Assembly (NCBI GenBank): GCA_902765395.1
Contig: CACWZP010000020.1
Span: 1 to 57,405 of the forward strand
Direction of reading: 5' to 3'
From: an uncultured Eubacteriales bacterium
GTDB lineage: Bacteria > Bacillota > Clostridia > Christensenellales > Aristaeellaceae
Length of the DNA stretch: 57,405 nt
The notes under the pieces were generated by a model. The model was given only the letters and a program-made list of their open reading frames with translations, searched no databases and was not told the origin of the DNA. The position numbers and the translations under genes were made by a program. This document shows, piece after piece, positions 1 through 57,405 of this stretch (the first letter of the stretch is position 1; each line of letters starts with the position of its first letter).

Positions 1-900
<900 letters not shown>

Positions 901-945
901 GCCGGTGGGACCGGCAGCCATGAGCTGCCGCGCACACTGACCATC

Positions 946-980
946 CGCCCGCCCCGTAAATGGGGCGGGCGTCTGTGTAT
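946..980 (+). terminator. Intrinsic terminator of tuf
   Basis: A perfect 10-bp stem (cgcccgcccc / ggggcgggcg) with a 6-nt loop lies 45 bases after the tuf stop. It is followed by a T/G-rich tail (tctgtgtatctgtg). Confidence 0.8.
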
Positions 981-1047
981 CTGTGAATAGAGCCCGCCCG
1001 GCGATGCGGGGCCAGCGAGGATCGGGATTTCGTAAATGCTCTTGTAA

Positions 1048-1295
1048 GGGCGGCGCAACGCCGCCCCTACAGAAGATTATGCGCCAACCAAAAGCCTCCC
1101 CACCGCAGCGGGGAGGTGGCGCGAAGCGCCGGTGGGGCACCCCCATTCAGAACTGTCCCATTCCTCGATGCTCCCAATCACGGGGCGGCCTGCCGAGTCG
1201 TGAATTGAAGCGAGCGGCTCGGCGCGTGGTGCCGAACGCGATGCTTCACTCAGCGAGCGCAGGCCGCCAAAAAGAACCGTTCTTCGGTTCCCCAT
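1048..1295. repeat. Composite dispersed intergenic repeat, copy 1
   Basis: The tuf-to-amylosucrase gap (901-1387) holds no credible gene. It carries a hairpin ggcggcgcaacgccgccc followed by ctacag, then gattatgcgc and a second hairpin around cctccccaccgcagcgggga, then a gcgcgaagcgc hairpin. The last part is bounded by ggcggcctgc (1183-1192 area) and gcaggccgcc (1260-1269) as inverted arms, followed by a gaaccg/cggttc hairpin. The same modules in the same order occur at 6802-7145, and single modules at 7258, 12792-12851 and 27422. This looks like a mobile or amplified non-coding repeat family. Confidence 0.75.
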
Positions 1296-1305
1296 TTCTT
1301 GATGT

Positions 1306-1328
1306 CGCCCTGAAGCGGGCGTTTTTTA
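1306..1328 (+). terminator. Short hairpin with T-run before the amylosucrase promoter
   Basis: cgccc-tgaag-cgggcg followed by six T. It sits at the end of the composite repeat and just upstream of the next promoter, so it would insulate that promoter from read-through. Confidence 0.55.
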
Positions 1329-1357
1329 TTGCCAACTTCGCCCCTATGTGATATGAT
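1329..1357 (+). promoter_or_regulatory. Sigma-A promoter for the amylosucrase-like gene
   Basis: -35 ttgcca at 1329-1334, 17-nt spacer, -10 tatgat at 1352-1357, about 30 nt before the start codon; the RBS is the G-rich run cagggggg. Confidence 0.6.
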
Positions 1358-1387
1358 AAAGCCAACAATGCACAGGGGGGCGGCGAC

Positions 1388-3232
1388 ATGGATAAGCGGA
1401 GCTGGGACAAGGTGTTTGCCGAGCGGTTTGCCCGGCACGAGGACGAATTGAAGTGGCTCTACTGCGAGCTGTACAACGCGGACATGCAGGCCTATGACTA
1501 TTTCGTGGGCATGCTGTATCGCGCGTATCAGGCGCGGCCGGAGGCGCTGCGGGCGCTGGACGGTCAGCGGGAGAAGAACCCCGACTGGTACCGTGCCCAC
1601 GACATCACGGGCATGCTGATGTACGTGAAGGCCTTTGCCGGCACGCTGAAGGGCGTGCGGGAAAAGCTGGATTACATACAGGACTGCGGCGTGAACTACC
1701 TGCACCTGATGCCGCTGCTGGAGAGCCCGGAGGGCCGCAGCGACGGCGGCTACGCGGTCTCCGACTTCCGCAGGGTGCAGCCGGAGCTGGGCACCATGGA
1801 GGACCTGGCCGCCCTGGCGTCGGACTGCCACGACCGGGGCATCGCCGTGTGTCTGGATTTCGTGATGAACCACACCAGCGAGGACCACGAGTGGGCCAGA
1901 AAGGCCCGGGCGGGGGATTGGGAGAGCCAGTGCCGCTACTTCTTCTACGACAACTGGGTGGTGCCCAACGAGTACGAGAAGACCGTGCCCCAGGTGTTTC
2001 CCACCACCGCGCCGGGGAACTTCAGCTGGTGCCCGGCGCTGGGCAAGGTGGTGATGACCACCTTCTGGCCCTATCAGTGGGACCTGAATTACGCCAACCC
2101 CATGGTGTTCAACGACATGACGGACAACATGCTGTTCCTGTGCAACCAGGGCGTGGACATCATCCGCTTGGACGCCGTGCCCTACATCTGGAAGGCGCTG
2201 GGCACCACCTGCCGCAACCAGCCCCAGGTGCACACGCTGGTGCGCATGATGCGCATGGCCTGCGAGATCGTCTGCCCGGGCACGCTGCTGCTGGGCGAGG
2301 TGGTCATGGCCCCGGACAAGGTGGTGCCCTACTTCGGCACCGTGGAGAAGCCGGAGTGCCACATGCTGTACAACGTCACCACCATGGCCTCCATCTGGCA
2401 CACCGTGGCCACCCGGGACGTGCGGCTGCTGCGCCACCAGCTGGGCCAGGTGTTCGCCCTGCCGGGGCAGTATACCTTCCTCAACTACCTGCGCTGCCAT
2501 GACGACATTGGCTGGGGCCTGGACTACGGCTTCCTGGGCCAGTTCGGCATGGACGAGGTGCCCCACAAGAAGTATCTGAACGACTACCTGACCGGCAAGT
2601 GGCCGGGGAGCCTGGCCCGGGGCGAGCTGTACAACGACGACCCGCGCCTGGGCGACGCCCGCCTCTGCGGCACCACGGCCTCCCTGTGCGGCGTGCAGAC
2701 CGCGCTTGAAAACGGCGGCGGCGCGCCGCTGGAGGCCGCGCTGGAGCTGGATGTCGCGCTGCACGCGCTGATGTTCACGCTCAGCGGCGTGCCGGTGCTG
2801 TACAGCGGCGACGAGATTGCCATGCTGAACGACGACGCCTATCACGCCGACCCCCTGAAGGCCGAGGACAGCCGCTACCTGCACCGGGGCGACATGGACT
2901 GGGCCGCCGCGAAGAAGCGCGGGGACGAATCCACGCCCGAGGGCCGGGTGTTCGCCGCGATCCGGCGCATGGAGGCGCTGCGCTCCGAGCATCCCGCCTT
3001 TGACGCCGCGGCGAAGGTGCGCCTGCTGCCCGACAACGGCAATTCCCTGCTGGGCATCGAGCGCGTCTGCGGCGGCGAGCGGCTGCTGGCGCTGTTCAAC
3101 TTCGGCCAGTTCGCCCAGGTCGGCCTGCCCGGCGAGTCCGGAGAGTTCACCGACCTGTGGACCGGCGAGACCGTCCGCGCCGAAGACGTGCTGGTGCCCG
3201 GCGGCGGGTTCCGGTGGGTGGCAAAGGAGTAG
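1388..3232 (+). CDS. Amylosucrase-like GH13 enzyme
   Basis: A 614-residue alpha-amylase superfamily protein. Length and sequence pattern match amylosucrase (GH13 subfamily 4), which splits sucrose and transfers glucose to an alpha-1,4-glucan. Visible signatures are a helical N-terminal domain with the NPDW motif, GVNYLHLMPL, SDGGYAVSDFR, DFVMNHTS (D157 to H162), the nucleophile D262 in IIRLDAVPYIWK, acid/base E304 in LLGEVV, and the transition-state Asp D372 in CHDDIGWGLD. The HDDIGW and NHTSEDHEW strings are typical of amylosucrase rather than sucrose phosphorylase. There is no signal peptide, so it should be cytoplasmic. It stands alone with its own promoter; no sugar transporter or regulator is adjacent. 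The exact substrate (sucrose hydrolysis, transfer or isomer formation) cannot be fixed from sequence. Confidence 0.88.
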   Translation: MDKRSWDKVFAERFARHEDELKWLYCELYNADMQAYDYFVGMLYRAYQARPEALRALDGQREKNPDWYRAHDITGMLMYVKAFAGTLKGVREKLDYIQDCGVNYLHLMPLLESPEGRSDGGYAVSDFRRVQPELGTMEDLAALASDCHDRGIAVCLDFVMNHTSEDHEWARKARAGDWESQCRYFFYDNWVVPNEYEKTVPQVFPTTAPGNFSWCPALGKVVMTTFWPYQWDLNYANPMVFNDMTDNMLFLCNQGVDIIRLDAVPYIWKALGTTCRNQPQVHTLVRMMRMACEIVCPGTLLLGEVVMAPDKVVPYFGTVEKPECHMLYNVTTMASIWHTVATRDVRLLRHQLGQVFALPGQYTFLNYLRCHDDIGWGLDYGFLGQFGMDEVPHKKYLNDYLTGKWPGSLARGELYNDDPRLGDARLCGTTASLCGVQTALENGGGAPLEAALELDVALHALMFTLSGVPVLYSGDEIAMLNDDAYHADPLKAEDSRYLHRGDMDWAAAKKRGDESTPEGRVFAAIRRMEALRSEHPAFDAAAKVRLLPDNGNSLLGIERVCGGERLLALFNFGQFAQVGLPGESGEFTDLWTGETVRAEDVLVPGGGFRWVAKE

Positions 3233-3233
3233 G

Positions 3234-3395
3234 GATAAGGGAGTAGGGAGCAGGAATAGCGGCTGGCGCGGCTGCACAAGGCCTTCCCTCCCCGCAATGA
3301 CGCACCTTCTTCACTTATGAGTACGCTGCGATCCTGTATGAACGATGTCATTGCGAGGAGGAGCATGGCGACGACGTGGCAATCTGGTCTTCTAC
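3234..3395. repeat. Two dispersed non-coding repeats upstream of the MBL lipoprotein gene
   Basis: agggagcaggaatagcggctg at about 3246-3266 recurs at about 14434 and, shortened, at about 34818. A second module, cattgcgaggagg...gacgtggcaatctgg at 3349-3393, has the form of an intergenic repeat common in Clostridia genomes. Its partner arm is suggested by cccgcaatgacgcac at 3290-3304, so the block can fold back on itself. No gene is present in this stretch. Confidence 0.6.
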
Positions 3396-3419
3396 AACTG
3401 CTTTTTCAAGGAGAACCGT

Positions 3420-4745
3420 ATGCGGAAAATCATCCCTGTATTGTTGCTGTGCGTCTTGCTGACGGCCTGCGGGCAGACCGCCCCGACGCCTGGCCCGGAG
3501 CCGACGTCTGCGCCGGAGCCGGTGGCGACCATCGAGCCTGTTTCGGAGGAGACGGGGGAAGCGCAAATGCCGGCTGCCGTGGATTCAGGCCTGTCCTATT
3601 CCGGGGCCGCTGAGAAGCTGCGCTCGGATGCCCAGGCGGTGTACCTGTTCGCGACGAACGTGGGCAAGGGCGACGCGCTCGTTTTGCGCTGTGGCGACTG
3701 GATCGGCCTGATCGACACGGGCAAGACCTGGGCGCGGGGGCGGGTGGACCAGGCCCTGGCGCTGATGGGCTCGAGCTTCCGTGCCGGTGACAGCTATCGC
3801 CTGGACGCCGTGTTCCTCACCCACACCGACGATGATCACGTGGGCGGGCTCAAATGGATGACCGCGGATGACGGCCGAATCCCCAACAGAAGGATAGAGG
3901 CGCTGTATGCTTCGGCGATGTACACCGGCGTGAAGGAGGGCAAGCACCCGGCGGTGCAGGCCATGGGCGGCGCTCAGTGGCTCAAGCGGGGCGACGAGGT
4001 TCCACTGGGGGACAGCGGCGCGGTGTTGAAGGTGCTGGCCCCGGCTTCCCGGTACACCGACAAGGACGACAACAACTCCCTGGTGATGATGCTGGAATCG
4101 CCCCAGGGCAGGATGCTGCTCGCCGGTGACATGGAGCTGCCGGAGGAGGCGGAGCTGCTGAATCAGGGGGACGACCTGTCCTGCGCCGTGTTGAAGGTGC
4201 CGAACCACGGCGACGACGACACCACCAGCGCCGCCTTCGCCAATGCCTGCGCCGCGCAGATCGCCGTGGTCTCCACCGACAGCCAGGAGAAGCCCGGCAC
4301 GCCCGACCCCGGCGTCATCAGCCGGCTGCAGGCCGCCGGCAGCCGGGTGGTGGTCACCGGGGACAGCGGCCTGGGCGTGCTCGTCACGCTGAAAAACGGC
4401 ACCGCCACCGCCGAGACCGTGGACTTCCCATGTCCCGCCGTCTCCGGCCTGTCCATCGCCCGGGTGGACGCCTCGGACGACACCGTTACCCTTCAAAATA
4501 CCTCTGACAGCCCCGTCGGCCTCAACGGCTGCTATCTCTTCTCCGACAAGGGCGGCGAGATGTACGTGTTCGCCGACGAATCCATCGACCCCGGCGCGAC
4601 CCTCACCATCGGGACCAACTCCACCAAGGGGGATTACGACGTCCTCTGGGACGACAAAAAGGTCATCAACAAGAAGAAGGCCGACACGATTTGCCTGTAC
4701 GACGATTGCGGCCGGGTGATCGACTGGATGGGGAACGGGAAATAG
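3420..4745 (+). CDS. ComEC-like metallo-beta-lactamase-fold lipoprotein with lamin-tail domain
   Basis: The 441-residue product starts at the ATG 5 nt after aaggaga; an in-frame upstream start at 3345 would add 25 residues translated from the repeat and is rejected. The N-terminus is a lipoprotein signal with lipobox LLTAC (C17), then a Pro/Glu/Thr-rich linker. Residues ~75-310 form an MBL-fold domain with HTDDDH (H135, D139, H140), a GLIDTG strand and a PNHGDDDTTSAAF segment, resembling the ComEC hydrolase domain. Residues ~345-440 look like a lamin-tail (LTD) beta domain (VTLQNTSDSPVGLNG, ending RVIDWMGNG). It is predicted to sit on the outer face of the membrane, possibly as a nuclease or phosphodiesterase; the substrate is unknown. 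Free-standing MBL-LTD proteins are known in Clostridia. Confidence 0.8.
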   Translation: MRKIIPVLLLCVLLTACGQTAPTPGPEPTSAPEPVATIEPVSEETGEAQMPAAVDSGLSYSGAAEKLRSDAQAVYLFATNVGKGDALVLRCGDWIGLIDTGKTWARGRVDQALALMGSSFRAGDSYRLDAVFLTHTDDDHVGGLKWMTADDGRIPNRRIEALYASAMYTGVKEGKHPAVQAMGGAQWLKRGDEVPLGDSGAVLKVLAPASRYTDKDDNNSLVMMLESPQGRMLLAGDMELPEEAELLNQGDDLSCAVLKVPNHGDDDTTSAAFANACAAQIAVVSTDSQEKPGTPDPGVISRLQAAGSRVVVTGDSGLGVLVTLKNGTATAETVDFPCPAVSGLSIARVDASDDTVTLQNTSDSPVGLNGCYLFSDKGGEMYVFADESIDPGATLTIGTNSTKGDYDVLWDDKKVINKKKADTICLYDDCGRVIDWMGNGK

Positions 4746-4810
4746 GGGAACAGGAACAGCGGACGGGATCAATGCCATCTGTCTTCTGTTGTTTCGCCCT
4801 GAAAATACAT

Positions 4811-4912
4811 GTGTACAGATCCTTCGACTGCGCATCGCCTGCCGCGATGCTCCGCTCAGGATGACAACATGGCGTCGCCTGTCATCCTGAGCGCAGCGAA
4901 GGATCTGTACAT
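4811..4912. repeat. Long inverted repeat of the 'gaaggatctgtac' family
   Basis: The left arm tgtacagatccttcgactgcgc and following cgctcaggatgaca are mirrored by tgtcatcctgagcgcagcgaaggatctgtac at about 4878-4910. A related single copy (cattctgagcggagcgc...gaagaatctgtac) is at 34890-34945. The gap 4746-5148 holds no gene besides this palindrome and the promoter at its end. Confidence 0.7.
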
Positions 4913-5089
4913 TCATTATCCAACGACATGCCGGGATACGGTCGCGGGATCGTTGTTTTTGCCGCGGCAGCCACTCATCCCGTCCTCTCTCCCTCGCCCC
5001 AATTTCGCCTAAATTTCCCCCTCCGATAGACACCCACCGGGCTTTTGCGTTATCAAATTTCGACATTCCCCCAAAGGGCGGCGGCTTGT

Positions 5090-5098
5090 GTTATAATC
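5090..5098 (+). promoter_or_regulatory. Extended -10 promoter
   Basis: tgt-tataat (TGn extended -10) lies about 50 nt before the ATG at 5149. No good -35 is seen at the right distance, as expected for an extended -10 site. Confidence 0.55.
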
Positions 5099-5148
5099 TA
5101 CAAAGGACGACTGTCTGTACCCATACCACCACCAAAGGGGTGAAATAC

Positions 5149-6717
5149 ATGGCGTTGCTGCGCATCGGCGGCTTCAACCTGGGCAAGAAGCGGGAGGAGC
5201 TGCTGCAGAGCTACGAGGGCGAGGAGCCCTACATGCCCGGCGGATACGAGACCCCCGTTGACGGCGAGGAACCCTATCGCCCGGAGGGCTACGACGCGCC
5301 CTACGATGATTACGAGGACGATTACGGCTACGACGACGACTATGGCTATGACGACGGCTATGGCTATGACGACGACAGCCGATACGACGACGATTACGGC
5401 TACGACGAGGCCTACGGCTATGACGACGACGGGGACTATCCCCCCGAGGACGGCGGCTATCGCCGCGCGCCTTATTACGACGCGCCGGCCTATGAGCCCC
5501 GGTATCCCGACAACGGCATCGGCGACCTGCTGGATTACGTGGACGAGCACGAGTGGATCAACTGGCTGATGCTGTTCCTGGTGCCCCCGCTGGGCATCTG
5601 GATGCTGTGGCGCCGGAAGCGCTTCGTGCAGAGCACCAACATACTGCTCACCGCGCTCAGCCTGCTGTGGCTGCTGGCGGTGATCATCCTGCTGTTCGTG
5701 CGGCCGTTCCGCGCCCGGACCGATACCACCATCACGCCCCAGCCCGTGGGCGCGGCGGCGCTGCCCACCGAGGCGCCCGTCGAGGAAGCGGAGCCGGAGG
5801 CGACGGAGGCCGTGGTGGTGCCCGCCGAGGAGGTGGACGAGGCCAACGCGGTGTACACCGTCAGCGGCGCGCCCTGGTACCACCAGAACGCGGAGTGTTC
5901 GTTCATTCCCGGCGGCTCGGAGACCAACCGCATCGCCCGCAACACCGCAGTGGAGCAGAGCATGCTGGCCTGCCCCTACTGCCTGGCCAGCCAGTACAGC
6001 GACGGCCTGTGGGACCTGGTGTTCGTCAACGGCGCCACCGAGGACCGCAGCGGCATGAAGGTGTATTGCTCCACCTACAACACCTACTTCCACACCAAGG
6101 CCGACTGCAGCGACCTGGGCGGCGACGCCCAGGAGGTGGGCCTGAAGGAAGCCCTGCTGATGGGCCGGGCCGCCTGCGAGAAGTGCTGCCCCGACGCGGG
6201 CCGCGAGGTGTTCTGCACGAAGGACGGCACCTATTACCACGTGGAGGACGAGTGCTCCGGCATGCGCAACGCCAGCAAGGTGACCTATGCCGAGGCGCGG
6301 GTCACCGGCAAGAAGCGCTGCCCGGTCTGCATCGGCGGCGTGGACGAGGCCGAGGAGGCGGCGGAGGCCGCGCTGAACGCCGAGACGGAGGCCGCGGCGC
6401 AGGCGTCCAGCGGTTACTATGTCTATGCCACGCCCAACGGCACCTATTATCACGTGAATTCCACCTGCTCCGGCATGCGGGACGCCCAGCAGGTGCTGCT
6501 CTCGGACATGCTGAAGGCGAAGCGCCCGGCCTGCCCGGTGTGCTGCCCCAACGCGGAGAGCACCGTGTTCGCCCAGAGCGGCAACCCGTATTACCACTCC
6601 TATGCCACCTGCTCCGGCATGGACAACGCCACCCAGGGCATCCTGGTGAACGCGCTGGCCGCCGGGCTGAAGCAGTGCCCCGTGTGCTGGACCAGCACCG
6701 CGGGGGGAGACAGCTGA
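5149..6717 (+). CDS. Membrane protein with five Ada-like HCCC modules
   Basis: 522 residues, starting at the ATG after aaaggggtgaaatac. Residues ~25-115 are an acidic, Tyr/Gly/Asp-rich low-complexity tract with repeated DDYGYDD. Residues ~138-187 hold two adjacent hydrophobic segments (WLMLFLVPPLGIWML and TALSLLWLLAVIILLFV) separated by RRKR. After a Pro/Glu linker come five tandem units of ~45-60 residues with the pattern YYH-x5-C-SGM...A..G...CPxC (units begin near residues 240, 303, 350, 423 and 471). This pattern resembles the zinc-binding fold of Ada's N-terminal domain as found as a tail on many secreted nucleases (YH..C....A...G..PC..C). The first unit is the most divergent. The function is not recognised; surface-exposed metal-binding repeats are the best description. 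Confidence 0.7.
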   Translation: MALLRIGGFNLGKKREELLQSYEGEEPYMPGGYETPVDGEEPYRPEGYDAPYDDYEDDYGYDDDYGYDDGYGYDDDSRYDDDYGYDEAYGYDDDGDYPPEDGGYRRAPYYDAPAYEPRYPDNGIGDLLDYVDEHEWINWLMLFLVPPLGIWMLWRRKRFVQSTNILLTALSLLWLLAVIILLFVRPFRARTDTTITPQPVGAAALPTEAPVEEAEPEATEAVVVPAEEVDEANAVYTVSGAPWYHQNAECSFIPGGSETNRIARNTAVEQSMLACPYCLASQYSDGLWDLVFVNGATEDRSGMKVYCSTYNTYFHTKADCSDLGGDAQEVGLKEALLMGRAACEKCCPDAGREVFCTKDGTYYHVEDECSGMRNASKVTYAEARVTGKKRCPVCIGGVDEAEEAAEAALNAETEAAAQASSGYYVYATPNGTYYHVNSTCSGMRDAQQVLLSDMLKAKRPACPVCCPNAESTVFAQSGNPYYHSYATCSGMDNATQGILVNALAAGLKQCPVCWTSTAGGDS

Positions 6718-6728
6718 GGGGAACCCAT

Positions 6729-6756
6729 AAAAAGAAGGCCGAAGGGCCTTCTTTTT
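6729..6756 (+). terminator. Intrinsic terminator
   Basis: aaaaagaaggcc-gaa-gggccttcttttt is a 12-bp stem with T-run, 11 nt after the stop of the HCCC-module protein. Confidence 0.9.
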
Positions 6757-6801
6757 GTGTGGAACGGGATGGGCCTCTTTACCGGATGGGAAGGCTTGGG
6801 C

Positions 6802-7281
6802 GGGCGGCGCAACGCCGCCCCTGCAGGATTATGGGCGTACAATCCAAAAGCCTCCCCACCGCAGTGGGGAGGGGGCGCGAAGCGCCGGTAGGGCATTCCC
6901 TCTTCAGGACTGCCACGCTCCTCGCTGCACTCCACATACAGAGGCGGCCTGCAACCAAAACCCTTGGGAACGAGCAGATGCGCGCAGCGTGCGCAGGAGC
7001 GAAGTTTATAGCGCCGAGCGAAGCGAGGCCGAGGGCCCCGCACATTGGCTGTGCGAGCCCGAAACCCGCGCCTGGCTGTCAGGGCAGGCGCGGGGCGTAA
7101 CGGGTTTTGTGCAGGCCGCCAAAAAAGAGCGTTTCCCGGTTCCCATAACCCCTCTGACCCTGCGGGCCTCCCTCCCCTTGAAAGGGGAGGCAAGAGGGAC
7201 GACCCTTCCGTCATTTGCTTCGCAAATGCCACCTTCCCCTAAAGGGGAAGGCTTTCGGACGGCGCAACGCCGCCCCTACAG
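6802..7281. repeat. Composite dispersed intergenic repeat, copy 2, with extra hairpins
   Basis: This block fills the gene-free gap 6757-7318. Modules in order are ggcggcgcaacgccgccc (6804), ggattatg, aaaagcctccccaccgcagtgggga (6846), gcgcgaagcgc, an arm ggcggcctgc (6942), about 170 bp of GC-rich palindromic sequence, an arm gcaggccgcc (7112) followed by aaaaaagagcg and cggttccc, then ctccccttgaaaggggag and ccttcccctaaaggggaagg hairpins, and another ggcgcaacgccgccc (7261). It is an expanded version of the block at 1048-1295. Confidence 0.75.
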
Positions 7282-7319
7282 GGATTACGCACACCCAAAG
7301 GGGGAAGGCTTTCACGCGC

Positions 7320-7354
7320 AAAAAACATCCCCGGGCGGCAGCCCGGGGGTGTTG
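7320..7354 (-). terminator. Intrinsic terminator of ileS
   Basis: On the minus strand aacacccccgggctgccgcccggggatgtttttt: a GC-rich stem followed by a T-run, 12 nt beyond the ileS stop. Confidence 0.85.
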
Positions 7355-7365
7355 CGTCGTCAGCT

Positions 7366-10300
7366 TCAGTTCTTCTTCACGCTCAGCGCGGCCTTTTCGC
7401 CGTTGATGTTCCACTCCTTGGCGTAGGCGCCTTCGGGGGCATCGGCGTCGGAAATGGCGGTGGCCAGCACGGCGGAGGCGATGGCGTCCCGGTTGTTCGC
7501 GATGGCCGCGGCCAGCGTGTCGGTGGTCCGGTAGGTGACGGTGATGCGGTCCACCACGTCGAACCCGGCCTCCTTGCGCATGGTCTGCAGCTTGCTGATC
7601 ACCTCGCGCACATAGCCCTTTTCGATCAGCGCGGGGGTGAGGTTGGTGTCGATGACCACGGTCATGCCGCCGTCGCTCTCGGCTACGAAACCGGGCTTCT
7701 GGGCGGGAGCGATCAGGCAGTCGTCCTTGGCCAGCTCCACTTCCGTGCCCTCGATCTCAAACTTCACGCTGCCGTCCTTCTCCAGCGCGTCGACGAATTC
7801 GTTGCCGTCCACGTCCTTCAGGTACGCGCCGATCTTGCCCAGGAGCTTTCCGTACTTCGGGCCCAGGGTGCGCATCTGGGGCTTGATCTGGTAGCTGGTG
7901 AAGGCGCGGGCGTCCTCGATGAACTCCACGCTCTCCACGTTCAGCTCGTCCCGGATCAGCGCGGCGCAGGCGTCGGACAGCTTGCTGCCCTTCACGTACA
8001 GGGTGGAAAGCGCCTGGCGCACCTTGATGTTGGCGGTGCTGCGGGCGGCGCGGCCCAGCGTGATGGCCTGGGCCACCTCGTCCATCTCGGCTTCAAGCTG
8101 CTTGTCGATGCGTGCCTCGTCGGCGGCGGGGAAGTCGCACAGGTGCACGCTCTCCGGCGCGCCGTCCACGCTGCCCACCACCAGGTTGCGGTACATGCTC
8201 TCGGTCATGAAGGGGATGAATGGCGCGGCCACCTTGCAAAGCGTCACCAGCACGGTGTACAGCGTCTGGTAGGCGGCCTTCTTGTCGCCGGTCCAATCCT
8301 TGCCCCAGAAGCGGGACTTGGAAAGGCGCACGTACCAGTTGGAAAGCTCGTCCACGAACGCCTGGATGGCGCGGGCGGACTCGGTGATCCTGTAGCCGGA
8401 CAGGCCCTCGTCCACGGCCTTCACCAGGCTGTTCAGCCGGCTCAGCAGCCACTTGTCCATCAGGGTCAGGTCCTTCTCGTCCGCCACGTGCTCGGCGGGC
8501 ACATAGCCGTCGATGGCGGCGTACATGCAGAAGAAGGCGTAGGTGTTCCACAGGGTGCCCATGAACTTGGACTGCATCTCGCTGACCAGTTCGCCGGAGA
8601 AGCGGGTGGGCAGCCACGGCGCGCCGTTGGCGTAGAAGTACCAGCGCACGGCGTCGGCGCCCTGCTTGTCCAGCACGGCCCAGGGATCCACCACGTTGCC
8701 CAGGTGCTTGGACATCTTCTTGCCCTCGGCGTCCTGCACATGGCCCATGACCACGCAGTTCTCAAAGGGGCTCCTGTCGAACAGCAGCGTCGAGATCGCC
8801 ATCAGCGTGTAGAACCAGCCGCGGGTCTGGTCGATGGCCTCGGAGATGAAGTTGGCCGGGAAGTTGGCCTCGAAGATCTCCTTGTTCTCAAAGGGATAGT
8901 GCCACTGGGCGAAGGGCATGCTGCCAGAGTCGTACCAGCAGTCGATGACCTCGGGCGTGCGGCGCATCTCCCCGCCGCAGTCCGGGCAGGTGAGGGTCAC
9001 ATTGTCGATGTAGGGCCGGTGCAGCTCGATGTCGTCCGGCACGTCGTTGCCCAGCTCCTTGAGCTCGGCGCGGCTGCCGATCACGTGGATCTTGCCGCAG
9101 CCCTTGCATACCCACACGGGAAGGGGCGTGCCCCAGTAGCGCTCGCGGGAGAGGCCCCAGTCGATCACGTTCTCCAGGAAGTTGCCGAAGCGGCCCTCCT
9201 GGATGTTGTCCGGGTACCAGTTCACGGTGCGGTTGTTGGCCACCAGCCGGTCGCGCACGGCGGTCATGCGGATGAACCAGGTGCTGCGGGCGTAGTAGAT
9301 CAGCGGGGTGTCGCAGCGCCAGCAGAAGGGATAGTCGTGGGTGAACTCCGGCGCGGAGACCAGCTTGCCCTGCTCCTCGAGCCATTCAAGGATCATCGGG
9401 TCGGCCTTCTTCACGAACACGCCGGGCCAGTAGGTCTGCTTGTCCATCTCGCCCTTGGCGTCCACCAGCTGCAGGAAGGGGATGGCGTTCTCGCGGCCCA
9501 CGCGGGCGTCGTCCTCGCCGAAGGCGGGCGCCTGGTGCACCACGCCGGTGCCGTCCGTCATGGTCACGTAGTCGTCGGCCACGATGGTCCAGGCGTTCTG
9601 CTCGTTCTCAGCGCCCTTGATGGCGGTCTTCTGGAAGTCGAACAGCGGCTCGTAGCGCAGGCCCTTCAGCTCGATGCCGGGGAAGGTGATCTTGTTGGAG
9701 ATCTCGGCGCCCTCGCCCAGCACCTTCTCGATCAGGGCGTCGCCCATGATGACGGTCCTGCCCTCGTAGTCAAAGCGGGCGTAGGTCTCGTCGGGGTTCA
9801 CGCACAGCGCCACGTTGCTGGGCAGCGTCCAGGGCGTGGTGGTCCAGGCGTAGACATAGGTGTTGTCCTGGTCCAGCAGCTTGAAGCGCACCACGGCGGA
9901 GCGCTCCGTCACGGCCTTGTAGCCCTGGGATACCTCGTGGCTGGACAGCGCGGTGCCGCAGCGGGGGCAGTAGGGGACGACCTTGTGGCCCTTGTACAGA
10001 AGGCCCTTGTCCGCCACCTGCTTGAGCGACCACCATACGGATTCGATGTAGTTGTTGTCATAGGTGATGTAGGGGTTTTCCATGTCGGCCCAGTAGCCCA
10101 CGCGCTCCGACATCTTCTCCCATTCGCCCTTGTACTTCCACACGGACTCCTTGCACTTCTTGATGAAGGGCTCGATGCCGTAGGCCTCGATCTGCTCCTT
10201 GCCGTCCAGGCCCAGCAGCTTCTCCACCTCCAGCTCCACGGGCAGGCCGTGGGTGTCCCAGCCGGCCTTGCGGGTGACATACTTGCCCTTCATGGTGTGA

Positions 10301-10512
10301 TAGCGGGGCAGCAGGTCCTTGATGGCCCGGGTCTCGATGTGGCCGATGTGGGGCTTGCCGTTGGCCGTGGGCGGGCCGTCGAAGAAGGTCCAAACCTCCT
10401 GGCCCTCCCGGTTCTTCATGCTCTTCTGGAAGATGTCGTTCTCATTCCAGAACTTGATGACTTCCTTTTCCCGCGCCAGGAAATCCAGCGCCGTGGAAAC
10501 CTTCTCTATCAT
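7366..10512 (-). CDS. ileS: Isoleucyl-tRNA synthetase
   Basis: A 1048-residue class I synthetase that charges tRNA-Ile with isoleucine. HIGH is at residues 55-58 (GKPHIGHIETR), the KMSKH loop at 599-603, the editing (CP1) domain lies between them with the WTTTPWTLPSN region, and the anticodon-binding domain follows. The length and HIGH-region text (TFFDGPPTANGKPHIGH) are those of the longer IleRS type found in many Clostridia, a type often associated with lower mupirocin sensitivity (family knowledge, not tested here). Several in-frame ATGs occur; the one at 10512 is chosen because ggagg lies 8 nt before it, while the upstream ones overlap that RBS. A T-box leader precedes it. Confidence 0.97.
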   Translation of the reverse strand: MIEKVSTALDFLAREKEVIKFWNENDIFQKSMKNREGQEVWTFFDGPPTANGKPHIGHIETRAIKDLLPRYHTMKGKYVTRKAGWDTHGLPVELEVEKLLGLDGKEQIEAYGIEPFIKKCKESVWKYKGEWEKMSERVGYWADMENPYITYDNNYIESVWWSLKQVADKGLLYKGHKVVPYCPRCGTALSSHEVSQGYKAVTERSAVVRFKLLDQDNTYVYAWTTTPWTLPSNVALCVNPDETYARFDYEGRTVIMGDALIEKVLGEGAEISNKITFPGIELKGLRYEPLFDFQKTAIKGAENEQNAWTIVADDYVTMTDGTGVVHQAPAFGEDDARVGRENAIPFLQLVDAKGEMDKQTYWPGVFVKKADPMILEWLEEQGKLVSAPEFTHDYPFCWRCDTPLIYYARSTWFIRMTAVRDRLVANNRTVNWYPDNIQEGRFGNFLENVIDWGLSRERYWGTPLPVWVCKGCGKIHVIGSRAELKELGNDVPDDIELHRPYIDNVTLTCPDCGGEMRRTPEVIDCWYDSGSMPFAQWHYPFENKEIFEANFPANFISEAIDQTRGWFYTLMAISTLLFDRSPFENCVVMGHVQDAEGKKMSKHLGNVVDPWAVLDKQGADAVRWYFYANGAPWLPTRFSGELVSEMQSKFMGTLWNTYAFFCMYAAIDGYVPAEHVADEKDLTLMDKWLLSRLNSLVKAVDEGLSGYRITESARAIQAFVDELSNWYVRLSKSRFWGKDWTGDKKAAYQTLYTVLVTLCKVAAPFIPFMTESMYRNLVVGSVDGAPESVHLCDFPAADEARIDKQLEAEMDEVAQAITLGRAARSTANIKVRQALSTLYVKGSKLSDACAALIRDELNVESVEFIEDARAFTSYQIKPQMRTLGPKYGKLLGKIGAYLKDVDGNEFVDALEKDGSVKFEIEGTEVELAKDDCLIAPAQKPGFVAESDGGMTVVIDTNLTPALIEKGYVREVISKLQTMRKEAGFDVVDRITVTYRTTDTLAAAIANNRDAIASAVLATAISDADAPEGAYAKEWNINGEKAALSVKKN

Positions 10513-10544
10513 GTTCATAACCTCCATGGTTTGGTTTTCTATCA

Positions 10545-10665
10545 ATTAGGAATGAGGAATGAGAAATGAGGAATGGCGGTTGAAACCCTGCGGGTTTCTT
10601 GAACCAAAACAAATCCGCAGGGATTTGTTCCATAATTCCTGATTCCTGATTCCCAATTCCTAATT
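10545..10665. repeat. Palindromic GGAATGA element between the T-box and ileS
   Basis: The left end aattaggaatgaggaatgag is answered by ctgattcccaattcctaatt at the right end as an inverted repeat. The centre holds two small hairpins of the form aaaccctgcgggttt and aaatccgcagggattt. A second copy interrupts the ABC importer operon at 18255-18413. This ~120-bp unit separates the T-box terminator from the ileS start. Confidence 0.75.
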
Positions 10666-10912
10666 CAAAAAGCATCCGTCCCCCCATGGGACGAATGCTT
10701 CATTCGCGGTACCACCCAAATTGGCATATCGAAAGAATATGCCCGCTTGTGTGCGCTGTAACGGGCGCGCCCGGCGGGGCCTAATGGCAAACTGCGTTCA
10801 GCCCGACGGCTCCGGGAGGATACCCCTCTATGGCGGCCCCCGGACTTGCACCAACCTCCGGTTCGCTTCGCGCCGCTGGATAAAGGGCGGTTCCCATCAT
10901 CACCGATGATAT
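10666..10912 (-). promoter_or_regulatory. T-box riboswitch controlling ileS
   Basis: The minus strand shows the invariant T-box core gggtggtaccgcg (complement of 10705-10717), followed by an intrinsic terminator aagcattcgtccc/gggacggatgctt plus T-run (10666-10700). Upstream are stem I-like sequences (ggtgcaagtccgg, ctcccggagccg) and a gcccgttacagcgc segment. Uncharged tRNA-Ile pairing to the core would favour the antiterminator. An ATC triplet at 10819-10821 (minus) in ggggtatcctcc is a candidate specifier codon; a second ATC at about 10878 is an alternative, so the specifier assignment is tentative. Confidence 0.92.
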
Positions 10913-10921
10913 AATAACCTT

Positions 10922-10949
10922 ATTATACCCGATTTCCCGGATTTGTAAA
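10922..10949 (-). promoter_or_regulatory. Sigma-A promoter of the T-box-ileS transcript
   Basis: Minus strand: -35 tttaca (10944-10949), 16-nt spacer, -10 tataat (10922-10927), about 10-15 nt before the T-box leader. Confidence 0.8.
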
Positions 10950-10995
10950 TGGGTTTGGACGGCTCTCAATATCAATTTTACGTTCAAAAAACATA

Positions 10996-11017
10996 AAAGC
11001 GCCCCCACGGGCGCTTT
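10996..11017 (+). terminator. Hairpin between divergent units
   Basis: Perfect 9-bp stem aaagcgccc-ccac-gggcgcttt followed by att. It lies just upstream of the oxoamine synthase promoter and overlaps its -35 region, so it may be a terminator remnant or a structural element; no plus-strand gene precedes it. Confidence 0.5.
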
Positions 11018-11020
11018 ATT

Positions 11021-11030
11021 GTGCTATAAT
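11021..11030 (+). promoter_or_regulatory. Extended -10 promoter of the oxoamine synthase gene
   Basis: tgc-tataat at 11022-11030. It is followed at about +8 by the repeated text atacactg-tatacactg, which could be an operator; this is weak evidence. Confidence 0.55.
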
Positions 11031-11117
11031 AATAAAGCATACACTGTATACACTGGCGGATTGTGGGAGAAACCGCCTTTAAAGGACGAAAACGACATCA
11101 CCAAGGGGGAGACACCT

Positions 11118-12296
11118 ATGGACATCTTCAACAAGTGTTATACCTACTCCGTGGCGAACGACCTGCGCGCGAAGGGGCTGTATCCCTATTTCCACGCCCT
11201 GGAGACCCGGCAGGACGCCACCGTGGTCATGGAGGGCAAGCGCCGCATCATGCTGGGAAGCAACAACTACCTGGGCCTGACCGTCTGCCCCGAGGTGCAG
11301 GAGGCGGGGCTGAAGGCGCTGGAGCAGTACGGCACCGGCTGCTCGGGCTCCCGCTTCCTGAACGGCACCCTGAAGCTGCACCTGGAGCTGGAGGATGAGC
11401 TTGCAAAGTTCCTGCACAAGGAGGCCTGCTGCACCTTCTCCACCGGCTTCCAGAGCAACCTGGGCATCATCTCTGCCATCGTGGGCCATGGCGACTACGT
11501 GATCTGCGACAAGGAGAATCACGCATCCATCTACGACGGCTGCAAGCTGAGCTACGGCCGGATGCTGACCTACGGCCACGCCAACATGGAGGAGCTGGAG
11601 ATCCAGCTGAAGAAGGTGCCGGAGACCGCCGGCTGCCTGATCGTCACCGATGGCGTGTTCAGCATGGGCGGCGACATCGCAAAGCTGCCTGAGATCGTGA
11701 AGCTGGCGAAGAAGTACGGCGCGCGGGTCATGGTGGACGACGCCCACGGCCTGGGCGTGATCGGCGAGGGCGGCCGCGGCACGGCCAGCTACTTCGGCCT
11801 GGAGGACGAAGTGGACCTGATCATGGGCACGTTTTCGAAGTCCCTGGCCTCCCTGGGCGGCTATCTGGTGGCCAACAGCACCGTGGTGGACTTCGTGCGC
11901 CACAACTCCCGCCCGTTCATCTTCTCCGCCTCCATTCCGCCGGCCAACGCCGCCATCGCGCTGGCGTCGCTCAAGCACATCGAGGCGCACCCGGAGATCG
12001 TGAAGCGGCTTTCCGACCTGTCCGCCTACATGCGCAAGGGCCTGAAGGCGCGGGGCATCCCGATCATCGAGGCCGAGACGCCCATCATTCCCATCTACAC
12101 CTACAGCCCCGAGGCCACGCTGATCCGCGCGCGCCAGCTGTATGACGCGGGCGTGTACGTGAACCCGGTGCTGCCCCCGGCCACGCCGCCGGAGCTGTGC
12201 CTGCTGCGCACCAGCTATATGGCGTCCCTGAACGAGCAGCTGCTGGACGAGGCGCTGGATATCTTCGGGGAAGTGTTCTCGAAGCCCATTGAATAA
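11118..12296 (+). CDS. Alpha-oxoamine synthase (PLP), most like serine palmitoyltransferase / KBL
   Basis: A 392-residue fold-type I PLP enzyme of the group containing glycine C-acetyltransferase (KBL), 8-amino-7-oxononanoate synthase and serine palmitoyltransferase; all condense an amino acid with an acyl-CoA. The ATG at 11118 follows ggggga; the in-frame start 99 nt upstream has no RBS. Visible residues are the PLP lysine K241 in GTFSKSLASLGG, D207 and H210 in VDDAHG, stacking H135 in KENHASIYDG, and GSRFLNGTLKLH at 77-88. The strings YPYF near the N-terminus, LGSNNYLGLT, GTFSKSLAS and the RHNSRPFIFSAS segment are closest to bacterial serine palmitoyltransferases. No biotin genes or threonine dehydrogenase are nearby. 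The acyl-CoA and amino-acid substrates cannot be settled from sequence. Confidence 0.8.
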   Translation: MDIFNKCYTYSVANDLRAKGLYPYFHALETRQDATVVMEGKRRIMLGSNNYLGLTVCPEVQEAGLKALEQYGTGCSGSRFLNGTLKLHLELEDELAKFLHKEACCTFSTGFQSNLGIISAIVGHGDYVICDKENHASIYDGCKLSYGRMLTYGHANMEELEIQLKKVPETAGCLIVTDGVFSMGGDIAKLPEIVKLAKKYGARVMVDDAHGLGVIGEGGRGTASYFGLEDEVDLIMGTFSKSLASLGGYLVANSTVVDFVRHNSRPFIFSASIPPANAAIALASLKHIEAHPEIVKRLSDLSAYMRKGLKARGIPIIEAETPIIPIYTYSPEATLIRARQLYDAGVYVNPVLPPATPPELCLLRTSYMASLNEQLLDEALDIFGEVFSKPIE

Positions 12297-12309
12297 GGAT
12301 TCAACAAGA

Positions 12310-12339
12310 AGCCTTCCCCGGAGGGGAAGGCTCTTTTGT
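12310..12339 (+). terminator. Intrinsic terminator after the oxoamine synthase gene
   Basis: agccttcccc-gga-ggggaaggct followed by cttttgtt. The next gene's RBS begins right after it, so the ACT gene would need read-through or its own start. Confidence 0.8.
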
Positions 12340-12353
12340 TCACGGAGGCATCT

Positions 12354-12722
12354 ATGTTGAAGCTGCAGATTCTTCCCCAGGCGCTGACCGTTTGCAAGGT
12401 GGAACGCCTGGATGATTTTGACAGGGGCGGGCTGTATTTCATCGGCAGCACCGACAGCGAGCTGTCCCTGGTCTGCGAGACGGACCGGGTCCCGGCGGAC
12501 ACCCTCGCCCGGGAGGACGGCTGGCGGGCGCTGCGCATCGTCGGCCAGCTGGACTTCTCCCTGACCGGCATCCTGTCCAGGATTGCCACCATCCTCGCCG
12601 ACGAGAAGATCGGCATCTTCGCCGTGTCCACCTTCGACACCGACTATATCCTGGTGAAGGCGGAAAACCTCCACCGCGCGGCCGCGGCGCTGAAGGAGAA
12701 GGGGTACGGGATCGACGGATGA
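12354..12722 (+). CDS. ACT-domain protein (ACT_7 / CASTOR-like family)
   Basis: 122 residues, starting at the ATG after cggaggcatct. The C-terminal half (residues ~60-118; VGQLDFSLTGILSRIATILADE... then FAVSTFDTDYILVK) is a typical ACT domain of the small stand-alone family related to CASTOR amino-acid sensors. The N-terminal half is a partner beta-alpha domain. Such proteins are thought to bind amino acids; the ligand here is unknown. It sits just downstream of the oxoamine synthase but behind a terminator, so co-regulation is uncertain. Confidence 0.8.
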   Translation: MLKLQILPQALTVCKVERLDDFDRGGLYFIGSTDSELSLVCETDRVPADTLAREDGWRALRIVGQLDFSLTGILSRIATILADEKIGIFAVSTFDTDYILVKAENLHRAAAALKEKGYGIDG

Positions 12723-12744
12723 GAGCCCTCCCCTATGGGGTATC

Positions 12745-12851
12745 GAGCGCCCGGAAAAGTGTCCAGCGGACTGTTTTCCGGGCGCTCGAACTCACTGCGG
12801 TGGGGAGGCTTTTGGTTTGCGCGTAGACCTTGCAGGGGCGGCGTTGCCTGT
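12745..12851. repeat. Large nested hairpin plus reverse-oriented composite repeat
   Basis: gagcgcccggaaaa (12745-12758 area) pairs perfectly with ttttccgggcgctc (12775-12788 area), giving a 14-bp stem flanked by an outer ccctcccc/ggggagg pair. From 12792 to 12851 the composite repeat occurs in reverse orientation (ctcactgcggtggggaggctttt, then gcaggggcggcgttgcc). The stem could terminate both the ACT gene and the convergent M24 peptidase gene. Confidence 0.7.
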
Positions 12852-12856
12852 ACAGT

Positions 12857-13903
12857 TTACCGCGTCAGCACCTCGCACCCGTCTTCGGTGATGGCGACCA
12901 GGTCCTCCACCCGCACGCCGAACTTCCCGGGCAGGTAGATGCCCGGCTCCACGGAGAAGATCATGCCGGGGCGGGCGACGGTCTCGCTGACGGCGGAGCA
13001 GTCGGGGAACTCGTGCACGTCCAGGCCGATGCCGTGGCCGGTGCGGTGGTTGAAGTATGGCCCGTAGCCCGCGTCCTCGATCACCTTCCGGGCGGCTCGG
13101 TCGATGTCCTTCAGCTTCACCCCCGGGCGGCAGGCGGCGATGCCCGCGCGGTTGGCGGCGGAGACGATGTCGTGCACCCGCTTCTGCTCGTCGGATACTT
13201 CGCCGAACTGCCGGGTGCGGGTCATGTCGCTGCAATAGTGCTTCCAGATCAGGCCCACGTCGGTGATGACGGTGTCGCCGCGCTTCAGCTTCGTGCCGTC
13301 GCTGTCGTGGTGGGGCTCCGCGCCGTTTTTGCCGAAGCAGATCAGCGGCGTGAACGACGGGCCGGGGGAACCCAGTTCCTGGGCGATCTGGTTGTACAGC
13401 GCCTGGATCTCCTTCTCGGTGCAGCCCTCGTAAAGCGCCTTCCCGATGCGATCGCACACCTGCACGTTCATCCGGGAGGAGACGCGCATCAGCGCAAGCT
13501 CCTCTTCGTCCTTGATCAGCCGCGCTTCGTCCAGCGGGCGGCTGCCCAGCACGGGCGTGATGTCGGGCCGGGCCTGCATCAGGCGGATGGTGAAGTGGCT
13601 GGGCCAGGTCTTGTCGATGCCCAGCTGCCCGGGCAGCATGTCGCCCGCCAGCACGGCAATGCAGTCGTCCGTGTCGTCGTACTCCACCAGCGGCACGTCG
13701 GAAAGCCCCTTCAGCGCGAACAGCTTGTTGGCGTACAGCTTCATTTCGCCGTCGGCCTTCACGTGCAGCGCCAGCATCCGCTCAAAGGGCTCGCACCACA
13801 GGCCGGTCAGATAGTACACGTTGGCGGTGCCGGTGACCAGGATCTGCTCCAGGCCCAGCGCGCGCATGTTGTCGGTCACTTTTTGGATTCTCAGTGTGTT
13901 CAT
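12857..13903 (-). CDS. M24 family metallopeptidase (Xaa-Pro dipeptidase/aminopeptidase type)
   Basis: A 348-residue cytoplasmic pita-bread peptidase expected to cleave Xaa-Pro bonds. It has an N-terminal creatinase-like domain (residues 1-125) and the catalytic domain with all five dinuclear-metal ligands: D215 (TDVGL), D226 (SDMTRT), H290 (TGHGIGLDVHE), E319 (VEPGIY) and E333 (VRVEDL). The size fits PepQ-like short Xaa-Pro peptidases. Its start lies 4 nt after the stop of the dCMP deaminase gene, with ggaga inside the upstream gene's last codons, so the two are co-transcribed from the promoter at 14394-14422. Confidence 0.9.
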   Translation of the reverse strand: MNTLRIQKVTDNMRALGLEQILVTGTANVYYLTGLWCEPFERMLALHVKADGEMKLYANKLFALKGLSDVPLVEYDDTDDCIAVLAGDMLPGQLGIDKTWPSHFTIRLMQARPDITPVLGSRPLDEARLIKDEEELALMRVSSRMNVQVCDRIGKALYEGCTEKEIQALYNQIAQELGSPGPSFTPLICFGKNGAEPHHDSDGTKLKRGDTVITDVGLIWKHYCSDMTRTRQFGEVSDEQKRVHDIVSAANRAGIAACRPGVKLKDIDRAARKVIEDAGYGPYFNHRTGHGIGLDVHEFPDCSAVSETVARPGMIFSVEPGIYLPGKFGVRVEDLVAITEDGCEVLTR

Positions 13904-13907
13904 TTGC

Positions 13908-14363
13908 TCATTTCTCCGGTTCGTATCTTTCCAGCTCCACGCCGCTCTCGTTCAGGATCTCCAGCGAGAAGTCGTCCGGGTAGCCCTCCTCATACACCAC
14001 GCGCTTGATGCCGGCGTTGACGATCATCTTCGCGCACAGCACGCAGGGCTGGTGGGTGCAGTACAGGGTGGCGCCGTCGATGCTGCTGCCCAGCCGGGCG
14101 GCCTGGATGATGGCGTTCTGCTCGGCGTGCACCGCGTAGCAGATCTCGTGGTGCGTGCCGGACTGTATGCCCAGCTTCTCCCGCAGGCACTCGCCCCGCT
14201 CCACGCAGGTCTTGATGCCCGCCGGCGCGCCGTTGTAGCCGGTGGTCACGATGCGCTTGTTTTTCACGATTACCGCGCCGATCTTGCGGTTCGGCTTGTA
14301 GCAGCTGGCCCAGCCGGCGATCACCTTCGCCAGCTCCATGAAACGCGCGTCCCACTTGTCCAT
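13908..14363 (-). CDS. dCMP deaminase (ComEB-like)
   Basis: 151 residues of the cytidine/deoxycytidylate deaminase family; dCMP is converted to dUMP, feeding dTMP synthesis. The zinc site is complete: H79 and catalytic E81 in HAEQNAI, C107 and C110 in PCVLC. GYNGAPAG and the CxxC spacing match dCMP deaminase rather than tRNA adenosine deaminase. The start is set by ggaggg 6 nt upstream. First gene of a two-gene unit with the M24 peptidase. In Bacillus the homologue is encoded in the com region (comEB), but there are no competence genes next to it here. Confidence 0.92.
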   Translation of the reverse strand: MDKWDARFMELAKVIAGWASCYKPNRKIGAVIVKNKRIVTTGYNGAPAGIKTCVERGECLREKLGIQSGTHHEICYAVHAEQNAIIQAARLGSSIDGATLYCTHQPCVLCAKMIVNAGIKRVVYEEGYPDDFSLEILNESGVELERYEPEK

Positions 14364-14393
14364 GCGTATCCCTCCGTTGAGTTTGATGGTACT

Positions 14394-14422
14394 ATTATAG
14401 TCTATCGGGGGGAGAAATGCAA
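14394..14422 (-). promoter_or_regulatory. Sigma-A promoter of the dCMP deaminase-M24 unit
   Basis: Minus strand: -35 ttgcat (14417-14422), 17-nt spacer, -10 tataat (14394-14399). Confidence 0.75.
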
Positions 14423-14470
14423 ATGGAATGAGGGATCAGGGAGCAGGAATAGCGGCTGCCGCGCGGGGCC

Positions 14471-14499
14471 AAAAACTTTTGGCGGCATTCAAGCGTCTT
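14471..14499 (+). promoter_or_regulatory. Candidate ECF-type autoregulatory promoter
   Basis: aaaaac (14471-14476) and cgtctt (14494-14499) are separated by 17 nt and lie about 35 nt before the ECF sigma gene. The AAC/CGTC pairing is the usual layout of ECF sigma promoters. The upstream half lacks the common TG, so this is tentative. Confidence 0.4.
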
Positions 14500-14532
14500 A
14501 CAGGTGTAGATCTGCAACACAGGAGGCCTCCG

Positions 14533-15000
14533 ATGGACAAAGCGACCTTTGAACAGCTGTATCGCCAGATGCTGCCGGGGCTGTACCGGCTGGCGTTGAG
14601 CATCCTGCGCCATGGCGCGGACGCCCAGGACGCGGTGCAGCAGGCGGCGGTAAAGGCGTATCTGGCGGCGGAGCGGATTCGCCCCGGCGGCGAGCGGGCG
14701 TACTTCACGAGGATCGTGGTGAACGAGTGCCGGAACATCCAGCGCTCGCGGATGCGCCAAACGCCGGTGGCGGAAGTGCCCGAGCGCCCGGCGGTGGGGC
14801 CGAACGACGACTTGCGGCTGGCGGTCGAGGCGCTGCCGGAGGAGCTGCGGTTGATCCTGCTGATGAAGTACATGGAGGGCTACAGCGAAAAGGAAATCGC
14901 CGCCGCGCTGGAAATCAGCGTACCCACGGTGAAAAACCGGCTGTTCAAGGCGCGAAAGGCATTGAGACGTGAATTGAGAGAGGAGGTGGAGCTGGCATGA
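14533..15000 (+). CDS. ECF-family RNA polymerase sigma factor
   Basis: 155 residues: region 2 near residues 8-75 (YRLALSILRHGADAQDAVQQAAVKAYL, NECRNIQRSR) and region 4 near 100-150 (LPEELRLILLMKYMEGYSEKEIA, VPTVKNRLFKARKAL). Shortness and absence of regions 1 and 3 place it in the ECF (sigma-70 group 4) class. The start at 14533 follows aggaggcctccg; upstream in-frame codons come from a repeat. The stop overlaps the start of the next gene (ATGA), so the two are translationally coupled, as sigma/anti-sigma pairs usually are. Confidence 0.92.
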   Translation: MDKATFEQLYRQMLPGLYRLALSILRHGADAQDAVQQAAVKAYLAAERIRPGGERAYFTRIVVNECRNIQRSRMRQTPVAEVPERPAVGPNDDLRLAVEALPEELRLILLMKYMEGYSEKEIAAALEISVPTVKNRLFKARKALRRELREEVELA

Positions 15001-16286
15001 GGCGCGTGACACGACAGGATTTCAGGGATCTTTACGAGCCTGTTCCGAAGGAGCTGGCCGATGACATTCACGCTGCGCTGGCGCCCCTCCCGGAACGGAG
15101 GCAAGGGAAGATGAAACGAAAGTTTACTGGATTGCTGATCGCGGCGGTGCTGCTGGCGCTGAGCGCGGCGGGCATTGCGGCGGCGAAGCTGAACCTGTTC
15201 AGCGATATGACGGATTCCGCGAACCCTATCGTGCCACTGGAAGGCGCGGAGAATCTCATTGAGACGAACCTTGGAAGTGTGGAAAACGAATGGGCGACGG
15301 TGACGGTGGAGCAGGCGGCCTACGACGGACAGGGCGTGAACGTGCTGGCGCGGATCACGCCGAAGCGGCCGGAGGAATACGCGCTGTTCAACAGCTGGAT
15401 GATGGATCGTGGGGATATGTACGACGTCTCCTGGGAGCCGGACGAGGTGGAGACAGGAACGCAGGAGAGCAATATCATCGAAGGCGGCGTCAAGATCGTC
15501 AACGAGAATGGCGCGCAGGCCTATTATGAAGCAGGAAAAGAGGTGGCCATTCCTGAGGGCCGCGAGGCCGCGATGGCGGCGGGCTGCATGATCTACCGGG
15601 AGGACGGCAAGCTCTATTACACCTATCAGGATGTCATTCGCGTCAAAGGCCGCAAAGACGGCAAGCGCATCGTCGGCTTCGACATGGGCCTGCGCTCCAC
15701 CTCGAACGATCCGGCACAGGACGCTTCGTTCGACGGCATAGGGGGCGATGCCGAGGAGCAGAGCGACGGCAGCGTGCTGGTGTGGTTCGACGGCATCGCG
15801 GAGCGGCCGCTGTCGGATGAAATCGAACTGGAGTTGACCGTTTGGATTTGGCCCAACGGCGAGGAGGACCCCAGCGGCGAGGTGCTGGAAACGATCGCGT
15901 TCAAGCTGAAAAAGTCCGAGGCGGAGCGCGTGGCGAGGTACGTGCCGGAGGACGGCGGCATGATCGGCGACCACGTGAAGGTGCGCGAGGTGAATGTGAG
16001 CTTCACGAAGGTGCGGGCCTACCTGACCGTGGATTACGATTATGAGGAGCAGCCCGACGAGGTGATGGGCGTTTGGCTGCATCCCTATGACGGCGAGGGC
16101 AATCCCATCCACACCGGAAGCGGAGGCTGCTACGGCCCGGACGAAGGCGAACAGCTGGGCTTCTATCGGCAGCAGGACGAGATGCAGTCCTTCGACGCAA
16201 TTCCCGACGTGATCGTGCTGGAGGCGAAGGTGATCGACGGCGATCCGCTGGGCAGGGTGGCCTGCAGGCTGGCCGAGGGGGAATAG
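14997..16286 (+). CDS. Probable membrane anti-sigma factor (DUF4179-like layout)
   Basis: 429 residues, overlapping the ECF sigma gene by 4 nt. Residues 1-40 are a short cytoplasmic part, residues ~43-62 one transmembrane helix (FTGLLIAAVLLALSAAGIAA), and the rest is extracellular and beta-rich (VTVTVEQAAYDGQGVNVLARI, FDMGLRSTSND, VWIWPNGEEDPSGE). This is the layout of DUF4179-type proteins coupled to ECF sigma factors in Clostridia and Bacilli, where the cytoplasmic part holds the sigma factor. No zinc-binding HCC motif is present in the short cytoplasmic part. The signal sensed is unknown. Confidence 0.75.
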   Translation: MRRVTRQDFRDLYEPVPKELADDIHAALAPLPERRQGKMKRKFTGLLIAAVLLALSAAGIAAAKLNLFSDMTDSANPIVPLEGAENLIETNLGSVENEWATVTVEQAAYDGQGVNVLARITPKRPEEYALFNSWMMDRGDMYDVSWEPDEVETGTQESNIIEGGVKIVNENGAQAYYEAGKEVAIPEGREAAMAAGCMIYREDGKLYYTYQDVIRVKGRKDGKRIVGFDMGLRSTSNDPAQDASFDGIGGDAEEQSDGSVLVWFDGIAERPLSDEIELELTVWIWPNGEEDPSGEVLETIAFKLKKSEAERVARYVPEDGGMIGDHVKVREVNVSFTKVRAYLTVDYDYEEQPDEVMGVWLHPYDGEGNPIHTGSGGCYGPDEGEQLGFYRQQDEMQSFDAIPDVIVLEAKVIDGDPLGRVACRLAEGE

Positions 16287-16295
16287 ACGAAAAAT

Positions 16296-16322
16296 GAGGC
16301 CCGGAGCAGCGCTCCGGGCCTC
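16296..16322. terminator. Bidirectional-type terminator between convergent genes
   Basis: gaggcccggagc-agc-gctccgggcctc is a perfect 12-bp stem. The T-run (atttttcg) is on the minus-strand side, so it mainly ends the substrate-binding protein gene. Confidence 0.8.
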
Positions 16323-16341
16323 GCCTGATGCCGTAGAACCA

Positions 16342-17163
16342 TCAGTCAATCTTGCCGCCCTCGACCACCAGGTTGTCGGGGTCGACCGCGTCGCCGTAGA
16401 CCTCCTTCAGGGTGGCGTCATAGTCGGCGTGGAAGAACTGCTCCTCCGCCAGCTTTTCGATCTCCTCGTTGATGAAGGCCAGCACGGTGTCGTTGCCCTT
16501 CTGCACGGCGGGGGCGATGGTGTCCAGGCTGCCCAGGGTCTCGATGCCAACGGTGAAGCCGGGGTTGTCGATGGCCCAGGCCAGCACCTCGGTGTTGTCG
16601 GTGGACAGGGCGTCGCCGCGGCCGTCCAGCAGGGCGTTGAAGGTCTCGGTGTAGGTGTCGTACTTCTGCAGGACGACCTCCGGCTCGTTGGCGGTGAACC
16701 AGGTCTCGGCGGTGGTGCCCTTGGAGACGATCAGGGTCTTGCCCCGCAGGTCCTCGACGCTGGTGATCAGCGCATCGTCCGGGCTGACCACGCCCAGGGC
16801 CACCTTCATGTAGGGCAGCGCAAAGTCAACCACTTCGGCGCGCTCGGGGGTGACGGTGAAGTTGGCCAGGATGATGTCCACCTTGGCGCTGGTCAGGTAC
16901 TCCACCCGGTTGGGGGCGTCCACGCTCACCAGCTCCAGCTCCACGCCCAGGTCCTCCGCCAGGCGGCGGGCGAAGTAGACGTCATAGCCCTGGTATTCGC
17001 CGTTCTCGTCCACGTAGCCAAAGGGCTTCTTGTCGCTGAACACGCCGATGGTCAGCGTGCCGGATTCCACGATTTCGTCCAGGGTGCGGGCCTTGGCGTC
17101 CGCCAGCGCGGCGGGGATCAGGGCGATGGCCAGAACCAGGATCAGTGCAAACAGCTTCTTCAT
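16342..17163 (-). CDS. Polar amino-acid ABC transporter substrate-binding protein (probably cyst(e)ine)
   Basis: 273 residues of the SBP_bac_3 family (TLTIGVFSDKKPFGYVDENGEYQGYDVYFARRLAEDLG..., split motif GTLTIGVF and PFGYVDENGEYQGYD). The start is MKKLFAL after aaaggagagatcatc; a longer reading to 17463 passes through leader sequence and is rejected. Residues 1-20 are a signal peptide ending PAALADA with no lipobox Cys, unusual for a monoderm. It is downstream of a promoter, a Cys-rich leader ORF and an attenuator. With the ATPase and permeases upstream it completes one importer. Cyst(e)ine as substrate is inferred from the leader peptides, not from the binding site. Confidence 0.85.
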   Translation of the reverse strand: MKKLFALILVLAIALIPAALADAKARTLDEIVESGTLTIGVFSDKKPFGYVDENGEYQGYDVYFARRLAEDLGVELELVSVDAPNRVEYLTSAKVDIILANFTVTPERAEVVDFALPYMKVALGVVSPDDALITSVEDLRGKTLIVSKGTTAETWFTANEPEVVLQKYDTYTETFNALLDGRGDALSTDNTEVLAWAIDNPGFTVGIETLGSLDTIAPAVQKGNDTVLAFINEEIEKLAEEQFFHADYDATLKEVYGDAVDPDNLVVEGGKID

Positions 17164-17230
17164 GATGATCTCTCCTTTTTGCTTGGTCGATGTCTTGGAG
17201 CGGGCGACCGGCACAGCGGTCGGCCGGGGT

Positions 17231-17284
17231 ATATAAACAAACGGAGCGGAATGGTCGACTCGCGTCGTCCGCTCCGCTCCGTTT
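17231..17284 (-). terminator. Leader attenuator upstream of the substrate-binding protein gene
   Basis: On the minus strand, arms aaacggagcgga (17273-17284) and tccgctccgttt (17239-17250) form a 12-bp stem, followed by gtttatata. A gcgtcg in the leader ORF (17338-17343) is complementary to cgacgc (17262-17267) in the 5' side of this structure, so an alternative fold is possible. Confidence 0.65.
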
Positions 17285-17312
17285 GGATATATCGAAGGTT
17301 CGTTGGAACACG

Positions 17313-17390
17313 TCAATATGACCGGCAGGGCATCGGGCGACGCTGTCGGCACATACAACACAGGCTCTGAACATGGAAGAAATGCTTCAC
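17313..17390 (-). CDS. Cys-rich leader peptide 1 (25 aa)
   Basis: GTG start 8 nt after aggagg, 25 codons, then TGA. The peptide contains C11-C12-M13-C14 and C22, that is four Cys codons (TGT TGT ATG TGC ... TGC) in a basic context (CRQRRPMPCR). It lies between a consensus promoter and a terminator-like hairpin, before the SBP gene. The arrangement matches ribosome-mediated attenuation in which Cys-tRNA supply controls read-through. It is too short for normal gene calls and starts with GTG. Confidence 0.65.
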   Translation of the reverse strand: MKHFFHVQSLCCMCRQRRPMPCRSY

Positions 17391-17434
17391 GGGGCCGCCC
17401 TCCTTTCACTACAGTTTTTGTAGGAATTGCCAAC

Positions 17435-17463
17435 ATTATAATGCGGAGCGGGAAAGTTGTCAA
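17435..17463 (-). promoter_or_regulatory. Consensus sigma-A promoter of leader 1 and the SBP gene
   Basis: Minus strand: ttgaca (17458-17463), 17-nt spacer, tataat (17435-17440): both hexamers are perfect consensus. It begins 27 nt beyond the stop of the ATPase gene, so the SBP is a separate transcription unit. Confidence 0.9.
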
Positions 17464-17489
17464 TGGGTTCGCGGGAAATTAACAATTTA

Positions 17490-18239
17490 CTATTTCACCG
17501 CGTCGAACTCGAAGGTATCCAGGAACTGGCGGGCGCGGTCGGTCCGGGGGTTGTGGAAGAACTCCCTGGGCGGGGCTTCCTCCAGCACGCTGCCGCCCTC
17601 CAGGAACAGCACCCGGTCGGCCACGGCCTCGGCGAAGCGCATCTCGTGGGTGACGATCATCATGGTCATGCCGTCCCGGGCCAGGTCCAGCACCACGTTC
17701 AGCACCTCGCGCACCATCTCCGGGTCCAGCGCGGCGGTGATCTCGTCCAGCAGCAAGAGCCTTGGGTGCATCAGCATGGCCCGCACCAGCGCCACGCGCT
17801 GCTTCTGGCCGCCGGACAGCTGGCGGGGCAGGGCGTGCAGCTTCTCGGCCAGGCCCACGCGCTCCAGCGCCTTTTCCGCCTCGGCCTCCACCTCCAGGCG
17901 GGGCCGCTTCATGGCCTGCACCGGGCCCAGGGTCAGATTGCCCAGCACGTCCATGTGGGGGAACAGGTCGTAGCTCTGGAACACCATGCCCACCTGGCGG
18001 CGCACCTGCACCAGGTCCGCGCCGGCGTCGATGCGCGCCCCGTCCAACAGGATCTCGCCGCCGTCCGGGCGCTCCAGCCCGTTCACGCACCGCAGCAGCG
18101 TGCTCTTGCCGCAGCCGCTGGGGCCCACCACCACGATCACCTCGCCCTCCGCCAGCGTGAACGACACGTCCTTCAACACGCCGTTGCCGTCGAAGTGCTT
18201 GCTCAGGTGTTTGACTTCCAAGATGGGTTGGTTGCTCAT
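17490..18239 (-). CDS. Polar amino-acid ABC transporter ATP-binding protein
   Basis: 249 residues of the HisP/GlnQ subfamily that powers polar amino-acid uptake. Walker A is GPSGCGKST, the Q-loop MVFQSYDLFPHM, the signature LSGGQKQRVALVRA and Walker B LLLLDEITAALDPE, with switch His in VTHEM. The start is the ATG after aggagcgatcc; an upstream in-frame start would translate the palindromic repeat at 18255-18413 and is rejected. Third gene of the permease-permease-ATPase unit driven from 19930-19958. Confidence 0.93.
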   Translation of the reverse strand: MSNQPILEVKHLSKHFDGNGVLKDVSFTLAEGEVIVVVGPSGCGKSTLLRCVNGLERPDGGEILLDGARIDAGADLVQVRRQVGMVFQSYDLFPHMDVLGNLTLGPVQAMKRPRLEVEAEAEKALERVGLAEKLHALPRQLSGGQKQRVALVRAMLMHPRLLLLDEITAALDPEMVREVLNVVLDLARDGMTMMIVTHEMRFAEAVADRVLFLEGGSVLEEAPPREFFHNPRTDRARQFLDTFEFDAVK

Positions 18240-18254
18240 ATGGATCGCTCCTGT

Positions 18255-18413
18255 ATGTGTCAATGAGGAATTATGAATTAGGAATGAGGAATTCCGGAGG
18301 AAATCCTTGCGGATTTCTGGAATTGAAACGAGGAGCGACCATGAAATCAATCAAATCCGTCAGGATTTGTACCGCCATTCCTCATTCCTCATTTCTCATT
18401 CCTGATTGTTTAC
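18255..18413. repeat. Palindromic GGAATGA element inside the ABC operon
   Basis: Left end aatgaggaattatgaattagg with aatgaggaattccgg; right end cgccattcctcattcctcat and ttctcattcctgatt. The centre has hairpins aaatccttgcggattt and aaatccgtcaggattt. This is the second copy of the element at 10545-10665. It separates the permease and ATPase genes of one operon and covers the permease gene's last few bases. Confidence 0.75.
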
Positions 18414-19078
18414 GCCCATTTCTTCTCCAGCCTTCCCGCCACCAGCGAAATCGGCCAGCAGGCGAGGAAGTAGAGGAAGAACACCACGGCATAGATCCAG
18501 ACCGCGGCCTGGGGGGCGTCGTAGCGGTTGGCGTCGATGATCTGGCTGCCCACCTTTAAAACCTCCACCACGCCGATCAGCATTACCAGCGAGGTGGTCT
18601 TGATCATGCGGGTGGCCAGGTTGATGGCCTGGGGCAGCAGCCGCCGGGCCGCCTGGGGCAGCAGCACGTATTGCCAGCACTGCCGGCTGGTCAGCCCCAG
18701 GGCCGCGCTGCTCTCCCGCTGGTGGACGGGGATGGACGTGATCGCGCCGCGCACCAGATCGCCCATCTCGCCCGCGCCCCAGAACGTGAACACCGCCACG
18801 GCGGCGGTCTCGCCGGAGATCTGGATGTTGAAGGCCTTGGCCAGGCCGAAGTAGACCAGGAACAGCAGCACCAGCTGGGGCACGATGCGCACCGTCTCCA
18901 GCCAGAGCCGGAAGAAGGCCCGCACCACGGGGTTCTTCAGCGTCATCAGCGCGCCGACCACCAGCCCCAGCGCCACGGACAGCGCCACCGAGAGCAGCGA
19001 CAGCTTCAGCGTCACGCCCAGGCCACCCAGCAGCCGCGCCAGGTTATTGCCCTTGAACAGCACCGCCAAATCCTGCAT
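18410..19078 (-). CDS. Polar amino-acid ABC transporter permease 2
   Basis: 222 residues of the HisM/GlnP family, with about five transmembrane segments and the cytoplasmic EAA-like loop (SSAALGLTSRQCWQYVLLPQAARRLLP). The N-terminus starts MQDLAVLFKGNN, and its first 35 nt overlap the end of permease 1, implying translational coupling. With permease 1 it would form the heterodimeric channel of the importer. The C-terminal end meets the palindromic repeat. Confidence 0.92.
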   Translation of the reverse strand: MQDLAVLFKGNNLARLLGGLGVTLKLSLLSVALSVALGLVVGALMTLKNPVVRAFFRLWLETVRIVPQLVLLFLVYFGLAKAFNIQISGETAAVAVFTFWGAGEMGDLVRGAITSIPVHQRESSAALGLTSRQCWQYVLLPQAARRLLPQAINLATRMIKTTSLVMLIGVVEVLKVGSQIIDANRYDAPQAAVWIYAVVFFLYFLACWPISLVAGRLEKKWA

Positions 19079-19718
19079 AGCGCAGCCTCCTTTCCCACAC
19101 AGAGAACACGATGGAGATGGGCAGCAGCAGCGTCAGGTAGGCCACCGTCAGCATCAAAAGCGCCTCGTCCGTCTTGTAGTACATGCCGATCAGGTCCTTG
19201 GCCACGTACATCAGGTCCGCCAGGGCCACGGCGCTGAACACGCTGGTCTCCTTGATCAGGAAGATGGCGTTGGCGCCGATGGCCGGGATGGCCGTGGCCA
19301 GCGCCTGGGGCAGGATCACGAAGCGCAGGTTCTGAAGGGGCGTCAGCCCGATGCACATGCCGGATTCCGCCTGGCCCCGGTCCACGGCCTCCAGGCCGCT
19401 GCGCAGCGCCTCGGCCATGTAGGCCCCGCCCAGGAACGTGAGCCCCGTGATGGCGCAAGTCTCCGCGCTCAGCTTCACGCCCACCTTGGGCAGGCCGAAG
19501 TACAGGAAGAACAGCTGCACCAGCAGGGGGGTGTTGCGGGCCAGCTCGATATAGACCGCCGCGACCTGCTTGAGCACCGGCACGCGGAAGTACTTCGCCA
19601 GGCAGCACAGCGCGCCGACGACCAGCGACAGCGCGATGCCGATCAGGCCGATGCGCAGCGTCAGCCCCGCGGCCTTTGCGTACATCGGCGCGAAGCGCTG
19701 GATAAAGTCGAAGTCCAT
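19044..19718 (-). CDS. Polar amino-acid ABC transporter permease 1
   Basis: 224 residues of the HisQ/GlnP family with about five transmembrane helices. Typical motifs are IELARNTPLLVQLFFLYFG and the coupling loop SGMCIGLTPLQNLRFVILPQALA. The start is ATG at 19718 after gaaggga; the open frame extends up to 19958 through the leader, but that part overlaps a leader ORF and terminator and is rejected as coding. First structural gene of the unit; expression should depend on read-through of the attenuator at 19778-19804. Confidence 0.92.
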   Translation of the reverse strand: MDFDFIQRFAPMYAKAAGLTLRIGLIGIALSLVVGALCCLAKYFRVPVLKQVAAVYIELARNTPLLVQLFFLYFGLPKVGVKLSAETCAITGLTFLGGAYMAEALRSGLEAVDRGQAESGMCIGLTPLQNLRFVILPQALATAIPAIGANAIFLIKETSVFSAVALADLMYVAKDLIGMYYKTDEALLMLTVAYLTLLLPISIVFSVWERRLRYAGFGGAVQGQ

Positions 19719-19777
19719 GGGATCAGTCCCTTCGGTTGCTTGGGTATCGTATGCGCGGGCCGGGTGCTGCGCGCCAT

Positions 19778-19804
19778 AAAAAACAGCGGCCTCCTGGGCC
19801 GCTG
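19778..19804 (-). terminator. Leader attenuator upstream of permease 1
   Basis: On the minus strand cagcggccc-agga-ggccgctg followed by six T: a strong intrinsic terminator that stands 60 nt before the permease start and 28 nt after the leader ORF stop, so it cannot be a normal end-of-gene signal. A gcggcc within the Cys-codon region (19850-19855) repeats the stem sequence and could compete for the 3' arm. Confidence 0.85.
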
Positions 19805-19831
19805 GCGTGTGTTTGGGGTATCGGGGCGGCG

Positions 19832-19903
19832 TCAGGACATGGCAAAGCAGGCCGCGCAACAACACGCCGCCATGTTCACGCGCATCCAGCTTGTAAACGC
19901 CAT
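19832..19903 (-). CDS. Cys-rich leader peptide 2 (23 aa)
   Basis: ATG start 8 nt after gggagg, 23 codons, TGA stop. Three consecutive Cys codons (TGT TGT TGC, C14-C16) and a further Cys at position 19 occur in AACCCAACFAMS. It lies between a promoter and a strong terminator that precede the permease genes. Triple-Cys leader peptides are known in actinobacteria, where they attenuate cysteine genes; here the same logic would make transport of cyst(e)ine depend on Cys-tRNA charging. Leader 1 (17313-17390) is an unrelated sequence with the same Cys richness. Confidence 0.75.
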   Translation of the reverse strand: MAFTSWMRVNMAACCCAACFAMS

Positions 19904-19929
19904 GCTGAAAACCTCCCTTTTCGGTAGAT

Positions 19930-19958
19930 AGTATAGCGCGATGCTGGGGTTTTGTCAA
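19930..19958 (-). promoter_or_regulatory. Sigma-A promoter of leader 2 and the permease-ATPase operon
   Basis: Minus strand: ttgaca (19953-19958), 17-nt spacer, tatact (19930-19935), 27 nt before the leader ORF start. Confidence 0.88.
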
Positions 19959-20014
19959 TGAGACAGTTGGTTAATTTATCAGCGCGATAAAGGGGAGCAT
20001 GGCTGGACAAAGTG

Positions 20015-20041
20015 AAAGGGCGGCGCGCTGCGCTGCCCTTT
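20015..20041 (-). terminator. Hairpin downstream of the NlpC/P60 gene
   Basis: aaagggc...gcccttt with a complementary inner ggcgcgctgcgct; on the minus strand it follows the NlpC/P60 stop by 22 nt. The T-rich tail is weak (cactttgtc). Confidence 0.55.
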
Positions 20042-20063
20042 GCCGTTGCCGATTGAATGTCCG

Positions 20064-22166
20064 CTACCCCAACACCCGGCGTCCCCAGGAGAAAACCTTC
20101 TTGTAATAGCCGGAGTTGAGGGTGCTGGTGATGACGCCCTTGCCCGTGGACGAGGCGTGGATGAACTTGCCGTTGCCCAGGTAGATGCCGGTGTGGTCCA
20201 CCAGGTCGTTCGCGCCGTCCTCCACGGTGTTGAAGCACACCACGTCGCCGCGCTTCAGCTGGCTCATGCTGGTGATCTTCTTGATCTTGATCTTTCCGGT
20301 CTTGTCCGTATCCTTGTAGCCCTGCCTGTAGGCCGAATCCTGCATGGTGATGCCGATCTGCTTGAAGCTCCAGTACACCAGGCCGCTGCAGTCGAAGCCC
20401 TTGGGGTCGGCCACGTTCTTGTAGCCGCTGCCGTAGATGTAGGGCTTGCCCAGCTGCTGCTGAGCCTTGTAGATCACGTACTCCAGCTTTTCGGCGTTGG
20501 ACATGCTGGGGTCGTATTCGGTGGTATCGGAGTCAATGGAGCTGTATTCGTCTTCAGGCAGCGACACTTCCACATTGCCGCCGGTCACGGTCAGCTTGCC
20601 CGTGGCGGTCCGGCCGTTGTAGGCGGTGACCGTCACGGTGACGGTGCCCGCGGCCAGGGCGGTGACGGTGCCGTCGTCGGCGATGGCGGCGACGGCGGGA
20701 TCGCTGGATTTAATGGAGTAGGTGCCGCCGCAGCCCTTGGGGAAGGAGATCTTGTACTTGTTGGTCTCGCCCACCTTCAGCGCGCCCTTGGCGGGCTTGA
20801 GGGTTATCTTCTTGGGCGCCTTCAGGACCGACACCTTGCAGGTGGCCTTCTTGCCGTTGGTGGTGGTGGCGGTGATGGTGCAGCTGCCCTTCTTCACGCC
20901 GGTGATGACGCCGTTGGCGTCCACCTTGGCGATCTTCTTGTTGCTGCTGGTCCAGATGACGGTGGAGGCGCATTCGCTCTCGCCGGAGGGGATGCCCAGC
21001 GTGGGCAGCAGCCCGCTGAAAGTGTCCTTCACGCCGATGACGGCGGCCTTCTGGCTCAGGGTGATGCCGGTGGGCGCGGCGGCCACGGTCACGGGCAGGG
21101 TGGCGCTCAGGCCGTTGTAGGTGGTGGCCACCACGATGGCGCTGCCCTTGCGCACGCCGGTCAACTCGCCGGTTTCAGGGTTCAGCACCACGCAGCCGGC
21201 GTCCCGGGAATTGGGGCTGAGGCTGTAGGTGATGCCGGCGGGGCCCTTCGTGCCCTTGTCGTAGGTGACGGTGGGGGCGGGCTTGTAGCCGGCGGACACG
21301 GCCAGGGAAAGCTGGTCGATGGGGAAGGCGATGGCGGTGGGCTCGGCGCCCACGGTGAGCTTGCACTTGCCGCCCTTGCCGTTGTAGGCCTTCACGGTGA
21401 TGTTGGCCTTGCCCTTTCCGACGGTGGTCACCAGGCCGTTCTGGTCCACGACGGCCACCTTGGTGTTGCTGCTGGTCCAGGTGAAGCTGTTGGAAGCACA
21501 ACCCTTGGGCACCGTGAAGCTCAGCTGGACGGTGGCGCCGTTCGCGCCGAGGGTCAGCTTGGAGGGCTTCATGGTCAGCTTGCCGGGGGCCTTCAGCACT
21601 TTCACCTTGCAGGCCGCCTCCGCGCCGTTTTCCATCGTGGCGTAGACGGTGGTGGTGCCCTTTTTCACGCCGGTGATCTTGCCGTTGGCGTCCACCTTGG
21701 CGATCTTGGCGTTGGCCACGCGCCAGGTGACGGCGGGCGGCGCGGCGCCTTCGGGCTCGGCGACGACCGTCAGGCCGGTGTATACCTCTTTTATGCCGAT
21801 GGTGACGGTCTCCGCGCTCAGGTGGAAGCCGGTGGCGGCTGCCGCCACCATGGGGGCGGCCACGGCCAGCTCGCCTTCACCGGCGAGGGGCTCCAGCTCG
21901 TCCTGAGCGGGCTCGACGGGCTCGGTGCCAAACTCGATCTGTTCGGCGTTGTCCCAGGCGGCTTCCGCTTCCTGGCCGGGCTCGTCTTCCGGGACGGGAG
22001 CGGGTTCCTCCGCGCCCTCCACAGTCAGGCCGGTGTCGCCGTCGATCTCCATGGCTTCGGCGACCTCCGCCTCAACGGCTTCGCTGACCTCCTCCGCCAG
22101 CGCGGCGGGCAGGCACAAGGCGCCGATCAACGCCAGGACCAGGGCGTGGCATAAAAACCGTTTCAT
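20064..22166 (-). CDS. Secreted NlpC/P60 endopeptidase with bacterial Ig-like (Big_2) domains
   Basis: 700 residues. The start MKRFLCHALV follows ggaggaaatgt; a signal peptide (1-25, ending PAALAEE) is followed by an acidic linker (to ~110). Residues ~115-530 hold about five Big_2-type Ig repeats with the hallmark IAKVDANGKITGVKKGTTTV / VAVVDQNGLVTTVGKGKANI / IAAIADDGTVTALAAGTVTV. The C-terminal NlpC/P60 domain has catalytic Cys C593 (GFDCSGLVYWSF) and His H658 (DHTGIYLG) with a following HAS motif. The family cleaves peptide stems of peptidoglycan; Ig repeats place the enzyme in the wall. Monocistronic, with its own promoter. Confidence 0.92.
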   Translation of the reverse strand: MKRFLCHALVLALIGALCLPAALAEEVSEAVEAEVAEAMEIDGDTGLTVEGAEEPAPVPEDEPGQEAEAAWDNAEQIEFGTEPVEPAQDELEPLAGEGELAVAAPMVAAAATGFHLSAETVTIGIKEVYTGLTVVAEPEGAAPPAVTWRVANAKIAKVDANGKITGVKKGTTTVYATMENGAEAACKVKVLKAPGKLTMKPSKLTLGANGATVQLSFTVPKGCASNSFTWTSSNTKVAVVDQNGLVTTVGKGKANITVKAYNGKGGKCKLTVGAEPTAIAFPIDQLSLAVSAGYKPAPTVTYDKGTKGPAGITYSLSPNSRDAGCVVLNPETGELTGVRKGSAIVVATTYNGLSATLPVTVAAAPTGITLSQKAAVIGVKDTFSGLLPTLGIPSGESECASTVIWTSSNKKIAKVDANGVITGVKKGSCTITATTTNGKKATCKVSVLKAPKKITLKPAKGALKVGETNKYKISFPKGCGGTYSIKSSDPAVAAIADDGTVTALAAGTVTVTVTAYNGRTATGKLTVTGGNVEVSLPEDEYSSIDSDTTEYDPSMSNAEKLEYVIYKAQQQLGKPYIYGSGYKNVADPKGFDCSGLVYWSFKQIGITMQDSAYRQGYKDTDKTGKIKIKKITSMSQLKRGDVVCFNTVEDGANDLVDHTGIYLGNGKFIHASSTGKGVITSTLNSGYYKKVFSWGRRVLG

Positions 22167-22237
22167 ACATTTCCTCCATATATAAGCGATGAACGCGCAA
22201 GCACGCAGGTCCACCCTATATACCAACATTTAGTTAT

Positions 22238-22267
22238 ATTTTACCACAGGTTAGTATTAATTGTCAA
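22238..22267 (-). promoter_or_regulatory. Promoter of the NlpC/P60 gene
   Basis: Minus strand: ttgaca (22262-22267), 18-nt spacer, taaaat (22238-22243). The divergent gap 22167-22562 otherwise holds only the plus-strand livJ promoter; no gene is supported in it. Confidence 0.75.
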
Positions 22268-22502
22268 CGTTTTGTAATATTTATGCATGGCGAAACCGTG
22301 TCAAATGAGTGGTTTTTGCAAGAAGAATCGGTGAAAAATGGTCGGCGTGTTGATATTTATTCCTGTCCGCTCCGGACGGCATTTGCATTTTTGAGGGGAC
22401 GGATTCTGCAAAAACAGGCCGGAAATGTCCGCGTGGGACGGATTTGTGTGGCGGGGTTGCGCAGAATGAGGACGACGGGTGCAAAAATATCGCATTTGCC
22501 CC

Positions 22503-22531
22503 TTGAAATCCGCGCTTAAAAAATGTATAAT
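22503..22531 (+). promoter_or_regulatory. Sigma-A promoter of the branched-chain amino-acid ABC locus
   Basis: ttgaaa (22503-22508), 17-nt spacer, tataat (22526-22531), 31 nt before the SBP start. Confidence 0.85.
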
Positions 22532-22562
22532 ATCGCTATCCAAATAAGGGAGGTACTTTCCT

Positions 22563-23735
22563 ATGAAAAAGGTTATCGCACTCGTACTGGCAATGATGCT
22601 GGTTCTCAGCGCGGCCGCCATGGCCGAGACGCTGAAGATCGGCGTGTTTGAGCCCGCTTCCGGCGACAACGGCGCAGGCGGCAAGCAGGAGGTCCTGGGC
22701 ATCGAGTACGCCCATTCCCTGACCCCCACCGTTGAGATCAACGGCGTCACCTACGACATCGAGCTGGACATCGTGGACAACCAGTCCCAGACCGACAAGG
22801 CCGTCTCCGCGGCCCAGACCCTGGTGAACGACAAGGTGTCCATCGTGCTGGGCTCCTACGGCAGCGGCGTTTCCATGGCCGGCGGCGACGTGTTCGCCGA
22901 GCACACCACCCCCGCCATCGGCTGCAGCTGCACCAACCCCAGCGTCACGCTGCTGTGCGACTACTACTGGCGCGTGTGCTTCCTGGATCCCTTCCAGGGC
23001 ACCGTCATGGCCAACTTCGCCAAGGAAGAGAAGCAGGCCACCAAGGCCTACGTGCTGACCCAGCTGGGCGACGACTATTCCACCGGCCTGGGCTTCTACT
23101 TCCAGCAGGCCTTCACCGCCCTGGGCGGCGATGTGGTCACCGGTGAGTTCACCGAGGGCACCAGCGACTTCACCGCCTTCCTGACCACCGCCATCAACGA
23201 GGGCTGCGACTTCTTCTTCGCGCCCAGCTCCACCACCTCCGCGTCCCTGATCATCGACCAGGCCGCCTCCGCCAACGTGACCTTCCCCATCGCCGCCGGC
23301 GATACCTGGGAGTCCTCCGTTATCCTGGACGCCGCCAAGGGCAAGAACGTGGAAGTGTACTGCTCCACCTTCTTCGACGAGAAGGACGAGTCCAGCACCG
23401 TAGCCGCCGACTTCGTCTCCGGCTTCAAGGCCTGGCTGAACGACAACGCCGACAAGAAGACCAACAACGGCGGCAACGACATCGTCGCGGCCGTGTCCGC
23501 GCTGGGCTTTGACGCCTACAACGTGGCCATCGAGGCCATCAAGGCCGCCGGCAGCCCCGACCCGCAGGCTGTGGCCGCGGCGCTCCCGGGCGTTGTGTAC
23601 GACGGCGTGACCGGCTCCATCTCCTTCGACGAGAACGGCGACGCCAACAAGGACATGGCCTACATCAAGCAGGCTAACAACGAGACCGGCGAGTTCGACT
23701 TCATCAAGACCCAGTCCGTCGCGGACCTCGGCTGA
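22563..23735 (+). CDS. Branched-chain amino-acid ABC transporter substrate-binding protein (LivJ type)
   Basis: 390 residues of the periplasmic-binding protein type I (Peripla_BP_6) family, with GVFEPASGDNGAGGKQEVLGIEYA, VDNQSQTDKAVSAAQTLV and SYGSGVSMAGGDVFAEH. A signal peptide ends at AAAMA-ET; no lipobox Cys is visible, as in the other binding protein of this window. RBS gggaggtactttcct. It heads a five-gene livJHMGF-type locus; a hairpin after its stop probably reduces read-through so that the binding protein is made in excess. The substrate class is inferred from family and locus; individual ligands (Leu/Ile/Val, urea, amides) are not resolvable. Confidence 0.9.
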   Translation: MKKVIALVLAMMLVLSAAAMAETLKIGVFEPASGDNGAGGKQEVLGIEYAHSLTPTVEINGVTYDIELDIVDNQSQTDKAVSAAQTLVNDKVSIVLGSYGSGVSMAGGDVFAEHTTPAIGCSCTNPSVTLLCDYYWRVCFLDPFQGTVMANFAKEEKQATKAYVLTQLGDDYSTGLGFYFQQAFTALGGDVVTGEFTEGTSDFTAFLTTAINEGCDFFFAPSSTTSASLIIDQAASANVTFPIAAGDTWESSVILDAAKGKNVEVYCSTFFDEKDESSTVAADFVSGFKAWLNDNADKKTNNGGNDIVAAVSALGFDAYNVAIEAIKAAGSPDPQAVAAALPGVVYDGVTGSISFDENGDANKDMAYIKQANNETGEFDFIKTQSVADLG

Positions 23736-23769
23736 TGTCGGTCGTAGCCTGACAATCCAACGATTCGCG

Positions 23770-23799
23770 GCCGGATTCGCGCGCAAACGTGAATCCGGC
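23770..23799 (+). terminator. Intergenic hairpin between livJ- and livH-type genes
   Basis: gccggattc (23770-23778) and gaatccggc (23791-23799) form a 9-bp stem followed by gcgtttcgtattattt. It is likely a partial terminator or mRNA stabiliser inside the operon. Confidence 0.65.
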
Positions 23800-23866
23800 G
23801 CGTTTCGTATTATTTCGGGTGGGCGCCGGCGATGCCCGGTCTCCCGGCCCGGCAGGAGGCTGCTTC

Positions 23867-24745
23867 ATGTTTGAAAAGTTTTTCCCCTACCTGCTCGCGG
23901 GCGTGTCTGTCGGCGGCCAGTACGCGCTGATCGCCGTGGGCTACACGATGGTCTACGGCATCCTGCGCCTGATCAACTTTGCTCACGGCGACATCTTCAC
24001 CGCGGCGGGTTTCTTCATGGTCTATATCGCGGCCACCATGCCGCTGTACATCGCGGTGCCGCTGGTGATCATCCTCACGGTGCTGCTGGGCTTCACGGTG
24101 GAGCGCGTGGCCTACAAGCCGCTGCGCACCGCGCCGCGCATGTCCATCATGATCTCCGCCATCGGCGTCAGCTATCTGCTGCAGAACCTGATGTGGTACA
24201 TCACCGGCGGCCTGGCCAAGCAGTACCCGGTGCTGCCCTGGATTGGAGACACCATCACCCTCGGCAATACCTCCACCAAGGTGGTCACCATCGTGACGCC
24301 CATACTGACCATCGCGCTGGTGGTGGCGCTGGTGATGCTGATCCAGCGCACCAAGATCGGCATGGCCATGCGCGCGGTGTCCAAGGATTTTGAGACCGCC
24401 CAGCTGATGGGCATCAAGATCAATTCCGTCATCTCCACCACGTTCATCATTGGCTCGTTCCTGGCGGCGGTGGGCAGCATGCTGTACTTCTCCAACTACG
24501 CCACCGTCACGCCCACCATCGGCGCCATGCCGGGCCTGAAGGCCTTCGTGGCGGCGGTGTTCGGCGGCATCGGCTCGGTGCCGGGCGCGGTGATCGGCGC
24601 GTTCATCATCGGCATTGCCGAAAACATCATCAAGGCGCTGGGGTACACCACGTTTTCCGACGCGTTTACCTTCGCGCTGCTGATCGTGATCCTGCTCGTC
24701 AAGCCCACGGGCCTCTTCGGCGAGAAGATTTCTGAGAAGGTGTAG
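23867..24745 (+). CDS. livH: Branched-chain amino-acid ABC permease LivH
   Basis: 292 residues, about eight transmembrane helices. The motifs GGQYALIAVGYTMVYGILRLINFAHGDIF, AFVAAVFGGIGSVPGAVIGAF and GIAENI are characteristic of LivH-type permeases. The ATG at 23867 follows ggaggctgcttc; earlier in-frame codons lie in the hairpin region. Pairs with LivM to form the channel. Confidence 0.93.
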   Translation: MFEKFFPYLLAGVSVGGQYALIAVGYTMVYGILRLINFAHGDIFTAAGFFMVYIAATMPLYIAVPLVIILTVLLGFTVERVAYKPLRTAPRMSIMISAIGVSYLLQNLMWYITGGLAKQYPVLPWIGDTITLGNTSTKVVTIVTPILTIALVVALVMLIQRTKIGMAMRAVSKDFETAQLMGIKINSVISTTFIIGSFLAAVGSMLYFSNYATVTPTIGAMPGLKAFVAAVFGGIGSVPGAVIGAFIIGIAENIIKALGYTTFSDAFTFALLIVILLVKPTGLFGEKISEKV

Positions 24746-24754
24746 GTGACGGGC

Positions 24755-25822
24755 ATGAAGAAGAGTACGAAGAATTTTATCAACCTGGTCCTGCTGGCGC
24801 TGCTGTTCGTGGCCGTGTGGCTGATCGAGCGCTTCGCCGGGGCCTCCAGCATGCTGGTAACGGTTTTGAAGAAGGGCGCCATCTACGCGGTGATCGCCGT
24901 GTCCATGAACCTGCTGAACGGCTTCACGGGCCTTTTCTCCCTGGGCCAGGCGGGCTTCATGCTGGTGGGCGCCTATACCTACGCGGTGCTGACCATTCCG
25001 GTGGCCAAGCGCGTGGCCGTGTACCAGATGTACGCCGGCGGCGCGATCCACTTCCAGCTGCCCTGGATTGTGGGCATCCTGCTGGCAGGCGTGATGGCGG
25101 CGCTGCTGGCCGCGCTGATCGGCCTGCCGGTGCTGCGGCTGAAGAGCGACTATCTGGCCATCGCCACGCTGGGCTTCGCGGAGATCATCCGCGCCATCAT
25201 CCAGTATGAGAAGCTGGGGCCGATCACCAACGGCTCGCTGCTGCTCAAGACCTATCCCACGTTCTCCTCGGTGCTGTTCCCCTTCGCGGCGGCGACGATC
25301 TGCATCGGCATCATCGTGCTGTTGATCAACTCCACCTATGGGCGCGCCTTCAAGGCCATCCGCGACGATGAGATCGCCGCCGAGGCCATGGGCATCAACC
25401 TGTTCCGGCACAAGCAGATGGCCTTCGTCATCAGCTCGTTCTTCGCGGGCGTGGGCGGCGCGCTGCTGGCCATGTACCAGGGCACGCTGCAGGCCAACGC
25501 CTTCAAGTCGGCCATGACCTATGAGATATTGCTGATCGTGGTCATCGGCGGCATGGGCTCCGTCACCGGCAGCGTGCTGGCCTCGTTCCTGTTCATCACG
25601 GCCAGCGAGTGGTGGCTGCGCTTCCTGGACTCCGAGCAGTTCATCGGCTCCTTCCAGGTGCCGCTGCTGCGCTCCGGCTTCCGCATGGTGGTGTTCTCGA
25701 TCGTCATCATGGTGGTGGTGCTGTTCTTCCGCAAGGGCATCATGGGCGACCGGGAGTTTGACATCGAGGGCATCGCGAAGTGGTGCCACAGGCGATTCGG
25801 GAAGGGAGGCGCGAAGGCATGA
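24755..25822 (+). CDS. livM: Branched-chain amino-acid ABC permease LivM
   Basis: 355 residues from the ATG at 24755 (aggtg 6 nt upstream); a GTG at 24746 directly after the livH stop would add three residues. Polytopic, with SMNLLNGFTGLFSLGQAGFMLVGAY, LRLKSDYLAIATLGFAEIIR and GGMGSVTGSVL typical of LivM. Its stop overlaps the start of livG (ATGA). Confidence 0.92.
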   Translation: MKKSTKNFINLVLLALLFVAVWLIERFAGASSMLVTVLKKGAIYAVIAVSMNLLNGFTGLFSLGQAGFMLVGAYTYAVLTIPVAKRVAVYQMYAGGAIHFQLPWIVGILLAGVMAALLAALIGLPVLRLKSDYLAIATLGFAEIIRAIIQYEKLGPITNGSLLLKTYPTFSSVLFPFAAATICIGIIVLLINSTYGRAFKAIRDDEIAAEAMGINLFRHKQMAFVISSFFAGVGGALLAMYQGTLQANAFKSAMTYEILLIVVIGGMGSVTGSVLASFLFITASEWWLRFLDSEQFIGSFQVPLLRSGFRMVVFSIVIMVVVLFFRKGIMGDREFDIEGIAKWCHRRFGKGGAKA

Positions 25823-26673
25823 GTGAAAACGTGCTGCACGTGGAAAGCATCACCATGCAGTTTGGCGGCGTGGTGGCCATCAACAACCTCTCCATGGAGA
25901 TCAACAAGGGCGAGATCGTGGCCCTGATCGGCCCCAACGGCGCCGGCAAGACCACCGCCTTCAACTGCATCACCGGCGTGTACGAGCCCACCAACGGCCT
26001 GGTTTCCTTCAATGGCGAGGTGATCGTGCGCAACCATCCCTCCGGCAAGATGAAGAAGCTGTACGCCGGCGAGAATGCCGACAAGTACCCGGAGAAGCCC
26101 GTCAGCCTGACCCCGGACAGGATTACCCATCTGGGCATTGCCCGCACCTTCCAGAACATCCGGCTGTTCAAGTCCCAGACGGTGTTCGACAACGTGCTGA
26201 TCGCCAAGCACCTGCGCCGCACCAGCAACGTGTTCACCGCCACCTTCCGGCTGAACATGAAGGAAGAAAAGCGCATGCGCGCCGAGACGCTGGAGCTTTT
26301 GAAGATCGTGGGCCTGGAGGGCGTGAAGGACGAGCTGGCCACGTCCCTGCCCTATGGACAGCAGCGGCGGCTGGAGATCGCCCGCGCGCTGGCCACCCAG
26401 CCGACGCTTCTGCTGTTGGACGAGCCCGCTGCCGGCATGAACCCCCAGGAGACCGAGGAGCTGGGCGAGTTCATCAAGGAGATCAAGGACAGGTTCAACC
26501 TGACGGTGTTCCTGATCGAGCACCACATGAACCTGGTCATGGGCATCTCCGACCGCATCTACGTCATCGACTTCGGCAAGCAGATCGCCGAGGGCACGCC
26601 CGCCGAGATCCAGGACAACCCCGCGGTCATCGCGGCCTATCTGGGCGTGGACGAGGAAGAGGAGGTGCAGTAG
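25819..26673 (+). CDS. livG: Branched-chain amino-acid ABC ATP-binding protein LivG
   Basis: 284 residues: Walker A GPNGAGKTT, signature-region LPYGQQRRLEIARALA, Walker B LLLLDEPAAGMNP, switch EHHMNLVMGISDRI, with the extended insertion between Walker A and signature that is typical of LivG. Starts inside the livM stop (ATGA overlap) after ggaggcgcgaaggc. Confidence 0.94.
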   Translation: MSENVLHVESITMQFGGVVAINNLSMEINKGEIVALIGPNGAGKTTAFNCITGVYEPTNGLVSFNGEVIVRNHPSGKMKKLYAGENADKYPEKPVSLTPDRITHLGIARTFQNIRLFKSQTVFDNVLIAKHLRRTSNVFTATFRLNMKEEKRMRAETLELLKIVGLEGVKDELATSLPYGQQRRLEIARALATQPTLLLLDEPAAGMNPQETEELGEFIKEIKDRFNLTVFLIEHHMNLVMGISDRIYVIDFGKQIAEGTPAEIQDNPAVIAAYLGVDEEEEVQ

Positions 26674-26674
26674 C

Positions 26675-27394
26675 ATGAGCATGCTGAAAGTGAAGGACCT
26701 GAAGGTCAACTACGGCGGCATCGAGGCCCTGAAGGGCATTTCCTTCGACGTGGAGCAGGGCCAGATCGTCACGCTGATCGGCGCCAACGGCGCGGGCAAG
26801 AGCACCACGCTGCGGGCCATCAGCGGCCTGGTGAAGACCGCCTCCGGCGCCATCAACTTCATGGGGCGCGACATCATCCCCTTCAACGCCCAGCAGGTGG
26901 TGGCCGAGGGCATCGCCATGGTGCCGGAGGGGCGGCGGGTGTTCGACAACCTGACCGTGAAGGAGAACCTGAAGATCGGCGCTTATCTGCGCAACGACAG
27001 GGAGGAGATCGAGGCCGGCATCGAGGATATCTACCAGCGCTTCCCCCGGCTGAAGGAGCGCGAGTGGCAGCTGGCGGGCACGCTGTCCGGCGGCGAGCAG
27101 CAGATGCTGGCCGTGGGCCGCGCCATGATGGCCCGTCCGAAGCTGCTGATGATGGACGAGCCGTCCCTGGGCCTGGCGCCGCTGGTGGTGAAGGACATCT
27201 TCTCCATCATCCGCGACCTGAAGAGCGAGGGCATCACGATCCTCTTGATCGAGCAGAACGCCAACGCCGCCCTGCGCTGCGCCGACCAGGCCTACGTGCT
27301 GGAGACCGGCAGCATCACCATGTCCGGCACCGGCGCCGAGCTGCTGGCCGACCAGCGGGTGCGCGACGCGTACCTGGGCTCCACCGCCCGGTAG
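26675..27394 (+). CDS. livF: Branched-chain amino-acid ABC ATP-binding protein LivF
   Basis: 239 residues: Walker A GANGAGKST, VPEGRRVFDNLTVKENL, signature LSGGEQQMLAVGRAMM, Walker B LLMMDEPSLGLAP, EQNANAALRCADQAYVLETG. RBS aggagg 9 nt before the ATG, overlapping the livG stop region. Last gene of the liv unit; a repeat hairpin follows. Confidence 0.94.
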   Translation: MSMLKVKDLKVNYGGIEALKGISFDVEQGQIVTLIGANGAGKSTTLRAISGLVKTASGAINFMGRDIIPFNAQQVVAEGIAMVPEGRRVFDNLTVKENLKIGAYLRNDREEIEAGIEDIYQRFPRLKEREWQLAGTLSGGEQQMLAVGRAMMARPKLLMMDEPSLGLAPLVVKDIFSIIRDLKSEGITILLIEQNANAALRCADQAYVLETGSITMSGTGAELLADQRVRDAYLGSTAR

Positions 27395-27421
27395 AACCGG
27401 GAGCCAATCGCTGCCGCGTGC

Positions 27422-27457
27422 CCAAAAGCTTCCCCACCGCAGTGGGGAGGCCTTTGG
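27422..27457. repeat. CCTCCCCACCGCAGTGGGGAGG hairpin repeat, single module
   Basis: aaaagcttccccaccgcagtggggaggccttt between livF and the EamA gene: one module of the composite repeat. With flanking A and T runs it would also act as a terminator for the liv operon. Confidence 0.65.
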
Positions 27458-27504
27458 CTATCAGGCAACCCCGCATCAAATCTCAACTTAAAGGAACGCC
27501 AACC

Positions 27505-28335
27505 ATGACCAAAAACCGCCTGGGTGCGCTGCAGGTGGCCCTGGCGGCCGCCAGCTGGAGCTTTGCCGGGGTGTTCAGCAAGTCGCTGCCCTGGAACGCG
27601 TGGACCGTGAACGGCGTGCGCTCGCTGGCAGCGGCGGCCATACTGGCCTTCGCCCGGGGCACGCCGAAGGTGAAGCTCACCCGGGGCACCCTGCTGGGCG
27701 CGGCGGGCGTGGCGCTGACCAGCATCCTGTACATGGCCGCCACGAAGCTGACCACCTCCGCCAACGCCATCGTGCTGCAATACGCCATGCCGGTGTTCGT
27801 GATCCTGTTCTCCTGGCTGTTTTACGGCGTCAAGCCCTTAAGGAAGCACGTGGTCATCGCCGCGTTCATACTCTGCGGCGTGATCCTGTGCAGCTGGGAC
27901 GGCCTGCGGGGCGGCAACCCGCTTGGGGACGGCCTGGCCATCCTCTCGGCGGTGACGTTTGCGCTGGTGTTCTTCTGCGGCAGGATGCCCGGGGCCAATC
28001 CCCAGGACTACTCCTACCTGGGCATGATCTTCTGCGCGCCGTTTGCGCTGTGCGCCTTCTTCGACCCCGGCGTGTCCGCCAACCCGGTGCACTGGCTGAT
28101 GGGGCTGGCGCTGGGCCTGTGCCTGGCGGGGGGATACTTCTTCATTTCGAAGTCCATGAACAACGTCTCGCCCATATCGGCGGCGCTGCTGGCCAACCTG
28201 GAGCCGATCCTGAACCCCATCTGGGTGTTCCTGTTCGTGGGCGAAAAGCCCGGGCCGCTGACCATCCTGGGCGCGGTCATCGTGCTGGTGACGGCCACGG
28301 TCTATTCCCTGCTGCCGGCGGGGGAGAACGACTGA
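27505..28335 (+). CDS. EamA/DMT-superfamily permease
   Basis: 276 residues, about ten transmembrane segments in two EamA halves. Typical motifs are ALAAASWSFAGVFSKSLPWNAWTVNGVRSLAAA, KLTTSANAIVLQYAMPVFVILFS in the first half and SPISAALLANLEPILNPIWVFLFVGEKPG in the second. The start follows aaaggaacgccaacc. Drug/metabolite exporters of this family commonly move amino acids or metabolites out of the cell; position after the liv importer and before ThrH is suggestive of amino-acid traffic, but the substrate is unknown. Confidence 0.9.
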   Translation: MTKNRLGALQVALAAASWSFAGVFSKSLPWNAWTVNGVRSLAAAAILAFARGTPKVKLTRGTLLGAAGVALTSILYMAATKLTTSANAIVLQYAMPVFVILFSWLFYGVKPLRKHVVIAAFILCGVILCSWDGLRGGNPLGDGLAILSAVTFALVFFCGRMPGANPQDYSYLGMIFCAPFALCAFFDPGVSANPVHWLMGLALGLCLAGGYFFISKSMNNVSPISAALLANLEPILNPIWVFLFVGEKPGPLTILGAVIVLVTATVYSLLPAGEND

Positions 28336-28422
28336 TGAGAGTTTAGAGTTAAGAGTTTAGATTGGGATGCCCCCTGGCTATTCTCTGAACTTTTGGAAAT
28401 TTGACGGAAAGAGGAATACAAC

Positions 28423-29031
28423 ATGAGTGATCTCAACATCGTCTGCCTGGATCTGGAGGGCGTGCTGGTGCCCGAGATATGGATCGCCTTCTCCGAGGCC
28501 AGCGGCATCCCCGAGCTGCGCCGCACCACCCGGGACGAGCCGGACTACGACAAGCTGATGCGCTGGCGGCTGGGCATCCTGAAGGAGCACGGCCTGAAGC
28601 TGCAGGACATCCAGCGCACCATCGGCACCATCGACCCGCTGCCCGGGGCACGGGAGTTCCTGGACGCGCTGCGCCGGCGCACCCAGGCGGTGATCCTGTC
28701 CGACACCTTCACCCAGTTCGCCAAGCCCCTGATGGAAAAGCTGGGCTGGCCCACGCTGCTGTGCAACGCGCTGGAGGTGGCGGACGACGGCGAGATCACC
28801 GGCTATAAGATCCGCACGGCCCAGTCGAAGCTGTCAACCGTGAAGGCGCTGCAGTCCGTGGGCTTCGACACCATCGCCTGCGGCGACAGCTACAACGACC
28901 TGGGCATGATCCGCGCCAGCAAGGCCGGCTTCCTGTTCCGCAGCACCGAGAAGATCATCGCCGACAACCCCGACCTGAAGGCCTTTGAGGCCTTCGACGA
29001 CCTGCGCGACGCCATCTTCGAGGCACTGTAG
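28423..29031 (+). CDS. thrH: ThrH-type HAD phosphatase (phosphoserine phosphatase / homoserine phosphotransferase)
   Basis: 202 residues. HAD motif I is in the unusual ThrH form CLDLEGVLVPEIWIAF (D10, E12), motif II is S93 in LSDTF, motif IV GDSYND (D155, D159), and TTRDEPDYDKLM plus LKEHGLKLQDIQ match Pseudomonas ThrH closely. The family dephosphorylates phosphoserine and can transfer the phosphate to homoserine. RBS ggaaagagg. The 87-nt gap upstream has a low-complexity tgagagtttagagttaagag tract. Ends in a clear terminator. Confidence 0.92.
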   Translation: MSDLNIVCLDLEGVLVPEIWIAFSEASGIPELRRTTRDEPDYDKLMRWRLGILKEHGLKLQDIQRTIGTIDPLPGAREFLDALRRRTQAVILSDTFTQFAKPLMEKLGWPTLLCNALEVADDGEITGYKIRTAQSKLSTVKALQSVGFDTIACGDSYNDLGMIRASKAGFLFRSTEKIIADNPDLKAFEAFDDLRDAIFEAL

Positions 29032-29044
29032 GGACATCCAAACG

Positions 29045-29103
29045 CAATCCTTTCGACCGTTCGCGCCGCCAAACGCGGATTTCGTCCGAAAGGATTGTTT
29101 TTT
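29045..29103 (+). terminator. Terminator of thrH
   Basis: caatcctttcg (29045-29055) pairs with cgaaaggattg (29087-29097), followed by gtttttt. Confidence 0.8.
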
Positions 29104-29122
29104 GTGCGCAATTTGATATAAT
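29095..29122 (+). promoter_or_regulatory. Promoter of the lipase-WXG pair
   Basis: ttgttt (29095-29100), 16-nt spacer, tga-tataat extended -10 (29117-29122). The -35 overlaps the thrH terminator. Confidence 0.7.
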
Positions 29123-29178
29123 GTCACTTATAGAGGATTCAATCGCCGCGACCGTGCGGCTTGAGGGGAGGACGGCCT

Positions 29179-29874
29179 GTGGAGAGTTTTCCCAATCAGA
29201 ACTGGTCGGCGGAATTCAGCCGGCAGCTCGACGGTTTCAAGAGGGAGACGGAGGAAAAGCTTGCCCAGCGCTACGGGCGGGCGTTCACAATCACCAACAT
29301 GATTGGCAACGCCGGCGTGGAGGAGGTGCAGCTCTTCATCCGGGCCGAGGGCGACGAGCCGCTGGTGTTCACGGCGCGGGTCACCGAGGGTTCGGTGGTT
29401 CGGGACGACTATGTGGCTCGGCTGCGGCTGCGGGAGTGTGAAAGGGCGCTGGAGGCCGAGCTGGCCCGGGCCGGCTGCGAGGCCCTGGTGAGCGCGGCGA
29501 TGCCCCGATGCGACAGCACCGGCCTGCCGGTGGACACGCCCATCGCCCAGCTGCTGGAGCGGGAGGAAGTGTACGGGCTGCTGGCCCGCGTGGCGCTGAA
29601 GGCGCCCGTGGAGAACGGCAGCGCCGTGGAGGACGCGCTGAAGGCTTTGGGGCTGCGGCTGGGCAAGTGGACGGTGTTCAGCGGCTACGCGCTGGACGAG
29701 GCGGGCTTCGAAGCCTGCCGGGAGCTGTTTGCCACCCTGCCGGAGGTCACCGAGGCCATCATCACCGACCTGGATCCCGTGGCGGAGTTCTCGGTGTCCG
29801 TCCGCGACGGCGAATGCGTGGCGACGGACGTGAAGGGCGATGTGCTGAAGGGAGGCGCGTTCAATGGCCGGTAA
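29179..29874 (+). CDS. Unrecognised protein coupled to the lipase-WXG gene
   Basis: 231 residues from a GTG start (29179) set by ggggagg 7 nt upstream. Soluble, acidic, no signal peptide or transmembrane helix. It seems to be two copies of an alpha/beta unit (about residues 1-125 with FTITNMIGNAGVEEVQLFIRAEGDEP, and 126-231 with LGLRLGKWTVFSGYALDEAGFEACRELF). I do not recognise a family. It overlaps the next gene by 11 nt, so both proteins are made together. By position it could be a chaperone, adaptor or immunity partner of the secreted-type lipase; that is inference. Confidence 0.7.
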   Translation: MESFPNQNWSAEFSRQLDGFKRETEEKLAQRYGRAFTITNMIGNAGVEEVQLFIRAEGDEPLVFTARVTEGSVVRDDYVARLRLRECERALEAELARAGCEALVSAAMPRCDSTGLPVDTPIAQLLEREEVYGLLARVALKAPVENGSAVEDALKALGLRLGKWTVFSGYALDEAGFEACRELFATLPEVTEAIITDLDPVAEFSVSVRDGECVATDVKGDVLKGGAFNGR

Positions 29875-31219
29875 GTATACGGATGCTGAGAGCATGACGT
29901 TTTCCAGGATCGCCTATCAGGATCTGAACGACGGCTACCAGATGGCCCTGCGCAGCGGCAAGTATCCCGACGGGAAGGTGCCGCTGAGCGCCCTGCCGCC
30001 CTCGGACATTGCGAAGCTGAAGTCGGAATGCGGCCTTACGGACAGCCAGATCAACAGCTGGAAGCTGGCGGATGTGCACGACACCAACGCCAAGAACGGC
30101 TTTTATGGCTGCGTCGTGGACACCGGCGACGGCCGGGCCGCCGTGGCCTTCCGTGGCAGCGAGGACATGCTGGTGGGCAACAGCGGCGCCGACGACTGGG
30201 CGGACGCCGACTTCAAACTGCTCAACCAGACCCAGACCCGCCAGCAGGCGGAGGTGGACCGCTTCCTGGCGAAGAACAAGGACATGCTCAGCCAGTACGA
30301 CAGCATCTCCACCACGGGCCACTCCCTGGGTGGCAACCTGGCGGAATACGCCGCCATCGTGTCGGACAAGTATGGCCTGGACAAGAAGATCAGCCAGTGC
30401 ACCAGCCTGGACGGCCCCGGCTTCAACAAGGAATTCCTGGCCGAGCACAAGGAGCAGATCGAGAAGATGCGGGACAGGATGACCCACTACAAGTGGAGCC
30501 TGGTGGGCAACTGTCTGGAAGATCCGTCGGGAAAGGACGTTCCCGCCCGCGTGAAGGACGAGGGCGTGAACAAGCCCCTCACCCGCCACGATATGAAATA
30601 CGTGGACGTGGACGAAAACGGGAAAATCAAGAAGAATGACCGCCCTCTGGATATCTTCGATGGCGGCATCGTCAACAATTTCACCACCTGGCTGGACAAG
30701 TTCCCCAAGCCGGTGAAGGACGGCATCGTATTCGTCACCAACACCGTGTTCAACAGCGCCATTCGGGTAATCAAGCCCATCAAGGAGACCGCCGACAAGG
30801 TGGTGGGCTTTTTCAAGGGCTTCTTTGGCAGCGACAAGGGCCATTCCGGCGGCGGCCATTCCGGCGGCGGCCGGCACGACGGGGGCGGCTCCGGCCCGAA
30901 GGACCGGCTGCTGGTGTCCACCGAGGCCATGACGGCCACCATCAACCGCTACAAGGCGGCCCGGGACAGGATGGACGCGGCCGCCAAGGCCATGGATTCG
31001 GCCTGGAACCGGCTGAACAGCGTGTGGGACGGCGTGGCCAAGGTCGCGTTCATGGCCGAGTGGGTGACGCTGATGGGCAACATCCGCAAGAGCGAGCGGG
31101 CCATCGAGAAGTCCATCAACGGCCTGACGAGAACCGTGGAGCTGTTCTCCAGCAACGAGAGCGACCTCTCCGGCCGGGCCCAGAACCTGGATCCCGGCAC
31201 GATCCCGCCGCTGTTCTGA
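29864..31219 (+). CDS. Lipase-like (DUF2974/Mbeg1) protein with C-terminal WXG100-like domain
   Basis: 451 residues, no Sec signal. Residues ~10-250 are an alpha/beta hydrolase of the DUF2974/class 3 lipase type with VVDTGDGRAAVAFRGSE and nucleophile S154 in TTGHSLGGNLAEY. Residues ~320-345 are a Gly/His-rich linker (GHSGGGHSGGG). Residues ~350-430 are a helical hairpin with W388-D-G390 at the turn (NSVWDGVAK), like WXG100/LXG secretion domains but placed at the C-terminus. WXG100 proteins are exported by type VII systems, and lipase effectors are known there, so a T7SS substrate is plausible. No EssC-like ATPase is in the window. RBS ggaggcgcgttca. Confidence 0.75.
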   Translation: MAGKYTDAESMTFSRIAYQDLNDGYQMALRSGKYPDGKVPLSALPPSDIAKLKSECGLTDSQINSWKLADVHDTNAKNGFYGCVVDTGDGRAAVAFRGSEDMLVGNSGADDWADADFKLLNQTQTRQQAEVDRFLAKNKDMLSQYDSISTTGHSLGGNLAEYAAIVSDKYGLDKKISQCTSLDGPGFNKEFLAEHKEQIEKMRDRMTHYKWSLVGNCLEDPSGKDVPARVKDEGVNKPLTRHDMKYVDVDENGKIKKNDRPLDIFDGGIVNNFTTWLDKFPKPVKDGIVFVTNTVFNSAIRVIKPIKETADKVVGFFKGFFGSDKGHSGGGHSGGGRHDGGGSGPKDRLLVSTEAMTATINRYKAARDRMDAAAKAMDSAWNRLNSVWDGVAKVAFMAEWVTLMGNIRKSERAIEKSINGLTRTVELFSSNESDLSGRAQNLDPGTIPPLF

Positions 31220-31232
31220 TCCGCAGCAGCGC

Positions 31233-31664
31233 AAAAAGGGGTTGGTCTCAAAATGAGACAGCCCCAATGAATTGCGCCTTCGTCGCGTGAATTGGCCTGG
31301 CGGCCATGATTTGCCCTTTACGCACCGCCGCCCACGCAAAGCGGGTCGGCGGCAGCGCCGCGCGCATCCTATGGATGCCAGCGCGGGCTGGTCGCGCCTG
31401 CGCGAAAGCGCACCGGCGCGACTGCTATTCGTGCGTGAATTGCGCTCGGTGCCGCTTCCCAATCCGCAGGATTGTGAAGTCGGCATTCCGGAGCATTGAA
31501 TAAGGCGCCATTCAAATCATGCGTGCATACGCAAATCATGTGCGAAGCACAATTCATGGCGCGCAGCGCCAATTCATTGGATATGCACATGATTGATGGA
31601 CGTCGCGCGGGTCGGGGACATCCAACGGATGGCCCCGACAATCATTTTGAGACAGACCTTTTTT
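31233..31664. mobile_element. MITE-like element with imperfect terminal inverted repeats
   Basis: The gap 31220-31679 has no gene. The left end aaaaaggggttggtctcaaa...tga and the right end tcattttgagac-ag-acctttttt are inverted repeats (perfect core gtctcaaaatga / tcattttgagac at 31245-31256 and 31642-31653). The interior is a chain of short palindromes (gaattgcgccttcg, gcgcgcagcgccaattcat, gtgcgaagcac). The element is about 430 bp, non-coding, between a plus-strand and a minus-strand gene. No transposase and no clear target duplication are seen. Confidence 0.6.
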
Positions 31665-31679
31665 GGCGGGTTTCTATGC

Positions 31680-33290
31680 CTACATCACCGGCGCGAACAC
31701 CTTCAGGAGCCATCCGGCCACCCGGTAGGACAGGGGGATGCTCTTCAGGTCCTCCAGGGTGATCTCCTGGCACTTTTTGAGCGTCTCCTGAAAGTCCCGT
31801 TCCACGTCTATCACGGCGGGCGTGTCCCGCAAATAGGCCGCGCACTCAAAGTGCAGGTACAGGCTGCGGTAGTCCAGGTTGATGGTGCCCACCACGGCCT
31901 TGCAGTCGTCGCTGGAGAAGGTCTTGGCGTGGACGAAACCGGGGGTGTATTCGTATATGCGCACGCCCGCCTCCATCAGCTCCCGGTAGTGGGTCTTGGC
32001 CAGGGCGAAGGCGTATTTCTTGTCGGGGATGTGGGGCAGTATGATGGACACGTCCACGCCCCGCTTGGCGGCGAAGGTGAGCGATGTGAGCATCTCGCTG
32101 TCCAGGATCAGGTAGGGCGTCATGATGTGCACGTACCGCTGGGCCCGGTTCAGGATGTCCATGTAGACCATTTCGCCCACCTTCTCGGCGTCCAGCGGGC
32201 TGTCGCCGTAGGGCAGAACCCAGCCGGGGGCGTCCACGCGCCAGCCGCCGCTGGGGGCGTCCAGGTAGCGGGCGAAGGCGTCGCCGGTCTCGTTCACGTT
32301 CCACATCTGCAAAAACATCAGCGTGAACGAGCGCACCGCCTCGCCCTCCAGCCTTATGGACACGTCCTTCCAGTGGCCGAAGCGGGAGCCGATGTTGATG
32401 TACTCATCCGCCAGGTTCACGCCGCCGGTATAGGCCACCTTGCCGTCGATCACCAGGATCTTGCGGTGGTCGCGGTTGTTGTAGTGGGTGGAGATCATCG
32501 GCCGGATGGGCGCGAACATCTTGCAGGGGATGCCCAGCTTCTTCAGCATCTCCGGATAGCGGTAGGGCAGGCGGAAGATGGCGCAGGTGCCGTCGTACAT
32601 CACGCGCACCTCCACGCCCTCCTTCTGCTTCTCCTCCAGGATCTTCAGCACCCGGCCCCACATGACGCCCTCGTCGATGATGAAGAACTCCAGGAAGATG
32701 AAGTCCTTCGCGGCGCGCAGGTCGTCCAGCATGGCCTCCATGGATTCCTCGCCGCTGGACAGGTAGTCCACCTTCGTGTTGCCGTAGACGGGGTACCGCC
32801 CGCCGCGGTTCCAGGCATAGCGGGCCAGGCCGGGCAGCTCCTCCGCGGCCTCGGCGGCGCCCTCGGGCATGGGCATCTCCTCCGGCAGGAAGGCGGAGGT
32901 CTCCTTCATCAGCTCGCTCAGCCGGCGGTTCAGCACCCGGTGGCCGATGTCGGATTCCACGAACACGTACAGCGCCATGCCCAGCGCCGGGGCCAGCACC
33001 ACCAGAAGGATCCAGGTGATCTTGGTGGTGGGCTCGGAGGGCTTGTTCACCAGGTGCAGTATGATCCCGCCGTAGAGCACCAGCAGCAGCACATAGTAAT
33101 AGGGCATCCAGCTGCTCAGCGAGCTGAACAGCGCCACCAACAGCACGATCTGCGCCGCCAGCGTCAGCACCACCAGCATCGTGCGCCCGAACACCAGGTT
33201 CAGTATGCCGCGCTTGCTCTTCTGCAGCAGCCGGCGCTCTTCGCCCTCCTGGCTGCTGCGCGTACGGATTTTCTCCTTTTCCTGATCCAT
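31680..33290 (-). CDS. cls: Cardiolipin synthase
   Basis: 536 residues. Two N-terminal transmembrane helices (TMLVVLTLAAQIVLLVALF and YYYVLLLVLYGGIILHLV) and a third amphipathic one precede two phospholipase-D HKD motifs: HRKILVID (H275) and HAKTFSSD (H454). GTINLDYRSLYLHFE after the second motif is typical of Cls. The enzyme joins two phosphatidylglycerols to cardiolipin at the membrane. RBS gagggcaat. A palindrome over the transcription start suggests repression. Confidence 0.94.
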   Translation of the reverse strand: MDQEKEKIRTRSSQEGEERRLLQKSKRGILNLVFGRTMLVVLTLAAQIVLLVALFSSLSSWMPYYYVLLLVLYGGIILHLVNKPSEPTTKITWILLVVLAPALGMALYVFVESDIGHRVLNRRLSELMKETSAFLPEEMPMPEGAAEAAEELPGLARYAWNRGGRYPVYGNTKVDYLSSGEESMEAMLDDLRAAKDFIFLEFFIIDEGVMWGRVLKILEEKQKEGVEVRVMYDGTCAIFRLPYRYPEMLKKLGIPCKMFAPIRPMISTHYNNRDHRKILVIDGKVAYTGGVNLADEYINIGSRFGHWKDVSIRLEGEAVRSFTLMFLQMWNVNETGDAFARYLDAPSGGWRVDAPGWVLPYGDSPLDAEKVGEMVYMDILNRAQRYVHIMTPYLILDSEMLTSLTFAAKRGVDVSIILPHIPDKKYAFALAKTHYRELMEAGVRIYEYTPGFVHAKTFSSDDCKAVVGTINLDYRSLYLHFECAAYLRDTPAVIDVERDFQETLKKCQEITLEDLKSIPLSYRVAGWLLKVFAPVM

Positions 33291-33310
33291 ATTGCCCTCA
33301 ATTTGGTTTG

Positions 33311-33366
33311 ATTTGGCTAATATCCTTCGCCAAATATACTATAGTACTTTTCATGGGAAAAAGCAA
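33311..33366 (-). promoter_or_regulatory. Promoter of cls with palindromic operator
   Basis: Minus strand: ttgctt (33361-33366), 17-nt spacer, tatagt (33338-33343). Immediately downstream, atttggc and gccaaat (33311-33335) form a 7+7 inverted repeat separated by 11 nt, centred a few bases after the expected +1. Confidence 0.6.
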
Positions 33367-33387
33367 GGTTCTTCACGTTTTCTTGAG

Positions 33388-33515
33388 GGATTCCCCTCTC
33401 AGTCAGCCTTCGGCTGCCAGCTCTCCCCCTCACGGGACGAGCCAAGCGCTAAACAAATCCTTGCCTCGCCCCGTGAGGGGGAGAGGCGCCCGAAGGGCGG
33501 AGAGGGGGCACCTGA
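33388..33515. repeat. Large palindromic repeat (ctctccccctcacggg family)
   Basis: cccctctc...cagccttcggctg...ctctccccctcacggg is mirrored by cccgtgagggggagag...cgcccgaagggcg...gagagggg. It forms a three-part cruciform in the otherwise empty 33367-33540 gap. The sequence type is familiar from intergenic regions of gut Clostridia. Confidence 0.65.
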
Positions 33516-33540
33516 TCCCTCAGCTTTCCGTGTAGAGCCA

Positions 33541-33580
33541 AAAAGCAAAGGGGCGGCGCTGCGTATGCAGCGCCGCCCCG
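33541..33580 (-). terminator. Terminator of the redox/MarR operon
   Basis: Minus strand: ggggcggcgctgc-atac-gcagcgccgcccc followed by tttgctttttgg, just after the MarR stop. Confidence 0.85.
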
Positions 33581-33586
33581 GCGATA

Positions 33587-34024
33587 TTATGTCAAGCTCC
33601 CCAGCAGCTTGTACAGGATCCGATACAGCATGCCGGCCTCCTCCGGGCTCAGCTGGATGCAGGCGCCCACCTGGCCGGGGATGCACAGGGCCTCCCGGCG
33701 CAGCGCGCGGCCGGCGTCGGTGATGGTCACCACCAGGTTGCGCTCGTCCTCGACGGCGCGGCGGCGGGTGACCAGCCCCTTCTCCTCCAGCTTCTTGATC
33801 ACCGGGGTGAGGGTGCCGGAATCCAGGTGCAGCTTTTCGCCGATGGCCTTGCTGGTGGTCTCGCCGGCCTCCCACATCACCATCATCGTGACATACTGGG
33901 TGTAGGTCAGGTCGATGGCGTCCAGGAAGGGCTTGTACTTCTTCACCACCTCGCGGGCGCAGGCGTACAGCGGGAAGCACAGCTGGTTGTCCAGCCGCAG
34001 GGGGTCGAATTCCGCACCCTGCAT
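33587..34024 (-). CDS. MarR-family regulator, OhrR type (redox-sensing Cys)
   Basis: 145 residues. The N-terminus LRLDNQLCFPLYACAREV places Cys16 where OhrR/MgrA-type regulators keep their peroxide-sensing Cys; the winged helix follows (TTSKAIGEKLHLDSGTLTPVIKKLEEKGLVTRRRAVEDERN). Reduced OhrR represses; oxidation of the Cys releases DNA. It starts 1 nt after the flavodoxin stop codon and is the last gene of the three-gene unit, so it probably controls the promoter at 34761-34789 (autoregulation, inferred). Confidence 0.9.
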   Translation of the reverse strand: MQGAEFDPLRLDNQLCFPLYACAREVVKKYKPFLDAIDLTYTQYVTMMVMWEAGETTSKAIGEKLHLDSGTLTPVIKKLEEKGLVTRRRAVEDERNLVVTITDAGRALRREALCIPGQVGACIQLSPEEAGMLYRILYKLLGSLT

Positions 34025-34025
34025 A

Positions 34026-34448
34026 TCAGGTCACTCCCAGGATCTTGATCTGCTTCTTCGCGAAGTCCGCGGCGTCGGCGCAGTCCTGGTCGTTGGGGCG
34101 GTTCTTGTTGAAGAACCAGAACTGACCCTTGCACTGGAAGAACATCTCGGCGGTCTTCACGGCCTGGCCCGCAGCGGCGGACTTGATGGCCGGGAAGGTG
34201 CTCTTGCTGGTGCAGGCGCTGCCGAACACCACGATCTTGCCGATGCTGCGGGCATTGTCGGCGATGAACTTCACCACCGCCGGGTCGGGCTTGCCGCCAT
34301 AGACGCTGGCGCCCAGGAACACCACGTCCGCATACTTCTCAAGGGGTACATCCACGGTCTTGGCCTCGGCGCCCACGGCATTGGCGATGGCGTCGGCCAG
34401 CTTCTTCGTGCCGCCGTTCTTGGTAAAATATCGCACGTCGACTCTCAT
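34026..34448 (-). CDS. Flavodoxin-fold protein
   Basis: 140 residues of the flavodoxin family (VRYFTKNGGTKKLADAIANAV is the FMN phosphate loop in a degenerate form, ADVVFLGASVYGGKPDP a second FMN loop). Carries or transfers electrons via FMN. It lies between the TSCPD protein and the OhrR-like regulator with gaps of 3 nt and 1 nt, supporting a role in redox stress response. Confidence 0.82.
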   Translation of the reverse strand: MRVDVRYFTKNGGTKKLADAIANAVGAEAKTVDVPLEKYADVVFLGASVYGGKPDPAVVKFIADNARSIGKIVVFGSACTSKSTFPAIKSAAAGQAVKTAEMFFQCKGQFWFFNKNRPNDQDCADAADFAKKQIKILGVT

Positions 34449-34451
34449 TGG

Positions 34452-34715
34452 TTACGCTCCCTTCTTTTCCTGTTCATAGGCCTTGCGAACGGCCCTGGCC
34501 AGCTGATCTGCGCAGGAGGTGGGCCGGCGGCCGCAGAGGTTGCCGAGCAGGTATTCCTCGATCTTCTCCACGGTCCAGCCGTTCACCAGCTTCGATATCG
34601 CCTTCAGGTTGCCGTTGCAGCCGCCTATAAATTCGATGTTGGAGACCACGTTGCCGTCCAGGTCGAAGTTGATCTGGGTGGAACAGGTCATCTGGGTGGG
34701 CATGTTGTGCCGCAT
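34452..34715 (-). CDS. TSCPD-domain protein (TIGR03905 family)
   Basis: 87 residues: MTCSTQINFDLDGNVVSNIEFIGGCNGNLKAISKL and GRRPTSCADQLARAV give the TSCPD pattern also found at the C-terminus of B12-dependent ribonucleotide reductases. The stand-alone form is uncharacterised. Three Cys are conserved within this short protein. The first gene of the OhrR-type unit; start set by gggagtgat. Confidence 0.85.
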   Translation of the reverse strand: MRHNMPTQMTCSTQINFDLDGNVVSNIEFIGGCNGNLKAISKLVNGWTVEKIEEYLLGNLCGRRPTSCADQLARAVRKAYEQEKKGA

Positions 34716-34754
34716 GTTGGTATCACTCCCATCGATTCAGTGATTAATTGTATC

Positions 34755-34789
34755 AAATTAATTTTAATCGATTGACCCCGCTTTGTCAA
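34755..34789 (-). promoter_or_regulatory. Promoter with palindromic operator of the TSCPD-flavodoxin-OhrR operon
   Basis: Minus strand: ttgaca (34784-34789), 17-nt spacer, taaaat (34761-34766). The perfect 10-bp palindrome aaattaattt (34755-34764) overlaps the -10, within a longer AT-rich imperfect dyad (tatcaaattaattttaatcga), like known OhrR/MarR operators in AT content and position. Confidence 0.7.
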
Positions 34790-34814
34790 GCGGTGGGAGG
34801 GTTATGTGTGCGTT

Positions 34815-34975
34815 AAGGGGGACAGGGAGCAGGAATAGTTGGCCAATGGCCGGGAAGCCCTTGCCGAGGGCGGCACAGAGCGCGGAGCAATGTCATTCTG
34901 AGCGGAGCGCGGCCGCAGGCGGAGCGCAGTCGAAGAATCTGTACACGGCGCTTTGCGCGGCCTTTCGCGATGCCT
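34815..34975. repeat. Dispersed repeat modules (agggagcaggaatag and gaagaatctgtac families)
   Basis: acagggagcaggaatag at 34816-34838 matches the modules at about 3246 and 14434. tgtcattctgagcggagcgc and cgcagtcgaagaatctgtac at 34890-34945 match the palindrome at 4811-4912. No gene is supported between 34716 and 34985. Confidence 0.6.
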
Positions 34976-34985
34976 GTTCGCCCCA

Positions 34986-35489
34986 TTAAAAGCTGCTGAT
35001 GGGCAGGCTGTCGTCGTCCGTGCCCTTGGTGATGGAGAGGATTTTGACATAGTACTGCACCTCGTCGTTCACCTTCACCAGCGCGCGCTCGCCCACCCGG
35101 CGGCCCATCACGGCCCGGCCCAGCGGGGATTCCTTGCTGATGATGCCGTTCACGGCATCCTCGCGCAGGGTGGTCATCAGGGTGATGGTCTCCCGGTCGC
35201 CCTCGTCCTCGTATTCGATCTCCACCCTGTCGAAAAGCCCGGCCACGCCCTCGCGGGTGTCGGCCTGGATCACCCTGGCGGTGGCGATCATCTTCTTCAG
35301 GTAGCGCAGCCGGCTGTCGCAGCGGCGCAGCTCCTGCTTGGCGGCCTTGTATTCGTAATTCTCGCTCAAATCGCCAAAGCCCCGGGCGGTCTGCAGGTCC
35401 TGGATGCACTTGGGCCGGACCACCCGCATGCGGTAGTCGATCTCCTCCTGCATCTTCTTGATGTCCACTTCGGTCAGTTCGTTGTACAT
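34986..35489 (-). CDS. greA: Transcription elongation factor GreA/GreB family
   Basis: 167 residues. N-terminal coiled coil with the acidic-tip motif GDLSENYEYKAAKQ, then the FKBP-like C-terminal domain (SKESPLGRAVMGRRVGERALVKV). Rescues backtracked RNA polymerase by stimulating RNA cleavage. RBS aaggtgat overlaps the stop of the upstream flavoprotein gene, so the two are co-transcribed. Confidence 0.92.
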   Translation of the reverse strand: MYNELTEVDIKKMQEEIDYRMRVVRPKCIQDLQTARGFGDLSENYEYKAAKQELRRCDSRLRYLKKMIATARVIQADTREGVAGLFDRVEIEYEDEGDRETITLMTTLREDAVNGIISKESPLGRAVMGRRVGERALVKVNDEVQYYVKILSITKGTDDDSLPISSF

Positions 35490-35493
35490 GGTA

Positions 35494-36111
35494 TCACCTT
35501 ATAAAATTCGTCATCGGCCCCTGTTCCACCTCGGGCAGGCCGAATGCCTCCTTGCCCAGGGCGATGCTCTTCATCAGGAAGGCCATGTTCCTGGCCAGGG
35601 TGCGCATGGTGCGCAGGCCCTCCTCGTCCTGCTCCGCCTCGCCGGGGGCCATGCCGTGCACGCTGTTCCAGTAGCGGCTGGAGGCCACGGGCATGCCGGA
35701 GATGGTGAAATACTTGTTCAGCCGGTCGAAGGTGGCGCTGGCCCCGCCCCGGCGGCACACCACCGCGCAGGCGCCCACCTTCATGGTCTTGTCGAAGGAG
35801 GTGGAGTAGAACAGCCGGTCCAGGAACGCCGTGACGGTGGCGTTGGGACCGGCGTAGTACACCGGGCTGCCCACCACGATGCCGTCCGCCGCCTCGAACT
35901 TCGGCGCGACCTCATTCACCATGTCGTCGAACACGCACTTGCCCTTCTTCCCACAGCCATTGCAGGCGATGCAGCCGCGGATGGGCTTGTTGCCCACGTG
36001 GATGGTCTCGGTCTCGATGCCCTGTTCGGCGAAGACGGCCGCCATCTCCTTCAGGGCCAGGGCGGTGTTGCCGTTTGCCTTGGGGCTGCCGTTGATCAGC
36101 AGGATTTTCAT
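35494..36111 (-). CDS. NAD(P)H-dependent FMN / iron-sulfur flavoprotein
   Basis: 205 residues from the ATG after ggagtgaattat (a GTG three codons earlier overlaps the RBS). Flavodoxin-like FMN-reductase fold (LLINGSPKANGNT phosphate loop, GSPVYYAGPNATVTAFLDR) with a four-Cys cluster C47-x2-C50-x2-C53-x5-C59 as in Isf-type iron-sulfur flavoproteins. Probably a soluble redox carrier. Coupled to greA. Confidence 0.87.
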   Translation of the reverse strand: MKILLINGSPKANGNTALALKEMAAVFAEQGIETETIHVGNKPIRGCIACNGCGKKGKCVFDDMVNEVAPKFEAADGIVVGSPVYYAGPNATVTAFLDRLFYSTSFDKTMKVGACAVVCRRGGASATFDRLNKYFTISGMPVASSRYWNSVHGMAPGEAEQDEEGLRTMRTLARNMAFLMKSIALGKEAFGLPEVEQGPMTNFIR

Positions 36112-36180
36112 ATAATTCACTCCTTTTGATTGTCGGCGTGCTGCGCAACTCGCGCTGTGTGCTCCCTTGCCCGCCGACCC

Positions 36181-36228
36181 GGAAAACCTGCGGTTTTCCT
36201 AATCAAGCATTTTTCCAACATTATAGCA
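36181..36228 (-). promoter_or_regulatory. Extended -10 promoter and leader hairpin of the flavoprotein-greA unit
   Basis: Minus strand: tgc-tataat (36220-36228). The leader then contains the perfect hairpin ggaaaacc-gca-ggttttcc (36181-36199), of the same aaacc-tgcgg-ttt type found in the GGAATGA elements. Confidence 0.6.
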
Positions 36229-36253
36229 CCGGCGGGTGACGCCCGTCAAACGG

Positions 36254-36282
36254 TTGAAGCTTATTCGACGATGTGGTAAAAT
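36254..36282 (+). promoter_or_regulatory. Sigma-A promoter of the TtcA-like gene
   Basis: ttgaag (36254-36259), 17-nt spacer, taaaat (36277-36282). Confidence 0.7.
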
Positions 36283-36314
36283 AGCACCATCCCACCCCCA
36301 CGGAGGTAGTGCCC

Positions 36315-37160
36315 ATGAGCCGCGAACTGACCCCCTGCCAGCTGATCGAGCGCAGCATCCAGAAGAAGTACCGCAAGGAATTGTGGACGCCCTTCATCGC
36401 CGCCGTGAAGCGCTACGAGCTGGTGAAGGAGGGGGACAGGATCGCCGTGTGCGTGTCCGGGGGCAAGGATTCCATGCTGCTGGCGAAGCTGATGCAGCTG
36501 CTGCAGAGGTACAGCGACGTGCCCTTCGAGCTGAAGTTCCTGGTGATGGACCCGGGCTACAACCCCGCCAACCGCGCCCGGATCGAGGCAAACGCCGCGC
36601 TGCTCCAGCTGCCGGTGGAGATCTTCGGAACGGACATATTCGACGTGACCAGCAGCGTGGAGAAGAACCCCTGCTATCTGTGCGCCCGGATGCGCCGGGG
36701 CCACCTCTACAGCCGCGCCCGCGACTTGGGCTGCAACAAGATCGCCCTGGGCCACCACTTCAACGACGTGATCGAGACCACCGTGATGGCCATGTTCTAC
36801 GGCGCCCAGCTGCAGGGCATGATGCCCAAGCTGCACTCCACCAACTTCCCCGGCATGGAGCTGATCCGGCCGCTGTACTGCGTGCACGAGGACGATATCA
36901 TCGCCTGGAAGCGGTACAACCGCCTCACGTTTTTGCAGTGCGCCTGCCGCTTCACCGAGAACGTCGCCCAGAGCGGCGACGGCGTGGGCGAGTCCAAGCG
37001 GCAGGAGATCAAGCAGCTGCTGAAGGCGCTGAAGAAGGACAACCCCGACATCGAAAAGAGCGTGTTCAACGCGGTGCACGCCGTGTGCCTGGACACTTTC
37101 CCCGGCTGGAAGGCGCGGGGCGTAGAGCACACGTTCCTGGAGGGCTACGACGAGCGATAG
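36315..37160 (+). CDS. TtcA-like PP-loop tRNA thiolation enzyme
   Basis: 281 residues. PP-loop SGGKDS (48-53) binds ATP; C120-x2-C123 (NPCYLCARMRRG) plus a later Cys (C208 or C210 in LQCACRF) match the three Cys that hold the Fe-S cluster of TtcA, which makes 2-thiocytidine in tRNA. GHHFNDVIETTVMAMFY is also typical of the family. The start follows cggaggtagtgccc. The precise position modified is not provable here; Clostridia encode several TtcA/TtuA-like paralogues. Confidence 0.82.
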   Translation: MSRELTPCQLIERSIQKKYRKELWTPFIAAVKRYELVKEGDRIAVCVSGGKDSMLLAKLMQLLQRYSDVPFELKFLVMDPGYNPANRARIEANAALLQLPVEIFGTDIFDVTSSVEKNPCYLCARMRRGHLYSRARDLGCNKIALGHHFNDVIETTVMAMFYGAQLQGMMPKLHSTNFPGMELIRPLYCVHEDDIIAWKRYNRLTFLQCACRFTENVAQSGDGVGESKRQEIKQLLKALKKDNPDIEKSVFNAVHAVCLDTFPGWKARGVEHTFLEGYDER

Positions 37161-37177
37161 AAAAAACGGCGGCGCTG

Positions 37178-37186
37178 TGTTATAAT
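37178..37186 (+). promoter_or_regulatory. Extended -10 promoter of the phosphodiesterase gene
   Basis: tgt-tataat ends 20 nt before the ATG, giving a very short 5' leader. Confidence 0.55.
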
Positions 37187-37206
37187 GGGCATGGGAGGTG
37201 TGGACC

Positions 37207-37863
37207 ATGAAGATCGGCGTTCTGTCGGACACCCACGGGCTGCTGCGGCCGGAGGTGCTCTCCGCGCTGGAGGGCTGCGAGGCGATCCTGCACGGCGGCG
37301 ACATCAACCGGCAGGAGATCATCGACGAATTGTCGAAGCTCGCCCCGGTGTACGTGGTCCGCGGCAACAACGACAGGGAGTGGGCCGAAGCCATCCCCCT
37401 GTGGCTGGACTTCACCCTGGCGGGGATCAGGGTGGTCATGGCCCACAAGAAGAAGGACCTGCCCGCGGATTTGAGCGGGTACGACCTGGCGGTCTACGGC
37501 CATTCCCACCGATACGAGGAGGCCCGGCAGGGGCGGACGCTGCTTCTGAACCCCGGCAGCTGCGGGCCGAGGCGCTTCAACCAGCCGATCACGCTGGCGG
37601 TGCTTCAGACGGAGGGCGGCGAGATCCGCGTGGAGCGCGTGGACATCCCCCACGGGGACAGGCCCCTGGCCGCGCCGAAGGCCGCCGACCTGCGGGAGCA
37701 GATCGAGACGGTGATGAAGGAGACGGACCGGGGCCGGGGCCCGGGGGAGATCGCCCGCCGCCACGGCTGGGACGGGGAGCTGGTGCTGCAGATCGCCCGG
37801 CTGTACGTCACCCATCCCGGCGTGACCGCCGAGGGCATCATGAACAAGATGGGTCTTAGGTGA
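37207..37863 (+). CDS. YfcE/MJ0936-type metallophosphoesterase with C-terminal helical extension
   Basis: 218 residues. Calcineurin-like motifs: GVLSDTHG (D8, H10), LHGGDIN, VRGNND, MAHKKK and GHSHRYEEA, with LNPGSCGPRR as in the MJ0936/YfcE family. The domain usually ends near residue 155; here a ~60-residue helical tail follows (ETVMKETDRGRGPGEIARRHGWDGELVLQIARLYVTHPG), resembling a small winged-helix or DNA-binding helix set. The natural substrate of the family is not settled. Start ATG after gggaggtgtggacc. Confidence 0.85.
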   Translation: MKIGVLSDTHGLLRPEVLSALEGCEAILHGGDINRQEIIDELSKLAPVYVVRGNNDREWAEAIPLWLDFTLAGIRVVMAHKKKDLPADLSGYDLAVYGHSHRYEEARQGRTLLLNPGSCGPRRFNQPITLAVLQTEGGEIRVERVDIPHGDRPLAAPKAADLREQIETVMKETDRGRGPGEIARRHGWDGELVLQIARLYVTHPGVTAEGIMNKMGLR

Positions 37864-37874
37864 GGTGAAAAGCT

Positions 37875-39083
37875 GTGAGTTTCAATCAGCACGACATCAG
37901 CCGGGACGCCTGCATGCTCCACGGGCCGCTGGCCAGCCACGGCTATGACTGGTGGTGGCACTCCTTCACGGCCCAGGACGCCGAGACGGGGGAGGACAAG
38001 CCCTTCTTCGTGGAGTTCTTCCTGTGCAACCCGGCGCTGGCGGAGGATCAGCCGGTGCTGGGCCAGCTGCCGGAGAACCGGGTGGCGGGCAGGCGGCCCT
38101 CCTACCTGATGGTGAAGGCCGGCGCCTGGGGCGAGGACCACTGCCAGCTGCACCGCTTCTTCGCCTGGAAGGACGTGGATCTGCACGGCGGCGCGCCCTA
38201 TCGCGTTAAGGCCGGGGACTGCCTGGCCAGCGAGACGCAGCTGCGCGGCAGCGTCCACGTCGATCCGGCCCAGGCCGCGGCGCACCCGGAGTGGATGTGC
38301 GACGGCGGGTCGATGAAGTGGGAGCTGACCGTGGACAAGCGGATCGCCTTCAACGTGGGCTACGGCGCCAGCAAGCCCCTGCGCGACGCGGAGGCCTTCG
38401 CCATGTACTGGCACGCCGAAGGCATGAAGAGCGCCTACAGCGGCTGGGTGGAGTACAACGGGCGGCGCTATGTCGTCACGCCGGAAAAGAGCTTCGGCTA
38501 CGCGGACAAGAACTGGGGCCGGGACTTCACCAGTCCCTGGGTCTGGCTGGCGTCCAGCTGTTTGAAGAGCAAAAAGACCGGGCGGATGCTGGAAAACAGC
38601 GCCTTTGACATCGGCGGCGGGCGGCCCAAGGTGTACTTCGTGCCGCTGGATCGGCGGCTGCTGGGCGTGTTCTACTGCGAGGGGAAGGAATACGACTTCA
38701 ACTTCTCCAAGCTGCACCTGCGCGTGAAGACCGAATTCTCCTTCGAGGAGCGGGACGACACGGTGGTGTGGCATGTGCGGCAGGAGAACATCCACGCCGC
38801 CATGGAGACGGAGGTGTTCTGCCGCAAGCGGGACATGCTGCTGGTGAACTACGAGGCCCCGGACGGCTCGAAGCGGCACAACCGCCTGTTCAACGGCGGC
38901 AACGGCTGGGGCACGGTGAAGCTGTACGACCGGGTGGACGGGGAGCTGGTTCTGGCGGACGAGATCGAGGCCACCCACATCGGCTGCGAATACGGGGAGT
39001 ACGACGAGCCCGCGCCCCAGGAGATCGGCCTGGCGGAGAGCCTGCGCGACGCGCTGCGCCCGATGCGGCCCGCCCGGGAATAG
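37875..39083 (+). CDS. Tocopherol-cyclase/CrtC-like lipocalin-fold protein
   Basis: 402 residues from a GTG start with aggtgaaaagct upstream. Beta-rich throughout. The segment SGWVEYNGRRYVV...KSFGYADKNWGRDFTSPWVWLASS carries the DKNWG signature shared by tocopherol cyclase-like and carotenoid 1,2-hydratase-like proteins. No signal peptide. Firmicutes homologues are uncharacterised; a role on a hydrophobic or isoprenoid substrate is the family expectation. It lies 12 nt after the phosphodiesterase and 8 nt before the ketopantoate-reductase-like gene, so it is in one operon with both. Confidence 0.7.
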   Translation: MSFNQHDISRDACMLHGPLASHGYDWWWHSFTAQDAETGEDKPFFVEFFLCNPALAEDQPVLGQLPENRVAGRRPSYLMVKAGAWGEDHCQLHRFFAWKDVDLHGGAPYRVKAGDCLASETQLRGSVHVDPAQAAAHPEWMCDGGSMKWELTVDKRIAFNVGYGASKPLRDAEAFAMYWHAEGMKSAYSGWVEYNGRRYVVTPEKSFGYADKNWGRDFTSPWVWLASSCLKSKKTGRMLENSAFDIGGGRPKVYFVPLDRRLLGVFYCEGKEYDFNFSKLHLRVKTEFSFEERDDTVVWHVRQENIHAAMETEVFCRKRDMLLVNYEAPDGSKRHNRLFNGGNGWGTVKLYDRVDGELVLADEIEATHIGCEYGEYDEPAPQEIGLAESLRDALRPMRPARE

Positions 39084-39091
39084 GAGCATTT

Positions 39092-40006
39092 ATGAAGAAG
39101 ATCGAGACTATCGCCATCGTCGGCATGGGGGCGCTGGGCCTGCTGTTCGGCGACCTGCTGCAGAGGGACGCGGCGCTGTCCGTGGGGTTCGTCGTGGACG
39201 CGGCGCGGATGGAGCGCTATGGGCGCGAGCCCATCCGCATCAACGGCGTTCCCAAGCGCTTCAGCCTGCTGCCCGCCGGGGCGGCGGAAAAGGGCGCGGA
39301 CCTGGTGATCTTCGCGGTGAAGTCCACGGCGCTGGAGGGCGCCATGGAGGACGCCGCGGGCTATGTGGGCGAGGACACCGTGCTGATCTCGCTCTTGAAC
39401 GGCATCACCAGCGAGGGCCTGCTGGAGGCACGCTTCGGCCGGGAAAAGGTGGTGTACTGCACCGCCCAGGGCATGGACGCCACCCGCCAGGGCCGCACGC
39501 TGACCTATTCCAGGCCCGGCCAGCTGTGCATCGGCCTGCCGGACGGGCGGCCCCGGGACGCCCTGGAGGCGCTGGCGGAGGTGCTGGCGCGCGCCGGGGT
39601 GCCCCACACGGTGGAGGCGGACATACTGCACCGCCAGTGGAGCAAGCTCATGCTGAACGTGGGCGTGAACCAGGTGGTGATGGTGCGCGAGGGCAATTAC
39701 GGCACGGTGCAAGTCCCCGGCGCGGCCCGGGAGCAGATGATCGCCGCCATGCGGGAGGTAATCGCCCTGTCGCGACTGGAGGGCGTGCCCGTCACGGAGG
39801 ACGACCTCAAGTATTACGTGGACCTGATCGACACCCTGTCGCCCGAGGGCATGCCCTCCATGCGCCAGGACGGCCTGGCCCGAAGGCCGAGCGAGGTGGA
39901 GCTGTTCTCCGGCACGGTGCTGCGGCTGGCCGCGAAGCACGGGCTGGACACGCCCGTCAACCGGGAGCTGTATGACACCGTCCGGAGGATGGAAGCGGCT
40001 TACTGA
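39092..40006 (+). CDS. Ketopantoate reductase-like oxidoreductase (PanE/ApbA family)
   Basis: 304 residues. Rossmann motif IVGMGALGLLFG at the N-terminus, then FAVKSTALEGA, LLNGITSEGLLEARFG, and the C-terminal helical domain with QWSKLMLNVGVNQVV and DTPVNRELYDTVRRME. The family reduces ketopantoate with NADPH for pantothenate/CoA synthesis, but paralogues reduce other 2-oxo acids; no panB or panC is nearby. RBS taggagcattt. Confidence 0.85.
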   Translation: MKKIETIAIVGMGALGLLFGDLLQRDAALSVGFVVDAARMERYGREPIRINGVPKRFSLLPAGAAEKGADLVIFAVKSTALEGAMEDAAGYVGEDTVLISLLNGITSEGLLEARFGREKVVYCTAQGMDATRQGRTLTYSRPGQLCIGLPDGRPRDALEALAEVLARAGVPHTVEADILHRQWSKLMLNVGVNQVVMVREGNYGTVQVPGAAREQMIAAMREVIALSRLEGVPVTEDDLKYYVDLIDTLSPEGMPSMRQDGLARRPSEVELFSGTVLRLAAKHGLDTPVNRELYDTVRRMEAAY

Positions 40007-40036
40007 AAGACGATATGACAGGAGAGGAGGCGCGGC

Positions 40037-42469
40037 ATGCTGTTTTTCCAGCAGTTTTACCTGGACCGGGAGAAGGACATCGTCGTGGATCTGTATCTGG
40101 AGGGGGAGCGCCTCTTCCACGTCATCCGCACGCCCAACCACCACACCGGCAACCTGGTGACGAACCTGGCGCGGCTGTGCGCCCTGGAGACGTCGCTGGA
40201 CGAGAACGGCCTGAAGGTGATCCGCGGCGAGGTGCCCTGCTATTTCGACGGGGACAACCGGCGGGTGTACATCCTGCGCCTGGGGGACACCAAAGTGGCC
40301 AACATCTTCCCGGACGGCCGGGTGGAATTGAAGGCGTCCGTGCCGGCCATCTCCAAGACGCTGATGAGCCAGACCAAGGACTATCGCCTGGGCATCGAGA
40401 AGACCATCGTCAAGACCTACATCCGCAGCGACTGCAAGTTCCGCACCGACCTGCACACCCACATGAACGGCAACCTGCCGCCGGACGCGCTGATCGCCCT
40501 GGGCATCACGCGGCAGATCCGCTATCCCTATTACTACATCAAGAAGCTGGAGCTGCAGTGCACGCTGGAGCAGATCGCCCGGCTGGAGGCGGCGCGGGTG
40601 GAGGCGGAGAAGGCGCTGGGGGACATCCCCCTCACCGGCCGCCACAGGGAGCGCCGCATCGACGATTTCACCTTCATCAACTTCGCCGACCTCATCCTGG
40701 GCAACCCGGAGCACGCCCTTTCAAACATCGAGAAGATCAGAAACTCCCTGACCATTCCCAAGGACGGCCAGGCGGTGTTCGCCAATTTGGAGAAGGTGTA
40801 CCTGTACCGCTACGTGTTTACCAAGGGCGTCCGGGCGGAGGATCCCTTCCCGGGCGTGAACATCGACCGCATCCCGGACCGGGAGGTGCTGTCCTACGCC
40901 CGGCGGATGCTGCGCGACCGGGAGGACGACCGCTATCGGGGCAACACGATCTATCAGGATTTGCTGCTGTGGATCGCCCGGGAATACCAGCGCCACGGCA
41001 TCCAATATGCCGAGATCACCGACACGGCCCTTCTGAACCGGGCGGAGTTCCCCGGCAAGCTGCGGCAGATCCACGAGGTGATGCCCGCCGTCACCCGGGA
41101 GACCGGCGTGGTGCTGCGGTTCCTGGCGGGCATCCGCCGGGTGCCGCTGACCATCGTGAAGGACGCCGTCACCCCCAACGACTACCTGGCCGAAAACCTG
41201 CGCTGCCTGCGCGCCATCGCCGCGGACCCCTATGTGGCCGGCAGCGACATCATCGGCGAGGAGATCAACGACGTGATGGAGCTGAAGAGCGTCATCCGCG
41301 AGCTGGTGCGCCTGGCGGGGAAACACCCCGGCTTCGTCATCCGCATCCACGCGGGCGAGAACGACAGCCTGCGGGACAACGTGGAGGGCAGCATCCGCTG
41401 CGTGGAGGCGGCCCTGGCCCCGGGCCAGGAGATGCCGCCGCTGCGGCTGGGCCACGGGCTTTACACCTGCGATCTGCGCAGCGAAAAGGGCAGGAAGCTG
41501 CTTGGCGACATGCGCCGGCTGGGCGTGACGCTGGAGTTCCAGATCACCTCCAACGTGCGGCTGAACAACCTGTCAAGGCTGGAACGGCACCCGCTCAGGC
41601 GCTACCTGAAGGCGGGCGTGCGCTGCGTGCAGGGCACCGACGGCGGCGCGCTGTACGGCACCAACTCCATCGACGAGGAGCTGAGCCTGGAGAAGCTGCT
41701 GGGCCTGAACGAGGCGGAACTGAAGAAGATGCGCGAGGCGGAGGACGGCATCCTGGATGAGAGCCTCAGGGTGTTCAGCCAGAAGACCGACGCCTTCCGC
41801 GAGGCCTGCACCGGCGACGTGGAGCAATTCTACCGCCGGCAGCTGGAGGCGGCGGACAGCGCCCCCGCCGACCTGTGGCAGGGCGGCGGCAAGGTGGCCT
41901 CGGAGGAGGCGCTCAAGGCGCTGATGCGGCCCCTGCCGGACGGCCTGACGCCCATCGTGGTGGCCGGGGGCAGCTTCAACAGCAACAGCCGCCGCACCCC
42001 CCTGCGCGACGAGGACAGGGCCTTCATCGACGACCTGCTAAAAAGCGCCGACCCCGGGAAGGTCTGCTTCGTGGTGGGCCACGCGCTCACCGCCCAGGAG
42101 GGCTATCTGGCGAAGAAGGCCGCGGGGCGGTTCGAGCTGTTCGCCATCGTGCCGAACCGGCTGACGCCAGTTCAGGTGTCGCGGCTCAGGGAGGCCGCGC
42201 CGGGCGTGCTGGTGTCCATCGAGGGCACTTCCGGCGGCCTGTACAAGAGCTTCGCCTACGAGATCTTCAAGCGGCAGCCCTCCGTGTTGATCGCCTTCGA
42301 CGGCAACAGCGCGGCGCTGAACCTGATCCAGGAGGCCCGCAACGCCCGGCACAAGTGCCGCATCTACATCAACCCCCGCTCCCGGGGCCTGGCCGCCAAG
42401 GGCAAGCTGCTGGAGGGCTACGTGCAGCCCATCACGGACGCGAAGGCCCTGCTGGCGTCGATCGAGTGA
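40037..42469 (+). CDS. Large adenosine deaminase-fold protein with N- and C-terminal extra domains
   Basis: 810 residues, cytoplasmic. Residues 1-135 are an unassigned beta-rich N-domain. Residues ~136-600 are an ADA-type amidohydrolase: H140/H142 (RTDLHTHMNGNL), H438-A-G-E441 (RIHAGEND), H473 (LGHGL) and D535 (GTDGGALYG), a full zinc set. The residue after D535 is Gly where classical ADA has a second Asp that contacts substrate. A ~200-residue insert separates HxH from HAGE. Residues ~635-805 form a Rossmann-like domain (PIVVAGGSFNSN, VCFVVGHALTAQEGYLAKKAA, VSIEGTSGGLYKSF) reminiscent of SLOG/TIR-like nucleotide-binding folds. Function is unknown; it should bind a purine nucleoside or nucleotide. 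It is 21 nt before an HD hydrolase gene. RBS aggaggcggc. Confidence 0.72.
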   Translation: MLFFQQFYLDREKDIVVDLYLEGERLFHVIRTPNHHTGNLVTNLARLCALETSLDENGLKVIRGEVPCYFDGDNRRVYILRLGDTKVANIFPDGRVELKASVPAISKTLMSQTKDYRLGIEKTIVKTYIRSDCKFRTDLHTHMNGNLPPDALIALGITRQIRYPYYYIKKLELQCTLEQIARLEAARVEAEKALGDIPLTGRHRERRIDDFTFINFADLILGNPEHALSNIEKIRNSLTIPKDGQAVFANLEKVYLYRYVFTKGVRAEDPFPGVNIDRIPDREVLSYARRMLRDREDDRYRGNTIYQDLLLWIAREYQRHGIQYAEITDTALLNRAEFPGKLRQIHEVMPAVTRETGVVLRFLAGIRRVPLTIVKDAVTPNDYLAENLRCLRAIAADPYVAGSDIIGEEINDVMELKSVIRELVRLAGKHPGFVIRIHAGENDSLRDNVEGSIRCVEAALAPGQEMPPLRLGHGLYTCDLRSEKGRKLLGDMRRLGVTLEFQITSNVRLNNLSRLERHPLRRYLKAGVRCVQGTDGGALYGTNSIDEELSLEKLLGLNEAELKKMREAEDGILDESLRVFSQKTDAFREACTGDVEQFYRRQLEAADSAPADLWQGGGKVASEEALKALMRPLPDGLTPIVVAGGSFNSNSRRTPLRDEDRAFIDDLLKSADPGKVCFVVGHALTAQEGYLAKKAAGRFELFAIVPNRLTPVQVSRLREAAPGVLVSIEGTSGGLYKSFAYEIFKRQPSVLIAFDGNSAALNLIQEARNARHKCRIYINPRSRGLAAKGKLLEGYVQPITDAKALLASIE

Positions 42470-42490
42470 GAATGTCAAAGGAGGATGACC

Positions 42491-42922
42491 ATGCCCTACA
42501 GCACGGATGTTGAGGCCGCCAGGGCGCTGGCCGAGCGGATGCACGAAGGCCAGCTGGACAAGGCGGGCCAGCCCTATATCACCCACCCCATGCGCGTGGC
42601 GTCGCGGCTCAAGAGCCCCGAGGCGCAGGTGGTGGGCTGGCTGCACGACACCGTGGAGGACACGGGGTTGTCCCTTGCGGAGGTGGAGGCGCGGTTCGGC
42701 CCGGATACCGCCGGGGCCGTGGACGCCGTCAGCCGCCGGGAGGGCGAGGACTGGGAGGACTACCTGGAGCGCGTGCGGGCCAACCCCGTGGCGCGGCAGG
42801 TGAAGATCAGCGACCTGATCGACAACAGCAACCTGGGCCGCATCCCCCATGTGACCCTGCGGGACGTGGAGCGCCAGGCGAAATACAACCGGGCGCTGAA
42901 GACGCTGTTGTCGGAGGATTGA
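42491..42922 (+). CDS. Small HD-domain hydrolase (MESH1/RelA-hydrolase-like)
   Basis: 143 residues; the ATG at 42491 follows aaaggaggatgacc. HD metal site: H32 (YITHPMRVA), H52-D53-x2-E56-D57 (LHDTVEDTG) and a later Asp in VKISDLIDNS. The layout is that of stand-alone HD domains related to the (p)ppGpp hydrolase half of SpoT and to MESH1. The substrate could be ppGpp or another nucleotide. The tight spacing behind the ADA-fold gene suggests joint nucleotide metabolism or signalling. Confidence 0.82.
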   Translation: MPYSTDVEAARALAERMHEGQLDKAGQPYITHPMRVASRLKSPEAQVVGWLHDTVEDTGLSLAEVEARFGPDTAGAVDAVSRREGEDWEDYLERVRANPVARQVKISDLIDNSNLGRIPHVTLRDVERQAKYNRALKTLLSED

Positions 42923-42971
42923 CCCGGGCGCGGAACGGGCGTCCGGCGGACGACGGGATGGAGGTGTTCCC

Positions 42972-44024
42972 ATGAAGCGCGCGATTTGCCTCATGCTGGC
43001 GGCGCTGCTTTGCGCCGCGTCGGCCTTCTGCGAGGGGGACGGGGGCGCGGTGCTGCGGTTCTTGTCCTTTGACGGCGGCGGCCACATCTATACCGTGGAG
43101 ATCGAAGACCCGTCCGTGCTGGCCTGCGAGGGCGAGCGGGACTACCGGGGCGAGGACCCGGAGCTGGTGGACGGCGCGTCCTTCGACCAGCTGTTCCGCT
43201 TCACCGGCCTTGCGCCGGGGCGGACCACGGTGAACGTCTACGGCCGTTCGCCGATCCTGGAGAACGACGACCACGCCTATACCGCCGCCGTGGACGACGC
43301 CCTGAACGTGACGCTCGAGCCCCTGCGGGCCATCTCCACGCTCTTCCTGTCCCGAAGCGGCGAGATCTACTACGATTCCTACCAAATCACCCGGGAGCCG
43401 GACGGCTACCGCGTCTCCGTGAGCGACGGCGAGGCGCTGGGCATCGACGGCGCGAGCGTGGAGGCGCTGATGGCCGTGATCGACCGATACGGCCTGGAGG
43501 GCTGGGATGGCTTCGACGGGTCCACGCCGTACGTGCTGGACGGCGAGGGCTTTTGGCTGGAGTTCACTCTGACGGACGGCACCCATGTGCAGGCCCGGGG
43601 CGACAACGCCTTCCCGGAGGACTACTTCCCGGCGATGGGCGAGATCTGGCGGATACTGGAGAATGCCGAAATCGGCGAAACGGAGGAAGAGGCCATGAAA
43701 CTGACCATCGGCGGCGAGGCCGTGCCCGTGACCTGGGAGGAGAACGAATCGGTGGAGGCGCTGAAGGCGCTGGCGCCGCTCGAGATCGAACTGTCGATGT
43801 ACGGCGGGTTCGAGCAGGTGGGGCCCATCGGCCAGAGCCTGCCCTGCAACGACGCGCAGACCACCACGGCCGCCGGGGACATCGTGCTGTACTCGGGCAA
43901 CCAGATCGTCGTATTCTACGGCTCCAACAGCTGGGCCTATACCCGGCTGGGCCACGTGGACCTGTCTGCGGCGGACATGGCGCGGCTGCTGGGAAGCGGC
44001 GACGTGACCATCGCCATCCAGTGA
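42972..44024 (+). CDS. Secreted protein with C-terminal cyclophilin-like domain
   Basis: 350 residues. Signal peptide 1-20 (MKRAICLMLAALLCAASAFC; a Cys at position 20 lacks a convincing lipobox but lipidation is possible). N-terminal beta domain (to ~110) with FRFTGLAPGRTTVNVYG, faintly like chagasin-type inhibitors. A middle alpha/beta domain covers ~115-235. Residues ~240-350 (LTIGGEAVPVTWEENESVEALKAL, YGGFEQVGPIGQSLP, GDIVLYSGNQIVVFYGSNSWAYTRLG) fit the bacterial cyclophilin-like fold family. RBS gatggaggtgttcc. The function is unknown. Confidence 0.72.
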   Translation: MKRAICLMLAALLCAASAFCEGDGGAVLRFLSFDGGGHIYTVEIEDPSVLACEGERDYRGEDPELVDGASFDQLFRFTGLAPGRTTVNVYGRSPILENDDHAYTAAVDDALNVTLEPLRAISTLFLSRSGEIYYDSYQITREPDGYRVSVSDGEALGIDGASVEALMAVIDRYGLEGWDGFDGSTPYVLDGEGFWLEFTLTDGTHVQARGDNAFPEDYFPAMGEIWRILENAEIGETEEEAMKLTIGGEAVPVTWEENESVEALKALAPLEIELSMYGGFEQVGPIGQSLPCNDAQTTTAAGDIVLYSGNQIVVFYGSNSWAYTRLGHVDLSAADMARLLGSGDVTIAIQ

Positions 44025-44038
44025 GGCGGCGCCGCACC

Positions 44039-44470
44039 ATGTATTTTGCGCACACCCGCCGGCCGGGCTTCTGGATGGGCTTTGTCGACTTCTTCACCGC
44101 CGGGCTGTTCTTCCTGTTCTACATGCCCCTGGGCGGCCTGCAGGACGAGCTGGACGCGATCCTTGGCCGGCGCACCCGGCGCTACTGGGTGGCCTACCTG
44201 CTGGGCATCCCCACGCTGTTCATCTATCCGCTCGTCTGGATGGCCCGCATCGCCGAGGAGTTGAAGGCAAAGGCCATTGAACTGGGCGTGCCCGGGCCAT
44301 ACACATCCTGGTGGCACATGTTCGGCTGGAACACCTTCGGCCTTTTGCTGATGGGCCCCGCCGTGGCCACGCACCGCTTCTTCGACACGCTGAACCGGGT
44401 GGAGAAGGAATTGAACAGGAGGAACGGGGCCGAGGACGGCGCAGACGCAAGGAGAAGGGACATGATATGA
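44039..44470 (+). CDS. Small membrane protein (DUF4234-like)
   Basis: 143 residues with three hydrophobic segments (FWMGFVDFFTAGLFFLFYMP, YWVAYLLGIPTLFIYPLVWMARI, FGWNTFGLLLMGPAVATHRFF), resembling DUF4234-type proteins. The RBS is weak (gaggcggcgccgcacc), 14 nt after the previous stop, suggesting coupling. Ends ATGATATGA, so its stop overlaps the next start. The function is unknown. Confidence 0.6.
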   Translation: MYFAHTRRPGFWMGFVDFFTAGLFFLFYMPLGGLQDELDAILGRRTRRYWVAYLLGIPTLFIYPLVWMARIAEELKAKAIELGVPGPYTSWWHMFGWNTFGLLLMGPAVATHRFFDTLNRVEKELNRRNGAEDGADARRRDMI

Positions 44471-45228
44471 AAAACCAATACTTTGGAGATGTGGGCGATT
44501 ATGGCAAGTATGGCCTGCTGCGATTCCTTGCGAAGCAGGGCCTGTCCATTGCGGTCAACTGGTATCTGACGCCAAATGATGAATCCAATGACGGCTCAAA
44601 GCGCGATTATCTCAAGGACGGGCATTACCGTGCATGCGATCCCGAATTGTTCGATGTCCTTCGGGAAATGTGTAATCAGCAGGAAAAGGATGTTTGCCAC
44701 TTTGGACAGCGTGGGATGATTCCTGGAGCGATTTACTATTCTAAAATGGTCGAGCCTCAATCCGGTGGGACAAACCTGGCCGTGGTCTTGAGGCGCGCGG
44801 CGCGGAAGCGCTGGCATCAGAAAGCGCTCGAAGCTTGTGCAGGGCCGGTTCTGGTGTTTATGGATCCGGATAACGGCTTGAAATCAGGCATGCCATCCGC
44901 CGGGAAAAACGCCTGCAAATACGTTTATGCCTCGGAAGTCTGCGACTATTACGATCGAGGCCAGGATGTGGTCTACTACTGCCACAAGGGCAGGCGCAAA
45001 GACGTGCAATGGGAGAAGGCCAAGGGCATCCTGCGGAAGTGCCGCCCTGAAGCGGCAATGCTCGGCGTGACTTATCATCGCGGTACGCAGCGCAGCTATC
45101 TGTTCATGGTACATCCCCAGAAGGAGCTATGCTATCGCGCAATGCTGGAGCGCTTTCTTAAAACACAGTGGGGTGCACACTTCACCGAAGAATGTTTCAA
45201 GCCAGACGAACAGGAGGATCTGAAATGA
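44467..45228 (+). CDS. Uncharacterised protein of the 'KNQYFGDVGDYGKYGLLR' family, lower GC
   Basis: 253 residues. The N-terminus MKNQYFGDVGDYGKYGLLRF, NWYLTPNDESNDGSKRDYL and VLVFMDPDNGLKS match a widespread hypothetical family that I recall from accessory and defence-rich regions; the DPDNG strand is methyltransferase-like in look, but no SAM-binding glycine loop is visible. The composition is clearly less GC-rich than its neighbours (for example aaaaaccaatactttggaga), which suggests recent transfer. It nevertheless overlaps both neighbours by ATGA, so it is embedded in the operon. The function is unknown. Confidence 0.65.
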   Translation: MKNQYFGDVGDYGKYGLLRFLAKQGLSIAVNWYLTPNDESNDGSKRDYLKDGHYRACDPELFDVLREMCNQQEKDVCHFGQRGMIPGAIYYSKMVEPQSGGTNLAVVLRRAARKRWHQKALEACAGPVLVFMDPDNGLKSGMPSAGKNACKYVYASEVCDYYDRGQDVVYYCHKGRRKDVQWEKAKGILRKCRPEAAMLGVTYHRGTQRSYLFMVHPQKELCYRAMLERFLKTQWGAHFTEECFKPDEQEDLK

Positions 45229-45788
45229 AGTATCAGGGCATCCGCAAGATCCACGAGGGGAAGTTCATCACCCGCTACGACGTGGACTACCTGACGGAGC
45301 AGGGGCACGAAAAGACCTATGAGATCGTCAGCCGGAACCGGGACCTGCGCACGCTGGAGGACTTGCAGAACAAGGTGCCGGATTCGGTGATCATGATCCT
45401 GACCGACGAATCCGGCGAGCGCATCCTGGTGAACCGGGAGTACCGCATGGCCATGGCCCAGTGGATCTACAACTTCCCCGCGGGGCTGATCGACCCGGGC
45501 GAGACGCCGGTTGAGAGCGCCAGGCGGGAGCTGTGGGAGGAGACGGGGCTGACGCTTGAGCGGGTGGACGACGTGCTGGACAACAGCTACAGCGCCGTGG
45601 GCTTCTCCAACGAGCGCAACATCTGCGTGTTCGGCGCGGCGTCGGGCCAGTTCCGGGAGAGCACCTCCGACGCGGAGGAGATCGTGCCGGGCTTCTACAC
45701 CCGCGGGGAGATCCTTGAACTGCTGCGCACCCAGCCCTTCGCGGCGCGCACCCAGGCTTATTGCTATGCCTGGGCGAAGGAGGAATGA
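45225..45788 (+). CDS. NUDIX hydrolase (ADP-ribose pyrophosphatase type)
   Basis: 187 residues. Complete Nudix box GLIDPGE-TPVESAR-RELWEETGL, preceded by QWIYNFPAG as in ADP-ribose/NDP-sugar pyrophosphatases, and followed by the SNERNICVFGA region. The start ATG overlaps the upstream stop. Cytoplasmic; cleaves nucleoside diphosphate derivatives. Confidence 0.9.
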   Translation: MKYQGIRKIHEGKFITRYDVDYLTEQGHEKTYEIVSRNRDLRTLEDLQNKVPDSVIMILTDESGERILVNREYRMAMAQWIYNFPAGLIDPGETPVESARRELWEETGLTLERVDDVLDNSYSAVGFSNERNICVFGAASGQFRESTSDAEEIVPGFYTRGEILELLRTQPFAARTQAYCYAWAKEE

Positions 45789-45790
45789 GC

Positions 45791-46204
45791 ATGTACGGCT
45801 TCTACGGCTGGCAGGGCGCCGACATCCGGGACGCGCGGGGCCTGACGCCCCGGGACTATTACGACATCCTCAGGGGCATCTGGGCCGCGGACACCTGCGC
45901 GCCCAGGATGCGGGACAAATGGCGCGCGGACAACCCTACCTACGGCCAGTGCTCCATCACCGCCTTCCTGATGCAGGACATCTTCGGCGGGCGGGTGCTG
46001 GGCGTGCCCCGGGAGGGCGGCACCTTCCACTGCTTCAACGATGTGGACGGCTGCGTGTTCGATTTGACCAGCGAGCAGTTCGGCGACGAAAAGCTGGACT
46101 ACGACAACTGCCCGGAGCAGAGCCGGGAGGTCCACTTCTCCAAGGCGGAAAAGAAGGCGCGCTACGAGTTGCTGCGCCAGCGGCTTTCAAAGGCCTTGGC
46201 CTGA
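45791..46204 (+). CDS. YunG-like protein
   Basis: 137 residues; start at 45791 because aaggagg lies 7 nt upstream (the ATG at 45785 is too close). Central pattern PTYGQCSITAFLMQDIFGG, GTFHCFNDVDGCVFDLTSEQFG matches the YunG family: a Cys and His arrangement (QCSITAF, HCFN, DLT) that recalls a papain-like or NlpC-like fold, but activity is unproven. Last gene of the long plus-strand run; a strong terminator follows. Confidence 0.75.
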   Translation: MYGFYGWQGADIRDARGLTPRDYYDILRGIWAADTCAPRMRDKWRADNPTYGQCSITAFLMQDIFGGRVLGVPREGGTFHCFNDVDGCVFDLTSEQFGDEKLDYDNCPEQSREVHFSKAEKKARYELLRQRLSKALA

Positions 46205-46261
46205 CATGGAGCGCCGTGCGGCGTGAAACCCACCATCGGACTGTCGGTCCGATTTGAAAAC

Positions 46262-46293
46262 AAGCCCATCCCGGGTTTACCGGGATGGGCTTT
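46262..46293 (+). terminator. Terminator of the plus-strand gene run
   Basis: aagcccatcccgg-gtttac-cgggatgggctttt, then an AT-rich tail. Confidence 0.92.
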
Positions 46294-46409
46294 TACGTAA
46301 TTTTAATTAGTCATTCACCCATAATTCGATAAAAAATGTAGTCATATTTCTGCCTGATTTTCGTCCTCAGCGAAGGCTATTTTTGTCCCCAATCAAAGCA
46401 GGTTTTGTG

Positions 46410-46438
46410 TTGACGATTTATTACACTGACACTACAAT
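46410..46438 (+). promoter_or_regulatory. Sigma-A promoter of the giant surface protein
   Basis: ttgacg (46410-46415), 17-nt spacer, tacaat (46433-46438), in an AT-rich stretch distinct from the GC-rich surroundings; RBS tggagg 8 nt before the ATG. Confidence 0.75.
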
Positions 46439-46497
46439 AAATATGTATATCTATAAGGATAAGTGGGTTCTTATCCCGACGCATGGAGGAAAGAGAA

Positions 46498-49400
46498 ATG
46501 AAGAACGGCTTCTATTTCGACCTGAACCGGAACGCGGTGCTGCGCGGCGCGCGGCGTTGCATGGCGCTGCTGCTGGCGCTTTTGCTGCTGGTTCCGGCGA
46601 ACCTGGCGACGGTGCTGGCGGAGGGAACCGCCGGCGCGCAGGAGACCAGGACGCTTAGGTATGTGGGCAATCTTGCGCCCCATAAACATACCAAGGACTG
46701 CCGAAACAAGGACGGCAAGCTGGTCTGCGGCATCGTGGAGGGCGAGTACTACCACGAACACAATCAGTATTGCCGGGATGAAGCCGGGAACCTGGTGTGC
46801 GGCCTGCAGGAAAAGCGGCCCCATCACCACACCGATTCCTGCTATAAAGAGGAAAAGACCCTGGTGTGCGGCCTGGAGGAAACCGCGGGCCATCAGCACG
46901 GCGAGGGCTGCTATACCGAAAAGAAGGAGCTGACCTGCGGTTTGGAGGAGACCGCGGGCCATCAGCACGGCGCGGACTGTTACACCCGCACGCTGACCTG
47001 CGGTTTGGAGGAGACCGCGGGCCATCAGCATGGCGAGGGCTGCTATGAGCGGCGCCTGACCTGCACTGAGGAGCACGAGCACACCGCCGACTGCCCCCAC
47101 GAGGACGTGCTGGTCTGCGGCAAGGCGGAGGGCGAGGGCGCCCATGCCCACACGGACGCCTGCTATACCGACGCGCTGACCTGCGGCAAGGCGGAGGGCG
47201 AGGGCGCCCATGCCCATGGCGACGCCTGCTATACCGTGACCCGCGAGCTGACCTGCGGCAAGGCGGAGGGCGAAGGCGCCCACGCCCACACCGACGACTG
47301 CTGGAAGACCTCGAAGGTGCTGACCTGCACCGAGGGCGAGCCCGTGGTCATCGACGGCGTGACCTTCAGGATCCAGACGCTCACCAGCAGCGCTTCCGAT
47401 TGGCAGGAAGAGGTCGTGACAGTACAGTCCGTCGCGGAGGAGCTCACTGAGGAAGAGCCCGCCGCGGAGGAGCCCGTCGCAGAAGAAACTATAGCGGAAG
47501 AAACCGCAGAGGAAGATAATATTGGGGAGGAATCCGCCGCGGAAGAAACTGCCGCAGAAGATTCCGCTGAGGAAGAAACTGTAGCGGAAGAGGTCGTCGC
47601 GGAAGAAACCGCAACGGAAGAAACTGTTGTGGAAGAACCCGCTGAGGAAGAAACTGTCGAGGCAGGACCCGCTGAAGAGATCGTAGAGGAAGCGGTCGAG
47701 GCGGCGGAAGCGGCGGAAGCGGCCGAAGCGGCCGAACCGGCCGGGACTGAAGACAGGACGTTTGAATATGCCATCCCCGGCGCGCAGGAAGTGGCGCTGT
47801 CGGAGGTGTTCCAAGCGCTGGAGGTCGTGGCGGACGGCGAATGGGCCGACTTCGCGGCGGGGATCGAGGCCGTGGAGGTCTCCAATCCCGAGGCGCTGTG
47901 GCTGGAAGAGGCTGAAAATGACTGGACGCTGCGCGCCATGCGCGAGCCCGAAGCCGGGGACGCCCTGACGGCGGCGCTGGCGGACGGCTCGAAGATCACC
48001 GTCGAGATCACCGCCTACGGCGACACCGAGGCCAGCGCGAAGAACGACGCCGTGGTCATCAGCACCGTGGACGACATGTACCTGCCCGAGGAGGCCGCGG
48101 CCGAGGCCGTGATGCCCGCCGCCGAGGAGGCCCCCGCCCAGATGCTGGACGTGCCGGACCCGGGCGAGGACGCTGAATCCGTGTGCCGCGTGTTCGACAT
48201 CGAGCTTGCGAACGTGGACGCGCAGGAGTACGAGGGATTCGACGTGGCGGTGAACCTGGACGAGGACGTCGTGGGCGCCGACTTCAAGCTGTATCAGGTG
48301 CAGGGCGACGTGGCCACGGACCTGACCGACACCCTGGAGCTGAACAGCCAGGTGGGCGCGGACGGCCTGGAGAGCGTGTCCGGCTTCACCTTCCGGACGG
48401 ACGATTTCGCCCAGTTCGTGCTGTGCTATTCCCTGGAGACCTATTACAAGACCGTGGAAGGCGAGACCTTCAAAATCACCGTGAACTTCGACGAGGCCGC
48501 CCAGATCCCCTTCGGCGCGGAGCTGAAGGTGCGCGAGATCGAGCCCGGCGAGGCCGATTTCCAGCGCTATCTGGACGATTCCGCGGCCCAGCTGGGCGTT
48601 CAGAGCGCGGATGTGACCTTCGCGCGGTTCTTTGACATCGAGATCGTCAAGGACGGTGAAAAGGTGGAGCCCAAGGCCCCCGTGCAGGTGACCATCGCCT
48701 ACCAGGACGCGCTGGAGCTGGGCGAGGAAGACCAGCTGAACGTGGTCCACTTCGCCGACGCGGGCACCGAGGTCATTTCCGATGTCTCCGTGACCGACGA
48801 CGGCACGGAAATTACCTATGAGCAGGGCAGCTTCTCCGTCACGGGCACGGTGGTGACTGCGCCGCCGACTTCCGGCGACGGGCAGCAGTACGCCCTGGTC
48901 GTCAAGTATGACGATAAATACTATTGCGTGCTGAGCGACGGCAGTCTGTCCGAGGTCACGTATTTTGAGGATTCCAATACCGTGTCCATGGACTATGCCA
49001 TATTCTGGACTTATGCAAGGAACAACGCCGATGGGATCCAGGTTGACAACCTTCTGCTGCCCTCCGAAGCTTCCGGCTTTGACAGCAATCAGCTGCCCAA
49101 GGGCTATTACTACAGGTATATTGATCCCAACGTAGCCAGCGGCAGGACGGACGAACCCAAGTTTCAGAATACGGATGATTATTGGTACTATAAAGCCGAG
49201 GCCCAGCATCCAACGTATTACAAGCAATGTGCGATTGTGTATTCCGACAACCATATCAAGGCAAGAAACGCTGACAAATACATCGGCGTCGATGCCGCGA
49301 ACCACAGGATTTGCGGCAATGTTCCCGCCGATCAGGCCGCCGAAGTCTATCTGGCCACGGTGACCTCTGTGCCGAAATCCGGCAACATCTATCATACGGT

Positions 49401-52400
49401 CAACCACATTGACATCTCCATCGAGGGCAAGGCGACTGTGAAAAAGCCCCTGATCGCCGGTGAATACTGGTACCAGGCCAACGGCGAGTGGAGAAAACTG
49501 GAGGTTACCAAGCAAAACCCGGTCACGCTCAATCTGGAAATGGACAAAGTGCCGATTGATGCCGATGACATGAAGAAATCGGTGGTAACCGCCTACTCCG
49601 CCAAGAGCGGTTTGCTGGATGACGCGTTCTATATCACCGGATATTCGCAGAACCAGCAAACCAGCCTGAGCACAGTTCAGGTCCGCCTGGAGGGCTCCTT
49701 CAAGGTGGCCGACCTGGATCCATACTACCAATATGCCAACAGGCTCGGGAAGGAAAATGACAATATAGAGGATGCCTTCTCCCAGGAAGATTTGAACAAG
49801 AGACTTGCCAACCGAATCTACTATACTGTCACGGTCAGCAAGGAACTGACCTTTGATCTGGAGTACGAATACGCGCCGGGCAAGAAGGCGAAGCTGTACG
49901 CCAGTCAGGACGCGCAGACCCCCCTCACGACAACGTCGACGCTCAACCTTTCAAAGAGCTTTGATTACTGGGACGTGGGAAAGGGAGACCCGAGCTACGA
50001 GGACGGCAACGAATGCCCGCCGGTCAGTTGGAATCGCAGGAAATGGCAGCAAGGACATATCATCTGGGATACCTCCAAAGGTACCGGTTCAGGCATGGAC
50101 TTCAAGCTTGTTGTGGCAGGTGAAGGCCAGACCACCGATGTTGCGATAGACATCACAAAGACCATCCTGTCGGCGGACGGCACGCAGCTCCACCCGGACA
50201 CCAATGTGCTGAACCAGTTCACCGTGTACCAGAAGACCAATGCCGGCCAGGGCGATTGGGACAGCGTGGTCAATACTGGCGTGGGAAGCCCCGTCGCGCA
50301 GGGCGGCGCTGAGGGCTATGAAGCCGTTCACTCCAAGAGCGTTCTCGTCGGCAAATCCGGCGAAGGCACGGTGTTTGACTACGATGTGAACCCGGGCATG
50401 ACCTATATCGAGGAGGACAAGGACTCCATCCCCAAGACGTTTGCGGATACCTCTGGCAAGGAATGGCATTACGTCAGCAGCTATATCGATACGGAGTATG
50501 CGTGGCGCAAGGACGGAGACGAGAACAAACTCCATACCGCAAACGGCCTAAAGTCCGTTCCGGACGTTCTGGGCGGCTACAAGAATGTCAACGGCACCGG
50601 GAATTCCCTGGATAACAAGTTCCTGGATTTCTACGTGTATAACGTGTACACGGATTACGTGCCCCACAAACAGGAAATCGGCCTGAATATGGCCGATGAA
50701 TCCAAGAAGATTGCCGGTGAGGGTACGGCCTATTACGGCGTTGACAAACTCGGGGCTGTGAAGCCGGGTGACGAGATCACCTATGAGATCAGCTATAAGA
50801 ACTATAGGACCGAGGCCGCGACCGTCACCATCGTGGACAAGCTGGATGAGAACGTGGAATACGTCTCTGCCAGCGAGGGCGGCGCGGAAGCTGATGGCAC
50901 CGTGACCTGGACGCTGGAAAACGTTGCCGCGGGCACGGAAGGCAAGGTTACCCTGACTGTTAAGGTGACGGATGGCGCGAAGACGGCGGGCAAGGTCGTC
51001 AACGGCGGCGATACCGCAACTGTGCAGGTGGGCAACGACGAAGCTTTCACGTTGGAGACGGTGGAGAACCCGGTTCCCGAGCCCCCGACGAAGAAGGAGA
51101 AGACGCCCTATGAGGGCACGGGTGAGCTCGGCGGCGTGAAGGTGGGCGATCAGATCACCTACGAGATCGAATACAAGAACTACAAGGACGAGGCCGCGGA
51201 CATCGTCATCAAGGACAAGCTGGACGCGAATGTGGCGTTTGTGGAAGCCAGCGACGGCGGTTCCAACGCCGACGGCGTGGTCACTTGGACGCTGAGCCAG
51301 GTGGCCGCAGGCACGAGCGGCACCGTCACCCTGAAGGTGAGGGTGCTGGAAGGCGCGCTGGAGAGCAACGGCGGCCAAGGTAAGGTCGTCAACGGCGGCG
51401 ATACCGCCACCGTGAAGGTGGGCAACGACGACGAGATCTCGCTGAACGAGGTGGAGAACCCCGTCCCCGAGCAGCCCAACAAGCAGGAAGTCAAGCCCTA
51501 CAAGGGCAACGGCGTGCTGGGCGGCGTGAAGGTGGGCGAGGAGATCACCTACACGATCAGCTACAAGAACTACAAGAGCACCGTCGCGGATATCGTCATC
51601 GTGGACACGTTGGACGAGAACGTGGAATTCGTGTCAGCTACCAGAGACGGCGTGCACGAAGACGGCATCGTCACCTGGACGCTGAACCAGGTGCCCGCGG
51701 GCGAGGAAGGCACCGTCACCCTGACGGTGAAGGTGCTGGAGGGCGCGCTTGAGAGCAAGGGCGGCGAAGGCAAGGTGGTCAACGGCGGCGAGAACGCCAC
51801 CGTGAAGGTCGGCAATGACAACGAGTACACCCTGAACGAGGTGGAGAACCCCGTCCCCGAGGTGCCGCAGAAGAAGGAAACCGTGCCCTATGAGGGCACG
51901 GGCGTGCTCGGCGGCGTGAAGGTGGGCGATCAGATCACCTACACGATCAGCTTCAAGAACTACAAGGCCGAGGCGGCGGACATCGTCATCAAGGACACGC
52001 TGGATGCGCATGTTCAGTTCGTGGAAGCCAGCAACGGCGGCGCGGAGGCCGACGGCGTGGTGACGTGGACGCTGAAGGACGTTGCTGCGGGCAAGGATGG
52101 CACGGTTACCCTGACGGTGCAGGTGCTGGAAGGCGCGCTTGAGAGCAAGGGCGGCGAAGGCAAGGTCGTCAACGGCGGCGAGACCGCTACCGTGAAGGTG
52201 GGCGAGGACCACGAGTATACCCTGAATACAGTGGAGAATCCGGTGCCCGAACCGCCGGAGAAGAAGGAAACCGCGCCTTACGTGGGCACGGAGGCTTTGG
52301 GTGCCGTGAAGGTGGGCGACGCGATTACCTACACGATCACCTACAAGAACTACAAGGCCGACGCCGCGGACGTGGTCATCAAGGACCAGCTGGACAGCCA

Positions 52401-55400
52401 TGTGAAGTTCGTCTCCGCGGACAACGGCGGCCAGAACAAGAGCGGCACCGTGGAGTGGACCATCAAGGCCGTGCCCGCGAATACGGAGGGCACCGTTTCC
52501 CTGACGGTGCAGGTGCTGGACACCGCGCTGGTATCCGTGAACAATGGCCCGGGCAAGGTGGTCAACGGCGGCGACACCGCCACCGTGCAGGTGGGCAACG
52601 ACCAGGAGTTCGAGCTGAACGAGGTGGAGAACCCCGTTCCGGAGCCGCCCCACAAGCAGGAGATAGTGCCTGAACCGCCCACCGGTTCTGACGGAACGGG
52701 CGTGCTGGGCGCGGTGCAGGTGGGCGACACGATCACCTACAAGATCACCTACAGGAACTACAAGGCCGAGGCCGCGAACGTGGTCATCAAGGACAAGCTG
52801 GACGCCCATGTTGAGTTCGTCTCCGCGAACAACGGCGGCCAGAACAACAACGGCACCGTGGAGTGGACCATCGCGAGCGTGCCTGCGGGCGAGGAAGGCA
52901 CCGTCACCCTGACGGTGAAGGTGCTGGGCAGCGCGAAGGTGCCGGATGGCCCGGGCATGGTGGTCAACGGCGGCGACACCGCCACGGTGAAGGTGGGCAA
53001 CGACAACGAGTATTCGCTGGAGAAGGTCGTGAACCCGGTGCTGCCCAACAAGCAGGAGGTCTCGCCCTATGAGGGCCTGGACGATCTGGGCGCCGTGAAG
53101 GTGGGCGACGAGATCACCTATGAGATCAACTATGTAAACTATACGCCGAATACCGCGAATATCGTCATCAAGGATACGCTGGACACTCATGTGCAGTTCG
53201 TCTCCGCGGACAACGGTGGCGAAAACAAAAACGGCGTCGTGGAGTGGACCATCAAGGACGTTGCACCTGAAGTCAAGGGCAAGGTCACCCTGACGGTGAA
53301 GGTGCTGGACACCGCACTGGAGAGCCACAAGCCCACTGCTGGCCCGGGCAAGGTGGTCAACGGCAGCAATAAATCCGCCTCGATCAAGGTCGGCAATGAG
53401 AATGAGATCTACTTGAACGAGGTGGAGAACCCCGTGCCGGAGCCGCCCCACAAGAAGGAGACTGCGCCCTATGAGGGCACCGGCAAGCTTGGTGCGGTGC
53501 AGGTGGGCACGGAGATCACCTACGAAATCAGCTACAGGAACTACAAGACCGACAAGGCGGACATCGTCATCGCGGATACGCTGGATGAGAACGTGGAGTT
53601 CGTGTCCGCCAGCGACAGCGGCTGGAACGACAACGGCGTGGTCCGCTGGACGTTGAAGGGCGTCGAGGCGGGCAAGGAGGGCAAGGTCACCCTGACGGTG
53701 AAGGTGCTGGAGGGCGCGCTTGAGAGCAAGGGCGGCGAAGGCAAGGTCGTCAACGGCGGCCAGAACGCCACCGTGAAGGTGGGCAACGACAACGTATTTA
53801 CGCTGGAAGAGGTCTCCAATCCCGTGCCGGAATCGCCGGAGAAGAAGGAAACCAAGCCCGAGCAGTACGCGAATCCGGGCAAAGGTGTCCTCGGCCCGGT
53901 GAAGGTGGGCGATCAGATCACCTACAAGATCAGCTTCACGAACTACAAGACGCAGGATGCGAAGATCGTCGTTAAGGACCAGCTGGACGAGCACGTGAAG
54001 TACGTGAGCTCTGACAGTGACGGCTCGCACGACGGTTCGGCCACCGGCGGCATCGTGACCTGGACCTTTGATACGGTTCCGGCGGGCGGCGAGCGCGAAG
54101 TCACCCTGACGGTGGAGGTGCTGCCCAGCGCCCAGGTGCCGGAAGGCCCGGGCAAGGTGGTCAACGGCGGCAAGGATGCCACCGTGCAGGTGGGCGACGA
54201 CATGGAGTTCAAGCTGGACACCGTGGAGAACCCCGTGCCGCCCGTCAAGCGCGAGACCGCGCCCTACGACCAGACGGCCGGCAAGGAGCCCGGCGCCGTG
54301 AAGGTGGGCGACGAGATCACCTACAAGATCTTCTATGCCAACTACCTGAACGAAGCCGCGCCCATCACCATCAAGGACAAGCTGGACACCCATGTTCAGT
54401 TCGTGTCTGCCAGCAACGGCGGCGTGAACGAAGACGGCACCGTGAAGTGGACCATCGCGGACGTTCCCGCGGGCGATAATGGTTCCGTCACCCTGACGGT
54501 GAAGGTGCTGGACACCGCGCTGGAGAGCCACAATCCCAAAGGCCCGGGCAAGGTGGTCAACGGCGGCGAAGGCACGACCGTGAAGGTGGGCAACCATCAC
54601 ACGTATACGCTGGAGCCGGTGGAGAACCCCGTGCCCGAGGAGCCCGTGAAGCAGGAGACCGTCCCCTACAACCAGGCGGAGGGCAAGGAGCCCGGCGCCG
54701 TGAAGGTGGGCGACGTAATCACCTACACGATCAGCTACAAGAACTACAAGACCACGGCGGCGGACGTCGTCATCAAGGATACGCTGGACGAGCATGTGAG
54801 CTTCGAGTCTGCCAGCGACGGCAGCAAGTATGAGAACGGCGTAGTGACCTGGACGCTGAGCCAGGTGCCCGCGGGCGAAAGCGGCACCGTGACCCTGACG
54901 GTGAAGGTGCTGGAGAGCGCGCTTGTGAGCAAGGAAGGCCCCGGCGAGGTGGTCAACGGCGGCGAAGGCGCCACCGTGAAGGTGGGCAACGACCAGGAGT
55001 ACACCCTGAACGAGGTGGAGAACCCCGTTCCCGAACCGCCGGAGAAGAAGGAGACCGCGCCCTACGACCAGACGCAGGACCAGAAGCTGGGCGCCGTGAA
55101 GGTGGGCGATGAGATCACCTACACGATCAGCTATACCAACTATAAGAAGACCGAGGCGACCGTCACCATCAAGGACACGCTGGACAAGAACGTGGAGTTC
55201 GTGGAGGCCAGCACGGGAAGCACCTACAAGGATAAGAACGACACAGACACGCAGCACACCGTGACCTGGACGCTGGAGAACGTGAAGCCGGGCATGAGCG
55301 GCACCGTCACCCTGAAGGTGAGGGCGCTGGAAGGCGCGCTTGTGAGCAAGGAAGGCCCCGGCAAGGTGGTCAACGGCGGCGGCACCGCCTCCGTGCAGGT

Positions 55401-57405
55401 GGACAACGACCAGGCCTACACCCTGAACGAGGTGGAGAACCCCGTTCCCGAACCGCCGGAGAAGAAGGAAATCACGCCCTATGAGGGCACCGGCGTGCTC
55501 GGCGGCGTGAAGGTGGGCGATAAGATCACCTACGAGATCAGCTACCGGAACTACAAGACCGCCGCCGCGGATATCGAAATCGTGGACAAGCTGGACGGGC
55601 ACGTGGCTTTCTCGGAGGCCAGCAACGACGGCAAGCACGAGAACGGCGTGGTGACCTGGAAGCTGAAGAACGTGGAAGCGGGCACGGAAGGCAAGGTCAC
55701 CCTGACGGTGGTGGTGCTGGAAGGCGCGCTGGAGAGCCAGGGCGGCAATGGCAAGGTGGGCAACGGCGGCGAGAATGCCACCGTGAAGGTCGGCAACGAC
55801 AACGCCTATACCCTGAACGAGGTGGAGAACCCCGTTCCCGAACCGCCGGAGAAGAAGGAAATCAAACCCTTCGAGGGCACGGGCCTGCTGGGCGCCGTGA
55901 AGGCGGGCCAGGAGATCACCTACGAGATCGCCTACAAGAACTACAAGGCCGAGAAGGCGGACATCGTTATCACCGACACGCTGGACAGGAACGTGGAATT
56001 CGTTTCCGCCAGTGACGACGGCGCCGAGAAGAACGGCGTGGTCACCTGGACGCTGAAGGACGTCGATGCGGGCAAGGAAGGCACTGTGACCCTGACGGTG
56101 AAGGTGCTTGAGAGCGCCGAAGTCAGCAACGGCGGCCCCGGCAAGGTGGTCAACGGCGGCGACACCGCGACGGTGCAGGTGGGCGAGGACCACGAGTACA
56201 CCCTGAACACCGTGGTGAACCCGCTGCTGCCCCAGAAGCAGGAGACCGAGCCCTATGAGGGCATCGGTGTGCTGGGCGGCGTGAAGGTGGGCGAGGAGAT
56301 CACCTATGAGATTTTCTATGCGAACTACCTGGACGAGGCCGCAGAGATCGTCATCAAGGATACACTGGACAAGAACGTTGAGTTCGTGGAAGCCAGCGAC
56401 AAGGGCGTGGAGGCCGACGGCATCGTGACCTGGACGCTGGGCTCGATCGACGCGGGCCAGACCGGCAAAGTCACCCTGACGGTGAAGGTGCTGGAAGGCG
56501 CGCTGGAGTCGAATGGCGGCCCGGGCAAGGTGGTCAACGGCGGCGACAACGCCACCGTGAAGGTCGGCAACGACCAGGAGTACACCCTGAACGAGGTGGA
56601 GAACCCCGTCCCCGAGGTGCCCAACAAGCAGGAGATCAAGCCCTATGAGGGCAACGGCGTGCTGGGCGGCGTGAAGGTGGGCGAGGAGATCACCTACGAG
56701 ATCTCCTACAAGAACTACAAGGCCGAGAAGGCCGACATCGTCATCGTGGACACGCTGGACAAGATTGTTGAGTTTGTGGATGCCAGCAACGATGGCGCCG
56801 AGAAGAACGGCGTGGTCACCTGGACGCTGAAGGCGGTTCCGGCGGGCGAGGAGGGCACCGTGACCCTGACGGTGAAGGTGCTGGAAGGCGCGCTGGAGAG
56901 CAACGGCGGCCCTGCGAAGGTGGTCAACGGCGGCGAGAACGCCACCGTGAAGGTGGGCGAGGACCACGAATACACCCTGAACGAGGTGGAGAACCCGGTG
57001 CCCGAGGTGCCCAACAAGCAGGAGATCAAGCCCTACGAGGGCAACGGCGTGCTGGGCGGCGTGAAGGTGGGTGACGAGATCACCTACGAGATCAGCTACA
57101 AGAACTACAAGACCGAAAAGGCCGACATCGTCATCAGGGACACCCTGGACAAGAACGTGGAGTTCGTGGATGCCAGCGACGACGGCGAGGAGGCCGAGGG
57201 TGTGGTCACCTGGACGCTGAAGGACGTCGATGCGGGCAAGACCGGCAAGGTCACCCTGACGGTGAAGGTGCTGGAAGGCGCGCTGGAGAGCAACGGCGGC
57301 CCCGCGAAGGTGGTCAACGGCGGCGAGAACGCCACCGTGAAGGTGGGCGAAGATCACGAGTACACCCTGAACGAGGTGGAGAACCCGGTGCCCGAGCAGC
57401 CCAAC
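46498..57405 (+). CDS. Giant secreted repeat protein (adhesin-like), 3'-truncated by the window edge
   Basis: One frame stays open for 3636 codons to the last base with no stop. Residues 1-42 are a long signal peptide (RRCMALLLALLLLVPANL core). Residues ~60-280 hold ten His/Cys units. Residues ~308-418 are Glu/Ala/Thr-rich low complexity (AEEETVAEEVVAEETATEE type). Residues ~420-1395 are beta-rich stalk or ligand-binding domains, including the paired VFDIELANVD and ARFFDIEIVKDGEKVEPKAP motifs. From ~1397 on, 17 tandem DUF11-type repeats of about 130 residues are visible. A sortase signal or membrane anchor would be beyond the window. The likely role is adhesion or a cell-surface fibre, possibly with isopeptide crosslinks; this is inferred from architecture. 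The closing gene length is unknown. Confidence 0.9.
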   Translation, partial: MKNGFYFDLNRNAVLRGARRCMALLLALLLLVPANLATVLAEGTAGAQETRTLRYVGNLAPHKHTKDCRNKDGKLVCGIVEGEYYHEHNQYCRDEAGNLVCGLQEKRPHHHTDSCYKEEKTLVCGLEETAGHQHGEGCYTEKKELTCGLEETAGHQHGADCYTRTLTCGLEETAGHQHGEGCYERRLTCTEEHEHTADCPHEDVLVCGKAEGEGAHAHTDACYTDALTCGKAEGEGAHAHGDACYTVTRELTCGKAEGEGAHAHTDDCWKTSKVLTCTEGEPVVIDGVTFRIQTLTSSASDWQEEVVTVQSVAEELTEEEPAAEEPVAEETIAEETAEEDNIGEESAAEETAAEDSAEEETVAEEVVAEETATEETVVEEPAEEETVEAGPAEEIVEEAVEAAEAAEAAEAAEPAGTEDRTFEYAIPGAQEVALSEVFQALEVVADGEWADFAAGIEAVEVSNPEALWLEEAENDWTLRAMREPEAGDALTAALADGSKITVEITAYGDTEASAKNDAVVISTVDDMYLPEEAAAEAVMPAAEEAPAQMLDVPDPGEDAESVCRVFDIELANVDAQEYEGFDVAVNLDEDVVGADFKLYQVQGDVATDLTDTLELNSQVGADGLESVSGFTFRTDDFAQFVLCYSLETYYKTVEGETFKITVNFDEAAQIPFGAELKVREIEPGEADFQRYLDDSAAQLGVQSADVTFARFFDIEIVKDGEKVEPKAPVQVTIAYQDALELGEEDQLNVVHFADAGTEVISDVSVTDDGTEITYEQGSFSVTGTVVTAPPTSGDGQQYALVVKYDDKYYCVLSDGSLSEVTYFEDSNTVSMDYAIFWTYARNNADGIQVDNLLLPSEASGFDSNQLPKGYYYRYIDPNVASGRTDEPKFQNTDDYWYYKAEAQHPTYYKQCAIVYSDNHIKARNADKYIGVDAANHRICGNVPADQAAEVYLATVTSVPKSGNIYHTVNHIDISIEGKATVKKPLIAGEYWYQANGEWRKLEVTKQNPVTLNLEMDKVPIDADDMKKSVVTAYSAKSGLLDDAFYITGYSQNQQTSLSTVQVRLEGSFKVADLDPYYQYANRLGKENDNIEDAFSQEDLNKRLANRIYYTVTVSKELTFDLEYEYAPGKKAKLYASQDAQTPLTTTSTLNLSKSFDYWDVGKGDPSYEDGNECPPVSWNRRKWQQGHIIWDTSKGTGSGMDFKLVVAGEGQTTDVAIDITKTILSADGTQLHPDTNVLNQFTVYQKTNAGQGDWDSVVNTGVGSPVAQGGAEGYEAVHSKSVLVGKSGEGTVFDYDVNPGMTYIEEDKDSIPKTFADTSGKEWHYVSSYIDTEYAWRKDGDENKLHTANGLKSVPDVLGGYKNVNGTGNSLDNKFLDFYVYNVYTDYVPHKQEIGLNMADESKKIAGEGTAYYGVDKLGAVKPGDEITYEISYKNYRTEAATVTIVDKLDENVEYVSASEGGAEADGTVTWTLENVAAGTEGKVTLTVKVTDGAKTAGKVVNGGDTATVQVGNDEAFTLETVENPVPEPPTKKEKTPYEGTGELGGVKVGDQITYEIEYKNYKDEAADIVIKDKLDANVAFVEASDGGSNADGVVTWTLSQVAAGTSGTVTLKVRVLEGALESNGGQGKVVNGGDTATVKVGNDDEISLNEVENPVPEQPNKQEVKPYKGNGVLGGVKVGEEITYTISYKNYKSTVADIVIVDTLDENVEFVSATRDGVHEDGIVTWTLNQVPAGEEGTVTLTVKVLEGALESKGGEGKVVNGGENATVKVGNDNEYTLNEVENPVPEVPQKKETVPYEGTGVLGGVKVGDQITYTISFKNYKAEAADIVIKDTLDAHVQFVEASNGGAEADGVVTWTLKDVAAGKDGTVTLTVQVLEGALESKGGEGKVVNGGETATVKVGEDHEYTLNTVENPVPEPPEKKETAPYVGTEALGAVKVGDAITYTITYKNYKADAADVVIKDQLDSHVKFVSADNGGQNKSGTVEWTIKAVPANTEGTVSLTVQVLDTALVSVNNGPGKVVNGGDTATVQVGNDQEFELNEVENPVPEPPHKQEIVPEPPTGSDGTGVLGAVQVGDTITYKITYRNYKAEAANVVIKDKLDAHVEFVSANNGGQNNNGTVEWTIASVPAGEEGTVTLTVKVLGSAKVPDGPGMVVNGGDTATVKVGNDNEYSLEKVVNPVLPNKQEVSPYEGLDDLGAVKVGDEITYEINYVNYTPNTANIVIKDTLDTHVQFVSADNGGENKNGVVEWTIKDVAPEVKGKVTLTVKVLDTALESHKPTAGPGKVVNGSNKSASIKVGNENEIYLNEVENPVPEPPHKKETAPYEGTGKLGAVQVGTEITYEISYRNYKTDKADIVIADTLDENVEFVSASDSGWNDNGVVRWTLKGVEAGKEGKVTLTVKVLEGALESKGGEGKVVNGGQNATVKVGNDNVFTLEEVSNPVPESPEKKETKPEQYANPGKGVLGPVKVGDQITYKISFTNYKTQDAKIVVKDQLDEHVKYVSSDSDGSHDGSATGGIVTWTFDTVPAGGEREVTLTVEVLPSAQVPEGPGKVVNGGKDATVQVGDDMEFKLDTVENPVPPVKRETAPYDQTAGKEPGAVKVGDEITYKIFYANYLNEAAPITIKDKLDTHVQFVSASNGGVNEDGTVKWTIADVPAGDNGSVTLTVKVLDTALESHNPKGPGKVVNGGEGTTVKVGNHHTYTLEPVENPVPEEPVKQETVPYNQAEGKEPGAVKVGDVITYTISYKNYKTTAADVVIKDTLDEHVSFESASDGSKYENGVVTWTLSQVPAGESGTVTLTVKVLESALVSKEGPGEVVNGGEGATVKVGNDQEYTLNEVENPVPEPPEKKETAPYDQTQDQKLGAVKVGDEITYTISYTNYKKTEATVTIKDTLDKNVEFVEASTGSTYKDKNDTDTQHTVTWTLENVKPGMSGTVTLKVRALEGALVSKEGPGKVVNGGGTASVQVDNDQAYTLNEVENPVPEPPEKKEITPYEGTGVLGGVKVGDKITYEISYRNYKTAAADIEIVDKLDGHVAFSEASNDGKHENGVVTWKLKNVEAGTEGKVTLTVVVLEGALESQGGNGKVGNGGENATVKVGNDNAYTLNEVENPVPEPPEKKEIKPFEGTGLLGAVKAGQEITYEIAYKNYKAEKADIVITDTLDRNVEFVSASDDGAEKNGVVTWTLKDVDAGKEGTVTLTVKVLESAEVSNGGPGKVVNGGDTATVQVGEDHEYTLNTVVNPLLPQKQETEPYEGIGVLGGVKVGEEITYEIFYANYLDEAAEIVIKDTLDKNVEFVEASDKGVEADGIVTWTLGSIDAGQTGKVTLTVKVLEGALESNGGPGKVVNGGDNATVKVGNDQEYTLNEVENPVPEVPNKQEIKPYEGNGVLGGVKVGEEITYEISYKNYKAEKADIVIVDTLDKIVEFVDASNDGAEKNGVVTWTLKAVPAGEEGTVTLTVKVLEGALESNGGPAKVVNGGENATVKVGEDHEYTLNEVENPVPEVPNKQEIKPYEGNGVLGGVKVGDEITYEISYKNYKTEKADIVIRDTLDKNVEFVDASDDGEEAEGVVTWTLKDVDAGKTGKVTLTVKVLEGALESNGGPAKVVNGGENATVKVGEDHEYTLNEVENPVPEQPN
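46675..47338 (+). repeat. Ten tandem His/Cys units in the giant protein
   Basis: The pattern is H-x-H-x3-C-x(5-9)-C-G-x(4-8), for example HQHGEGCY...LTCGLEETAG and HAHTDACY...LTCGKAEGEGA. Units begin at about residues 60, 82, 105, 128, 151, 172, 191, 212, 233 and 257. Each unit has two His and two Cys, a plausible metal site or disulfide. Units 4-6 are nearly identical at nucleotide level, as are 8-10. Confidence 0.85.
47421..47750 (+). repeat. Glu-rich low-complexity tract in the giant protein
   Basis: A degenerate GAGGAA-rich run coding for mostly E, A, V, T and P (EEETVAEE, EEPAEEETVEAG) ending in EAAEAAEAAEAAEPAG. It is likely an unstructured, highly acidic spacer between the His/Cys units and the stalk. 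Confidence 0.85.
50686..57405 (+). repeat. 17 tandem ~390-bp DUF11-type repeats of the giant protein
   Basis: Each unit reads approximately PYEGTGVLGGVKVGDEITYE..., then DTLDxNVEFVxAS, GVVTWTL, GTVTLTVKVLEGALES, GKVVNGG, ATVKVGN, EVENPVPEPP and a KKE or KQE joint. Units begin near 50686 (divergent first), then 51106, 51496, 51886, 52276, 52672, 53068, 53470, 53860, 54265, 54664, 55060, 55480, 55870, 56251, 56641 and 57031. The last three are almost identical in DNA, which implies recent duplication; the array continues past the window end. Confidence 0.9.

Follow-up and report, generated by a model that had tools for sequence, protein, structure and literature searches.

Two cysteine-keyed leader peptides probably control one L-cysteine ABC importer by transcription attenuation in Clostridia

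A Leader for Each Unit of the Importer

An ABC importer encoded in a 57,405-nt stretch of DNA from a Clostridia bacterium (the window) is very probably an L-cysteine importer controlled by two ribosome-mediated transcription attenuators of the classical type, both keyed to cysteine. The case is built from features that can be read in the DNA, namely promoter-like sites, ORFs, terminators, a conserved Cys pair, a bias toward UGU and cognate pairing across genera. The importer is split into a permease/ATPase unit and a binding-protein unit, both on the minus strand, and the layout that the first-pass annotation had described for both units, with a promoter, an SD, a Cys-rich ORF and an intrinsic terminator, was located in full in each. 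The leader ORFs, one per unit, are 23 and 25 codons long, and each is led by an SD, is putatively translated, and lies between the promoter and the first gene of its unit. Relatives of the bacterium come from rumen and gut sources, and the Butyricicoccus strain of L263, a relative that has been cultured, carries a leader of this kind. The features of the two units are as follows.

19930..19958, minus strand: putative promoter of the permease/ATPase unit (TTGACA-17-TATACT)
19912-19917, minus strand: SD of leader ORF 1, GGGAGG (from sequence)
19832..19903, minus strand: leader ORF 1, ATG start, MAFTSWMRVNMAACCCAACFAMS (ORF and SD)
19856..19864, minus strand: leader 1 control codons TGT TGT TGC (genus alignment, codon counts)
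19864..19871, minus strand: region 1 of leader 1, GGCGGCGT (predicted folds)
19825..19836, minus strand: region 2 of leader 1, CCTGACGCCGC/ACGCCGCC, spanning the leader stop codon (fold)
19793-19802, minus strand: terminator 1 5′ arm, GCGGCCCAGG, partner of region 2 (fold)
19778..19804, minus strand: intrinsic terminator 1, CAGCGGCCCAGGAGGCCGCTG, −15.3 kcal/mol plus T-run (predicted hairpin)
19044..19718, minus strand: ABC permease 1 (Pfam PF00528)
18410..19078, minus strand: ABC permease 2 (Pfam PF00528)
17490..18239, minus strand: ABC ATPase (Pfam PF00005)
17435..17463, minus strand: putative promoter of the binding-protein unit (TTGACA-17-TATAAT)
17399-17406, minus strand: SD of leader ORF 2, AAAGGAGG (from sequence)
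17313..17390, minus strand: leader ORF 2, GTG start, MKHFFHVQSLCCMCRQRRPMPCRSY (ORF and SD)
17349..17360, minus strand: leader 2 control codons TGT TGT ATG TGC (genus alignment, codon counts)
17322..17343, minus strand: region 2 of leader 2, GCGTCGCCCGATGCCCTGCCGG, proposed antiterminator strand within the ORF (folding)
17261..17284, minus strand: terminator 2 5′ arm and loop, pairing with the leader tail in the proposed antiterminator (folding)
17231..17285, minus strand: intrinsic terminator 2, hairpin of −34.1 kcal/mol plus TTTATAT (predicted; stem covariation)
16342..17163, minus strand: solute-binding protein, probable L-cysteine receptor (PF00497; 1xt8 and 2yjp matches)

We infer that the leaders are translated, that ribosomes stall on them, and that they respond to cysteine in a given direction in the cell. 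RNA polymerase would transcribe a leader ORF carrying tandem UGU-UGU. When charged tRNA-Cys is ample, the ribosome would reach the stop codon and cover the leader tail, the terminator hairpin would form, and the structural genes would be off. Under a shortage of charged tRNA-Cys, the ribosome would stall at the Cys pair and leave the tail exposed; the tail could then capture the terminator 5′ arm while the 3′ arm is still to be transcribed, and RNA polymerase would read on.

Conservation of the Leaders Within the Genus

A leader precedes all 18 binding-protein genes of the genus and 16 of the 19 permease genes, and 16 of the 18 genomes surveyed for the two units have both leaders; one permease unit of another genus also lacks a leader. 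Promoter-like sites (at least 9 of 12 matches) lie upstream of the leader in 15 of the 16 genus permease units that have one, and in 17/17 of the genus binding-protein units counted.

When 34 genus peptides were aligned, tandem Cys-Cys was present in every one (16/16 for leader 1, 18/18 for leader 2), and it was, with the start codon, the sole feature common to all. Invariant residues were M1, C14 and C15 in leader 1, and M1, C11, C12, R15 and P19 in leader 2, whose core CCMCRxRRPxxCR is kept in most of the genus. The earlier claim that the leaders are alike only in Cys content holds: apart from the start codon, leaders 1 and 2 share nothing but the Cys pair. The pair is kept as codons, and the peptide is not. 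It is mostly UGU-UGU: in the full set of 75 units, 65 leaders contain CC and 61 of these open the pair with UGU. In the importer genes UGU is rare (47 UGU vs. 373 UGC).

Terminators and Predicted Antiterminator Pairing

An intrinsic terminator was found between the leader and the first gene in 75 units, three of which were doubtful picks (L135_SBP, L147_P1, and L018_perm); these three were left out of the tail-arm and ribosome-state analyses, so that 72 of the 75 units were folded. In the genus, 9 of 11 pairs of the binding-protein unit terminator stem have changed on both sides, which 0 of 500 shuffles reached, and the same was true of the paired cells, double-change cells and covariation score of this stem, while its number of further pair types was reached by 45 of 500. 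RNAalifold recovered the leader hairpin and the terminator from the binding-protein alignment and did not recover the antiterminator from it, presumably due to misalignment of the clades.

In the permease units of the genus, the predicted GCCG:CGGC pairing of region 2 with the terminator 1 5′ arm is kept in 16/16, one with a GU pair. Region 1 of leader 1, seen in only part of the genus, could form a duplex with region 2 when the Cys codons are free of a ribosome. Across genera, cognate tail-arm duplexes were predicted to be stronger than swapped ones (permutation p = 5e-5 over 20 non-redundant units; mean −3.3 kcal/mol), and reversed arms, used as a control, gave no cognate advantage (26 units, p = 0.18). 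Swapping tails and arms among five genus clades showed pairing that was not specific, the identity arrangement ranking 22 of 120. A competing antiterminator is therefore predicted across genera, and the swap confined to the genus fails. After synonymous recoding, 9 of 18 genus tails paired with the arm better than the recodings at a fraction of ≤0.03; pairing of the window's own leader 2 tail was not above its recodings (fraction 0.18).

The folds with and without a ribosome on the Cys codons that the first-pass annotation had called for favor pairing of the arm with the leader under a Cys stall over a ribosome at the stop codon in 70 of 72 units with all upstream RNA masked, a comparison in which the ribosome-at-stop state loses pairing partners by construction. 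With upstream RNA free to pair, the Cys stall exceeded the stop state in 45/72 units and the ribosome-free state in 29/72, and Wilcoxon p values are not independent because the units are related. With no ribosome, the antiterminator often forms in the folds too (mean 0.56 vs. 0.63), and values for the 12 family permease units with no ribosome were 0.60 vs. 0.55. For the direction that the first-pass annotation left open, folding suggests a switch that would be ON when ribosomes stall at Cys codons and OFF when they reach the stop.

Alternative Explanations

Short ORFs are common, and Cys-rich ones might have arisen randomly in intergenic DNA. A strict criterion was applied (an SD-preceded ORF of 10–45 aa with ≥3 Cys, including CC or CxC, within 350 nt of the gene), which was passed before 17 of 18 genus binding-protein genes, where dinucleotide shuffles expect 0.15, and before 10 of 20 permease genes (of these 20, one belongs to another genus and the other 19 to this one), where they expect 0.28. 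No ORF passed on the opposite strands or before 16 paralogous binding-protein genes, and 2 of 51 control starts within the operon passed. With shuffles, opposite strands and control genes at or near zero, we consider the probability of a chance origin to be negligible.

The leaders could also act through their peptides. Nascent peptides can sense small molecules, as TnaC does tryptophan, and a leader peptide in the exit tunnel might sense free cysteine and not charged tRNA-Cys. The conserved leader 2 core would suit such an arrest, and so would the half of the genus tails that pair no better than their recodings, because RNA pairing therefore cannot explain all tail conservation; but the sharing of the Cys pair only, past the start codon, by leaders 1 and 2, and the wide peptide differences among other genera, make it very unlikely. 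That the ORFs instead encode Cys-rich small proteins, binding metals or taking part in redox chemistry, with terminators that merely set them apart from the importer genes, would agree with their good SD sites and start codons and their composition, but the peptides vary in sequence, in length and in the spacing of their Cys residues whereas the position before the first gene of the importer operon is mostly kept, and we regard this as highly improbable. A similarly slim chance is given to another RNA element (T-box, SAM riboswitch or unknown aptamer) being in control with the ORFs incidental: T-box control is available to this genome, which has 16 T-box matches, 4 above the cut-off, but such an element leaves the UGU bias and the conserved Cys pairs unexplained. 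No Rfam match was found in the window at the gathering score, and L001 and L009, the loci of the two units, match no Rfam family at E ≤ 0.01 and hence have no T-box there; on these absent matches, T-box or riboswitch control of the two units was rejected.

Substrate of the Importer

By its matches to solved structures (1xt8, E = 4e-88; 2yjp, 3e-76; the next, 6e-36), the binding protein belongs to the cysteine-receptor family. We take 2yjp to be the L-cysteine receptor of N. gonorrhoeae and 2yln, a far match (7e-16), to be a cystine receptor. PDB 1xt8 is described as the C. jejuni cysteine-binding protein (PMC4757695, in the text available). Because the protein is closest to 1xt8 and far from 2yln, L-cysteine is the likelier substrate; of the cystine/cysteine assignment made earlier, the cysteine part is favored and the cystine part is not. 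The control codons match this amino acid, with the substrate taken from the closest solved relative, and an ambiguous GlnQ/TcyN-like ATPase annotation becomes part of a probable L-cysteine importer.

Relation to Known Attenuators

Amino-acid operons such as trp, his, and ilv have classical ribosome-mediated attenuators. Polycysteine leaderless ORFs of mycobacteria were reportedly described by Canestrari in 2020. Among Firmicutes, a leucine-rich attenuator peptide is described for S. aureus ilv (PMC5794164) and a His leader for bacillus hisS/hisZ (PMC2965389). As far as these sources go, the present leaders resemble them in having an ORF with control codons and a terminator, and the classical cases in a competing antiterminator, but differ in using cysteine, in giving each of the two units of a single importer a leader unrelated to the other, and in the proposed antiterminator strand of leader 2, which falls within the ORF. 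In the portion available, uORFC-8-2 of Rhodobacterales cysS has tandem Cys codons in a leader ORF, two stems, a terminal U-run and proposed ribosome-mediated attenuation (PMC8632094); all of these are shared, but it is found in Alphaproteobacteria before cysS with UGC dominant, whereas here the leaders are in Clostridia, before an importer, with UGU dominant in the pair. Actinobacterial cys operons likewise have Cys leader peptides, a conserved terminator hairpin being reported absent in the text available (PMC1262725). The actinobacterial and mycobacterial cases as excerpted have in common with ours a short ORF, placed ahead of Cys genes, that contains runs of Cys codons, but those reportedly lack a conserved terminator hairpin or are leaderless, while intrinsic terminators and SD-led ORFs are found here. 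Start sites of the mycobacterial leaderless type are not predicted, as an SD precedes both start codons and promoter-like sites lie farther up.

The mechanism is classical; what looks new is the amino acid, the lineage and the doubling of the leader. Among the matches listed from the open-licence literature, none was recognised as describing Cys attenuation in Clostridia or other Firmicutes, and the word cysteine does not occur in the available main text of PMC11109978 and PMC6429828. If the attenuators act as proposed, leader peptides of Firmicutes would sense cysteine in addition to other amino acids, here in a genome equipped with T-boxes as well, and the doubled, sequence-unrelated leaders with their UGU preference would offer a clean test of codon choice and terminator strength against response.

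Leaders in Other Genera and at Distant Loci

Leaders of other genera were located by synteny, because a leader-2 profile fails to detect them; over 100 family genomes it gave weak matches, and none of seven inspected by eye was a leader. In the family outside the genus, a Cys leader plus terminator was found at 40 of 54 orthologous loci, or at 38 once two with doubtful terminator picks are set aside, and 9 of 10 other genera hold at least one such locus, with peptides that differ widely. Comparison thus supports the ribosome-mediated Cys attenuation proposed in the first-pass annotation, and the refuting condition set there, orthologous loci whose leaders have no Cys codons, was mostly not borne out (Cys pair in 34/34 genus leaders; Cys leader plus terminator at 40/54 family loci). 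The exceptions are three of the 19 permease units of the genus, the one permease unit of another genus, and 14 of the 54 loci of the family. By our criterion, these 14 have no leader and terminator immediately upstream; in three of them (L148, L161, and L163) a leader precedes an O-acetylhomoserine sulfhydrylase-like gene that heads the operon, an identity confirmed by TIGR01326 in L148 and L163. We take the L124 permease to follow another PLP-enzyme-like gene, and no Cys-rich ORF was found in the 400 nt before that gene.

A genus-wide cysteine regulon was considered and rejected, as in six genomes of the genus no convincing Cys leader was found ahead of the matches to O-acetylhomoserine sulfhydrylase (12), cysK (7) or cysS (6). 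One sulfhydrylase match (L196) is a fragment with a badly placed start, and a two-Cys ORF before another (L186) was judged to be chance.

More tentatively, and as a whole rather doubtfully, leader attenuation may be widespread and repeatedly rewritten among Clostridia cysteine importers, with a leader for each new operon head and a two-threshold response. The peptide sequence would then be disposable, and rare UGU codons and tail-terminator complementarity alone would be kept. Terminators of about −15 and about −34 kcal/mol in the window would, if so, make the membrane complex and its binding protein switch at different cysteine thresholds, and the response to cysteine would have two steps.

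We also examined 55 more distant loci. In Rfam searches of 15 of the 55, the sole matches were a SAM riboswitch that follows the binding-protein gene in L258 and a tRNA. Six of 50 permease units at these loci passed the strict test, and two of the six leaders carry seven-Cys runs.

Organization of the Two Importer Units

At the head of both transcription units of the importer is a TTGACA-17-TATA(A/C)T site. A Shine-Dalgarno (SD) site comes next, then an ORF of 23 or 25 codons that is rich in Cys, and finally an intrinsic terminator. The first-pass annotation had proposed this layout for both units, and the promoter-like site, SD, ORF and terminator were each present where it had placed them.

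19718-17490, minus strand: permease 1, permease 2 and ATPase (amino-acid ABC importer, first unit)
17163-16342, minus strand: solute-binding protein (second unit)

The solved chains closest to the binding protein were 1xt8 (E 4e-88) and 2yjp (3e-76), the next chain being far weaker (6e-36). We take 2yjp to be an L-cysteine receptor, and 2yln a cystine receptor. Against general family models, the ATPase returned mixed names (GlnQ, TcyN), all below cut-off. An excerpt of PMC4757695 identifies 1xt8 as the C. jejuni cysteine-binding protein.

The permease 2 and ATPase genes are separated by an inverted repeat whose arms are 56 nt long (window 18255-18410), and since it has 93 matches in the genome (both strands counted), it represents a dispersed palindromic repeat within the importer operon.

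Leaders in the Genus, the Family and More Distant Loci

Permease 1 was searched in 60 relatives, giving 20 loci for study (19 from the genus and L027, from another genus), and the binding protein was searched in 28 genus genomes, giving 18 loci. Ten of the 28 lacked a binding-protein match at E<=1e-50; one of these, G022, retains a permease (L022) and a 30-residue binding-protein fragment. A Cys leader preceded the binding-protein gene at all 18 genus loci, although more distantly, at -447, in L054, and the permease gene at 16 of 19, the genus loci L013, L022 and L025, as well as L027, having none there. In L013, the permease lies downstream of a gene resembling O-acetylhomoserine sulfhydrylase, and a search of the surrounding 3 kb found no Cys leader. 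Both leaders occurred together in 16 of the 18 genus genomes where both units were examined. The only invariant positions in leader 1, upstream of the permeases, were the start codon and two Cys (16 sequences); in leader 2, upstream of the binding protein, invariance was limited to the start, two Cys, an Arg and a Pro (18 sequences).

Binding-protein matches at E<=1e-50 were present in 72 of 300 family genomes and 11 of 50 genera, and 54 loci from 10 other genera were examined. Using a looser criterion (at least 2 Cys close together, an SD-like site, 12-46 codons and a terminator within 170 nt), Cys leaders with terminators were detected at 29 binding-protein and 13 permease units. At least one was found at 40 of the 54 loci and in 9 of 10 genera by this criterion (the shuffle control applies to the strict one only), or at 38 loci when doubtful terminator picks in L135 and L147 were excluded. 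The peptides are highly divergent (e.g., MTMRCCMCLCSARPASRERCML, MKRQMMMCCCMCGSLRPSRRELCLR, MFTEKKIIILSTCCRMLISRACTMAGASACMCLRSE). In L148, L161 and L163, the operon is headed by an O-acetylhomoserine sulfhydrylase-like gene with the Cys leader upstream of it; these genes scored above the TIGR01326 cut-off in L148 and L163, the two covered by the scan. Cys leaders with weaker SD sites in L113 and L155, judged by eye post hoc, are outside the counts.

A further leader family (CCRMLISRAC) was seen in L153, L154, L158 and L160; the L153 member contains CTCCCGGGC, a perfect complement of terminator-arm GCCCGGGAG.

Under the strict criterion (an SD-preceded ORF of 10-45 residues, at least 3 Cys including CC or CxC, within 350 nt of the gene), leaders were scored at 23 of 54 binding-protein and 15 of 51 permease-1 genes of the family. 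Control genes gave 2 of 51 (permease 2), 0 of 51 (ATPase) and 0 of 16 (paralogous binding proteins), with none on opposite strands and 0.08 to 1.3 expected per set from shuffles.

A wider scan of genome contigs gave at least 582 loci, of which the 80 best were taken; 25 of these were recognized as already in the family set, and the other 55 are termed more distant, some possibly being family members. Six of 50 more distant permease units passed the strict criterion (shuffle expectation 0.75; opposite strand 1), and 0 of 51 permease-2, 0 of 52 ATPase and 0 of 55 binding-protein genes did so. Two of the six leader ORFs before permease 1, in L288 (Oribacterium) and L298 (a Lachnospiraceae MAG), contain seven consecutive Cys codons, and a ten-residue ORF before the L282 binding protein was added under a looser criterion. 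In Pectinatus frisingensis, the binding-protein gene is followed by a SAM riboswitch (L258:5300-5398).

Codon Choice

A Cys pair was present in 65 of 75 leaders; UGU was the first codon of 61 of these pairs and the second codon of 55. Cys codons in importer genes of the family loci were 47 UGU versus 373 UGC, and 11 window ORFs contained 3 UGU versus 49 UGC. Rare control codons are compatible with a starvation sensor; RNA-structure reasons are another possible explanation for the UGU preference.

Terminator and Predicted Antiterminator Pairing

In the binding-protein-unit terminator, 9 of 11 stem pairs had changes on both sides, a number equaled by 0 of 500 shuffles and far above that of slid versions, and this covariation supports the predicted stem. 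Folding the permease alignment without the terminator 3' arm paired the stop-codon region with the terminator arm (GCCG:CGGC) in 16 of 16 sequences; because these pairs are nearly invariant, they provide no covariation proof.

For leader 2, predicted duplexes between the tail and the terminator arm plus loop ranged from -23.4 to -33.1 kcal/mol (18 genus loci). When tails and arms were swapped between clades within the genus, the new partners paired equally well (identity ranked 22 of 120). Genus tails paired with the arm better than synonymous recodings at a fraction <=0.03 in 9 of 18 loci and <=0.05 in 10, with the window's own tail at 0.18. The cross-genus test drew on all genera and used 72 of the 75 units. 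Over 20 non-redundant units, the double-centered mean for cognate partners was -3.3 kcal/mol (permutation p 5e-5), and in these models cognate tail-arm pairing is specific across genera. A reversed-arm control gave p 0.18 (26 units).

Predicted Direction of the Switch and Rival Mechanisms

Direction was modeled by folding only RNA 3' of the ribosome, as far as the end of the terminator 5' half. Mean terminator-arm/leader pairing was 0.63 for a ribosome at the first Cys codon, 0.27 for one at the stop codon, and 0.56 when no ribosome was present; pairing was higher under Cys stall than at stop in 70 of 72 units, and higher than with no ribosome in 54 of 72. In 12 family permease units, pairing without a ribosome was slightly above that under Cys stall (0.60 vs 0.55). 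When upstream RNA was allowed to pair freely, pairing under Cys stall was higher than at stop in only 45 of 72 units, and higher than with no ribosome in only 29 of 72. The favored reading of the folding models is that a ribosome stalled on Cys codons would turn the units ON, and full translation of the leader would turn them OFF.

We consider it very probable that ribosome-mediated Cys attenuation operates at both importer units. Arrest by the leader peptide itself is an improbable alternative, and control by some other RNA element seems slightly less probable again, as neither importer unit contains a T-box match, although the genome has 16. Seven of these 16 presumably precede aminoacyl-tRNA synthetase genes. 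A T-box at window 10684-10909 (minus) scored 92 bits, just under the cut-off of 93, and is followed by what we take to be an isoleucyl-tRNA synthetase-like ORF.

Comparison with Known Systems

Leader-peptide attenuation is a classical mechanism. No description of Cys leader attenuation in Clostridia was recognized among the matches listed from open-licence literature. According to an excerpt of PMC2965389, leader-peptide attenuation was, apart from the ermC leader, known only from Proteobacteria and Actinobacteria until the hisS case in bacilli; a later Firmicutes example, from partial texts, is S. aureus ilv (PMC5794164; mentioned in PMC13009471). Cys versions are described in portions of PMC8632094, for cysS of Rhodobacterales, and of PMC1262725, for actinobacterial cys operons, which are without conserved terminators, whereas the units in the window have intrinsic terminators.
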